Below, one piece after another: positions 1-64,000 of a DNA stretch of 64,000 nt. The notes below the pieces were generated by a model that saw nothing but the letters and a program-made list of their open reading frames with translations, searched no databases and was not told the origin of the DNA. Source of the stretch: Liolophura sinensis (Eukaryota; Mollusca; Polyplacophora; Chitonida; Chitonidae); NCBI RefSeq assembly GCF_032854445.1, contig NC_088300.1, forward strand, positions 75,073,005 through 75,137,004, in the 5' to 3' direction. Position numbers and translations under genes: made by a program. Every line of letters begins with the position of its first letter. Positions within the stretch are counted from its first letter, which is position 1.

Positions 1-1035
1 GCACTTTACCTTAGTTTACAGGCAGGCAGGCTTCTTGCATGACATAATCACAATTAGATCACAGTACACTTTGCCTTAGCTTACAGGCAGGCTGACTTCC
101 CCTATGACATCATCACAGTTAGGCCACATTACACTTTACCTTAGCTTACAGGCAAGCAGGCTTTTTGCATGACATAATCACAATTAGATCACAGTACACT
201 TTACCTTAGCTTACAGGCAGGCTGACTTCCTCTATGACATCATCACAGTTAGGTTACATTACACTTTACCTTAGTTTACAGGCAGGCAGGCTTCTTGCAT
301 GACATAATCACAATTAGATCACAGTACACTTTACCTTAGCTTACAGGCAGGCTGACTTCCCCTATGACATCATCACAGTTAGGTCTCATCACACTTTACC
401 TTAGCTTACAGGCAGGCAGGCTTCCTCCAATACAAGATCACCGTTAGGTTACATTACACTTTGCCTTACTGGCAGGCTGACTTCCTCTATGACATCATCA
501 CAGTTAGGCCACATTACACTTTACCTTACTTACAGGCAGGCCGACTTCCTCCATTACAAGATCACAGTTATGTCACATTACACTTTGCCTTAGCTTGCTG
601 ACAGGCAGGCTTCCTCCATTACAAGATCACAGTTAGGTCTCATTACACTTTACCTTAGCTTACTGGCAGGCAGGCTTCTTGCATGACATAATCACAATTA
701 GATCACAGTACACTTTGCCTTAGCTTACAAGCAGGCTGACTTCCTCTATGACATCATCACAGTTAGGCCACATTACACTTTGCCTTAGCTTACTGGCAGG
801 CAGGCTTCCTCCAATACAAGATCACAGATAGGTCACAACACACTTTGCCTTAGCTTACAGGCAGGCTGACTTCCTCCATTACAAGATCACAGTTAGGCCA
901 CATTACACTTTGCCTTAGCTTACTGGCAGGCAGGCTTCCTCCAATACAAGATCACAGATAGGTCACAACACACTTTGCCTTAGCTTACTGGCAGGCTGAC
1001 TTCCTCCATAACATAATCACAATCCGATCACATTA
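1..1035. repeat. Satellite family 1, 65-bp monomer in 130-bp dimers
   Basis: The phrase cactttacc/cactttgcc recurs at 2, 67, 132, 197, 262, 327 and 392, an exact 65-bp period. Two monomer types alternate at first. One carries gcaggcaggcttcttgcatg and the other gcaggctgacttcc with a catcatcacagtt end, so the real unit is a 130-bp dimer. After about 457 the spacing drifts between 60 and 66 bp and monomer types mix (starts at 457, 517, 581, 647, 711, 777, 841, 907, 971). The array runs off the left edge, so its full length is unknown. No gene is seen in it. Confidence 0.95.
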
Positions 1036-1795
1036 GGCTTACTTTAGCATACAAGCTGGCAGTCTGCCCCTTTACATAACCACATCAGTTCCCGTTACAC
1101 ACTGCGTTAGCATACAAGCCGGAAGTCTTCCCCTTACACAACTACATCAGTTCCCGTTACGCACTGCATTAGCATACAAGCCGGCAGTCGTCGCCTTTAC
1201 ATAACCACCACCTGTTCCCGTTACACATTGCGTTAGCATACAAGCCGCCAATCTTCCCCTTACACAACCACATCAGTTCCCGTTACACACTGCGTTAGCA
1301 TACAAGCCGGAAGTCTTCCCCTTACACAACTACATCAGTTCCCGTTACGCACTGCATTAGCATACAAGCCGGCCGTCGTCGCCTTTACATAACCACCACC
1401 TGTTCCCGTTACACATTGCGTTAGCATACAAGCCGCCAATCTTCCCCTTACACAACTACATCAGTTCCCGTTACACACTGCATTAACACACAAGCCGCCA
1501 ATCTTCCCCTTACACAACCACATCAGTTCCCGTTACACATTGTATTAGCATACAAGCCGCCAGTCTATCCCTTACACCACCACATCAGTTCCCGTTACAC
1601 ACTGCATTAGCATACAAGCCGCCAGTCTTCCCTTACATAACCACCATCAGTTCCCGTCACACACTACGTTAGCATACAAGTCTTCCTCTTTACATAACCA
1701 CCACAAGTTCCCGGTTACACACTGCATTAGCATACAAGCCGACAGTCTTCCCCTTACACAACCACCATCAGTTCCCATTACGTACACTTAGTTTA
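1036..1795. repeat. Satellite family 2, ~62-bp monomer with a 188-bp trimer
   Basis: The unit is built around ttagcatacaagccg and catcagttcccgttacac and has a period of 62-64 bp. Positions 1101-1288 and 1289-1476 are almost identical over 188 bp (I count two differences), which shows a three-monomer unit that was duplicated recently. Later units (1477-1795) are more diverged. The family abuts satellite family 1 with a short transition near 1020-1060 and shares only loose resemblance with it. Confidence 0.9.
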
Positions 1796-2036
1796 CGAGC
1801 GGACACATTCCCACACTAAATACACCTTCTACCGGACACAGACGGACATGCCTCCTGATTATAACCACCAGCAGTTTCGATTAAACCTCTGCTTAATACG
1901 CAGACAGATAGAGTCCATTATATAATCACCATTCCGTCGAACTACACCTTAGGTTTACAGACAGACACACAGACTATCCCCATTAGGGAAGCAAAAAAAT
2001 ACCACTGATTTACAGAATGTTCCTGGAGAACAGTGC
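1796..2036. other. Non-coding stretch, degenerate satellite edge
   Basis: This stretch has weak echoes of the preceding satellite (acagacggacatg, cagacagatag, cagacagacacac spaced about 60 bp) and nothing else. It probably represents decayed monomers. Confidence 0.4.
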
Positions 2037-2050
2037 CACCAGTAATTGAG

Positions 2051-2413
2051 TGAGTGAGTGAGACTTGGGGTTTAACGTCGTACTCAACAATTTTTCAGTC
2101 ATATGACGACGAAGGAATCCTTAGGGTGCATGCACGTGTAATGTGCCTCCTTGTTGCAGGACGGATTTCCACCGCTCTTTTATTTATTGCTGCTTCACGG
2201 AGACGACTTACCGAAGGCAAGTAAGCCGCCCCGCCCGAGCCATTATACTGATACGGGTCAACCAGTCGTAGCACTGTCCCCTTCATGCTGAGCGCCAAGC
2301 GAGGAAGTTACAACTTCCTTTTTCAAAGTGTTAGGTGTGACTCGATCAAGGATTGATCCTGGATCTACCGGTCCCGAAGCTGACGCTCTACCAACTGTGC
2401 TATCCGGGCCGGT
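2051..2413 (-). mobile_element. tRNA-derived SINE, family A, full length with target-site duplication
   Basis: Read on the minus strand, the element begins with a tRNA-like head (ggcccggatagcacagttgg, then tagagcgtcagc; a good A-box match) followed by a B-box-like stretch. It runs through a body seen again at 32.2 and 35.2 kb and ends in the gttgagtacgacgttaaacc tail and a ctcactcact run. It is bounded by a perfect 14-bp direct repeat, caccagtaattgag, at 2037-2050 and 2414-2427. That is the footprint of LINE-driven insertion. Short ORFs across it are by-products. Confidence 0.9.
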
Positions 2414-2427
2414 CACCAGTAATTGAG

Positions 2428-4560
2428 ATCTAAAAAATCTTCTTGTACAGGTAAAGGATGGATAGCTGTTGCAGGCGTTAACCCTAGTGGTTTCTATATG
2501 TGCCCACAGGCTCTTGAATTCAATGACAAATAGGCCTACAACCAGAGCAAAAGGTTACGGGTCATTACACACCCAAACAAGATGCTGGGATAGCAGAACC
2601 CCTTACCACCCTCTCCTTTGACTTTCGAGTTTCATTAAGGCGACAGTCAAGCCATCCAGAAAGGCTAATGGGTGGAGATTTAAGTCCAATTCGAACCGTT
2701 GTCCCTTGGGACAACCTGGGGCACGGGGTTACCAGGCGTCTTCTACCTAGCAAGTTTAATCACAAATACAAATCCTGGTCTCAGAAATACATACCGGGAG
2801 CCATCATCACGGTCACTGTTCTGCCACTCTCCTATAAACCACTGCTTACGAGGCTAAGTAACAAATACTAATCCTGTATCCAGATGGACAAAAGTGTGGC
2901 GATAAAACTTGAAAGCCAGAAGAATTCGCAAACATTGCGTTTGGCCTTTAATAGTGGTGAATTTACGTTTTCCGCTTTGCTTTCGTTTTTTATTAACTTT
3001 CCTTCCATACAGTTTCTAATTTATGAACCTCTTATGAGAAAACCTGTCCGCGACAACAGAAGCAAATGTGATTTTCCAGTACAATTAGTCCTTGTTCTTC
3101 TGAGTTGAGGCAATCAGAAACTGTACTTGAACACGCTACACTGGCTGAAAAGCTTTCTACTAACACAGTTGTTGTTTTTTTCTTTTTGTGAGGTGGAGGC
3201 TTCAGACACAGACATTGTCAGGACACGCCGTTGAGATATATCCCCGGACTACAATAACATTTAACAGACAAACCTTGTATTTATGAGAATAATACAGCGA
3301 TGCCTAGACGACTGCAGGTCTCCTAAATCGAATACAGCCACTTAACACACAATATGGATCTTTTTCTTCCCTTAAGAGTATAAAGGGTTCCGTGATTTGC
3401 AGATTGCCTGAGGAATCTGGTTAGAGTCCATGGCTACAGGAGAATGCCTCACATTCGGATATTTATGTATACTCTGCACAGTAAACATAAACACATTCAC
3501 AAAACAGTTTTTTAAAAGCATATTGCAGATTCATAGAGGAACATGTAAGTAGAAAGCTATAGATACTATAGATTAGGTAATACATACCTTAAAGATCCCA
3601 GTGATGATGACATATGGTCGTTAAGTAGGCCTACTTATGATAATATCTCCCAGATATAAGATATACGCCAAGGAGAGAGATACCGTGAAAGCGAATTTGG
3701 ATTTCGTCATAAAAGACAGGCGTTCCTGGATATATACTTGAAATAGTAATTTCAATAGAATTGACATTTACGACAGGTTTTCAAGAGCTTACCTGCCATA
3801 ATACAGTAGGAAAGACTTCAATGATTCTTACTGATCCACAGAAACACACTGTCATCAGTGTGTGTATTCTCCTTGACACATGTATCATATAATCTCAGCT
3901 TGGGTCTGCAGCCACAAACCAACTCTCCACACGAAGACCAAACACATGATGTCAAGTCTTTGGGCCAGTTGGTGCCAACAGTTGAAATGAAGTTAATTTA
4001 TGAAATAGATTGCGTCAAGGGGAGAAGCGATGTGGAACTTTCCATGTTAAGTAAGACCTGGCGACGTCTGGACAATACAGGAAGCTCAGGCCCTACGCAG
4101 ATGTGTGTGAAGTGACTTCATGTTTCAGCAAACAGGAACCATTCATTGGGGAACGACTGAAAACTTAAGATCCGCCCTACCCACTCGCTGTGACACACAC
4201 ACGCACACTAAGCGACATGATGGGCAGATGATTTGCTACTGACTGCTTTATGTCCCCACTGACCCTGTCGTCGTTAACGCTGGCGAGAGAGTTTAGCACA
4301 TTTTTCTGGTGTAGGTATATTCCATATAGCTAAACACTCAATAATTAAGTCTGTGGTATATAGAAACATCTTATACTACAGGATGTGAGCATAATTAGTC
4401 TTGCAGTTTGTACAATAGTTGTGAATTTTTCTACATATACAGTAGTCTCAGATATATGGCAAATATATCTTACTGGTCTACACCCAGCTTTTTCCAAATA
4501 AACTTTGTATCAAGTATACTCATTACACAATTTATGTTTACGACTCAATTCATGTACGTT
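2428..4560. other. Intergenic, nothing recognised
   Basis: Only short ORFs lie here (for example 2565-2753 and 2668-2871, which overlap on opposite strands). None resembles a known domain and none sits between convincing splice sites. A part of 2570-2870 with two similar phrases (aatcacaaatacaaatcctg and taacaaatactaatcctg) may be an old repeat. Confidence 0.5.
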
Positions 4561-4567
4561 ATTTATA

Positions 4568-4645
4568 TATGTATTTATTTATTTGATTGGTGTTCACAGT
4601 CAAAAATATTTCCCTTATACAACGAGTTATGGTGGGAGGAAGGTA
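4568..4645 (+). mobile_element. SINE family B fragment
   Basis: The phrase tttatttatttgattggtgt followed by a degenerate ttatacaacgag and tatggtgggagg matches the tail half of the family B SINE seen complete at 55.6 and 58.3 kb. It is truncated and diverged. Confidence 0.6.
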
Positions 4646-5822
4646 ACATGAAAATAATATACGGACAAGATAGAGCAAATTATCTGACGAGAACACACCC
4701 TGTATTATTCTTGTGTTTTCTTTTAAGGTGTGTCTTGTTACAAAATCAAATGGCATTTACCTGGCAATTCACAGGAAGACAATCCAATTCTGCTGGTTAA
4801 GGCTGGCAGGTATAACACCTCATTATACTCATCAATCCAAGTGAACTTTACACACATATTTTAAACTGCCGTTAGAGTTTGGCCTCCATTGCAATACCGT
4901 CAGTGTGTCTGACTTAAGAAAATGGATGATGAGTTGATGTAGACGGTATTGAACTCGTGCCCTTGTGGCCACACTGCAGATGTTCTAAAACAAGGCGCCG
5001 TGCTTTATGAGTTTTATCAAAAATTTCCTGAAAACAGTCTATGTTTACAGTAGATACTCACAAGATGAAATTCTGAAGAATGACTGAGGTTTGTTTACAA
5101 CCTGTCCATCCACTGCAGGTTTATATGCACTAAACTGAGACGAAATAAAAGATATTAAGACGTATTTATAGAAGTTGGGATTTAATGGTAGAAATGTGAT
5201 CGTGTAAGCTTTCCTGACCCGCTAATGCGGTTACACACACGCCTTCTTAATACAGAGAACATTGACATAACTTTCAACAGTGTCAAAGAGATAACCTGTG
5301 AAGGTAGGTTAATTGATTAGTCGGTTGGCATTAAAGGACAAGCAAAGCGGCACCAGCGTTCGTGAAAGCTCTCACCTTGACACTGAATACACAGATGCCG
5401 AGTGTTCCAGAGCCCGATACGCAGTTAGAATGAAAGTTTTCTTGACTTAAAGTCGAATAGGCTGTCTATAAATTATGCTTCCGTGCTTTCAGTGGAACCT
5501 TAGCCAAAGTGTGCAAGAGTCCACATGCACGAAGCCCTCTACACGTTACGAACACCTAAGTAAGTATTACGTCGGCGTGGTAGTTACGTGCTCATAACGT
5601 TCAGAAGACTTCATGCTAGAGCACCCAGAAATCTTCAAAAGACACCTGTCCAGACACCATTTTACGCATGATATGTGTTGACCTATGATTTAAGACCTTA
5701 AAGGACATATATAAGTTTGTATATACTACCCACACTAACGAGCAGTACAACTTGAAGACTCATATATATTTCCTATTTTATAAAACTTCAAAAAGGGCTC
5801 GAGGACGTCTGAGATGGCTGCA

Positions 5823-5825
<3 letters not shown>

Positions 5826-5874
<49 letters not shown>
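5826..5874. repeat. (TG)n microsatellite
   Basis: An uninterrupted TG run of about 49 bp. The ORF across it is an artefact. Confidence 0.95.
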
Positions 5875-5876
<2 letters not shown>

Positions 5877-8800
5877 CCATATATTTGAGCAGACATTTAG
5901 CAAGGACAATGATCCTCTGTGTCATTATGTGATCAACAGTATAAAAAAAGCTTTTTATTTCCTTGCAAGAAGTTAATAAGTAGAGAGGTAAATGACTAAA
6001 AGATTTGGGACCTTTTCACTGTATTTTTGATCTTCGAAAAACGAAAACGTCAATTATATGCCAGTTGCTCGTGTCAAAATCTTGTCAATGAGTCAATTAG
6101 CAATTTTGCCAGATAGCTTCGATTATTCTGGGATATTATAAATTCTCACAACAGAACAGACTTTACAATGCAACTGTGCAGATTCCCAAGAGATATATGA
6201 TTTCCATGCAGCTATTTATACTTTAATACTTTCACACACAAACTCAAAATAGGATACAATCGTATTAGATTTGTCGGAACAATAATGGACACATTTCAAT
6301 TAGATACTTAACATTCAGACTTAATCGTCTAAATGGAAGAGTTCTGTCACTGAAAGAGGTTTGGCCTTTACAGCTGTCATGACCTTGACCTCTACCGACA
6401 GCCCCTCACTCTGTTGCTGGGCAATAGGAGAAGTACTTGCTAGGTTGACGTCAGTCAGAAACTGTAGGCTCCTCCTGTAAAGAGGATACGACACGCAGCG
6501 GCCATCTCACACAGAGAACACCAAATGATCACCCTTATAACGCCTTTCACTGATAAGGTGTGTAATCTAGCTTTTCATATTCCAATTCCAGCCCGAGTAT
6601 ACATCTGAAAAGTGTGACCGATGCTTTGTTGCGGAGTAAGACACCTCTAAACAGTGTTTGCCTAGACTCCAAGTTCCAACTAGAAGCTTTTAACCTGACT
6701 TGTACGTCTAATGCGGCTGGCTGAGGAGCCGTGGTGACGGTTAAGTGTTTCCGGTCCGGCATTGAGCAGGTTTAAGTACGCACCTCTCTTTAACAGGGCC
6801 TGGTAACACCGTAAAGATTTCTCGGATAATACAGTTGGTGGAGTAGTGAAAGTGAAGGTAGTGAACCCACCAGTATATACCTACACTTTATCACAACAGA
6901 CCAAATTTTATATCCAGTTTCAAAATCAAATCACATATAGACTGATGAATGTAATATGTCAATAAATAAATAAATGGAGGGTTCACTTTATCAACTTTAC
7001 TCAAAGTATTTATAAAAAGGCCCTGGATTAACTTCATACTGAGTTATATGTAAATATGAAATAATGCTGTGGAGCATGCGCTTGGCGTTAAGGAGCATAA
7101 ATAACTTTGCTTATCACCTCTGTCTAAACTCTCTAAATTAAGCACAGTAGGAAAAGTCCAGTGTCTCGCTTGACACACAGTGATACTCAAGGTTATAAGC
7201 AATTACAACATCTGTTATCATCACAGCCCACCATGTAAACAATTCTCAATTTTTACATGACTCTTGCCCAAGATACGAAAACATATGATATACTCCATTA
7301 TTGGGTTATTTTTGACAGACTGATGAGGTAAGTCTTGTGTGCACTTTAGCGTCCACTCGGGCGGATATACTATTGTCCTGTATTACAATCCAACAGTTCT
7401 AATAACAGTAATGTTGTGGTTGTTTGGAAACTGATAAGCTGTATACTGCACACTTGCACACACGTAAGAGGATGAACAAATTGATGTGTACTGCAGAAAT
7501 GGTTCGTTTCTTTCAGGACTGATGCGTTAACACTTTGGCACCAATTTGAGCATATCTATGAATCATTGTTATCTAAGAGACAAGTCAGACAATCGTATAA
7601 CACTCGTACACTATGGATTGCAAGGCCAATTTTCAAAACAACTTAAAACACCCGTTCCGAAAGGAATGTGTAAGAAATAATACATAAATAGGAACTATAG
7701 CTGATAATATGAAAGAGAGAAACCTTTTCCCGCCTAAAGCAATTTGGGTCAAAGCTGTGAAATCTATATTGTTTATTGCGATGGCGACTTGAGGGTAAAC
7801 TGGTTACGTATATTACCTCCTCTTGTATTACAAGACAGCAATAGTCAATCAGGTGTGGGTCCGAGTCGACATAGCGCACAAAAAGTGCCAGTACCGCATT
7901 TTTGTGTAAGTATTACAGAAATGTTTTGTTTCCTTGAGAAAACTCGACAATATGCACACTTTGGCGTCGACTTCATGGGATGAACCAAATGCACTGTAAA
8001 CTAAAGGATTGCTTCGCTTCTTTCAAGTCGTTAAACTTTTTCAATCTGACACATGCTACCGTTATACGTGTTAAAAATTCTGGAAGAATAATGGCTTGTT
8101 ATAAATTCTGACTTCACCAGACGCACTGTTTAAAGTGAATATAGTTTTAAGGCAACTGATGTTAATGTTCCCGCATGGGCCTTTTTGCGACACTTAGCTC
8201 TCATGACCCGTGTGAGACATAGTTCACTCTATGTGGTGACAAGATTAATAGGTTGTGTGGTTTTCTCAGTAATGGCGCATTCTGATGGAGATATGATAGT
8301 TCATACGATCGTACTGCAGGTTCACAGCCGGTTCCATCAGATTTCAACCGGCTTTAATGAGACCTTCTAATAGCAGAGAGACTTTGGGCAGTAAATGATA
8401 GCCTGCGTGTAAATGCTGCTTCAGCAATGGTAATTTGCTTGGATGGCTCCAGAGCTAGACTCAATACATATGGACAGCAATGTCTAGAGAGCGGTGATCG
8501 TTGCATTTCAACCATAAATTAACATGCACATAGCTCAAACATTGTTCCAATGCCGTCGTGAAGAAAATATTGGGGGACACGACATTGGTGCAGTCTGCAA
8601 TCTTATGTTATTCAGTCAAAAAGCTATTACCTGATAGTTCGTACGTTTCGTACGAGATGTACAGAACACATCGTCAGGAGATTCTGGTCATAGACCACGG
8701 CAGAGAAGTAAACAAGCTGACGTCAATCATCAGCCAAGCGAACAAAGAATATGAGGATTCGCGCCATATACATTACGACTAGCGAATGTATTTAGCGAAT

Positions 8801-10260
8801 GTAATTTAGACTGGCTATATATATCTCAGTTTGGTGACATTTCATTGGAACAAACAAATCTGACGTCTATTCCAAAAGAAAAGGCCGTTGTGACTCGGCC
8901 ATTCTTTCCGGTAGTTATTCAATCTGCCATGTGTGTCAATTTCCATAACAACCTAAAATACAGAGAAAACTGGCGTGATTTATTTGTGGATCGATGTATG
9001 ATGGTCGACTAAACCATGGCGTAGTTAGGTCGGTTTACGACTCAGAATTATAGACAGGGAGTCAAGAGGTCAGCGCAAGACATAATCTAGAGAACGTAAC
9101 TTATACCATGCACTCTGTGATTCCAAATGACGATCATGTCCAAAAATTAAGGCGAAACTGTAGGACTGGTTTGTGAAGACGTCGACACTGATCAGGAGCT
9201 TCATGCCAGCTCTCATTAATGATGTCCCCATTCCAGGCGATACAGGGATACGTTACGCGAGAAATATGGCGAGAGGAAATAAAGTCTTTATACGTATAAT
9301 TGGCTGTATCTATAAATGGAAAATCGAGGAAATACGAAAACAAAAATAAAATGAACTGGTAAGGAAAAAGGAAAGGATGCGAGAAATAATACACCATGTA
9401 CATAAAGGAAGACTCTTGCAATAGCCTTTGTTCGCTTTTTAAATGTATGTTTTTATTATGATTTATTCATTACACTAGAAAACTAGAAACCCTACACCTT
9501 TGCCAGTAGTTACGGGAATATGCAGAAACATATCCATTCGTTATGGGTAAGTGAGTCCTGCCCACAAAGTAACACCCGAGCACAAGAAAAATTCCTAAAA
9601 AGACTTAAATCTGTAAAGTCAGGTTAATATTTTAAAAAGCAGTGTTCTTCAAAATTAATCAGATAATCACAATAGTGATAAGAAATCCCTTTCTAGTAAG
9701 TTAATACATTATTTTTAAAGATATTTTGCTCACAAGATTACGCCACACAAAAAGACACTCACACATCCACCCACTGACAGGTGCCAAACAAGATGCCCCC
9801 ATTGTATTCGCAATGCGGGTTGGGAGTATAGGGGGCATAAAATATAGATGAAAGATTACCACATTTTTATATCATTATATAGCTGACAAATAATATGCCC
9901 CCATCTTTAAGTCTATGTATGATAGCATTCTTAGTAGGTAGTCCAGTGTTCCCTAACATTCAAGATTGGACCAAATGTATAAGTATCCTGTCAAAACAGA
10001 ATTCAAGAGGCGTACCTTTTTATTTCTGTGATGTTGCATGGTCCAGATGCTAAAGCGTGAGATAAAACTCGAAAACTGAGTAAATCAAAAGCGACGCCAT
10101 GCTAGAAGTTTTAACCACTCTGACGCGAGTTATTTCTATAATCTGAGATCGCAGAATGTTTTGTCTATTGGACATGTTAGCGTAGCGTAGACTTGATATT
10201 GTGTTTCCGGTATATCTACCATGGCGTATCCACTGGCCTCGTAAGAATTCCAGATTTAAC
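5875..10260. other. Intergenic, nothing recognised
   Basis: This region carries scattered short ORFs without recognisable domains. Partial echoes such as tttctttcagg...actttggc near 7510-7540 and tttcaagtcg...actttggcg near 7960-8030 hint at old duplications. I see no gene. Confidence 0.4.
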
Positions 10261-10261
10261 G

Positions 10262-10263
<2 letters not shown>

Positions 10264-10340
<77 letters not shown>
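10264..10340. repeat. (TA)n microsatellite
   Basis: A pure TA run of about 76 bp. The polytyrosine-isoleucine ORFs on both strands come only from this run. Confidence 0.95.
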
Positions 10341-10341
<1 letters not shown>

Positions 10342-12240
10342 CTTTAACGGCAGCCCCATTCTAACGAATGATTTGTGCCATAGCTCAGCCATTAGTGCCA
10401 GTAGGTAGATGTATGTACTATAATAAGCATATGCATACACACACATACGTATACTACACACCATTTTTCCATGTCTGGGTTTGTCTCAGTAAATATACAC
10501 CGCCAAACATTCAAATATGAATGACTAAACAACATAACTCTTGAGGAGGGATATTCACGGAGTCACACCATAGTTTGTCACGCCATAGTTTGGGGTTGAC
10601 ACAGAGGGTCAAACAATAGACAAACAGTCAAGGATTAACAAAGGTTAACATAAAATGCTTACTGAGGCGTCACAGCCTATTATAGCGCATCGGGAAGGAG
10701 GCAATAGCCTGAAGGACTTGAGCATTCTGTGGCCTAAAGATTGTCTCCATGGAAGGATCAGATTAAACGTTGATTTATATAGTTATCAAGCACATCAAAA
10801 ATGGTCGTGTCGGTTTATGTCGTTTTCCATCCCTCATCCAAAATAATTATGGTTATATAATATGGTCAGGAATTGTCAGCTCGAGAGAAGTGATATTCAA
10901 CGAGGGCGAGCTGATTTCCCACCCCACAGCATGCCTTATATGTTCTATAAGGGATAAGGGATACATCGATAAGGGAGCCATAACCAAAGTCCGATTGTTT
11001 ACTTTACGAACAAGCAGACGCCAGAGAGCTCTCATAGAGAGATAACTGCCGTGGAATATTTGTTGTCTTTTCATTTTATGTAGGTATGTTACCAGGAGAT
11101 TTAGAACGCATTTTTGATTTGAGTGGGAAAGCATTTTCAATTAAATCTGTACCAATTAATTTACTTTATGCCTCGCTTCCAATAGCATTATGTGATCAGG
11201 TGATGATTGTACATCCTCATGAAATGGCGGATACAATATCGTCATATTTGTAGTGCTACTTCGCTAAAACATCACGATGGCCGACATTTCCTCAGCCTTA
11301 TTACAGACAAGACACATTGAAGCTTTGAGCTGATTATCTTGAAGTTTCCAGTATACATGTTTCATATTCGAATTTCATTAAATAGCGCGAAAAATTTATT
11401 TTATTCGTGTATTGTTCCTGATTACTTCAAGTACACGATGACTATCATGTTAGCTGGTATAAGGAACCCCAAGAGAAACCTCCAAACTTCTCTATAACTT
11501 ATATACCTGGGAGAAAATCGGCGTAAAGCCGAAGTTCGGCTAAGGAGGGACATGCATTAAAACAGCTATTCCCCGCCACTGCTACAAAAACCGAATATTA
11601 CTTTATGGGTTTATCCCATCATGGGCTATATTGAGCTGATAGGAGAGGTTCGGTCTTTTTTTTCCACAAGCATCGATGGGTAAACACTTCATAACCACAG
11701 CAAACCGCATCTGGTAGAGGCACGATACAGGCCAGACCATCAGATACGGAAAACCAATCCAGATTTAAATTCATGAGGTATTTCCCAGAGCGCAATATCC
11801 ACACATTGTGGCGATCGGACATTCAGCTTGAAGTCAACACGGCGGGGGCCGACAGGGGCAAACGCCATCGCCTGGCAAACAGAAACTCCACGTTGTTCAT
11901 TGAATGTCTGACTTATAGCTCTCTTCAATAGAATGTCTGGGTGTGGGGGCGTAAGCGGACATTATTAACGTTATAATGAATACAGACTTTTACTGAGATA
12001 ATCTGTTGCGTTCCATCTGAATAGCAGTTGTAGGATTATGTAATATCTTATATACAAAAACTGATGACACATATGTAGTATAGATCAATCTACCCACATA
12101 CACTGTATGCTAAAATGGAAAGTAGTTTACATATAGACCGATTACAAAAGGGACCAAGGAAAAGGCAAATTATACAAGTCACTCTCATGTATAAACGATA
12201 CTTACTTCGCTAAAGTACTATTTCCAGCAGGAATTAAGAA
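10341..12240. other. Intergenic, nothing recognised
   Basis: Short ORFs overlap on opposite strands (10770-11140) without domain similarity or splice context. No RNA gene or clear repeat is visible. Confidence 0.4.
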
Positions 12241-12261
12241 GCTTGTGTGACCAGCGTGCTG

Positions 12262-12531
12262 TTAGCGGCCATAAACTGAACCATCCACTGAGACTCGGAG
12301 CACCATAGTCTTGTTCTTGGCGTAGTCTAGTATTGTGTCACATCTTGGTCCGATCACCAACAAACCAATTGGTAAAGGGTAACCTAATTCTTCTTCCAGG
12401 GTCTCTATTTGGTCAACAAACGATCGCAATGCCCAGATTGTCACAGACTGGACGTGATTTCCAGTGGATCTAGCCCTTGCCTGTAGGGACCTCGTAGACA
12501 GTGTGCTGCGTGCCGTAAAATTCGGCGACAT
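12262..12531 (-). CDS. Unrecognised small ORF or possible terminal exon
   Basis: An 89-codon ORF on the minus strand. Its second half reads like real protein: an amphipathic helix-like segment (SFVDQIETLEEELGYP) is followed by beta-like segments ending in SVDGSVYGR and a stop. A possible 3' splice site (acag before gcaagggc, near 12480) could make the last ~70 codons a terminal exon. I do not recognise a family, see no partner exon nearby, and find no poly(A) signal that settles it. It may equally be a chance ORF or a pseudogene fragment. Confidence 0.2.
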   Translation of the reverse strand: MSPNFTARSTLSTRSLQARARSTGNHVQSVTIWALRSFVDQIETLEEELGYPLPIGLLVIGPRCDTILDYAKNKTMVLRVSVDGSVYGR

Positions 12532-12549
12532 GTATCACTAACGTAGTCT

Positions 12550-13960
12550 CCTTTTGTCAATTGCTTGATAGGTCAGAATGATCCACAATATTTCCAGCGA
12601 GACATAATCAATGCTCTCTACTAACAGATGATGTCATGTCTTTTGCCCGATCGAGACAAATGTCACACACTTTGATGTTTAACTTCGCTGTATACCCAGT
12701 CACGGCGGCACCATAAATTGATGACTAGACTGCGAAAGACCAATGGGAACTGTGCCAATTCTGTAAGTCCTTGTCACACAAACCAAAGAAACATTAACCT
12801 TACATTACCCATCCAGAGCAACACAGAATTCAAGAGAGTTGCGTACACGCCTAGAGTATTCCGACCCGCTCCTTTTGTAACCAGAAATCAAGCCTATAGC
12901 CTTACACTATATTAAGATCAATGTTCTCTCCCACCAACCCCTTTCTGGCTATGGGCAAGAGTGTGGAGTTCAACAACAATGAAGTACATGTAAATTAATA
13001 CATATATAACTAATTATCTGTTAGCTACTACTGTACATGGTTCTGTATACAACCACCACCACTGCCAGGTGCATGGCGTAAACTTCCTGTCTTCATCATT
13101 AGAAATGCACATAACGCCTACAGTTCCGGTGCTGGTGTTTCAATTCAAGAAAATACCAAATTGTTTGAAGATATCACAAGATTTATTATAATTCAGAGAA
13201 TTGGAAAGTTCATCCGGTTTTCGATTTCCCGTTTTCCCTCTTATAAATTTTAAATCTCATCACGCCATTAGAACGATAAACACCAATGGGCCAAATAAAT
13301 AATATGGCTGCATACAGAATCGCTGCATGAAGTTGAACTATAAACTGCTGACCTCCACCCTTCTCTGAATTTATGCATGTATGTTCCTGATTCAATTTCT
13401 CTTTGCGGCTGGCTATTATAATCGTCGATATAGCTTTCCAGAAATTTCCATATACACTCCTATAAACAGGCCCACCCAAAGTATGTTTACACGTGAAAGT
13501 GTCAAAGATCTAGTTTGTTATAAAGAGAGCGATTTCATGAATGCTACGAGAACTATAGCTTCAGTTCAACAGTGAATCAAGTGTTTAGCAACCAGATATG
13601 CCTGTTAACTGTAATGCTGTAAACCGCACTGCCTTGCATAGTAAACCAAATACATCATTGCAGCCTATATAAATGGATTAAAAGACCTGCGAAGACCTTG
13701 CTTTCGCGTATAGGCCTAGGACTATAACATATGATTTGAGCCTATATCGGATTTGAGGAGACTATGTATAGGGCCAGCTTCAACAAATATGTGCACGGTA
13801 GCGATTGGTCCGTGTTTCAGCATGTTTCGATGTGGTTATATATAGGAAAGTGGCCTTATCGCTCCGCTAGTCAATTGGGTTTTACCGATCGAAAGGCAGG
13901 ACTGAACGAAAATTAGTCTCGACTCTTTAATACAGAAGTTATATGATTATTTGACACATA
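12550..13960. other. Intergenic, nothing recognised
   Basis: Short ORFs overlap on both strands between 13210 and 13575 and have no domain I know. No repeat stands out. Confidence 0.4.
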
Positions 13961-13970
13961 TAATAGTTAG

Positions 13971-14060
13971 GAGAACAGACAGGTTTCTTATGGATAACAA
14001 TTCCTGTGTTTATTAGCTAATAAACACAGGAGCTGTTATCCATAAGAAACCTGTCTGCTC
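13971..14060. repeat. 90-bp near-perfect palindrome (hairpin)
   Basis: The left arm contains cagacaggtttcttatgg, then ataaca and cctgtgtttattag. The right arm is its reverse complement and meets it with almost no loop at the self-complementary centre ttagctaa. Differences are limited to an extra base pair or two near the outer end and a two-base mismatch in the middle (attcc against gctcc). Arms are about 45 bp. A cruciform or a transcribed hairpin is possible; it may also be a mini inverted-repeat transposon. Confidence 0.9.
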
Positions 14061-14311
14061 ACCTGTACAATCCCTGGTCCTATATGCCTCTGAAAGAAGC
14101 CGATAGTTAGGTTTTCTTTGGCCGTTCTATGAAAAATCAGCCTAGAGATAGCGCTTTACGATATAAAAGAATAGTCAGACGTATTAATCCGAAAACTCGG
14201 TAGACCTTGATTATAACATCACCCTATTTCCATACCTCATATACCACGCTTACAGTTATACAGCAACCCCAAAGAAAGGTGCGCCTAGCAAACGTCTTGT
14301 ACATGTAGGTG

Positions 14312-14384
14312 TTCATGGGAAGAGTGAGTGAGTGCTTGGGGTTTAACGTCGTACTCAATAATTTTTCAGTCATTCATGGGAAGA
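14312..14384 (-). mobile_element. 5'-truncated SINE family A inserted in a minisatellite
   Basis: Positions 14324-14372 hold only the tail of family A (gtgagtgagtgcttgggg to atttttcagtcat). They are flanked by the 12-bp direct repeat ttcatgggaaga (14312-14323 and 14373-14384). Those 12 bases also belong to the minisatellite unit. The neat interruption of one unit nevertheless fits an insertion with target-site duplication. Confidence 0.75.
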
Positions 14385-14915
14385 TGTGCCTAGGCAGATG
14401 TGTTGTACATGAAGGTGTTCATGGGAAGATGTGTCGATGCAGGCGTGTTATACATGAAGGTGTTCATGGGAAGATGTGCCTAGGCAGACGTGTTGTACAT
14501 GTAGGTGTTCATGGGAAGATGTGCATAGGCAGACTATACATGAAGGTGTTTATGTGAAAATGTGCCTAGGCAGACGTGTTGTACATGTCGGAGTTCATGG
14601 GAAGATGTGCCTAGGCAGACATGTTGTACACGTAGGTGTTCTTCGGAAGATGTGCCCAGGCAGATGTGTTGTACATGAAGGTGTTCATGGGAAGATGTGC
14701 GTAGGCAGACGTGTTATACATGAAGGCACCTATGGCACGTGGTGCATAGGCAGACGTGTTGTGCATGGTGTTCATGGGAAGGTGTGCCTAGGCAGACGTG
14801 TTGTACATGAAAGTGCCTATAGCACGTTGTACCTAGGCAGACGTGTTATACATGGAGATGTCCGTGGGACGCTGTGCCTTAGCAGACATGTTTTACACGG
14901 ACGTGCCCATGGAAA
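14385..14915. repeat. Minisatellite, 45-bp unit, open in frame
   Basis: About eleven or twelve copies of a unit containing gttcatgggaagatgtgcc, then taggcagacgtgttgtacat. The unit is mostly 45 bp, a multiple of three, so one frame stays open for 154 codons and reads as repeats of VHGKMCLGRRVVH. A shortened unit near 14528-14540 shifts the frame. Later units (from 14715) are more diverged. I take the ORF as a consequence of unit length, not a gene. Confidence 0.85.
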
Positions 14916-15589
14916 TGCAACTGGTATATACACTGTATAAAGTAATGGTGTATGTACATCACAATATCTGTGAAACCTTGTTTGTAAAACTACCATGAAG
15001 TGTAGTATAGTCCGGTAGTTCATGCTATATATAACTATATATAGACTCACAGCAGGCAACATTCATTTCAATCTGTTTTCGACTCGTCTCTTGTGTAAAC
15101 TTTCCCACATGATATACATGATTAATTACATGTTAAAGTCACTCAACGGTAGGCTCGCATCCAGAGTGGAAAGCAAGCCAACCGACAATCTCTGTCAATT
15201 GTGACCGGAAGCTATGATATTCCAGGCGCCTAGAGACGTGTTCTGAGCACTGTTAGGGCAAACAAATGTATACATAAATAGATGTGAACAGAGCCTAACA
15301 CATCAAATATATTAAAAACGTTATTAACTAAGGTGATATTCGAGGCCCTTCGTGTGAACATGGGGGATGGAGGGCGCGTCGGCGTCCTTATTGCGCAACG
15401 GTAAAGGAAAGCAATGCATTACTTGTTTCCAATATTACTGAAGGAAATGGAGCAAAGTTTTAGTTCATCATACCGAAAATCCAGTCAACGGCATTGTTGC
15501 ATGGTCATATACTGCTATTCCCCGTGGAATGATAGGATGTAATCAAATTCAGAAGGCGTATAAAACATACAATCTGAATGGCCAATTTA

Positions 15590-15823
15590 CTTATTTTTTG
15601 TATGCCGTGCTTAAGAATATTTCACTTATACAACTTTTGTCAGTATTTTGGACGGAGGAAAGCGGGAAAAGCCCGAAGGACATTCAGGACCATCTGCAGG
15701 TTGCCGACAGACCTCCCCATACTACCGAAGAGGAAGCCTGCATAAGCTGGGCTCGATCTCGCAGGGACTCACATTGGTGAAAGGCTCCCGAGTCAACATG
15801 CTACACGCTAACTACTCGGCGCT
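15590..15823 (+). mobile_element. SINE family B, old copy
   Basis: This copy shows the family B order: tacgcc-type start (atgccgtgcttaagaatatt), a ggaggaaagcgggaaaagcc block, the ccatctgcaggttgccgaca block, and a decayed tRNA-like end (cacattggtgaaaggctccc). It is diverged throughout, so it is an old insertion. Confidence 0.75.
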
Positions 15824-15829
15824 CGTCAG

Positions 15830-17685
15830 AATGTCGACTTTTTAACTGAACACTTTAAACTAAAAATTCTTTAACATCTGAATGGATTAAATCGAGAATC
15901 AATGGAATAAGGTATGAATTTTGCCTCCACGGGGCCTTGCTCCATATACCTATCCCACATGCAACAACCGTGGGATATTAGGACTCGTGTATTTTACCGC
16001 ATGCACGATTTCGTTCGTTTTCGTGACTGAATACACCAACATTGCATAAATAACTGATATGCATGTATTGATGTACAACTGACTGTGTGTAGATAGGGAA
16101 TGGTACAAGTTGAGTGTTACTTCCCTTTATTTACTTCTGGTACATTCCAGAAGCTATATCAATGTGGGGAAGTTCTCAAGTCAGTTGGTCCGTGTTTTTT
16201 TCCGGGCACGCCGACTTTCTCCATCCATAAAATTGACCACCATCGTATGTGACAAATTCTTGAGTATGGGGTCAAGCAACAATTAACAAAATAAATCCAA
16301 CGTTGGCGCCAGCAGAATAAGAGAACAATAGCACCATTCGCATCTCACAGTCTACCCGACAAGCTCTCAGACAGCTGGTTGTATTCGAACATGCAATCTA
16401 ACAAGTTTACAACTGCATATACTACGGCCTTTTGTCAATTTACCTGTCAGAGTCTTCTTCTATCTGTTCATGTAATTGCATAAATAATAGCAATTTACAC
16501 GCAGTTAATTGCTGATTGTAATTTATTAGGCGTCTCTGGTCTAGAATTACTCAAAATGCCTTGTTGTCATCATATTAGACATACAATCACATTAAAACAT
16601 TGCAAAGGGGCCAGGCTTCCAGGATGCTTAGTCCACCAGCAGAACCCTGGTTTATGCAAGAATACAACATAATTAAAGAGGTAAAACTGGGGTAGAGACC
16701 ACAGTGTGATAGCTGGCAAATACTTCGTTTCAAAGTTATGTACTAAGAAGCGTACTTGTACCTAGAGCTAGGTATTATGCACAAATGTAAGTATATCCAT
16801 TCGGTTGTGGGAAATATTTGATACTTATTGAAAGTCCTGTAATGCACGTTGGTTCCAGACGTGTTTTTGCTTCGCTTCACGTGGTTTTGACGTGTTTATA
16901 GAACCTTCTCCGCAGGAGTTTATACCTTTTAACACATGTCTGTAAGGGAAAGAGAATCTTTCAAAAGAGAATGTTGCGTGCAAAAGTTCGTACTAGGAAG
17001 TAAATTATTTTCAGTGTCAGTGCTATGGGCTTCAGTACAGCAATGACTATATCAAATCACATCAGCACGACAACGGCTGGCGCTCTGTCCCATTAGCAAG
17101 TCAGCCGCCCAGTAAGTGGAAAAGACAATTCTGGATGATGCTTTCCTGTTTAACTGAATTATACGGTATTGTACATGTGTCAAGAACTCAACCAAACAAC
17201 TCCAGGACTGCCAGGATATTAAACTCTGTTTAGCGGGTATATGCTTTGCTGACCGCCACAGTCTGAATGAAACTGTTAAACTTTATCCCTGCAAATTACA
17301 ATATTGACAAGCTTGTACTGAGCTTTAAGACAGCCCTTGCGTCATGTCCAAGTAGAGATTACAAGATTGACACGCAGATATACTGACTCACTCTCCTGAT
17401 GATATAACCATGGTGTAATGAACCTTCAATTTCGAAATTGGCAGCAATTCGATATGAACTGATTTATTGATGCAATCAAACGATACTTTATATAAACAAG
17501 GAACAACAGTGTGCTAGAACCTCCAAATAGTACTAAGTTCATTATTTCAGAATACGATAATGTTCAAAAGAGTTTTATTATCTAGTGCCACAATAATTTG
17601 ATGAATAAACATTTACACACTAAAAACAGTTTTAATTTTATTATAATAACGTTTATTTAAATATTAATACATATTATTATAACAT
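15830..17685. other. Intergenic, AT-rich, nothing recognised
   Basis: No gene or clear repeat is visible. The right part (17570-17700) is very AT-rich and leads into the SYCP3 poly(A) signals. Confidence 0.45.
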
Positions 17686-17687
17686 TA

Positions 17688-17699
17688 TTTATTTTTATT
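17688..17699 (-). promoter_or_regulatory. Candidate SYCP3 poly(A) signals
   Basis: Two adjacent AATAAA hexamers on the minus strand (17688-17693 and 17694-17699) lie about 100 nt past the SYCP3 stop codon. Another AATAAA lies at 17652-17657. Confidence 0.55.
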
Positions 17700-17797
17700 C
17701 TAAAAATATACACGCATTGATATGGATTTAACGCAGACAAAAACTCATTGGTTAACCTTTTGTAACCGATTCAGGAAATTCTTCACCAGCAGTCTTT

Positions 17798-20700
17798 TCA
17801 AAACAGCATTGTCTGTAAGGACTTGCGCACGTTTGCCATCTCTTGTTGTTGCTGTAATGTCAGAACAGCCCAAGTGAGTGAACAATCCTAGGCCATTAAT
17901 TGCAAGAAGATGCTATCACAGAAACTAGAAACATACAACTCATTGACGTAGGAAGTTTAATTTTGTAAAGTAGTCAACAAGGTAGCGATACCTTTAAAGT
18001 CATCTACTGCAACGTGATGTGAAAAGTCTACTGAAAAATGCGTTTTCAAGCAGGTTGCTATGAAATAGTTTGAAAGTTCACCCCATGATCACGTTCATGG
18101 AGAATCATATTTTTTCACCTGAGAACATATAAATCCACACCTACATAACAAATGCAAGAGTGACTACAAAGAATGGTATAAGACATTAGGGTTTCACTTA
18201 CTGTATCCATGAGGATCTTTTTCTGAAGCAAGGCCATTTCTTTTCTAAGCTCAGATTGTATGTTGCTGTGTTGATCCTTATGGCACTTCTCCAAATCCCC
18301 CATGCCCTATAACATTCAAGTTCACAATTTATAGGTAAAGCAAAAAGTTGGAAATAGTAAGTCTTTGAAGAGCGTTATATGAATTAGATATCATGGTCTT
18401 TATTTTGGTTTCATTAAAACATCCTGACCCAGATTCTGATAGATGTTTACATGTAATGTTCATTCTTGATAGAGTGTTTTGTATTAAATAGTAGGCAAAG
18501 GTATGACCACTTTAAACGTCATTTTGTGTACCTTTACTTGATCAAGTTTGTGCACTTCATGTGTACACAGAAGCTTCAATGGTACTTTTAAGAATAAGGT
18601 ATTTTTACATAACATGGTTTTTGCACAGTTCAAATAACTGAACAAGACAACTGGTACCACACCTTTGAGAACTGGTCATACAACTGGCGCAAGGTCCTTA
18701 ACCTCTGACTCTGGACAGCTCTTGCCTGTTGAAAGAGCTTCTGTTGTTGGCGAAATAATGCCTAGAAAACAAGAGTAAAGGGTTTTACTAGTGCACAAGT
18801 CAAAAGCTAGTTTGATCACGACAAGTCTCAGAAGCTTAATAATTAAAATCATTCAGTCATTGAGTTTGTATGCACCCAAGACGACATGAAATCCATGCTG
18901 TATCAAGTTGTTTAAAGGAAAGCCTCGTGACATATCTGATAAGTATTAATAAGAATCTCTTACAGTTACTTACAGTTAACTTTTCCTCTTGATCTTTAGT
19001 CTTCTCAAGATCACTTTCCCATTGCTGGAACACAGATGTTGCTTGCTTTTGATATTCATCATTCAGCTTATTTCTGAAATGTGAGAGAAACATTGGAATC
19101 AAATATCAGTGGCCAAAGACCCTGGAAATTTATATCCTAAGTTTTTACACTATTCTTTTTTATTCTACTCGGTCCAAGCACAGATGCCTCAAAATGTAGA
19201 AAAATGGTTTGTTTGCTGGTATGCACTGTGACTGATTTTTTTATTACAATACTTACTGAAAAACAAACAAAAAGTGACACCTGAAATCAGTGGCCTTATG
19301 ACTTATCACCAGTGGCCACCCTATTAATGATAGTCTTGTCAACTTTATGCCATCTTGTGCTTAAACTGGTCAGTTAATGAAATTTTTAAAATATTATGAC
19401 AAAGCGATGCCCAAGATAGAAATTCATATTTGTGATAAACAATTCCATCAATGTTGTACTGTGGCCAAAGTTATTCCTTCTAAGCTTTAGTCTTCCCAGA
19501 TTATCCATACCTCTCTTGCTGTTGTCCATACCAAATATCCTCCAGTCTCTTTGTGCTATTCTTCAATGAGTTCTGGGTGAATTGCTCCAACCTCTTCCTC
19601 TTTGCTATTAAGGTCTTTGAAATGTCGGCTTTAGAAGGAAATCAATAATTAAATATCAATACTTGTATGTACTGATGCATTTACTTTTTCTACATTTGCA
19701 CGTCTAACTCAAAAGAAAATTTAAATAAAAGCAGTGGTGTAATATTAATTAAAATTTTGCACATTTAAAGAAGCACACCCATTATACTGATCTAAAGGAC
19801 TCAGGTATGATGAGGTCAACCCAACAATGTCTATGTGTCATTATTGTTAATATTAACTATTCCTTTATGACAAGTCTCAGCACATCACATAATAACTTAC
19901 TGACAGTCTCTGTTATTGATTTATGTGTTAATGTACAGGAAATAATTGTATATCTGTTACTCTCCTATCTGCTTTTATAAGACCACATCAAGTCCAATGC
20001 CAAACACTAAATGTTCTTGAATAAATAAAAAAAAAACAAAGAATTCTTAAAATTAAATCATCATATTTCATTCATAGTGTGATTAACAGATGCCCTTTGT
20101 AACCACTTCAAAAATATGATAATAACCAACCTCCAAAGCACTCCAACATTTTCTGCATTTCCATGCTAATAGTATAAAAAGAGAAAAAGAAGAAAAAAAG
20201 AACAGCTTTAAAGTATTGACTCTGAAAGCATTTAACGTAGCTTCCACTTAATTTCAGAAAGACAGACGAAATGAAGTTAGAAGACACAATGAACACGTAG
20301 CGTAGTTCAAATCAGATGTACAGTGTCAACTGAATTCAACCAAGTTTATCGAACAAAATGTTCTCTTTATTTAATTAGGCGTAATTAATTAGGCCTTATT
20401 ACTTTCGTTTATAGATTGTGGCTTCGTAAATATCAAAGCAATTATGCTACTTACCCAAAATCTCCCGATTCTTCGCTGGCATCTCCTTCTCCGTGGGGTC
20501 GCTTCCTACCTACAGCTCCCCCCCTCGGTATAATAGGAGTCTCATCTGAAATGATTTGATTTCAACACACATTAACTACTGTGTATTTTTAAATTTCCAT
20601 CGCACTGCAAATGAGTTTAAAAGCACGAAAGTAGGGTAAAGTGGTTAAAATTGTTTCAGGTTCAATTTCAACATTGGCAGATAACCACCCCATTTTTCCG

Positions 20701-20840
20701 AGAGTGTTAACGACACTTTTTCTTAAAATGCTGAAGAGAGAAAGCTCACCGCGCAAAAGACTGTTTGCTTCAAGCATGTCATGGTCAAGGGTGTTTCGCT
20801 GTGTGGCGCTGGTGCAATCCTTTTTAGATTGGCGGGGCAT
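17798..20840 (-). CDS. SYCP3: Synaptonemal complex protein 3 (SYCP3), complete
   Basis: This gene encodes a meiotic chromosome-axis (lateral element) protein that assembles into fibres and compacts chromatin loops in prophase I. Coding exons, 5' to 3' on the minus strand: 20840-20750, 20545-20455, 20165-20131, 19628-19511, 19073-18974, 18761-18663, 18306-18202 and 17851-17798. They have consistent phases and sum to 693 nt (230 aa; the vertebrate protein is about the same length). The N-terminus (about 1-70) is divergent and has a basic patch GRKRP. From about residue 75 the Cor1/Xlr/Xmr coiled coil follows: [51 protein letters not shown] and the family's typical end RKSLQTMLF. The ATG at 20840 opens the first exon and joins in phase. 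The third exon is only 35 nt. Identification is by clear similarity along the whole coiled coil. Confidence 0.97.
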
Positions 20841-20929
20841 TGTAAATGCTTTCGTTTCCGCTTCTGTAGCTCAAAAAGAAGAGTTAAAAGTTTCGGTCTT
20901 GCCTCAGTACCGCGAGCAGAAGCAGACGG

Positions 20930-20990
20930 CCGATAAACTTCCGGCTACATCGACGCCGCGCCACGCACACGCACTATAAATATAGGGGGG
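20930..20990 (-). promoter_or_regulatory. Candidate SYCP3 core promoter
   Basis: Upstream of the SYCP3 start lies a TATA-like stretch (ctatatttatag, 20974-20985) and, about 30 bp closer to the gene, an ETS-type ccggaagt (20937-20944, minus strand) in a locally GC-rich segment. The TATA-like stretch is almost palindromic, so its direction is ambiguous. The start site is not known. Confidence 0.4.
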
Positions 20991-20999
20991 AACAACTCC

Positions 21000-22480
21000 G
21001 TCAAAAAAAAGAAAACTCGGCAGCCTAAAAGCCACGTTTGAAAAAAATAAAAATAAAAAAATAAAAAAAATAAAAAAAGAAGAAAAAAGAAAACAAGTCT
21101 AAAGCCACGTACAATATATGTAGTAGATGTGTTGTACTCTTTCTGGGCATTGCAGAACAAACAATACTGATTAAGCCCCTTGAATTACATCTCAGCTCTA
21201 CAGACTCGATCTCTTTAATCCAAACAAAACACGTTATTTTACAACATCCTACGACCTTCTCCTGCCATTAGACGGCTTATAATATAGAGGTATGTTTCTC
21301 ACATTTTATAATTTTCTTCCATATGCCTAGCAGGTTTATATATATAGGCATACATCATGACGATCATGTGATGCTCATGTGCCATTAAGGCTCTCCTGAT
21401 GTCAGAAATCTGTAAATTTGTTTTCAACCATATCCTTCTTTATGCTAAATATACAACACCAATAAAGAGCTCAAAAGAATCCTTATCATATATAAAATAT
21501 TACCAACATATACAAAGCCACCAGTAATTAGGATTTATCTAATTATCTTCTAAGACAATGACATCATGGAGTAAAACGTTCAGATCTCCTCCTGTTTTTC
21601 AAATAGGTGTATACATTATCATATAAAACAATCCTCGTGTGTCCATGCAAGGCACTCCACCTGCGATTTTGGAAAATATCATACTTCATACCATTTAACA
21701 GTTTCAATTATTTGCAAATGTTATTGATAATTTGTGAAGAAAACAGATAGGCCCTATACAGTATAAGCTATATTCTAACCGTTTTCACCACTGGATGCTG
21801 CAAGATGATCTGCATGTCTTCGGTAAATATTCCGGCATAAGTCAATAGCAGGCCTATAAAGTGTTAGTCGAACCGACGATGATGGCCCTTATATTCATGA
21901 ACGTCATTTAGGTTAATCGGCATCTTCATTAAATCAAGTCAGGTACTACGATTTTGACAAATTTTTCTTCGTGCTACATGTAAATCCACTATACCTCATT
22001 GGAACATCATAGCGAATTCTGGATTCGAAGATCAGTGAGGGCACCTGTAGTCACTAAAAACGATCTGACCGCCACTGAGACTGGCAGATTCACTGCTAAC
22101 CTGACAGCACAGTGTGGCGGCAGTGACGCTACTGGTCTCCTGTAGTGACCCAGCAATGGAAGGACACGTCAGCATGCACCCTTGTGTCATGATTGATCTA
22201 CGTTGTCTTCCAGGTGATTTCCACTTCATTAGATACATTTTTTATTTTTTTTAATGACGATCAAAAGGCAAAGCCTAAGCAGGTGTAGGTATAATATTAC
22301 ACACTTTAAACCCATGTGCTGGGTTTTATTAAAATCGCACCTGCTGTACATGTGATATATTCATGAAATAATGACATCAATAAGATCGTTTCCAAAAGCA
22401 TGTCTTTCATATAATTAATATGAATCACAGAAGTAATGACTGGCAGATTATGCATAAGGAAATATCTTAGAATTTATTTT
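21000..22480. other. Intergenic between SYCP3 and TMEM237
   Basis: There is an A-rich low-complexity tract at 21040-21095 and AT-rich unique-looking DNA after that. The ORF at 22032-22238 has no recognisable domain. Confidence 0.45.
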
Positions 22481-22487
22481 ACATTGT

Positions 22488-22665
22488 TAAATCCAACTGA
22501 TTCGGGCTCCCTCTCTCTTTGTGCGAAAGATGGACTGACACCAACTTGCGGATGGTCATGGGTTTTCCCTGTGCTCTGCCTCGTTCCCACCCACCATAAT
22601 GAAGACTGTAAGTGACATGTTCTCGAGTACGTCGTAAACCACTAATCAAATAAAATAAATAAATC
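22488..22665 (-). mobile_element. SINE family B, partial
   Basis: Read on the minus strand, it has the aaataaa-rich tail next to tttgattagtggtttacgac, then the accataatg block and the catccgcaagttgg block. The tRNA-like head is missing. Confidence 0.75.
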
Positions 22666-23045
22666 AATATAGTTTACAAATTCTATAAAATACCAATAAA
22701 AAGACATAATAAAATATTTGGCAAATAATTTGAACATACTTGTATTAATATGTATCTGTCTAAAATGACCAGCAATACCTGTCAGACACTGGGGCATGAT
22801 ACAAGTAGTCTTGTACGATCTTGCACAATGTAACATATCAGGTATAACAAGGAAAATTCTAAAAACCAGAAGAACATGGCCACCAGTCAGATTCACACAA
22901 TATAATACTCTTCTCTCGTTGTTATCAAACAACATAATTACTGAACAGTATGGATAAATTGGATGTCATGCTATTCTGATACACTGCACCAATTATATAT
23001 TGTAACATCTCAAGCCTTTGACAAAGACAGTCAGGCCTGTTTTAG

Positions 23046-23051
23046 TTTATT
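23046..23051 (-). promoter_or_regulatory. Candidate TMEM237 poly(A) signal
   Basis: The first clear AATAAA on the minus strand after the TMEM237 stop is about 320 nt downstream. Assignment is by position only. Confidence 0.35.
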
Positions 23052-23369
23052 AAGAGAGACAGGATTGAACATTATCTGGAGGGACTGTGATGAACACATT
23101 ACAGCACAACAGAAAAGTTAATAAATAAAAAAATAATAAAATGAAGAAATATGTACTGTAGATGTTTGTATACAGTGATTACTTTGTACAACAAAAAAAA
23201 CGACATATCACAATGCTTCATCAGATACATGAATATACTTGATCTTAATCACGGCATCACTATAGTAAATAGTCTAATATGATAACAATCACATCAGTAT
23301 GCATGCACACATTCTTTCTTGGAAAGTGACAAATACACAGAGCAATGTTTTACTTCTTTAATGACAATT

Positions 23370-26300
23370 TCATGGCACTATGCTGTTCTTGTTGACAGAC
23401 AACATCTCTACGTTAGTGCCAAGGAAATCTCCACTGGCGCCCAGGTTCTTTGAGAGTCGGTCAGTATTGGGAGTCAGAGAGAGCACAAACCAGCCCAGGA
23501 TAATCAGCACTCCACGAACTGTGTTCAGACTCTTCCATACATTCAGCTCATGATCAGACAACTGAAGGGGATAAAACACATACACAATACATGTATATAC
23601 TCCAGAGTTGGACAGACCACTACTAAGTAAGACTGAATCTAGGAAGATATAAAAAAACACTGGATTACCTTTATACCATTAAACATAGCCCAGAGAAAAG
23701 AAACAAGGGGAACTACTCTGTCAGAGCTTATTGACCTCTTCTAGATGTTGTCAACCTATTAAAGCTTCAGTATAGGATATACATGCCTTTCGTCGATTGT
23801 TCATCATTTTACTATGCAAAAATCCAGTTCAAATAAACTGTAACAGCAACAACATTGCGAACATTGCAGCATCTAATGACTGCTCATTTGTGTTCATTGA
23901 ACATTCAATACAAATACATGTATCTTCCAAATCTCAATGGTATCGGAGAAGAAAAAGTTGAATAAAGATAATGATACTGTTTGAACTTGACCAGACATGA
24001 ATATAAATACAATTTAATTAGCATTTCAATCTTAACAGATCATGATATACCTGCTGAACATTATGTGGAATAATAAATTTTGGTTAAATTCAAGAAATTT
24101 AAGATCTAGAAAAGTGACTGTTTCTTAACATCTACTTTAATTTTCACAAAAGACAAAACAAGGTTATGCATTGTAACCAACAGAATCCAATAAACATCAA
24201 AAATATGAACTAATACTAGTAAATGACTGTACCTGATCATTTTTCCACAACTCTGGTGAGGTGTAGTACAAATTGATACGATCTGCCTCTGCTGCTATGG
24301 CAACACTGAACACCAGTGCTACAAAGTAGATGGGGACAGACACAGCTCCAGACTGGAGTGTGAAGGCCTGGCGTAAAAACTTCCTTGTTGGGTAGCTGAT
24401 GTCGTGCCTGTAACAAAACCACGCACAAACTTACATTGTAAATTAAATTCACTTGTGAATATCGTAACCTTGATATGGCTGGGCAAGATCCTGAAACTAC
24501 CACTGTTGGTGGTTTAACACTGGTCAGTTTCAATGCATCAGGATATATCTTTGAAAAGACTGTTCAAGTTGCCCCTGTATCCATTGTTTCCAGCTTGCCT
24601 TCCTTAAATATGATACATATGCCATGGAAAAGTTTGTCAGTAGCTTGCCAAAGATCAATAGGTTACTCCAGGAATTTTCATCCAACCATAAAACGGGCGG
24701 CCATTGTACATATGAAAATTCCAGAGAATGGCATTAACCATTAATTAACTGATTATACAAATAAATAAGCAGCATTCATTGTACAGACAAGATGCTATAC
24801 CATACATGCATGAGCCATTACTCATACTGAAAACTCAACTAAATGCTATAAATTGATGCAAAGCCTGGTTTTTCAGAAATTTTGGTATTTTGACATACCT
24901 GTCAAATGCTGATATAGTACAGCACACTAAGAGAATGTAGAAAAGACACTGGACTGGTAAGGCAAGAGGTTGGTAGTGGACCAGGAAGTCCTCTCGAGGG
25001 TGATGGCTTAAAACATACACAATCACAATATGCCACAAGGCCAGTCCAGCTGTGATGCCATGACAAAACAAGAAAAATGTCTTCAAAATGCGATGTGTCT
25101 TCAGTGCAAATTCAATGGAGGTGCTCCTTGTTGGCTCCTCCATCTCTACTGGCCTAGTCTTCTCTTCAGCGATTCTTCTCGCAAGAATCGCCTTATTCTG
25201 GCCTTTAAACCCACCTGATCAAAGTAAAATAAGTTTTGAAAAATGTGAAGAAAATTTTACATCCAAAGCAAGAAATAGGAGTAAAATTGTTGAGAAATTG
25301 TCCTACGGTTAAAAATCTAATTACGTTTAATATGACAATAGTTATTACGTTACACATACAACTCTGGATTCTAAAAATCAATAAATATGGCAGGAAGCTT
25401 GGTCACTAAATTTAACTATTTTCACATTTTCTATTATTATTATCTTGACTTAGTAGGTAACAACAATACATACACAAGTAAATCATTCCGTAAAGGTAGT
25501 CAGTTGGCCTGGATACACACACGGCAATGATAAGTTCATAATCTAACCAGCTCACACATTCATTTACCTGACTCACTAAACATCGCAATCACATTAAGAC
25601 ACATTCTGTCAAAACAGAATTGTCACAATTCCTTTTGTGTATCCTGCTTGCAAACAGAATATGGCTAGACACAACCATGTCCACAATCATGGCCGAAGTA
25701 AAAACTCACTGTTTGTCTCGACAAAGATCTTGCTGGTAGGCTGACTCTTAAGAGTAGCTGCTGCCACAGGATGTTGCACGGCTGTCTCTTCATGTCGCAG
25801 AGTCTCGTCCAGGGCTAACACATCATCCTCTATACTTGTCAGTTCTGCAGCTAACCCACTGTCTGTGTAATCCCCCTCATCAGGTACCTTCTGCACTTTC
25901 TTTTTCTTCTTTTTGACTTTGGTCTTGGAAGATGAAGTTGTTCCCTCCTCATCTTTAGACAGCAGGCTTGTTTTACTACTACTAACATCCTTGAATTAAA
26001 CAAAACAAATGAAATTGGTTATAACCTGTACTGAAGAAAAACTACTCACAACTCGAACTTGCTTTGTAAATAACTCAACAAAATTAAATGTATTACCTTC
26101 ATATTTTATATTTCTGACATTCATTCAGTTGATTGACTGACAAGGTAACGTCAGAGTGTTTAAATAAGGAGGGAGATCATTTAGCTCTGGTTTGTAATAC
26201 GTCCCAATGAAACCATATACAAAGTTTCAATTCAATGCAGGTCTGCCAACAAACTGAGGATGGTTGTTGGTATCCCCCGTTCTCTGCTTGGTTTCCTCCC

Positions 26301-26991
26301 ACTATAATGCTGGCCGCCACTGCATAAGTGAAATATTCGTGAGTACATCATCACACTCAAATCAAATAAATAAATCATTTCAATACGATGATTGCATAAG
26401 ACATGATGTGATTTTGGAAAAGTCAGAACTATAAAAAAACAATGTCAGATTGTATAGGATTAGTCTAATGTTATGTTGATTAAAAGGACTTTTACAGTTT
26501 GTTACAAAATGTTCTTAACGTCTGAGTAAGAAATAACGCCTTTCAAAAACACAGAGTAACATGTCGCAACTCGCCAAAGTTTCGAAATCCAATTTCGCGT
26601 GTACCTGTTTTGATCCGGCAGTTCGTTTCCTTCGCGGTTTTTTCTCAGACTTTGGAGTTTCCTCTGGCTCCGGTGCTTGTTCGCCGGCATCAGACTCAAC
26701 AGCTGGTTTCCGCTTTGCCCGCTTTGGTTTACGAACAGTATTTTCTGATGCCTCAATGGTATCTTTGGCAACATCTGATCCATCGTCATTAGCCGACTCT
26801 CTCCGACCTAGACGCTTTACAGGTTTGTCACTTGTTCCTTCAACTGACAATCCATTTTCTTCCCCAGTCCGTTTTTTCTTTTTCTTAATTGGCTTATCAC
26901 CTGTAGTACTGACACCTGTTGGCTTAGATCTTGGGGAAATCGGTGGAAGTTTACGTCGACTGCCATCTGGAATCTCCGTCATGTCCTCCAT
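23370..26991 (-). CDS. TMEM237: Transmembrane protein 237, ciliary transition zone
   Basis: TMEM237 is a four-pass membrane protein of the ciliary transition zone that belongs to the MKS/JBTS gate; the human gene is mutated in Joubert syndrome. Coding exons on the minus strand: 26991-26605, 25989-25710, 25214-24899, 24407-24233 and 23561-23370. Phases agree and the total is 1350 nt (449 aa; human about 408). Residues 1-205 are hydrophilic with lysine-arginine runs (KKKKKR, KKKKKK), as is usual for the family. The marker segment KIFVETNSGFKG follows, then membrane helices near 268-291 (FFLFCHGITAGLALWHIV), 306-325, 349-368 and 401-417. Other family marks are TISAFDR and DRINLYYTSP. The ORF is open 30 codons upstream of M1; I chose the MEDM start (26991), but the in-frame ATG at 27081 is an alternative. 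Confidence 0.94.
26245..26375 (-). mobile_element. SINE family B, partial, in TMEM237 intron 1
   Basis: The aaataaataaat tail, gatgtactcacgaatatttc and cagtggcggccagcattata (minus strand) match family B. The tRNA-like end is lost. Confidence 0.75.
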
Positions 26992-27081
26992 TTTCAAACA
27001 TTGACATTTATATTTCTCTTCTGCAGAAGATTTCTCAAAGGGACGTAACTCTGTGCATTGGCTACATGCCTTGGCTACCAC

Positions 27082-27735
27082 TGAACGGAAAAAGCTTCGG
27101 TAAAATCACAACAGAATTTCGAAGTCATTTGGTAGGTACACGAATAAAAAAAATGTAATTTAATTCAGGCTTAGAATTTTATTCATACTTTGACTGGTAA
27201 ATTATAGGCTCTACAACTAGAAGATCTATTCTAGTTAACTATTATTTAATAATAGTTATTTTATAATAATATATATTATTTAATTATTATTAACTAATAA
27301 TATGACAATTAAATTCCTACCCCATGCACAAATCAATTTAACAAGAAGTCAAAGATCAATATGGACAAAATTATTCCAAAACAATTATCAAGCACGAAGA
27401 GAACGTTTACTTAATTTGTTTCTCGTGACAACCTTATTACTAAGGTCAGCAGCCATGTATATTTTATTGTAATGCTGATTGTAGGGATGAAAACAAAATC
27501 CTTTAGGCCTACATGTACCATAACTTAACATGCTGGCCGTAACATGGTGCGTTCAAATATATATAAATTACATCTCATTACCAAAGCGAAGGTTGTATAC
27601 GATATTATTATTATTATATTATTTTTTAAGAAGTATTAAAGTACGTAGCTTGAAGGACTCCCTCTATGCACCGAAGAAACGGTATACAGGCACAATAACG
27701 ATATACTGAGTAAACAACACCGCTTCATGTGTTGT
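27082..27735. other. TMEM237 upstream region, AT-rich
   Basis: The start of the TMEM237 transcript should lie here. A palindromic A/T stretch occupies 27233-27295 (gttaactattatttaa to ttattattaactaat). No other gene is seen. Confidence 0.4.
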
Positions 27736-27737
27736 CG

Positions 27738-27891
27738 TTAGTGGGAAGGTCTGTCAGCAACCTGCGGATGGTCGTGGGTTTCCCCCTGGCTCTGCCCGTT
27801 TCCTCCCACCATAATGCTGGCCGCTGTCGTATAAGTGAAATATTCTTGACTACGGCGTAAAACACCAATCAAATAAATAAATAAATAAATC

Positions 27892-27893
<2 letters not shown>
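27738..27893 (-). mobile_element. SINE family B, partial
   Basis: The aaataaataaataaat tail, gtagtcaagaatatttcac, cggccagcattatggtggga and catccgcaggttgctgaca blocks are present on the minus strand. The tRNA-like head is absent. A (TA)n run (27895-27928) abuts the tail. Confidence 0.85.

Positions 27894-27894
<1 letters not shown>

Positions 27895-27928
<34 letters not shown>
27895..27928. repeat. (TA)n microsatellite
   Basis: A short pure TA run next to a SINE tail. Confidence 0.9.
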
Positions 27929-27929
<1 letters not shown>

Positions 27930-27930
<1 letters not shown>

Positions 27931-30900
27931 AAATAGGCATATGAAATATGAATCATATTAATTATACTAACTCTTAACTTCAATACACGGGATTCATGTA
28001 AGTTCGTTTTGATTGGTACTGACCAATATAAATTGACATTTCGCCTAACCAAAAATACAGTGAACGTCAGCAGAATGTTTTCCACTGATTCACCTACTCT
28101 TGAGTATCCCTATAATATTTAACTGCATGACACATTTCGTCCGAACAACTTGTTTATCTGTATTTGTCTGAATCAAACGGGAAAGGAAACGGTATTGGAA
28201 TTCTTTTTATGTACACAATATATGAAGAGCTTAATTGGTTGGTTCCCTCTCTCTGACGTTAGCTGGCGCTGATCGCTTCAAGGTACGCAGAATACACCAG
28301 GGAACCAGACCTACGAATGTACACGAGTTACTCCCTGATGGACTGACATACTCTTTCACACTGACCTAACGCCGCGTGTGCAATGTAAAAGGGTTGTGTC
28401 TGTACAGGGCAGTTGAACTTGATGTCAAACAGTTAGCCTGGGTGATGTTTACTCTTAAACATGTAGGCTCCTGAAAGTCGCAGCCTGTATTTACTCTGCA
28501 GCCAAACATTGAAATTCTATTGCCTGTCTATATATTATAAAGGACCGTTATACGAGTGGTATTTGTTCAGATATCGAGAACAAACATATCACAAACTTTC
28601 CAACTTTTCGAATACGAAGGCCTATAGACAGCATGCGATTATGATGCGATATTGTGAATCATAAATATATTACATCTGGAAAGGGATATGCGGGATGCCC
28701 CGGTGAACTGGGTCTTGTATAATGACAGATAACACTACAGGTGTAGGCCTACGTTGTGCGGATGTTTATAGGCTGGCTATTGCATAATATAGGCTACTTA
28801 ACATTTTAAATACTTTGCTGCATGGGTACTGTAATAGACCCAACGGTTATTGGTTCAAACCCCAACAGAGTCACACTGACTTAATTCTTAATTTGTATAT
28901 AGGAATGTAGAGGTCTACATGTCATTGTTATTTTTGTATGTGATAAATGTAGCTCTACAGTCACCACGATTTTGAATCACAATGGTACCACATCATCTAC
29001 GCCATTCAAAAAGAGTATAGTCTTTAGCTTAACTGCTCTTAAGTATATTCAGCCAAGCATGCTTATACGGTCTGGTCTTGCCTGTGTTAAAACATGCAGT
29101 GGTTGGCACTGTGCTATTGTGTTTCAGGCGCCTGGGCACAGGTTGAAAAGATATTACCATTTAGTGTACCATTTACATATAAATTGGCAGGTATAAAGTA
29201 TATGCATTGTTATACTGATAACAGGGTATCTCTTAACCATTTAACCCACATGACTTAACTGTTAATTCAAACTAAATAGTTCCAGGCTTTCTGCTTTATC
29301 CCCAGTATTTTAAGCCCATAACCACATTCTTGTCAATGATATACATCGGGAATGTGAATCTCTCGTGGAACAAATTGCACAGGCCAGCTGAAAACACCCC
29401 CGTTTGTCCCCGGTGAAATTCTAGCCTGTATAAGCAGCAAACACAAATGTCACAAGTTATATCTATATAGGCTGTCTTAAATGGTTTAATCACGCAATTG
29501 CCCCATTAAATGCTCGACCTCCCATTACTACGGCTTTGGTGTACCCATCACAGGGTCGACCTTCTATTGGGCCGTTAAGGTGATACCCACCATTTGTTCC
29601 AAACGACAGATTGCAAAAAGGAACACAAAACCTAGATACGCACCCCTGGAGCGCTTGTAGTGTTACATGTCTTATCCAAACATACACCACCATATAAGTT
29701 TGTAGCAGTTTGAAATTTTTGTAGGGGCCAGGAATATGGCTTGTCAGGTTTTACAGTTGCATGTACATATATACCATGAATAGGTTACATGTACAATTTA
29801 CAGTGTGTTTTTGGTGTATATGGTGGCAGAGTTGGCCTTGCATGGCAGTATCACAGCGTATAAAAGGGCAAGCTAACAATATTGGCCTACATCACCATGA
29901 AGTACATATATCTAAGAATGTATTGAAATGGTTCAGTATATAAATATGCATGGCATCATGACTTTCGTAGGACAACAAAATCAGGCGTGGATAATAGTAT
30001 ATACACGTGTGTACAGATGTCAATTACTTGGAAAGTGGAATATCTTGTGTGTTATAATGACGATACATGCACACATACATCTTTATCAGTATACAGTACA
30101 CGTGATTGTCGAGTTATGTTGAGGGTCATACAGTTTTGTACACATGAATGAGTAATATTGACCGACGGCCGAAGGCATGTTTAGTTTATTACTTCTACTG
30201 TATGATAGATCGATAAGATGAAAATAAAACTGTACTAAAGCCGAGAGTTGTTTCTTCGATCCGGTAAATACTTGTAGACGGCAAATGTGCGTTCATTACA
30301 GACATATATATAGCTTGTATATAGAATGTATATGCACGCCGTGGAGGCAAACTGCTGAGGACTAATTCATTTCGCTGAAATGAATAACAGGAAAGTTGAC
30401 CAGTCCAGGCGTACACGATAAAATCAACACATGTGCACCAAATGCACACAATTTACGAGGAAATGACATGCATATATATCTCGGAGAATACATAACACAT
30501 TTCTAAGTTCCGCATTATATTGATCTGTCTAGCACTCCTGTAGTCATCCACGAAGGCACGAAACATAGGCCTAGACACTCTGTATATTCTCACTGACCTC
30601 GTATTATTTATATCATTTCCCGACTCACATCGTTCTGAACATAATGTGGCCAGCCTTGCGAGAAAAATTTGCATTCCATAAATTTCTACAAGAATAGGGT
30701 TTTCTATTAAACCGACAAGGTAATCCGGTCATTAAGTGCAAAGCTCAACACCTTTAATGTTGAGAGATGAAATAGTTGACGATTTCTGTCAATACCCATA
30801 AGCTCCTTGCCACACCCACACAACAAAATTCTTTCTAATAGCCCATTTATTTATGGTACACAGGTGACTTGAACTATATAACATATGTGGAGCGTTCACT

Positions 30901-32220
30901 TGTAAATAGTCGGGGAGATTTACGATGGCGCAACTAAGATCCAGGATATCACATTACTTTCATGACAAAACTAGAGAACAGAGTACAAAGTCGATCACAA
31001 ATACAAGGCTTAATCGGTTTAAATACAATGTCTGTTAGATTAGTTACCCGTATTTGAAGATTACAAAACTACATAAGTAATGTCTGGTTTTGATTTGATT
31101 GCTGTTTAATACATACTCAATAATTCTTCACATATATATGCACCGGATGCCTGTTTTATGGATAGAGGCAACCTGGTTCCAACACTCCATTGTAATCAGC
31201 ATTTTACATGCAGCCGGTAGAGATACAAGGACATAAGCGCTCAATTCGTTGAGGAAAAAAAGTCGAAGTATTAGCTAAAACTACAACTGTGCACTGTGAC
31301 ATGCAGTCATTTATGCTTGTACTGTATGTAATTTTTTAAATAAAAATACAAATACCATAGGCCAATCACAAACTCTGTAACTTCAAAAACAAAGATATAT
31401 TATATTCGTACCATATAGCTATCATTCTAAGCATGTATCACGATCAGAAAGCGTTTATTTAAGTAAACCATCGCCCTTTGCCAAATACCTAACAAACGTC
31501 CTTACTTAATTCAGGCCCTACCAAACCAGCAAAAGCTGGATATGATCCTGGGACCTCATGGTCGGGTCACGAACCGATCGGCCCAGACAAGAACAACTCT
31601 ACATCCGTGGCCCATAATGCTCTCCATCTCGTTAAACGGTCTTGTATGACATATATACATGGGTGCATCAGACGTGGTATTGATCCACTGTTTCTTTAGC
31701 CAATTACACATAGTAAAAAGCAACATTTCACATCGCCATGTGACGTAGTCACAGAGACACAGAGGAAGCACTCTGATTGGTTCAGTCAGCAAAGATAACA
31801 GAAGACGGTACCCGATTATTCATGTCCCTAGAGATTTAAGTCCGTTCAAGAACGACTGGAGAAGCGTGACTTTAAACAGTTACGCATGCATATCACACAT
31901 TTATACACCGGCCATTTCATCGCCAAAACTCTATATGTAATTGTGCATCGCCGAATCAACATGCATGCATTCAGTGAAAGGGAAATGCTGTTTAGAGCCG
32001 GTAGTGAACGAATTAAAGCTCTTGTCACATGCACCGTATGGTGTAATTTACTTTTATTTACTTATTTGTTTCGATTTACGCCTTACTCAATAATATTCTA
32101 TTTACTTTACTATAATACAGATACTCCCTCAATGAAACGCTTCGTGTGTAGCACAATTTATGTCTTAGAAACTTTAAGGGGCACTATATACATTTATACA
32201 CATAACAACAAAACCTCAAT
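27930..32220. other. Intergenic between TMEM237 and FAM124
   Basis: No gene is recognised. Short fragments of the family B SINE tail are likely at 31100-31135 and 32050-32095 (a degenerate gatttacgccttactcaata). Small ORFs overlap on both strands and lack known domains. Confidence 0.4.
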
Positions 32221-32221
32221 G

Positions 32222-32548
32222 GAGCGTCGGGAGAGGTAGATCCAGGGTCAATCCTGGATCGAGTCACACCTAACACCTTAAAAGAGGAAGTTGTAACTTC
32301 CTCGCTTGGCGTTCAGCATGAAGAGGATAGTGCAACGACTGTTGACCCGTATCAGTATAATGGCTCTTGCGGCTTACTTGCCTTCGGTAAAGCCTCTCGC
32401 TTTAGCAGCACTAGACAACAGAGCGGTGGAAATCCGTCCTGCAAAATGGAGGCACATTACATGCACTCTAAGGATAGCTTCGTCGTCATATGACTGAAAA
32501 ATTGTTAAGTACGACATTAAACCCCACAAGCACTCACTCACTCACCCA
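32222..32548 (+). mobile_element. SINE family A, nearly full length
   Basis: It runs from a shortened head (gagcgtcgggagaggtagat) through ggaagttgtaacttcctcgc and the catatgactgaaaaattgtt region to the cactcactcactcac tail. It is the same element as 2051-2413 but in plus orientation, with part of the tRNA-like head lost. Confidence 0.85.
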
Positions 32549-32549
32549 A

Positions 32550-33795
32550 AGGAGCGCAAGGTCATGGATACAGGGTTGTTCAAATCTAAAGGCCTATATA
32601 AATTTAAGAGTTAAATCTTGGTACACGTATCTGTCACACCATATAACAGAAATTATTGCAACCTTAGTCACTATTAAGGTTAATTTTTAAATCTTGATGC
32701 ATTTTAGAAACGTATCCCTGCATATAAATATTCTACTTATATCGAAACCTTGAGCTGAGGTTGGTTAAACCCATACTTTAGGACGAAGGTGTTTTAGACA
32801 GGTTTCATTGAAATTTGCAAAGATATTTCCAGCAACTATTCTGATGAATTGTGCATTGGGGTCTATATTACGGTACAAACAGATAATAAATTACACAAAA
32901 CACACACTTGGCCATTGTATGGTAGTGGAAAATCCATCAATTGGACGACAAAGGTCTCATGGTAATATCCCTTTATTAACTGTCGAAGTATACATTCGAG
33001 TTTCGCCATTAACAGCTGTATACTATCTCCACATTATTTCACACCGCATTGATCTTTCTCACTGGGCCATGTCCCTAAGCCACGAACGTTGGCTAACATT
33101 GCGAGACTACTTTGTGCTCCGTAGCTATCGATGCCAACTCTTTAATTCTCACCGAACATAAAATTCGATTTTCGCTCGTAATCCAGTCATTGAGAAAAAA
33201 AGGAGTCATTAGGTGGTCACATAAAATCGTTTGGGGCGTGACGTTAGTCTATAACACCTAAAGAAAGTCTCCAGCGTTGGGTACCCTTGTTAATTGTATA
33301 CGACACACCGTAACCCACGGCTCGACAGCCGCCTAATTTTCGCGCTTGAATACAGACACATTTTAGGGCTTGTGTGCTGTTTTACGTCTCTGTTACGGCG
33401 TCCCTATAAAGACACAATATGTTACCCTCGTTCCAGGCGGTACCCTTGCATTACGAGTTGGTCGTTGAACGTGATACAGTATATATTCTTGCTAAATACC
33501 GATGTACAGAAGAGAGCCACTGCACGATTGCCTTAGCATGTTCTATCCAGTGAATAGGAAGGATTAGGGAAGTCATCTCCTTTGGCACAAGCGATTCAAG
33601 GCGAGGTGAACAGGGGCATTTGAGGTTTTATGCGAATTATTCGGGAAATAAGTGACATTGCGGGATGACAAGTAAATACACCTAAATCACGTTTGCAGTG
33701 TTTGACCAGAGTGTACAGGCTACCGCTTAGGGGCTTTTCACAAGAGTTGACAGGATGATCTATAAACACAACCGTTCAAAGGATGTTCACCTCAG
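32550..33795. other. Upstream region of FAM124
   Basis: No coding exon is recognised. A usable 3' splice site (cacctcag, before 33796) lies 24 nt before the FAM124 ATG in an open frame, so a 5' exon may exist here or further left. Confidence 0.35.
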
Positions 33796-33819
33796 GTTAA
33801 CTTCTTAAAGTATGACAGG

Positions 33820-34896
33820 ATGGATGCCTTCACAGCCGGAGCCCTGAATCCAGTGTCACCAATTGAATTCTCATTAGTTTTACTGACACAGCCAGACGAA
33901 GAGGTTTTTGTAAAAACCGCCATAACGTCACTTCTACAATGGATAGAACCTTCACTGCAGATAATACATGTGAAATCGCCAGTTAGACCTACCGAAAAGC
34001 TATGCCGATCTGGACTAGAGGTCAGGAAGTCCATGCAGCAGCATGGACACAGAGCTGTTGTACCTGCCATCAGCATCATGCTGTTTTTACCGGAGCATGG
34101 AAGTCTCTCATTTCATGACATACGTGAAGTATTGTCTAAGGCACCATGGAAGTTTCACCATAAAATTGAACTATCCAGCAGAAGAACCCCAAGCTTCAAC
34201 ATTGCAAGGCAGGAGTATTTCTTTCTTAGGGAAGGTCTACCTCTTTGGTCTGTAAACCCCGTGCACCGTGGGAAAGAACACATAAGAATATGCATATTTG
34301 CTCGCAATTTTCAGGAAATGGTGGAGTTCTACAGATTTGTAACTGATCGGGAAATGGAGAGTACGAAGCCTGGTTTCTGTACGTTTGTGCTGTACAGTAG
34401 CAGCACTGGTGGGTTGGGTGTACAACTAACAATAAAGTATTCCCCAAACATTTTGCCGCAGACAATGGATCCAACGTTTCTCTTTTTCAAGATAAAGGAT
34501 ATTAGATCTTTACGTCCCATGTATCAAAGTAAACTCTTGCGACTGCAAAGCGACACTTACAGACTTACTGATCCGGATGGCAACCATGTTGTTTTGCAAG
34601 AAGTACGCGTTAAGCATTTTCCAAGACCGACAGAAAAGGAGGGCAAAATGTTAGTATCAAAGTACAATGACGCAAACAGCGAAAGTCAAGATTCTGGAAG
34701 ATGGAGTAATAACGATACTTACGTTACGACCAATCATAACTGTAAAACAGAATTATGTGCTTATGCTGGAAGAAGTTCAGACATTGAAACCATAAGTCAA
34801 ATAAGTTTTGCCACAACTGGAGCCATCTGTAACAATTTCCAGAAATATCCACTTCATGTAACAAACTCATCAGAGTTCAACGAAGTGTGGTTATAA
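33820..34896 (+). CDS. FAM124: FAM124 family protein, single coding exon
   Basis: The molecular role of FAM124A/B proteins is not established. The 358-aa ORF carries the family's conserved stretches in order: PIEFSLVLLTQP and LLQWIEPSLQIIHV (about 14-50), AISIMLFLPE (about 83-92), APWKFHHK (about 108-115), EYFFLREGLPLWSVNPVH (about 132-149), KEHIRICIFARNFQEMVEFY (about 152-171), FCTFVLYSS (about 186-194) and LTDPDGNHVVLQE (about 248-260). After residue ~275 it is serine-rich and unconserved. The frame is open upstream as far as 33766 and a splice acceptor precedes it, so extra N-terminal residues from another exon cannot be excluded. Downstream lies HORMAD, facing it tail to tail. Whether it matches FAM124A or FAM124B cannot be told from the sequence. 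Confidence 0.9.
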   Translation: MDAFTAGALNPVSPIEFSLVLLTQPDEEVFVKTAITSLLQWIEPSLQIIHVKSPVRPTEKLCRSGLEVRKSMQQHGHRAVVPAISIMLFLPEHGSLSFHDIREVLSKAPWKFHHKIELSSRRTPSFNIARQEYFFLREGLPLWSVNPVHRGKEHIRICIFARNFQEMVEFYRFVTDREMESTKPGFCTFVLYSSSTGGLGVQLTIKYSPNILPQTMDPTFLFFKIKDIRSLRPMYQSKLLRLQSDTYRLTDPDGNHVVLQEVRVKHFPRPTEKEGKMLVSKYNDANSESQDSGRWSNNDTYVTTNHNCKTELCAYAGRSSDIETISQISFATTGAICNNFQKYPLHVTNSSEFNEVWL

Positions 34897-35157
34897 GAGG
34901 TACCGTTGAAATAACAGTATTTACATTTTGAGAAATCATTTAACTTCATTACCTTGTCTAATTTCAGAAATCTATATTTCTCTGTGGTTTCCTTCAACAT
35001 GAGTTCTTCTTGTTGAGGTTATCAGTATCTATTCCGTATAACCTCCTCACCCAAAATGCTTTCTGAAGGCCATTTTGGTACAGGCTCTAAGAACAGTTAC
35101 TTTTTTACATCTACATTTTGAAGGGGGGGGGGGGGGGGGGGCGGCAGATGCTCAGTC
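34897..35157. other. FAM124 3' flank
   Basis: A run of about 18 G (near 35118-35141) is the only feature. I see no AATAAA on the plus strand before the next SINE. Confidence 0.4.
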
Positions 35158-35452
35158 AATCCAGGGTAGGGTCATATCTAACACCTTAAAAGAGGAAGTG
35201 GCAGCTTCCTCGCTTGGCGTTCAGCATTAAAGGGGTAGTGCAACGACTGGTTGACCGGTATCAATATAATGTGGTGGGGCTAACCTGCCTTCGGTAAGTC
35301 ATCTGGGTCAAGGAGCACTAGATAAAAGAGCGGTGGAAATCCGTCCTGCAACAAGGAAGAACATTACACATACATGCACTCTAGGGATTCCTTCGTCGTC
35401 ATACCATTGAAAAATTGTTAAGCACCACCTTAAACCCTAAGCACTTTGTTTT
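35158..35452 (+). mobile_element. SINE family A, truncated head
   Basis: It contains ccttaaaagaggaagtggc, cgcttggcgttcagcatt, aaatccgtcctgcaacaagg and attgaaaaattgttaagc, in the same order as the copies at 2.05 and 32.2 kb. It lacks the tRNA-like head and is more diverged. Confidence 0.85.
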
Positions 35453-35912
35453 TGGCAAAAAATCCATATTTGATAGTCAAATCAAATTTTCTGTATTTGT
35501 CAAGAACAGCACAATAGTGTTTCCAATTTGCCTGAATTTGTGCTGGTCGATTTTTTTCCAAAAATCTGTGGTATAGCTATATGTAAGACTATTTCACGAC
35601 TATGACGGCCATCAGGTATGCAGGGGAAAAATCTGGGAAGAACTTGTACAGTGACAGTTCATTTCAACAGAAGTTGATTTCATCAATGCTGACAGTGTTT
35701 CATACCAGTCTTAAAATTATCACAAATTCACTTGATAGTATATCACAGAAGCTTTAAGCTAGCTTTAATGATTCAAAATATCATTAATAACAGCAACATT
35801 CAACAACAATTTTCTGTACAATAATCTGAGCACTGCTTCATGTATGGAATAATGATTAAACAAGTTTGAACAATGGCCTTCATAGTCAAAGCTGGATATA
35901 AGGTCATAATAA

Positions 35913-35918
35913 TTTATT
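35913..35918 (-). promoter_or_regulatory. Candidate HORMAD poly(A) signal
   Basis: An AATAAA on the minus strand lies 106 nt downstream of the HORMAD stop codon. Confidence 0.55.
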
Positions 35919-36023
35919 TATAAACTTTAATAAATGACTCAAAAATTAAAAAAAATGTCTTTTCTAACAGTTGTCTGGCTTATATATATACATGTAAGAA
36001 AACTCCAAATACAATGGCTAATA

Positions 36024-39000
36024 TTAGACCATAATAGCCCTTGAAGCTACACTTGCTTTCCTCTTCCTGGAATGTCTGTCATAATCTACATCCTGGCTGT
36101 TTGAAACTTCAAACTCTGAAGCCTACAAAATAATATGGAAATAACTTACGTTAAACAAAAACATAAAATTTAGAAGCCTTTCATTCACGGTTTTAATTCA
36201 GGATTTAATTTTTGAACTTACCATAGCACAGGCTACTTTAGCACTAATGCAGACAGGACTTTGATTATGGTAAAGAACCTCTTTGTTAAATCACTTATTC
36301 TCACTAAGAAAATTACATTCTGACAAAGAGACATGTAATACAACAAGCTCAACACATTGATATGTTAGACGTCCATACTATCGCAAGGAAAATGCAGCTG
36401 GAAAACTTTTTTACTTTTCTAAATCATAATGGGCTCTGATGGAGAGTAACTTCAGTATATCCTAAACTGTGATCAACACTCTGTTTAGTATAATATAACC
36501 TTAACAAACCAAATTTATTTATACATATCTTGTAGCTATATGTATGGTCATACGGCAGTATGGTTTCATTGCTAGATGTTAAGAAATTCTGTTGGAGAGA
36601 TGGAGACTGATGAGTATAATGGGGGTTTAATTATGTCTGACGCTTGGTACTTAACGTCAGCGTACTGAGTTTAAAAGTCGTTCCCAGCACGTTAGACATG
36701 GGTCCAGGGGCCATGTGGGCTCCACAACTCAACAAACCTGAACTTCATAATTGGCACAGACGATTTCTCAGCCATTCAAAGCTGGAACACTGAGACATGG
36801 GGTTCAAGGAGTACAAAGCTATAAAAGTGACTTTATGGAAAAAACAATTGTCAACAAGTAAATGTGGGGGATCCGAAGTTTAAAAGTCTCATAACACATT
36901 ACGTGAGAGACCAACGGACAATTAGGTGAGTTTTCAGCCATTCTCACCAAGATGTGGGATCTAAGGAGTAAGGAGATGTAAAAGTGACAAAAAACTTTTA
37001 AAATTAGTCAGTTTACCAGTCAGGATAGCGATATTAACATTGGGGCTTCGAGTTTGAAAGTTGGGGCCCCGACTTTCATATGGCAGACCCAGATAAGCAT
37101 TCTTGGAGATCTATTTTCACAATGTCCCTTTAAAAGGCTCCATAAAAGAACTATAACTGACTGAAATAAAATAAACAATTTCAAACTTCTTCTTATAATT
37201 TTGAATACTTTCTTACATCACATTATTTGTGATAACCAAAGAGAATCTAGGTCTGTATTTTGTACCGGTAGTCATTTAGGTACTAAAATCAATTTAAGAA
37301 ATATGATTGTTCCTTTCAGTACAGACATCAGTTGCTTCTTTTTAGGACTTTTTGACTGCACATAAATTTGTTCTAAATGCATGTGGTGCTGTTATTGTAG
37401 AGCAAATTACAAATACTCTCAATGCCCACTGTCCAGAATGGCAACTGTCTTTAAGTAGGAAAGAACCGGAGCAATCAGTTCTTTATGACCATTATGAATC
37501 AGAGAAAGTATTTTAACAACATTTTCTTTGCAAAAAGACACATGTCCAACATATCCATGTATAGAACTAATGGTGTTACAAATCAATGACGAAATTTTGA
37601 TTTTCAGCACTTATCACTGATTTTGCAGGTAGCTGAATATAATATGTTTGTACATGCTATGGTTTGAACCTTCAGCTTTGTAAAAAAAAAAAGCCTCTTT
37701 CAAACTAGATGCAGCCACTGCATGATGTGTTTCTGTGTTCACATGGAAGATCAGAGACATGACAATCATAGAAGCTCATAGCAGTCATTAGTGCAGCACT
37801 CCATCATCTGCACGTACAGATATTCAGAGCAAGGTATTCAAGATCAGTTTTTATAGGTTAAAAACACCACAGTATGAGGCAAGCTGGCAGGAAAATAGGA
37901 TCATTATCATTTTTATTTTACAGCATGGTTGTGGGCCTGATGTGGTGGTATGAATGATAACATTAAACAAAGAAGAGTGTCCTATGGTGTGGCCACTGTT
38001 AATGGGTCTTTAGAAATGAACACAAATCGATCAACGTGTCAATGTCTTGAGGAACAAACATGAACAAAGTGAAATAAAATGAGGAATCTGGCTAACCGAG
38101 GAAGCTAGATGAAGCATGTCAGATTTCATGACTTTAAGGAAAGGTAAGAGATCAAGAAATAAGATGATCAAGTATCACCATTTGTAAACAAGTTTTATAT
38201 GCATAGTGAAAGATATGCAATTAGAGTTCAATATGAATGGACGATATCAGTCAAATCCAGGTGCCTATACAATATCCCTGCAAGTGTCTATTAGATTAAC
38301 TCTACCCCCTCCCCCCCCCACCCCCATGAAAAATTAATAACCTTTAGGATAATGGTATGCAGTGTTCTTTCAACTATTCTCAACATGCTGGAAGAAATCT
38401 TACCAAATCACTCTTGGCTATGGCTCGCTTCTTCCCTCTTCGCTTCTCACCACGTGTCTGCTGTTCACGTTTGTCATCTGTCAAATCATTCTGTCTCAAG
38501 CGTGGACTGTGGTGAACCTGCACAACCAAATATCTAAATTTATTCATCAGAGGGTGTCATGCTATATACACACATATAAATATTAGACATTTATTTAAAA
38601 CAAAAAAATTCCTATCTGCCTTCCATTAAGGCATTAGTTAAAAGCCAATAAAAACCCGTCAGTGAACTGAAGCCAAAGAGGAGTGCCGGCTGTGGCCAAT
38701 TGGTTAAGTTATTTACCTATCAATCACAAGGACAATCAAGGTGCGGTTGGAAACTCCACCTTGGACAGGGAATTTGTAGAATCCTCTGCTCTAACAACTG
38801 CTGGGTCTTGAGGATAATAAGCAATTGATGACACTTGTGGTCATTTTTGCAATCTAACAGTCACTGAAGACCACTTGCCTTTATAAAAATGGCAGATATA
38901 TATCTAGATTTACATAATATGTGGGAAAATTTATACGTGTGACTAGACAATGCAGATGTATATTCAGGCCTTTTACCCGAGTTCGTCTGCGGCAGCCCCC

Positions 39001-42000
39001 ACCTAGTCTCATCAAAATCTGCATAAACTTTCGAAAGTGCTGAAATGCCAATTTTGCTTATAAGGCAGCACTGTAAACATACTGGCACTGGAACCTCCTG
39101 CAAAGATACACCCCATTTTTTCAGCCGTGCTACAAGACACGTGTTGCAAAGAGTTGCTTCCCCTGATAATAATAGCTAAACAAGTTACAGCACTTTCGTA
39201 CGCATGGAGGCATGCATGGCAAACGTCCTTTCACCTAATATCTTACATCATATAGATGATGATCTCTTAACTCAGAAGTTTGGGTTTTAGAAATATTTTG
39301 AAATATTAAATATATAATGGATCACAATGGGTCACCTTGTTTTCATTTAATTTCGCATTACTCCTCTCTGCAGAGGAAATCTTCTTTTTCCGTCCAGCCA
39401 AGGTGATACCTTCAGTCATTTCTGTAAGATTATCAATCTGTAAGGCCATTAAAACAACTGCTTTATAACAGTTTAAGAAACATACTGACTTGTACATGAA
39501 AATGCTAATAAAAATGGCCAACACAGAGGAGTACTTCATAAGCAGCTAACAACTGCTCATTTATCTATATGCTACAGATTTCATAAATTTAAGGATATTT
39601 ACAGATAATTCTTTGTCTTTGAAACAGTTCATACATCCCTTTTAGTTTAATATGTATCAGAGGCCTGTTTAGAGTGTGGTTGATTTGACTCCTTCGGAAC
39701 AGACCTACATCAATAACATATAATAATCATTAATACCAACAAGCAGATCTGTAAATTTCAAAGAATAATAAATAAACTGACACATGTGCATGCTCTAATA
39801 TGAAGCTAGATTAGTTTTGTGAATTTACCTCTTTTGTGGTGGTGCTTTCAGGATCCTCAAACAGTTCACTTTTCTTCAGAGAGCAATCTCTTTTGGAACC
39901 ACTTTCTGCTTCCATCTGAACAAATATATTTCTAATTGAAATTCTCAAATAATAGTGATATTAAGTGATATTATCTATATGCCAGCATCTGGTTCTAAAT
40001 AAAAACATTTCAGTTCTGTTTATGAGTTTGGATCCACATCATGTCTGCTTGTCGACTTTCTGCAAAGAATTCTGTCACATACTACATGTATGTTTCGATG
40101 CTGTTGCGGCACTTACTACAGTTGTTTTTTTACACAATAAATCTATAACATAAATAGCTTAAAACAGTATCATAATGATAAACTCCATGCCTCCTGTTAC
40201 AATCAGGCTACATCTTCTGTTTACACAAGCAAGGAGCGATAATATGCAATCTGCTAAAAATAATACTGAAAGAGTTGTTAAGGTTTAAGTACACAACTAA
40301 GTTTCATAAAATATGTTACAATTTACTCAGCTGCAGTGTTTTTAATCAACATCTTGCTGACTTTGCAGTGGTTCTACTCAGGAAGGTGTAGTCTTACATA
40401 TAGCTTGTGCCGATTTCTTCACTTTAATGAACTTGAGCGCTATAATACGACTGAAGTTCCAATTGAAGAGTACAGCATAAGAGCCGAACAAATACAGAAA
40501 ACCTTACCTTTCTTTTATCACTTTTTTGCTTTTTGAAGTACTTCTTGACACCATCTGACAGAATCTTGTCCTTGTTTACTATTTTGCCCAACCTACAAAA
40601 CAATTTCAATCCAGTAAAGAGAAGTTTTGTTTTTAAAAACAGCTAAAAAGTGGACTGACATCAAATTATATAGCAACAGTGCAAAAGTATTCCATCATTT
40701 ACCTTTTACCCTTTGTAGGATTTTTTATAAATCCTTCCTTCTCAAGTCTGTTAAGTAGGCCTTGAGCTACAGTCATTTCTACTCCAAGTCTTCTGGAAAA
40801 GGTTGGAGCCACCACCCTAGTACTGTCAGTGCAAGCAATCAGAGCACGTCTCCACAGACACGTTGCCTAATCCATTAGAAATACAAAGTGAATCATGGTT
40901 AACACCTGCAACATCTAGTCCAAAAAGTCATACTCCATCACAAGGAGTAATTTACGCTGTAACAAATTTCTAAAACTGACAACAGATGGTGCACTTGAAA
41001 ATGTTGAGAAAATTATACTCCATACTACCGATCACACTCAAGGAAGTCGGAAAATGGAAATATATGTATGTAGTTATTAAATTGAACTTGTTATATATTA
41101 TATGGTGAATGTAATATGCATAAGCGAACCGTAATATGCATTATTACCTGAATTGCTATTGGGGATAGGCCAATGAGGTAAGGATCAGTTACTTCACCAC
41201 CAATGTTGTCTACCTGTAGAACACAAAAGATAAAACCTGAACATTAATGTAAGTACTAACTTGTACCCTCAATAATTCTCCCAGTGTCCAGAAAGGGTAT
41301 TCAAGTGTTTTCTGGAATAAATAAAACAATAGTTCATTTCCACATACATGATCAGAAACTTTAAGACAGCCACCCTATGGATGTATAAACATAAAATTCT
41401 CCCTCATTATAACATGCTTCATTGTGCACACTTCAGCGTTCATGTATGTAACAGGCAAAATTTTGTCTCCAAAATTCTTCTTGAAGATATTGCACGCATC
41501 TGTGAAAAGTTTCAAATTTTCAAAAAGCTTGGTTACCATGTGACTCCCATTATTTAATTACAACCATGACATTAGATGTCAGTTCCACATATATTATTTA
41601 TTTACTTATTTGATTGGTGTTTAAGCCATACTTAATAACATTTCACGATGGCTGCCATCATTATGGTGGAAGAAAGCCGTGCAAAGCCCAGGGAAAACCC
41701 ACAACCATCCGCAGGCACACCTTTCAATGTACAGCCATATATATAATGTATTTCCCCCAAGAACAGTGTTGTAATGAGGGAAAAGTATGAAGTCAGAAAC
41801 TTTGATTGTAGGTGAGGGCAACTGAATCAATAACAGATCAAATGGGCAAAAGTTTCACACCCGTGTGGCCATATAAACCTGTGAACAGAAGTCATGTAGT
41901 TATGGTGCGAGTAACTATTTTATGATTGGGTGTGAAACATAACTGGCTTTTGAACACTGATTATATCTAATTGTTTCTTAGTTCTTAGTCAAAAATGCTG

Positions 42001-45000
42001 ATGTATGTTAGAAAACCATGTTCAAAATCAGATTCATACTGTTAAGATATCTATAGTCCTGTGGCCACGGTTAGTTTGTCTGAGATAAAAAAAATAATTG
42101 CAAATTTGCAATAAGTGGGACATTCACGTTATGTCATTTTGCATTTGGGCCTCTCCATATTAAAGTAAATGACCCATATTGCTACGTGGTCAAAAATCCG
42201 AGTGATTAATCAACATTAGAGACTGACTTAAAACTTTGCATAAATCCAGCTTAAAATAAAGGAATACAATTATCAATGCACATTAGGTTATATGAAATTT
42301 CTATTCAGATTGTTGCAGGCCTACACATGATGCTGTCATTTCATTTTCCTTTGTATACATGAATACAAAAGTCTGCAACAGTCTCCACCTGACCTTAACT
42401 TGTGTGAACTTGAAATACCAATTTAGCTGATATCATAATGGCTTCACTGCCTAAATCTGAAGTGTTTTTTGGGCTTTAAAAGTGGAACCAATTTAAACGC
42501 AAGCATGATGTAGACAAATCTGATTTCATGACATGCCCAATAAGTAATTAAATTCAGATAAAACTATAAAACTGACTAGGCCTACTGTAATTCCTCAACC
42601 TTTTCACATGTTTGCAAGCTGTTTTCACACATATTCTGAAGGCATTATTCTTTGTTGAGAGGTAAAACTATACTTTCCATGAAGCCGTGAAATTGGCCAT
42701 TCCAACCATGCAGTTTTGACTGCAAAATCAAATTAAACATGTGCATACCTTGCACTGAAAGTTGGTCTTTAACATGTGAAAAGCTTGTGGAATTAGGGTA
42801 CTCTGATGTTATATTTCATACGTCTCACACAGGAAAACCCAAGAAAACATCCTTGTCTTTTCTATGACCATTAGAATAAAATTAGATTGTCAACAATTTC
42901 AACTGAAAAAGGTGTGTAATCTGAACATTAAAGGCACAAACAGGCAACATAAGAAAGAACCCAGTTCCAAACTCTCCTAATATAGCCCTGAATTGACAAA
43001 TGTCTAGAAACTTCATTCTCAAGAAGATCTGACAGGATTTCACATACAGCAATCTGAAGCCTGTGTGCAGTCTGACTTTATTTGGATGATCTTTAATATG
43101 GCTTTTGAGTGAGAAAAAAAATCATGTCTATGCTATGACACATTTACCTGTACAGCCAGAGACTTATTTAAAACGACAGAACTAGGATGTCTTGAAGATA
43201 CATAAAGTTTGGGAAAACTAAAGCATAGTTCTGATTCAGCGCCATTATGATTCCTAAATGAAACATGAAACATCTACCTCTTAACCTAAGAGAATACCAA
43301 AATTCTGAGCTTATAGTTTCAACATACTGATTAAATGAAATCATCAATATGAATATGTGCCTTCATTCACCCTGAATCAAAAGATTTAAAAGTCGCATCC
43401 ATATGTACTTACTGAACTGCAATCACTGCAAATGTGATTCTCTGGAGCATCCTCTTCTTCCATAATCTTGAAGCATACACCATGCTGCCAAAACTTGCAT
43501 ATAGAGCACAAGATCATAAGCCCATCATCCTGGTATAGAAATAAATCGATTGTTCAAACCACAAACTTTCACATTCTTCATGCAAACATACACTCACATC
43601 TTTGAATATGATAAATGTATGTAAAAGACTACCAGCTCATAAAAATGCATATCAAGTCAAACTTCCCAACTCGACACATATAAAAAAGGACATCTGGTCA
43701 ATATCGTCCATGCTGCTTGGTCTGCTTTTATCTCCATTTACAATCAATAGTATTTTTTTAAATAAACTAATACTTGTCTACTGTGAATACCGACCACGAT
43801 TTCCAGTGCCCATTGTATCTAGTGCATGTTAATCCACTTTATATAATCCAACACAACATCCTGCTTGCCGACTCCAGACAATTGCCTTTATCACCGCTGG
43901 GGGTCAGAGAAATCAGAGTAGGGAGATAATCCTCCTAGTGAACAATTCCTCGAACTGATGAAGAAATTCTCTTGAACTTGACTTTGATCTGTACACTTCA
44001 CTTGGTGGTAGTCATTAGCTGAGACGACATTAAGCAATTCAGGACATGAAATAATGCAGTATTGTGGCTTTCTGTCATTTTGTTTCCCATATTTCATTGA
44101 ATCAACTATGGATCACCAACCTGCTTAGAGTGACAGTGACTATAAAGAGATGTTATATGGAAATGTCCGACTGATAAAGTTCAACTCATTCAGCCTTATT
44201 TGTCCAAAACTGACACAGAGCTAAAGAATATGGGACAAACTACAGGGAGCCATATCCTAAGACAGCATTTCTACCTTGGCGAGTATGAAACAAATTTGCA
44301 AGTATGAAACAAATTCCCAGGTAAATGACAACACTTTTTTTTTGTCTTTTATTACATCTAGTCCATTGTGTACATAAAAACAATAGATCTGAGACAAATG
44401 AAACTTAATTCACCTTCTTCAGGGGTCAAAATGTTTAATATTTTGAGCTCTTCAGAGTGTTGATCTCAAAAAAAATTTGGGTCATCAACAATGATTTAAA
44501 GGTGTGGAATGTCTTAGATCCCATTTATATCATTTTACAACAACATGGAAGTAGATAAAATACAACAGTCAGTCATTTATGTGTCTGAAATAAGGGATAT
44601 TTTCATGGTACAGTAACGCCTTTTTCATCACCTGGCCTCAGTTTGAGGTTATCATTTTTATTTTGAGTTCTTAAAAACAAGTGAATAACCTAACATTTTG
44701 ACCCCTGTTGGTTAGTACTGACTCCTGTACTACCTCCACTAGAAGTAGGTGTTGTAGTTGTTCAGCCTTCCATAAGAACCTTCCATAAACTGCCACCTTG
44801 TCAAAACTGACATTTTGTTGCGTTACCGGGTAGGGTTGGTTTTACACCGAGTATAATGTGTTTCCCCACAATACACATTAAATTCCTATGTATTTCCAGA
44901 GAATGTCATTCGATTAAATGCAGTTAATACCAATGGATTGCAGGCCATTACACCCTTAAGCTGTGCGTGTTTTGTTTGGAAACTTTTGCCCATTATCAAT

Positions 45001-48000
45001 GCACCTTATCTATTTTCTTTGAAATTATAAAACAAAAGTTTAAATAACACAAACCTCATTACAACCACAAGGACATTTGACTCCAAGTTCATCATCATCT
45101 TCCATTTCCGCTTCTGGTCCTGATGGCTTCTTGCTTGTTTTCTGTCCTGTTACAGGTAAATTAGATGACTCAGACAAAAAACATCAAAAATTTTCAAATG
45201 ATTACATCCCTTATATATTTAAGAACTAGGGTAAGCATTTCAAAAGACAGCAGTCCTCCCTTTAAAACAAATGAGCTGAAAGGAATATCCAATATGTTTA
45301 CTAACACTGTAAATAACAATTGGTTGAACAGTAACTGAGGATTGGTTATCTGAACTGGTGATGACGTCTTAAAGCATATAAAGACATGTGACAATGTCTT
45401 CATGCTTTCCAACTATTTAGCCAACCGCTGGGGTTGGGAAATGGAAGTGTAAAGTGCCATGCTTGTTTGGTATTGTTGTGCAGGTCAGTGTTTCTCCTAT
45501 CCAATGTCACACATTTGCGTTAGGCCTGACGATTAAACTCAAAGACTGCAGCAATTAAGAAATAATTTCTAGAATAACTTTTCCATAAAGTACAACTCTT
45601 TCAGCCTTACTTTTCCAAAACTGACATTTTATCAACAAAATCCAGTCTTTAGGGAATTAAATAATATAACATAAACCAACCTACTTTCCTAAAATTCTTT
45701 AACTAACTGCACACAAACTTTTTAATTTTTGGCTTCACCTGGTTTGGCTGGGCTTTGCAAGGGGATATCCTCACAATGTTCAGGTACCAGAGCTGGTTCT
45801 TTCTTCTTTCCAGAGTTTTCTGTCTCCAAGGTTGTGCTAGTGGTCATTTCATCTGTTTTCTGCAAGGAAAACAATTAACAAAAGTAACTAAAATATTCAT
45901 AAGAAGCCAATCATTGCTACTAGTATTTTGACACTGAGCATCTTTAATATTAAGAAAGATAATCATTGTTTTCATGATTACATCGAAAAGTATAGAATTT
46001 ACAAACGTATATCACATCACCAATTTATAGTTCATGTGGGTGATTTATTTACAATGCTGAGTAAAATAATCATCAACAATAATCATCAAATTATCAACAA
46101 AAGAAGATTAAATCTGCCGTCTTGATTACTCTGAACCATAACAGACAAAGAAAATGTAATCATTCAGTCCATTTCTATCATAACATGTATTTACTTCAGT
46201 GAAGTTTAATGCCATACTCAACCAGGCTTATATGTTGATTCACAGTCTTATGGCATTTAGATAAACAGAAATCCAGAGCAGGATACACAGAGCAATGCCT
46301 CTGATGAATTGGCCAGTAACAACCCTGTCAGCAGAGTACTCCATGGGGTCTATAAAAATCTGTCACATGATCATGCTAAATAGCTATTAAATGTAAAGTT
46401 GGATTTCCTTGACCTAACCAGGGAGTTGCAAATAAACAAACCATGTCAATATCTTGGTTCTCCACTTCAAGTTTGCCGTCAGTGGCGTCCTCAATTTTAG
46501 CATCCTCTTCAGCATCACTTTTGAGCTCAAACTGTTTACTGTCTGTTTTAATTCTCATTTTAACACTAAACAGGAGAAAAAAAAAACACCAAATAATGCT
46601 ACATCATACAATTTTTTCTCAAATTTCTACTTACACTCAAGGGCAGAACTGATGTGTAATTGTCTCCTCTTATCAAATAAACAGATAAGTTTTTTTTCTT
46701 AATCCCAGATAAAATTGGACCATTGCTCAAAGAGACTATACTGGAGATTTTTAGCAAAAAAAATTACTTTTCACAAAATATCACACAAAAGAGAAACTAA
46801 AAACAATTAGTTTTGGCCATTTTCATCAAAGATTAGACAATTTGAAAATCCTGATTTCATCTGAAATCAGCCGATCAGCTCTTGTCTGTACAAAAATTAT
46901 TGTTCAAAACTGAAGTTCCTAATATTTATAAAGCAGGTTGCATTATGATTTTTTCAAACTTAAGAATCATTTTTTACACTACAAATAATACAGATCCGAG
47001 TCTGATATTTACTGAAAGGCAATAATTTGAGCTATGTTAAGTAAATAGAAAAAATTTTATTTGATTAGCAAATATGTTTTTTTTTTAGGCAAACATCTCC
47101 GGTATAGTTTCTTTATTAATCAAATTATAATGAAGAGTACTTATTAAGCGATGGATAAGTTGTGTTTGGACAAATTACATGAAGAAAGGTGAAACTAGAA
47201 TTAGTATGAGGTATGTAAACGGTGCACAACCAACTATCATATCTGCATAAAAGTGTGCCTGAAAATACCCTGCATACCTCACAATCACATGGCAGCTTAA
47301 TGACCCAGGTGTCTCTCACCAATGCGGTCGCTGTGAGTTCAAGTCCAGCTCAGGCTGGCTTCCTCTCTGGCCGTAAGTGGGAAGGTCTGTAAGCAACCTG
47401 CGGATGGTCGTGCAGTTTCCCCCGGGCTGTGTCCGGTTTCCACCCACCATAATGCTGGTTGCCGTCGTATAAGTGAAATATTCTTGAGTGCGGCATAAAA
47501 CACCAATCAAATAAATAAATAAATAAACACAATCACATGAGACACTTATAAGTGGGAGTACACATGGATATGTGTCTTCTGCTGGTACTCAACATTGCTT
47601 TAATTTTATAATGGTGGTACGTTTTTGGACTGGAGGATAACATATTCAAAAAAAAACTAGTGCTTCAGATATCAGGCTGAAACCATATGCTGGACTTAAT
47701 GGATGGATGGACTGACAGACGAATAGTTTTTGGGCAAAAATAATTCCAAACTTGGTTTCATTCAAAGGTACCAAGAAACCAAACTTGAGATAAGTTCAAA
47801 AAGTTCAGAAGATATCATGCACAATTCAAACACCAGACGGACAGATTAAGTTGAAAAACAGTTAGGCACAAGCAGGTAAGCAATACCAAGCAGGGTTTCA
47901 TATCAATTTATATTGTATCTACATATACATGGATATGCATGTAGGGTGCTGGTGAATTCCAATTTGGGTAAGTATATGGTGAGCATGTGATACACAGTAC

Positions 48001-51000
48001 TCAAAGCTCATCTGGTACAATGATTTATTAATGGCACTGTCTTTACATGTATCTCTGCTAGCATCAATTACAATGTAAAAGCTGATGTGCAAAGTCGTGT
48101 ACCTTTTTGACGCACCAAATTGAAGTTATCTATGACAATGTTCATTGTTTTGTGAAAGAACTTTCAGTTGTGGGGCCATCTCTGTTGAGCTTTTCAGATA
48201 AAATTGGGTACACTGATATGGATTTTTATTTTGGCTAATGAAGACAATTTAAAGAAATTGACATTCATGCAAGAAAAGTAAAAAAAATAATAACTTCTAT
48301 CAAAATCCCATCAAAAAATTTACACTAAGGCCATTTTTGGCAGGTCAGGTCATGTTATACCCAATGAACACATTCTTAATTTTGGCCTTCTGTACATACA
48401 CAGTAGGTAGTGAATAGCGTATACAACATTTAATCAGCAACAGAAACTGACATGTTGACCGGAATTCTTTTCACTTATCAATGACTGAGTACAGCTGGCT
48501 GGTAGAATGGAAACAGAAGTATTTGTAGGGATTAGTCTTCTAATAAAGGTAATGCTAAGGAAATCTCCACATTCAAAAAGCATAAATAGAGAAACTTACC
48601 AATGGAAAGGCTGTTATTTTCAAGGTAACATTGACATGAAAAATGGAAGGAAAGAAGTTTGTTAACTATACTTGAAAGCATCCGCATTTTAAAAGAAGGG
48701 TTAAATGATAAGGATCAATAAAATTTGGACTGTATTCAATATGGAAACAGAATATTTCTGTTACCGCTTTGACCTGACATTGTGTCATGCACAAACAGAT
48801 GCTGCAGGTCCCCATTACTGGGACATTAATTAACACAAATGATGTGAAACAATGAAAACTGCCTTATTTTCAGGCATAATCCAAACTGTATAGAAACTAC
48901 TAAAGAGTTTTTGAGTACACTTCAATAAGTTACCTAATACACATTACATGGCAATATATATGTACATCAAATTTGAAAAATATGTTTTAACAATGGGTCC
49001 ATATCTGTCCTGAAAAGTTTTCTTTAAAATTTCAGTTTCTCTTGGAACTGAAGTAGCTCTTTACAAACAATCATCAAATTCATATCATACCTGGGACCAA
49101 TCATGTAAATATGTACAACATGTATAACATGGCAACATCATTAAGGGGACATAACTCTGTGCTATGATTTTTCTCGCCAACCATGTCATTGTCTGAAGAC
49201 CACTGTCCTAGGGTCAACTTTAAGTATGCAGAGAAACTCACAGTTGCAACATCCCCAACTTTGATATTCATGGGTTGTTCTTCGAAAACAAATGTATCTG
49301 AATCAGACGGTCGAAATCCAGGGGGCTCATAATCCTCAGGTGTAACTGCAGCAAAGAGCAAAGTTTCCAACATAATAAAAATAAAAGACTTTAACATTGA
49401 TTGATATTTTTAATCTGAAGTCATATACAAGTCAGTGAAAGTGTAGTTTTCTACAGACCATGCAGGCGATTGTCTCTGTTATTGAAGCCAAGCCTGCTCA
49501 TCTACAGTGAAGATTGGTGTTGTCTGTTTACTTGCCATCCCGCTTTCTCCTACAATGAATTGTCACAAGCACTGGCTTGGTGTTTGTTGTTATAACTTTT
49601 TTCACCCTCCTAACAGACTGGTCTTCATGAACTTGTGTACAATCAACACAGTAAAACAAAACTACATCTCTCAGTCAATATTGTGAAATACTCAGACCCT
49701 TTTACGCCATATCCAGAAAGATATACAAACAAAGACAAATCATCACACTGATTGGTCAGATTGGACAAAATGATCTGGCTGACTGGTCAAAATGGAGGTC
49801 TCAATTCCGTCACCTTGCTAGAGTTCTTCACTGCCAGGGTCTGAATTAAAATAACTGTACTGCCACATACAGCAACCACAAAAGTCAGGCCATTCTGGAT
49901 TCCCTAACCTTGGTTGCACTGTCAGGCAAGGCTATCAACTTTACCAGACTTTTCCTTTAAGATACTGAAGGCAGCAAACCAAAATAAAATACAAAGTAAT
50001 TCTCTAAAATCTCCATAGCCTTATTAAAGGACACGTAACAAATTCAAAATAGGTTCAATTCATTTATTTATTTATTTGATTAATGTTTTACGCCGTGATC
50101 AAGAATAATTCACCTATACAATGGCGGCCAGCATTATGGTGAGAGGAAACCAGGCAGAGCCCGGAGAAAACTCACGACCATCCGCACGTTGCTGGCAGAC
50201 CTTCCCACTTACGGCCAGAGAGGAAGACAGTATGAGTTGGGCTTGGTCTCATTGTTTAATACATGCAGTTAAAAATATTTACAGGAAAATGGAGAACAGA
50301 TGGGCAAAAGTACAACAAACTTGCTAAAAATCATTATGGCTCTTCCTCGTGACAAAGTGTAAGTGTCATACAGGTTTGGTAAACGTAAATTCAATTGGTC
50401 AAGGGATAAAGGGTTTACCGGAAAATAGCCGGACAAACAACCTGATGGATGGTCAAAGGGAATAATGATTGGTCATGGAAATTGAAACTACAGTGTTCAT
50501 CGACATGCCAAGGTTTGAAAGTTTGGTATGCTTAGTGAACCTGATATATTGTGTTAACAAACCTTTTACAAAATTTAACATCGATGAACCCAATGACCTT
50601 GAAAAAATGGGTGAAGGTCACTGAAAATCTAAAGGTTCTTTCTCAGGACAAATTGTACGTGTGGTATAAGTTTGGTGAACTTTGAAAGGGCAAACAGGCA
50701 GAAGGACGGCCGACGACAAACTCTACCACAATATCCCTAGGCCAATACTGGCCGAGGGGTAATAACTATCAATATGCATGTACATTTACTTGAGCTTGGC
50801 CAGATTACCTTCATCAAAGTACAGAAGTTTCATAGTCATCATGACATCATCAGGCAATGATTTGAGTGTCTGTGTCAACACAACAATGGTTCTAAGCAGC
50901 CTTATAGTTGCCTTCTTTGTTTCTGCAGCAGTGGCTGCACTTGAAACTTTCTTGTCGTTTCTGTAATGAAAAGACATGAAAAAAAAAAAACAGGTAAATC

Positions 51001-54000
51001 TATGGATTTCTGATAAAAGAGAAACTTTTTTTTTACAAATCGATGCATGACATTACAAATATATGTTCCTACAATATTCCATAATCCTTATTGCTGACAA
51101 CCTGTGAGGGGTTATAACCTATAAAATAAAAGAAATACATTCTTGAAACATGTTTAAGTAAATGATAAAGTTCCAACGTTTCTTTTAAACACTTTACATA
51201 GAGATATGATTTGTAACAATTCACACAATGAGGTGACTCTGTCACGAATTTTTTTTTTATCCCCTTCTCTGGAATGTGATATACTTTTTACGATCTTTCA
51301 TTTAGCATGATGTCTTGGGATCAAAATTACAAATGAATTCCCCTGAAATCCTCAGTCACCAACCTGTAGATGTCAATTCCTCCACCTTCTGTGTACGAGA
51401 ACTTGAAGGTATAAGACTCAATAACTGTCTGTAAGCAATAAAATAAAAGACATAAAAGGCTCAATTTGTTTGTGTTTTTTGTGGTAGTAGTGTGCATGCA
51501 TCTGTCATGACCTGCTTGATAAAAACAATGAATAATTATTCTATTACACCACAAATTTGTTCTAGCTTGCTAACTACCAAATTAAATTTAAAATCAAAGT
51601 TTTCTACCTAACTGTACAGGCTCACACAGGATGAATAATGATGTCCAAAAAGACCACTGTGTTAAACTGGTAAAGATTTGGAAAAGTGAGCTTTCTGAAA
51701 TGCAGAGGCCTTCACAAATGCATCAAAAAGACCAGACAAATCTGTTAACTTAAAACAACTTCAGCAGATTTTGTACATAAAGGAAAAAACAAAAAGTCTT
51801 AACGAAGTGTAGCAAAACAGAATATAAATAATAATTTCATTCATGAACTGTACAGTGTTAAATCTATTCATGTATAAATGAAAAGTATTACATAATGTTA
51901 ACATTTTCTGCTCCTACATTGGTCAATCAAGCAGCAGAGTGCATTTAGAATAAACTTACATCTTGGTCTTCAGGGTCCAAATATATCTAAAAATCAAAAA
52001 AAAAAGAATAAATTAAAGCTCTTACATTCCTTACAGTGATACCAGTGGCCAAGATTTAAGGCCCAAATGAATGTCAAATAAGAAGACACTATGAAAGTAA
52101 TGCACTGAACTAATTTGCCATAATCGGAAAAATCAAGCTTTGGAAAACATCTGTTTACAAACAGATGCTAACACATATAACGACAAATAGCTTTATTCAA
52201 CTGCCGAAGTACACATACACATGATTAAGTATGTACATTTCAGGTTGCTCGACACATGGTGTGCAATTACCCCACTCTAGGTCCCATCTGATTTGCCTAG
52301 ACTCAGTTCAGTTTTGAGAACGGGTATGGACAGAGTGCACGTAAGTGACAGGAAATGTTAGAAGACTATGAAAATATGAAATTTTGGTCTAACCAGTTAC
52401 TGGAATAAGCAATGTTGTATGTTCATGTCTAAAGCCATGGTGTATGGTTTCGTAGTTACTTTTCTATCCTCAAGCCCATCTCTTCCTCACATGTATGTAT
52501 GGTCTAGACCTGAACTGTGTGGATAGACATTTTTAGTATCTTTTGGCATGGCTTTGGACTTTTATTCCTGATAGCATGGTGGTATGAGGGAATGCTGTCA
52601 CGATTGTTGAGAATTACCCATGGTGCATTGGGAACAGGGCTGGCTTTACATGCAACCATTGAAAATTGTCTGCTGATAGCTGTGGTGTGGGGGGGGGAAA
52701 GCTGTTCATTTTTCGGTTTGAGTAACAGGCAGCCAACATATGGAGGAGATTATCTGCAGCACATGTATAGTAATGCACAATTACATCTAAAGTCTATGTT
52801 ACATGCACAAGGCTCCGTTTTCTATTTCTTATGTAGGGTGGTGTAATTTAAATATTTCTAGCAAGAAAACTATAGATCGTAGCTCAAATCCATTGGCATG
52901 CACCAGAAATGACATGTCTTGGGCTTCAATCTGGTGCAGGTCTCAGGTTTGTACCTTTTGTTGTTCTTGAGGCCATTGAAATTACGCGACTAAAACAAGG
53001 TTTTGGCCGTATCTCAAAAAGTTACAAAGGTAGGCAAAATTCGAAAGCAGCTTCAGAATCAGCATTGCCAAATATTGCGAATAGATGAAAACATCATCAA
53101 ACTTAAACACTTTTTATGGCGTCATAAGTTTGACCAATAGCGAGCTTCCAAATTTTTCAATGCATGTCCAAGATTTTTTCAAACTTGTTCTGACTAGGAT
53201 CACTCTACAAGTTGATCAAATTTCAAAAGAATCTGTTTGTTGGTTCTTGAGAAGAAGATTTTAAAAGTTTTGATCAAAATAAAGATGGCTGCCATGTCAC
53301 ATGACCACATTAACCAAAAACAGTCCAAATTTGCCTCGTAACCTTGTTCCTAAAATCACCAAATTCAACAACATCCAACTTTTCCACTTTGCTTTTTACA
53401 GCTCTTAAAGCTTTCAAAAGCCTTTCACAATAACGGAAGAAAAATAATAAAAATCTGAACGATTTCATTAAGTGTCCCAGCACAGAGTGGTAGGCCACCT
53501 AAAACTATGTATTGCCATCTGGTCACTTACTGAAATCATGACTTCTCCTCTTGATTTTCTGCAACAAGCTCATAACGCAAATTAACCTATCACAAGTGAC
53601 ACTGACCGATGTTAACTGTATTATCCGCGAACTACGATCCTCTGTCCCAGGTCATATGTTGAAATCAGTCTCAGACTATTTCACCCTTTTCTCATACAAT
53701 TAACCTTTCCTTTAGAACTGGCATTATCCCAACACTGCTAAAAACAGGTAAAGTAACAACAATCTTTAAATAAGGTGATAAAGCTACTTATGATAACTAC
53801 AGTCCGATTTTGATACTACCTGCTATCAGCAAGACTGTACAAAAATCAGTCGCCCTTCAACAAGTTGATTTTCTAGACAAAAATGCCATAGTAACAAATA
53901 CTCAATACCGTTTTCCAACCATTCAAGTGTACACGGCGCCACTGTTCTATACGAAAAATTAGTTTTGGCCAAGGAACAGCGCAAATTCAGCTCAGTCACT

Positions 54001-57000
54001 TTTACTGACCTGTCCAAACCTTTTGACACAGTAAACCATAATATATTGCTACAAAAACTATAGCCTTATGGCTGTCAGGATACAACAAATGACTAGTTCA
54101 AGAGCTATCTGTCCAACAGGTCACAATGTGTTTAATATAAAGAGGCCATCTCACCTCTGTCACCAACTGACTGTGCAGTTCCCCAGGCATCCATATTATG
54201 ACCCCTAAGTTTTTAGTCCATACAAATAACATAATCAACTCTTAGTCTCTTCTCAATTTCATTCTTTTTGCCAATGACACCAGCCTTCATTTTTCTGGTT
54301 ATAATATTCAGGAAATTGTTACTACGACAGGTGAGTTGGAGTTCAACACTTGTTCCTTGCCAATATGCTTGTACTAAATATTAATGCATGATCATTAAAC
54401 CGCACAAGAAATTACTCCCTTCACATATACCGAAAATAAAAACAGACAGCTATGAAACAGAATTTGTTGAAGATTTCAGGTTTCTTGGCGTTGTTTTCAG
54501 TGCTAACCTGTCATGGACATCACATATTACATACACTTCAAATAAATTTTCTCGCAACATAGGAATCACAAAACGTGTCAAGAAATTGATGAACAACCAC
54601 TTCTGACACTGCACATCTCCCTAATTCTACCCTACCTTTCCTATGCAAATGCACTTTGGAGTAACACCTACAGGACTCACCTAAACCCCTTGTATATTTT
54701 GCACAAGCAGACAATCCGCATTATAACTTCATCACACACACTAACGCACACCCTGCCCTTGTTTCAACAACTAAAAATCCTTGATATATTTCAACTAAAC
54801 ACTTTCTCTTGCCTCCAAACTGTCCATAAATTTATATATAGCCCCTTTATCCTTCCAAAGTTTCAAAATGTAGTTTGATGTACACCTTTACCCTATGGGA
54901 AATCAAACACTAAATCTCCATGGACTTTTTTGAAGAACTAACCTCTCTGTATATTTCATCCATTCGAAAGGCCCTCGAGAATGGAACAAACTTCCCCAAT
55001 ATCTCCAAACTATCAATTCTTTTTCTCTATTTAAAAATAAACTAAACTTCTCATTATTGTGGAATCAGATCCCTAGCAACAAACTAATTTATATCACACC
55101 ACCATCAGCCAGCCTTGTATCTTGTCATATCGTTACATATATGCATGTCCAGTTTTTCTTCTCTAATTATACTCGCAATATGTACTTTTAACTACATATA
55201 TGATGGGAAAGAAGTCCACCCAGACTTTATTCCCGCCTTGCAGTCACTTAAACATTTATTTATAATCACAAATGTTTATACATTTGTATTCAGACTCTTG
55301 GTAAATAATACACAAACACAGAAATAAATAAATAATTATCTGTTTACTTGATTGGTGTTAATCCTACACTCAAGAAATTTTTATCAGATGACAGAACAGG
55401 ATTTAGGTCTGGAGGAAACCAAAGTTGCCATTATAACCTTAGCTATTCATCAGGTACCTTATGAACAACTTGACTTGCAGCCAAAGGCTAAGCAGTGAGA
55501 AATGCATTCAACACGGTAGTCATAGCAAACCAGCACTAAAATGGCCCGTCAGTGAGGGCCTTTACAGGTGAAACATGTTTGATTTTTTTTTTTTTTTTTT
55601 TTTTTGATTGGTCTTTTACGCCGTACTTAAGAATATTTCACTTATATGACGGTGGTCAGCATTATGGTGGGTGGAAACCGGGCAGAACCCGGGGGAAACC
55701 CACGACCATCCGCAGGTTGCTGTCAGACCTTCCCACGTACGGCCGGAAAGGAAGCCAGCATAGGCTGGTCTTAAACTCACAGCGACCGCATTGGTGAGAG
55801 GCTTCTGGGTCACTACGCTGCACTAGCGCACTAACCGACTGAGCCACGGAGGCCCCGAAACATGTTTGAGGTATATGTATAGAATAGATACATACAAACT
55901 GAAATACTTTGAATTCAATCATATGTGTACATTATTTTACAAAGTCTATTACACAAACTATATTATTTTACAAAATCTAAAACTCTGGCTTCTTATACTC
56001 ACACCAATAACGAGCATCCGCAGCTACAACAAAAAGTTAAAAACCAATTATAATTGTATTTTTCGGTAAACTTTTTTGCTTTAAAACTCATAATACAACT
56101 TGTCTTATTTTTTAGACACTGAGTAAACGTGATGTAATTCTAGCAGGTATGTTGAGTTTCTTTTTTCTTGTGTGGTTAGAACACCACACAACATACAAAC
56201 AACATACTTGCATCTTTACTTTTCCAAAAGGCTGGTAAAGAAATATAATATTCTACTTTTAACACTACTAATATCTGTCCCAAATTTTAGAACAATTAGG
56301 ATATTTAGCATACATGTACACCATAACATGTTTTTGTCGCATCATTATTTTGAACCTTGAATGAATACTTCATTAAATGATGGTCTGATGGAGACAACTG
56401 CTGATTAGAAGGCTACAAGCGTATCTTAGAAAAAAATTTTAAGCATACAAAATTAAACCAATTTCAAATGATCATTTCATTCTCAATAACTGTTTGTGTG
56501 GTAAACAAATTTTTGTATGTGTCCCATTCGTGATTTTCACAGAATTGCATCAAACAACAGTATAACTCATATATGCTTACATATTTTTTGTCAAGTGCAT
56601 CAAAGCATCCTTTGACCCACTTGATGACTTGACATGCTCCAGGGCAAGATGTATCATCTCTCAAAATTTTCAAGTTTAAATCTGAAATGAGGGAGTATAA
56701 AATCATAAATGCTAAAAGCTACATTCTGAAAAAAAAAAAAAAACATGACTTGTATATTTGATTTCAATGTACTTACTTGCTCTTATGATATTAAGAAGTT
56801 GAGATGATGGACCTCAAGTGCTATAGAGTCTATGGGTATATACAGGTATGAATAACAAGTTTATTCATTTATTCCATGTAGGCGAAGTTTCAAAGTAGAC
56901 ATTACCACTTTAACATGGTTGTCAAAAGTATTGATTATACTGCAATAAACTAAATATTTAAAAAGAATGTGCTTTAAATGATTTCAAACATATGTTGAGT

Positions 57001-59490
57001 GACTTGTAGAATTAAACAATAAACAATCAAAATTAGGATAAAAAAGGTAGAATACAGGGTTGCTTTGATGTAGATCAACTAATTACAGATTAACAGTAGG
57101 TGGTGTCCTACCAGTCATCACCAGATATAAGGTAGATACATGTACTAAGGGCTTGGAATACCAAAATCTGTGAATTGCGCCAGTCTGCTGTCATAAATGT
57201 CTGTAGAAGATAAAAAGCATGGCCAAACACAAAGCATAAAATACCTTGTGGCTCGACTATGTAGCTCGCAACCTGTTTGATTTCCAACAGTCTACAACTG
57301 CTTCTAACTTAATAACCTGAAAACCAACATGATGAGAGAAACCTACCTTCAAGGCAACGATCACCAAATGCATGCTCAGGAAATATTGCCCTCAAATAAG
57401 TTATGTTAGATATAGCTACTGCTAGAAGCTTTTTCACAAACAATGCAGACTGCTGTTGAGTCACTTGCTCATTGGGGAAGATTGCTGACCACTGCAAAGA
57501 AAAATCCCAAGTTCCACACAATATAAAAATACAAAAGTATATACACATGTAATATTCCTCTCTGGCTGGTCTTCCATGGGAAGGTATGCCAGGAATCTGC
57601 ACCTGGTCATGAATTCCCCCCATTATAAGCCCTGTTTCCTCCCACCATAAAGTGAAATATTCTCGAGCATGGCGTAAAAAACAAATAAAACATAATGTTT
57701 ATACTCTAAATTTACCATTCTACCACTCTACAATTCATTACCATTTATCTGAACGTACTTTTATATGAAACAATCCAAGCCAAAAGTTTAAGTATCTAAT
57801 TGCAGCAATCGTAGAAGAGTCTATCTAAACATGGATTCATTGATGTCAAACTTTTACGAAATGAAATTCAAAACTTGAATTTTCGACAGGGGTATAAGAA
57901 AGTTTTACTGGGACCAGGTAGGAATCTGGATTGAGTTAATTTTTTTTAAAACCAAAGCAAGTTCTATGTTGTATTGTGTACTTATCTGTTTCTATAGATA
58001 TCTATGAACATTCACTTCACAGTTTCATTTGTTAACTTTTTCGGAAAACAACCAATGGCATGCAAATTACATTTACAGGTTGGGCAAGAATAAACAACAA
58101 CTTATAAGTAGATCTAGAATGTTGAATTCAAAAATGTTAACAACTTTCTACACACACTACAATTATAGGTGAGTTTCAGTGAAAGAATTAATTAAAAAAC
58201 CCTCTGTTTAGTTATTTTTCTATTTACTTAAATATGCCCTACATTAACACTGAGTAAAATTAAATTAAATTAACATTGAGTTACTTCCCTTGTTGAGCCA
58301 CCCATTTGTTTATTTATTTGTTTATTTATTTGATAGGTGTTTTACGCCATACTCAAGAATATTTCACTTACACGACGGCAGCCAGCATTATGGTGGGTGG
58401 AAACTGGGCAGAGCCCGATGGAAACCCACGACCACCCGCAGGTTGCTGGCAGATCCTCCCAAGTACAGCCGGAGAGAAAGCCAGCCTGAACTGGACTTGA
58501 ACTCACAGCGACCGCATTGGTGAGAGGCTTCTGGGTCATTGCGCTGCACAAGCGGGCTAACCAACTGAGCCACAAAGGCCCACCCCATTTGTTGAACATG
58601 GTCCAGAACTTGGCTGGTTCCCTGCCCCTCACATCAGATGGCGCTAATTACATACCCCACATGTCAATTGGGTAAAGGGAGATAGCCTTGACAAGTTTCT
58701 AGTTTAAGCAAGATGACACGTGGACACAAACGATATATGATGTCTAAGGGCTCAGGTAGCACACTGGCGCAAAAAACAACTGATTTCGAAATACTGACAT
58801 TGGATTCAAGCAGATAACAGCCCTAGGTAGGGCAACAAGTGGACAAGTTGGAAGTTGAGGGCTTTATTTCTTGAATTTCACAGACACTGTGTGGGGCCAG
58901 TCAAAAGTCAATTCATACCTTTACTTCTTATATATATGTATAAGGCATGTAAGATTTATGGACTGAATTCAAGGTCCTGTGGTCTGCTTTTCTCTAGTCA
59001 AGAACGCTTTTACTGTTATTTCTGTCTGTGTCCTCAAAACGAGGCTAATGTATGACTTCCTATTTTTAATACAACAACGTGAAGAGTTACAGTTACAATT
59101 CACAGACTGAATTTTGAAATAAACTGAGTGGTTAAAAGGTAAAGAGACAAAAAAACGTGTAATAATACATATTTTATGATAAGTAACCTATAAAATTTAT
59201 AAACAAATTTTACTGAAAATATTCAGTTTTCAACCACCTGACAAAACAGGGTTATAAACTCAATTTTACAGACCGAATATCAGTTTGTAAATACGACGTA
59301 TATCAATCCCCGCTAAAGAACAGTCTCCAGATATTTTTTAAATACAAGAGTATACAAGAGTGCATGACTCTTGATGAAATTTGGTCATTCCAATTCAATG
59401 TATTCCTTTTTGCTATAAGGTTGAGTATTATCTGATTAAAGTTACATTTCCAGTCTTCTCCTGTGAGCGTAATGCTTGTGCTGTTGACAT
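36024..59490 (-). CDS. HORMAD1: HORMAD / Hop1 meiotic axis protein with PHD and winged helix
   Basis: This HORMA-domain protein of the meiotic axis promotes double-strand breaks and controls synapsis and checkpoint signalling. Coding exons on the minus strand: 59490-59446, 57491-57347, 56681-56581, 56023-56003, 51986-51960, 51428-51364, 50960-50809, 49345-49242, 48610-48600, 46565-46442, 45859-45739, 45146-45055, 43529-43413, 41213-41148, 40866-40703, 40592-40508, 39915-39829, 39437-39336, 38517-38404 and 36122-36024. Phases close; total 1842 nt, 613 aa. The HORMA domain is about 16-235 ([52 protein letters not shown]). An acidic linker follows, then a PHD finger (C330, C332, C344, C347, H352, C355, C370, C373), a winged helix (about 376-452) and a lysine-rich tail ending [14 protein letters not shown]. 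Human HORMAD1 is about 394 aa and lacks PHD and winged helix. The start MSTAQA fits the human N-terminus. Confidence 0.96.
36640..37110. repeat. Degenerate repeat in the last HORMAD intron
   Basis: Similar phrases recur in order about 170-200 bp apart: gagtttaaaagtcg, gaagtttaaaagtc and gagtttgaaagttg, each followed by agacatggg, agagaccaa or cagaccca, and later by ccattc, caaggagta or taaggagta and aaaagtgac. They look like three old copies of one unit. Confidence 0.4.
41600..41725 (+). mobile_element. SINE family B, partial, in HORMAD intron
   Basis: It starts tttgattggtgtttaagcca, then a ggctgccatcattatggtgg block and cacaaccatccgcagg. The tRNA-like end is lost. It is antisense to the host gene. 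Confidence 0.75.
47292..47527 (-). mobile_element. SINE family B with 12-bp target-site duplication
   Basis: Read on the minus strand it runs from the aaataaataaat tail, through cggcaaccagcattatggtg and catccgcaggttgct, to the tRNA-like accgcattggtgagag segment, cut within the head. The perfect 12-bp repeat cacaatcacatg (47280-47291 and 47528-47539) bounds it. It sits in the HORMAD intron next to the 11-nt micro-exon, in sense orientation. Confidence 0.9.
48600..48610 (-). other. HORMAD1: HORMAD micro-exon, 11 nt
   Basis: The 11 bases cctttccattg lie between an acag acceptor and a consensus gtaagt donor. Without them the neighbouring exons join out of phase and hit a stop. With them the protein reads [16 protein letters not shown], which lines up without a gap to the STPFHIFKVKVTTE region of vertebrate HORMAD1. 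The polypyrimidine tract is weak. Confidence 0.8.
50055..50265 (+). mobile_element. SINE family B, partial, in HORMAD intron
   Basis: It has atttatttatttgattaatg, then ggcggccagcattatggtga, accatccgcacgttgctggc and cttacggccagagaggaag. The tRNA-like end is decayed. It is antisense to the host gene. Confidence 0.8.
50338..50760. repeat. Probable dispersed repeat in HORMAD intron
   Basis: Two related phrases (ctcgtgacaaagtgtaagtg near 50345 and ctcaggacaaattgtacgtg near 50642) are each followed by a form of gtttggt(g)aac. In between is the run aacatcgatgaacccaatga. The segment ends in acggccgacgacaaactcta and ggccgaggggtaa. It has the look of a moderately old interspersed element. I cannot assign a class. 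Confidence 0.4.
51960..51986 (-). other. HORMAD1: HORMAD micro-exon, 27 nt
   Basis: It encodes IYLDPEDQD, bounded by tttttag and gtaagt, with phase 0 on both sides. It lies 4 kb from the 21-nt micro-exon, with a LINE remnant in the intron between them. Confidence 0.88.
53540..55330 (+). mobile_element. LINE (non-LTR retrotransposon) remnant, RT part
   Basis: Shifted frames still show reverse-transcriptase landmarks in order: an [17 protein letters not shown]-type block (near 53790), [20 protein letters not shown] (near 54000), a QCV-type turn (near 54120), AVPQAS (near 54178), the catalytic region as FANDTSLHF (near 54270, Asn where Asp is expected) and [14 protein letters not shown] (near 54478). 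Beyond these are a Jockey/CR1-type C-terminal part with [14 protein letters not shown] and [13 protein letters not shown]. It ends near an aaataaataaat tail. In-frame stops and frameshifts make it dead. It lies antisense in the HORMAD intron between the 21- and 27-nt micro-exons. Confidence 0.85.
55335..55445 (+). mobile_element. SINE family B, decayed fragment
   Basis: The phrase tacttgattggtgttaatcc, then tacactcaagaaatttttat and ggaggaaacc, recalls family B at low similarity. Confidence 0.4.
55595..55860 (+). mobile_element. SINE family B, full length
   Basis: It starts with a T run and gattggtcttttacgccgta, continues with cagcattatggtgggtggaa, cagaacccgggggaaaccca and catccgcaggttgctgtca, and ends with a tRNA-like head that reads on the minus strand ggcctccgtggctcagtcgg ttagtgcgc (A box). 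A ggtcgctgtgagtttaag B-box-like stretch is also present. It is the best copy of the family here, and it is antisense to HORMAD. Confidence 0.92.
56003..56023 (-). other. HORMAD1: HORMAD micro-exon, 21 nt
   Basis: It encodes LRMLVIG between KKY (previous exon) and IYLDPEDQD (next exon). A gttgtag acceptor and gtgagt donor border it. It keeps phase 0 on both sides and fills exactly the segment that human HORMAD1 has here (LRMVVLA). Confidence 0.85.
57545..57690 (-). mobile_element. SINE family B, old partial copy
   Basis: The minus strand shows a tttgttttttacgccatgct start, ctcgagaatatttcac and tttatggtgggaggaaacag. The rest is diverged. Confidence 0.6.
58311..58583 (+). mobile_element. SINE family B, full length, with 10-bp duplication
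   Basis: All family B blocks are present, from gataggtgttttacgccata to the tRNA-like end ccaactgagccacaaaggcc. The 10-bp repeat cccatttgtt lies at 58301-58310 and 58584-58593, consistent with a target-site duplication. It sits in the first coding intron of HORMAD, antisense. Confidence 0.88.
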
Positions 59491-59524
59491 CCTTCCTCTT
59501 TTTAGTGAATAGGTCTGTGACCGT
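59491..59524 (-). other. HORMAD1: HORMAD 5'UTR part of exon 2
   Basis: An acceptor (gacatttcag) precedes 59524, and the exon leads straight into the MSTAQA start codon at 59490. It is inferred from splice signals. Confidence 0.6.
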
Positions 59525-60222
59525 CTGAAATGTCAATTGAAACCTTATTTTAATACTGCAAACTAAATATGGTTAAACAAATTCTTCCACTGATAGATAT
59601 TTTATGTACATGTATTACATTGGCCAGCTACATGCATTTACTGTTATAGGCCTATGTAGGCCTACAAAAGAAATATTGGTGACAAATATATTTCACTCAC
59701 ACCAATTATGTTGGCCATAAAAAATCAACTAAGCTTGCTCTAGGTAAACGTACATAATTATGTACATGATAAACCTTCTTTGTTACGTACTTTAAGCCCA
59801 TTCCATTTACGTGGCAGTTTTGTGGGCCTATTACATGTAGGCCTATATAGGCTACACTGTAAAAATAACTTCGAAATGCTAACACTGACTGACAGGACAC
59901 TTAACAAGGCTCATTTTACTCAGTTATAATGACTTATATCGGTGGTTGATTACATTAGCTATTCGTCTCGTGACTTCGCATCAGTCAATAGCTAAAGATG
60001 AGGTCAAGAACTACAGCATGCAAGTCAATGGCTTTAGCCAATTTTTTTTTATGTCTGAGTGCATCTCCTTTAATTTTTGCCGCTGTGCCATGCAGCTATC
60101 AATCACCTATGTTTCATACTCAGGAAAACAAAATAAATTGAAATAAAAAAAAATTAGCTCATTCAATGCTGCAGCATGAGGCTAAATGTTGTCATGCAGA
60201 TAAACTATGTGAAAAGACCTAC

Positions 60223-60300
60223 CTGAAACGTCAGCCGTCCACCAGGCTGCAGACGAGTTCTATCACACGTTGTTTTCATCAAGCAGACGACACTATCCCA
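60223..60300 (-). other. HORMAD1: HORMAD non-coding first exon (5' end not known)
   Basis: A consensus donor, tttcag followed by gtaggt, ends at 60223 on the minus strand in a segment with no start codon in frame. It would splice to 59524. The upstream limit is a guess. Confidence 0.5.
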
Positions 60301-60620
60301 TAAGGCCTTTCAACACTGTGGTCTCTCCGCGATGTGGGTCAAATCATTTCTATACCCACTTATACTTTAACACAAGCTGGACTTTTTCTTTTTTCTCAAT
60401 AATTTCATTATGTCACACCGTATGTAGCCTTTTTCAACTTTTCGCCACGCGTACAACAACTAGGGCTTTATTAAAACCAGACATGAGTGAAAGCGAAAGT
60501 TTCGCCACTGTTTTTTGCTGTCTGCAACAGGAAACGTTCACGCTACCCTGAGAATGCAGGCATGCGCAATGACAGAAGCGTCGCTATTGGCAACCGCCAG
60601 AGATATCATTTGAAGCGAAG
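60300..60620. promoter_or_regulatory. Divergent promoter region, HORMAD / ROPN1L
   Basis: The two genes point away from each other, and their probable first exons end at 60223 (minus) and 60663 (plus). At most ~440 bp can hold both first exons and the promoter. CG dinucleotides are denser here than in the flanks (for example gccacgcgtac, aagcgaaagtttcgcc, aagcgtcgct). The transcription starts are not known. Confidence 0.55.
60580..60594. promoter_or_regulatory. RFX X-box match
   Basis: The sequence gtcgct-att-ggcaac fits the X-box pattern RYYNYY-N1-3-RRNRAC at every fixed position; the inner attgg is also an inverted CCAAT box. RFX factors drive ciliary genes, which suits ROPN1L, about 70 bp upstream of its first donor. 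A single motif match in one genome can be chance. Confidence 0.5.
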
Positions 60621-60663
60621 CTGTGTTGACTGATCACAATTTGGCCGGTGCTGGCATATCTAG
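60600..60663 (+). other. ROPN1L: ROPN1L non-coding first exon (5' end not known)
   Basis: A strong donor (atatctag then gtaagt) at 60663 follows the promoter region. The next acceptor with a coding continuation is at 61492. The exon carries no usable ATG. Confidence 0.5.
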
Positions 60664-61491
60664 GTAAGTCTGAGAAATTTATTTGACGCTTATTATTCAT
60701 GCTTGTTTGGTTTTCAGCCTAAAGTGTAGTAAATCATTGGGCCGCCTTGCTAGGAAGTTCCAAACTGCCAAATATTACTTGTTTGATAACGATGCTGTTG
60801 TTGTTGTTGTAGCATGTTTTAAGGCCGTTTTGCTTTATTTATTTATTTGTTTGATTTGTGGTATACTCCGTACTAAGTACGTTTTAGCCCCCTTGAATAA
60901 ATCCTGAGTAAGACTCCACCTTTTTCTCATGTACATTTAGTCAAAACTCATACGTATAGTGATGCGTTCGTCAATTTTCAGTCTTTGTTATATATTGACT
61001 TCAATGCGACAAAACCTCTTGTCATCTCAGGTAGTTTTAATTTTCTTTGTAGTGTTGTTTATATTTATAATGTTCCAGAAGTAACCTAAACGTGGTCCAG
61101 AGAAGTCACTGATAAATGCATAGGACACACATAACTTTACAAGGTGTAGATATACATGGTTTCATTTAAAATTTGGGCAACTTGTTGCCAGAAATTTTTA
61201 GATGTTTAAGATTATAACCAAATTTATGAGGCACTTCATTACATTTCATTCCACTCTTACATCAAAGTAACTTACTGCAGAAGACCTTACTGCAGTTAAT
61301 ATCGAAATGGTAAATGATATGTAGATCATACAATAATCATTTTTCTTAAATACCGCTGCCCTCACAATGTCTGCTAGGGCTCCAAAAATGTTTGCTCATT
61401 TCGGCCTCGAACCAAACTAAGATTCAGTTTCACTGAATATTCTTAGGCAGTTACAAAGGTGTGGAAATTACTGATGTTTTTTGTTTTGCAG
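60664..61491. other. ROPN1L first intron with SINE B scrap
   Basis: A short family B tail (tttatttatttgtttgattt, 60836-60880) is present. Nothing else is recognised. Confidence 0.45.
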
Positions 61492-61520
61492 AACAAGAAA
61501 AATTTCAGTGACATCCCAAG

Positions 61521-63676
61521 ATGCCTTCCTCAGCCGATGAGCCATATTACTGCTCCCAGCAGATCAGTATTCCTCCAGCTTTACCAGATATTCTGAAACA
61601 GTTCACAAAAGCTGCTATTAGGACACAGCCAAAAGATGTGCTTGCATGGTCAGCAGCGTAAGTTACACCTAGCTGGAACTAACGTCATACAGAGATGAAA
61701 ATGCCTCATCAGTTTTTAAAAATTTGTGGAAATGTATCAGTGGAGTAAGAAGGCTTAACTGACTCTGAATTCAGGCAGATAAATATGCATTTTCCTCTTC
61801 TCTCTGCAGTTTTCTTGCTGCACTTAAATGTTTTCCTCATGCAGAAGTGAAGATTTCCAAGACATTCTGGCCTATAGTTTTTGATTTGTTTTTAAAGTTT
61901 ATTGTCAGATTGTATCAGTGAACAGTTTTTGTTTTTGTAGCCTTTTTAAGGTATGTACTGTATCTTTAAAAAGTAATGTAAATTGTTCAAGGTTAGATTT
62001 TACATATTTGTATTACATCCAAGTGTATGATCAGTTAAAAATGTGTGTGTTCAAATTCCAGGTATTTTAGAGCCATTGCAAAAGGTGAAGCCCCACCAGC
62101 GAAGGAAAGGCTTGAAATGCCCACTGCTACTCAAAAAACTGACACAGGACTTACAACTGGTTTATTGAAAGTTCTCAACAAACAGGTAATGCTAGTCTGG
62201 TGATATTGTCAGTGTGCAAAAAGAATATTCATTTTAGTGTCCAGGGCCTGGTTTCACAGAGCTATCACAGACTAAGTTGATCATTTGTACTATGACAAAA
62301 CATGCGAAAGAAGTATTAGACAACCCGTGGTGGGTGTAATCAGCTACAGCTTTGTGAAACATGACCCTGGGTGTATTAGGAAGTGGTGCACTATACATTC
62401 TAGATAATGCTTACAGTGATTACAGTGTGGACTGTGTTACTGATGATATGGAAGAGTAATATTTATCATTGCCAAAAATATGATTTGTAAAAATAACACA
62501 GAATACCCCTATGTCAACATACCTTTTTTGTGTTATTAGTCATGTTAGCACTCAAAGTAAGTTTACCCCTGCACCCAGTCAAACATGACCTAGATGGTGA
62601 TTGTCATCACACAGTAACAACCGTCCATTCCTGTCTCAAGTTGTTGTCTTTGTACCATGAGGCAGTGTCAGAGGCATTACACCAGCGACTAGTTTGGAAA
62701 CGTCACAGTGTTTTCACTATGTTATGTCACCAATCAAAAATAGGTGGAACGAATACAGGCCAAATGGCTTAAAGTGGAAATTCATACTTTGAAACTGTAC
62801 AATTTATATTTTTGAGGGAGTTCAAAATTTCAGTTGGGGAAAGATCTTACATGTAAATTAATACAGTGAATACTAATGTACCAGAATGTGTTTTACAGTT
62901 TTTGGAAATTGTGATAATATTCCCCTTTAAACAGTAACTTTGTGAAGCTGAAACCTACATGAAGTCTTTTCATATTTTATTTTATATACTTCTAAGTTAG
63001 GTATAATTCTTGATAATTGGTTTGTTTATTTTCTCTGTGTTTAGCTTGGTTTTAAGAAGACTGTCCCACTTGAGCTTATTCAAGAGAAGTGGGAGGACTT
63101 GGCACTACCAAAAGAGCAGTTTGATGAATTGGTGAGAATTGGCAGTTTTGGTGGAGAAGTGGAATGGTTGAAGTTCTTCACACTTGCAGCTTCTGCTTTG
63201 GGAGAGGTCAGTTTTAAGTCTAAAGCCTTATTATGACCTGTAAACGGTGGAAGGAAGGAATATGTATTTGTAATTTTGTAAATCTGCTCATAACTCACTG
63301 ATATTTAAATCTGGATGTTGAATAAAAACACCTTTCCTACTTTTCTGACAAAAAATGCAAATAGATCAGCTTGTCTGTACTGGCTAATGTTCTTATGTAT
63401 CGTGAGTAATGCACTAAGTACAAACTTTTCATTTCCTTCACAGATCATTTCATCACGACGTGTTCTTGTGAATGATTGAGTTTATATGTTGCTGTTACAG
63501 AATATGTCTGACACTATGAAGATAGTCTGTGAGTTGTTGACATGTGACGCTGATGGAGGCCCATCCAGAATCCCCTTTGCTCAGTTTAAAGAACTGTACA
63601 CATATCTTGCTCAGATTGATGGAGACATCTCAGAAGACCACATCAATGAAGTTTTTGCTCATCTACAAAATGATGT
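61521..63676 (+). CDS. ROPN1L: Ropporin-1-like protein (radial spoke RSP11 type), 3' end outside window
   Basis: ROPN1L is an R2D2 protein of sperm flagella and motile cilia; it docks on AKAP-type helices such as radial spoke RSP3. Coding exons: 61521-61657, 62062-62185, 63045-63206 and 63501-63676, with matching phases, giving 199 codons plus two bases. The remaining ~30 residues should lie beyond 64000. The RIIa dimerisation/docking domain is at about 12-50 (QISIPPALPDILKQFTKAAI, RTQPKDVLAWSAAYF). It is followed by the family marker EMPTATQKTDTGLTTGLLKV, then WLKFFTLAASALGE, CELLTCD and GGPSRIPFAQFKELYTYLAQ. The 5'UTR begins at the 61492 acceptor. Donors are normal except gtcagt after 63206. 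The gene diverges from HORMAD. Confidence 0.96.
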
Positions 63677-64000
63677 GTAAGAACACCATTTACATTTCCA
63701 TTATAGTTAATCTGTTGTCATGCTCACGTATGTACTATACATGTATATGAAGTAAAGTGTGCCAGGTTCTGGCAAAAGTAGCAAAAGCTTATCCACAGGT
63801 AATACACAGCTTCACAGTGTATGTGTGCATCCGTGTATAGCATTACTAGGCTCATGTAGACTAATAAACATATAGTGAAGTCATGCCTCCAAGTGAAAAA
63901 AAAAAAGATTATTGAAAACCATCTTTAAACCTGACTTATTTTTTTGTGAACTTTTTTTTGACAACTACATGTAAAATGCAAGACTACGACCTCACCCTGC

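Follow-up and report, generated by a model that had tools for sequence, protein, structure and literature searches.

An 11-nt coding microexon that very probably completes the HORMA domain of a chiton HORMAD/Hop1 gene

Exon 2 of human MPC1 is only 4 nt long, and 67 nt of its upstream intron together with 6 nt of its donor are enough for recognition (PMC9929638). In mouse, microexons that are constitutively included carry stronger splice signals than the neuronal ones (PMC7821500), and the neural microexons of vertebrates belong to an nSR100/RBFOX/PTBP1 programme (PMC8831610, PMC7821500). In plants, microexons of 1-15 nt are conserved and pervasively misannotated (PMC8831610), which makes it plausible that gene predictors would also miss an exon of 11 nt such as the one described here, in the HORMAD/Hop1 gene of a chiton. 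Our literature search found no paper that paired HORMAD1 with a microexon or HORMAD1 with a chiton; the mouse Hormad1 knockout paper reports sixteen exons and does not give the exon lengths near the microexon site.

We traced this gene, which sits at about 75,119,446-75,132,494 of its contig (C6), exon by exon on the minus strand of the window (the whole 64-kb stretch of DNA analysed), and exons 1-10 all joined in phase through AG/GT sites (Table 1). The product matched human HORMAD1 (8j69_A) over residues 11-237 with E=1.3e-75, and Pfam HORMA (PF02301) was covered over profile positions 1-209 of 209 with 212.8 bits, identifying a HORMA domain of the meiotic type. Downstream of exon 10 the gene encodes a PHD finger (PHD_5, 34.1 bits), and the PHD and winged-helix region matched Hop1 of the sea star Patiria miniata (9MYP, E=8.7e-64) and of Schistosoma mansoni (9MUG, E=1.9e-33), both of them crystallised chromatin-binding regions (PMC12365614). 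The presence of this central chromatin-binding region (45146-40508, minus strand) places the gene with Hop1. The region is found in animals outside the vertebrates and most nematodes; vertebrate HORMADs have lost it (PMC10907721). Searching the whole genome (609,464,459 bases, 632 contigs) by HORMA family, by protein sequence and by spliced DNA revealed a single locus and no second HORMAD copy, paralogue or retrocopy, so that the present copy should be the working one. Likewise, scans of bacterial and archaeal genome contigs and of viral contigs for stray animal DNA gave no relatives.

Table 1. Positions of the exons and of the signals flanking the microexon, numbered from the first letter of the window.
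Feature	Position	Strand	Length	Sequence or product	Remark
Exon 1, coding part	59490-59446	-	45 nt		HORMA domain N-terminal part (exons 1-7, 50809-59490)
Exon 2	57491-57347	-	145 nt		HORMA domain N-terminal part
Exon 3	56681-56581	-	101 nt		HORMA domain N-terminal part
Exon 4	56023-56003	-	21 nt	LRMLVIG	HORMA domain, phase 0-0
Exon 5	51986-51960	-	27 nt	IYLDPEDQD	HORMA domain, phase 0-0
Exon 6	51428-51364	-	65 nt		HORMA domain N-terminal part
Exon 7	50960-50809	-	152 nt		HORMA domain N-terminal part
Exon 8	49345-49242	-	104 nt	...NIKVGDVAT	Phase 0 end, donor gtgagt
Branch-site candidate	48661-48665	-		TTAAC (YTNAY)	A at 48662, -52 from the microexon; consensus only
Pyrimidine tract	48633-48656	-		TTCTTTCCTTCCATTTTTCATGTC	21/24 Y, most pyrimidine-rich 24-mer of the intron (2,676 nt)
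3' splice site of microexon	48611-48612	-		AG	First AG in 55 nt
Exon 9, putative microexon	48610-48600	-	11 nt	CCTTTCCATTG	Phase 0 to phase 2; P-F-H and first two bases of C
5' splice site of microexon	48594-48599	-		GTAAGT	Perfect donor
Exon 10	46565-46442	-	124 nt	(C)VKMRIKTD...	Phase 2 start, donor gtttgt
Downstream exons	45859-45739, 45146-45055, 43529-43413, 41213-41148, 40866-40703, 40592-40508	-			Frame continues from exon 10; with the exons after 40508, PHD-winged-helix region and linker
Further downstream exons (after 40508)	39915-39829, 39437-39336	-			Less certain
Predicted spliced order, exons 8-9-10		-		...GATGTTGCAACT/CCTTTCCATTG/TGTTAAAATGAG...	
Junction with inclusion		-		GATGTTGCAACTCCTTTCCATTGTGTTAAAATGAG	
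Junction with skipping		-		GATGTTGCAACTTGTTAAAATGAG	

Several other features of the locus were recorded. Three of the first ten exons are shorter than 30 nt (21, 27 and 11 nt); those of 21 and 27 nt are multiples of three in phase 0-0 and could be skipped without a change of frame, unlike the 11-nt exon. The exon 10 donor (46441-46436, minus strand) scored as weak with the matrix, at about 0, and its join to exon 11 is still in frame; exon 12 has the same unusual gtttgt donor. Several of the HORMAD introns contain repeated copies, in both orientations, of a tRNA-like SINE whose tail resembles ttcttgagtatggcgtaaaacaccaatcaaataaataa (58590-58330, 55880-55600, 50250-50060 and 47510-47300). No Rfam match to a structured RNA was found between 38000 and 60000.

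The reading frame is interrupted at the intron that separates exons 8 and 10, which spans 2,676 nt. Exon 8 closes in phase 0 (GTT GCA ACT, then gtgagt), and exon 10, which follows tttag and starts with TGTTAAAATG, opens on the last base of a codon whose first two must come from upstream. Joined directly, the two exons read GDVATC*, that is, VAT-C-stop, in agreement with the sequence-only reading, which had reported that the exons ending at 49242 and starting at 46565 clash in phase and run at once into a stop. That reading had also proposed an 11-base segment with a perfect gtaagt donor as the missing piece. We found it at 48610-48600 of the minus strand, in the context aaaataacag/CCTTTCCATTG/gtaagttt, and every coordinate given for it and its neighbours was correct. 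Its length is 2 modulo 3, and with a canonical AG acceptor, a GT donor and 11 nt it falls among microexons, taken as internal exons of 27-30 nt or less. In-frame TAA codons flank it two codons upstream and directly downstream (aaa TAA cag CCT TTC CAT TGg TAA), so it cannot be extended in its own frame; a longer exon around the same site was thereby ruled out.

With the 11 nt included, the predicted protein aligned without a gap to human HORMAD1 across the site (nvgevstpfhifkvkvtte in the human protein, where VSTPFHIFKVKVTTE represents the letters at the same place), bearing out the gapless match to the vertebrate protein that had been claimed earlier. The insert therefore restores the frame and at the same time encodes residues that are conserved in homologues: its His is matched by His in human HORMAD1 and, in C. 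elegans, by His in both HIM-3 and HTP-2. The Pfam HORMA score rose from 207.3 to 212.8 bits with the microexon (+5.5 for four residues), and the last profile position (209/209) was reached. By alignment, the Pro-Phe-His of the microexon falls at residues 238-240 of HTP-2; in HTP-1, to which HTP-2 is closely paralogous, the safety belt comprises I227-S248 (PMC13381836). This places the microexon product within the safety belt, the element that closes on partner motifs.

We conclude that 48610-48600 is very probably a real and normally included coding microexon that forms exon 9 of the chiton's single HORMAD/Hop1 gene. In the mechanism we propose, the microexon would supply Pro-Phe-His and part of a Cys to the C-terminal HORMA safety belt, and its skipping would yield Thr-Cys-stop, depriving the protein of the remainder of the belt and of its entire chromatin-binding half. 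Since 11 nt do not make up whole codons, inclusion is required for the last safety-belt strand, the PHD finger, the winged helix and the tail, and because skipping would remove so much of the protein, constitutive inclusion in germ cells is to be expected. The restored frame enters an intact PHD-winged-helix chromatin-binding region, indicating that the gene is not broken.

The signals around the exon give a mixed picture, with a perfect donor and the best pyrimidine tract of the intron, yet an acceptor that scored -5.7, the lowest in the gene, on a 20-nt matrix built in part from a generic one. This low score reflects the A-rich 15 nt that precede the AG. The case for the acceptor rests instead on the pyrimidine tract, which is set back from it, and the low score is the main weakness of the model. 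Downstream of GTAAGT the intron is U-rich (T at 15 of the next 30 bases, against an intron mean of 35%). Recognition would most likely proceed through these flanking-intron signals, namely the GTAAGT donor, the long pyrimidine tract, a distant branch site and an AG preceded by 55 nt free of any other AG. Special splicing support for so small an exon is plausible; use of the exon in mRNA, its constitutive inclusion, the branch site and any helper factors are all predicted at this stage.

A different possibility is that the microexon is real but regulated, and that skipping acts as a switch to a truncated HORMA domain or to a transcript subject to nonsense-mediated decay. Skipping does give an immediate stop, a length that is not a multiple of three and an unusual acceptor would permit regulation, and microexon events that create a stop are known, such as that of the 20-nt Bak1 exon (cited in PMC9929638). 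However, we saw no sign of skipping in the sequence and identified no regulated partner, and for an exon that a conserved domain requires, constitutive inclusion with strong signals is the commoner reading (PMC7821500). We therefore regard a regulated microexon as unlikely, and equally doubtful is a form of it in which inclusion is regulated in the gonad and sets the dose, or yields a belt-less form, of this meiotic axis protein.

It was also considered whether the 11-nt match had arisen by chance, the gap being bridged in reality by another small exon or by shifted splice sites of exon 8 or exon 10. To this end we enumerated all inserts within the 2,676-nt intron that were bounded by AG and GT, measured at most 120 nt and restored the frame without a stop, and scored each against the human HORMAD1 segment with BLOSUM62. 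The earlier statement that the 11-base segment was the only short insert to repair the frame calls for qualification, since 99 inserts do so, some of them with better acceptors by the 20-nt matrix; what stood was its rank, far the best with a score of 54 against 36 for the runner-up. None of the alternatives encodes the missing TPFH, and in this respect the microexon is unique in the intron. It also came first among 5,504 candidates of up to 60 nt from both strands of the whole window, where the runner-up scored 47 and had a poor donor. In dinucleotide-preserving shuffles of the intron, 54 was reached in 18 of 20,000 cases (0.09%) when any GT donor was accepted, and in 0 of 20,000 when a GTRAGT donor was demanded. 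When the donors of exon 8 and the acceptors of exon 10 were freed and a longer segment was scored, the microexon model obtained 72, as compared with 53-55 for the next best three-exon solutions and 40 for the best join of exons 8 and 10 through alternative sites without any insert. Selecting by the splice-site matrix alone (score > 0) was tried and rejected, as it gave only poor homology and missed the microexon, owing to the A-rich last 15 bases before its acceptor. Taken together, these comparisons make a chance match very unlikely.

Finally, the frame clash could itself be read as damage, in a decaying gene copy or through an assembly error, but this is highly improbable, as all other exons join in phase, the PHD-winged-helix region is intact and strongly conserved, no second gene copy was found in the genome, and neither exon edge contains the missing codons, a deficit that an error of one or two bases cannot explain.

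Elsewhere in the same genome, we observed a 15.2-kb mitochondrial contig on which the tRNAs E G Q W Y C M, in this order, precede the small rRNA, and cox1-cox2-D-atp8-atp6 lie on the other strand, an arrangement that is the one of chitons. Another contig (C99, loci L014-L019 and L021) carries seven head-to-tail copies of COX1 spaced about 15.5 kb apart. These copies probably reflect either mitochondrial sequence that was concatenated in assembly or a large array of mitochondrial DNA in the nucleus.

Adding the microexon corrects the gene model of a protein central to meiosis. A model that lacks the 11 nt predicts a prematurely ended HORMA domain and no chromatin-binding half, and it could pass for gene loss or for a split gene in comparative work on HORMAD evolution. 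The locus illustrates how genome sequence by itself can settle a frame clash within a conserved domain, and microexon-aware annotation in molluscs gains a clean case on which to be tested. A gonad RNA-seq library of Liolophura japonica is publicly available (sample SAMN35319768; PMC11068029).

At the protein level, the homologues of the chiton gene that share its HORMA domain include human HORMAD1, C. elegans HIM-3 and HTP-1/2, and the Hop1 proteins of Patiria and Schistosoma; the last two also have the PHD-winged-helix region in common with it, in contrast to the vertebrate HORMADs (PMC10907721). With respect to splicing, the strong donor, the set-back pyrimidine tract and the AG-free zone resemble those of constitutive mouse and human microexons (PMC7821500, PMC9929638). 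Like MPC1 exon 2, the chiton exon is a tiny coding exon that is not a multiple of three, lies between long introns and is critical for the frame, and its candidate signals (TTAAC at -52, the pyrimidine tract and GTAAGT) fall within the span that is sufficient in MPC1. The two differ in that inclusion of the MPC1 exon has been demonstrated by experiment and the exon is conserved across species, whereas the chiton exon is predicted from genomic sequence, and also in the gene concerned, the chiton exon belonging to a germline context in a mollusc. The small microexons of plants are similar in being tiny exons of conserved genes with U-rich flanking introns, and were missed by annotation, but they belong to plant genes with plant splicing signals and have no homology to the chiton exon. 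With the neural microexons of vertebrates it shares the size class; those are regulated, mostly multiples of three and neuronal, whereas the chiton exon has 11 nt, is frame-critical and sits in a meiotic gene. Constitutive coding microexons that are not a multiple of three are known, if uncommon, and the chiton HORMAD exon adds one more.
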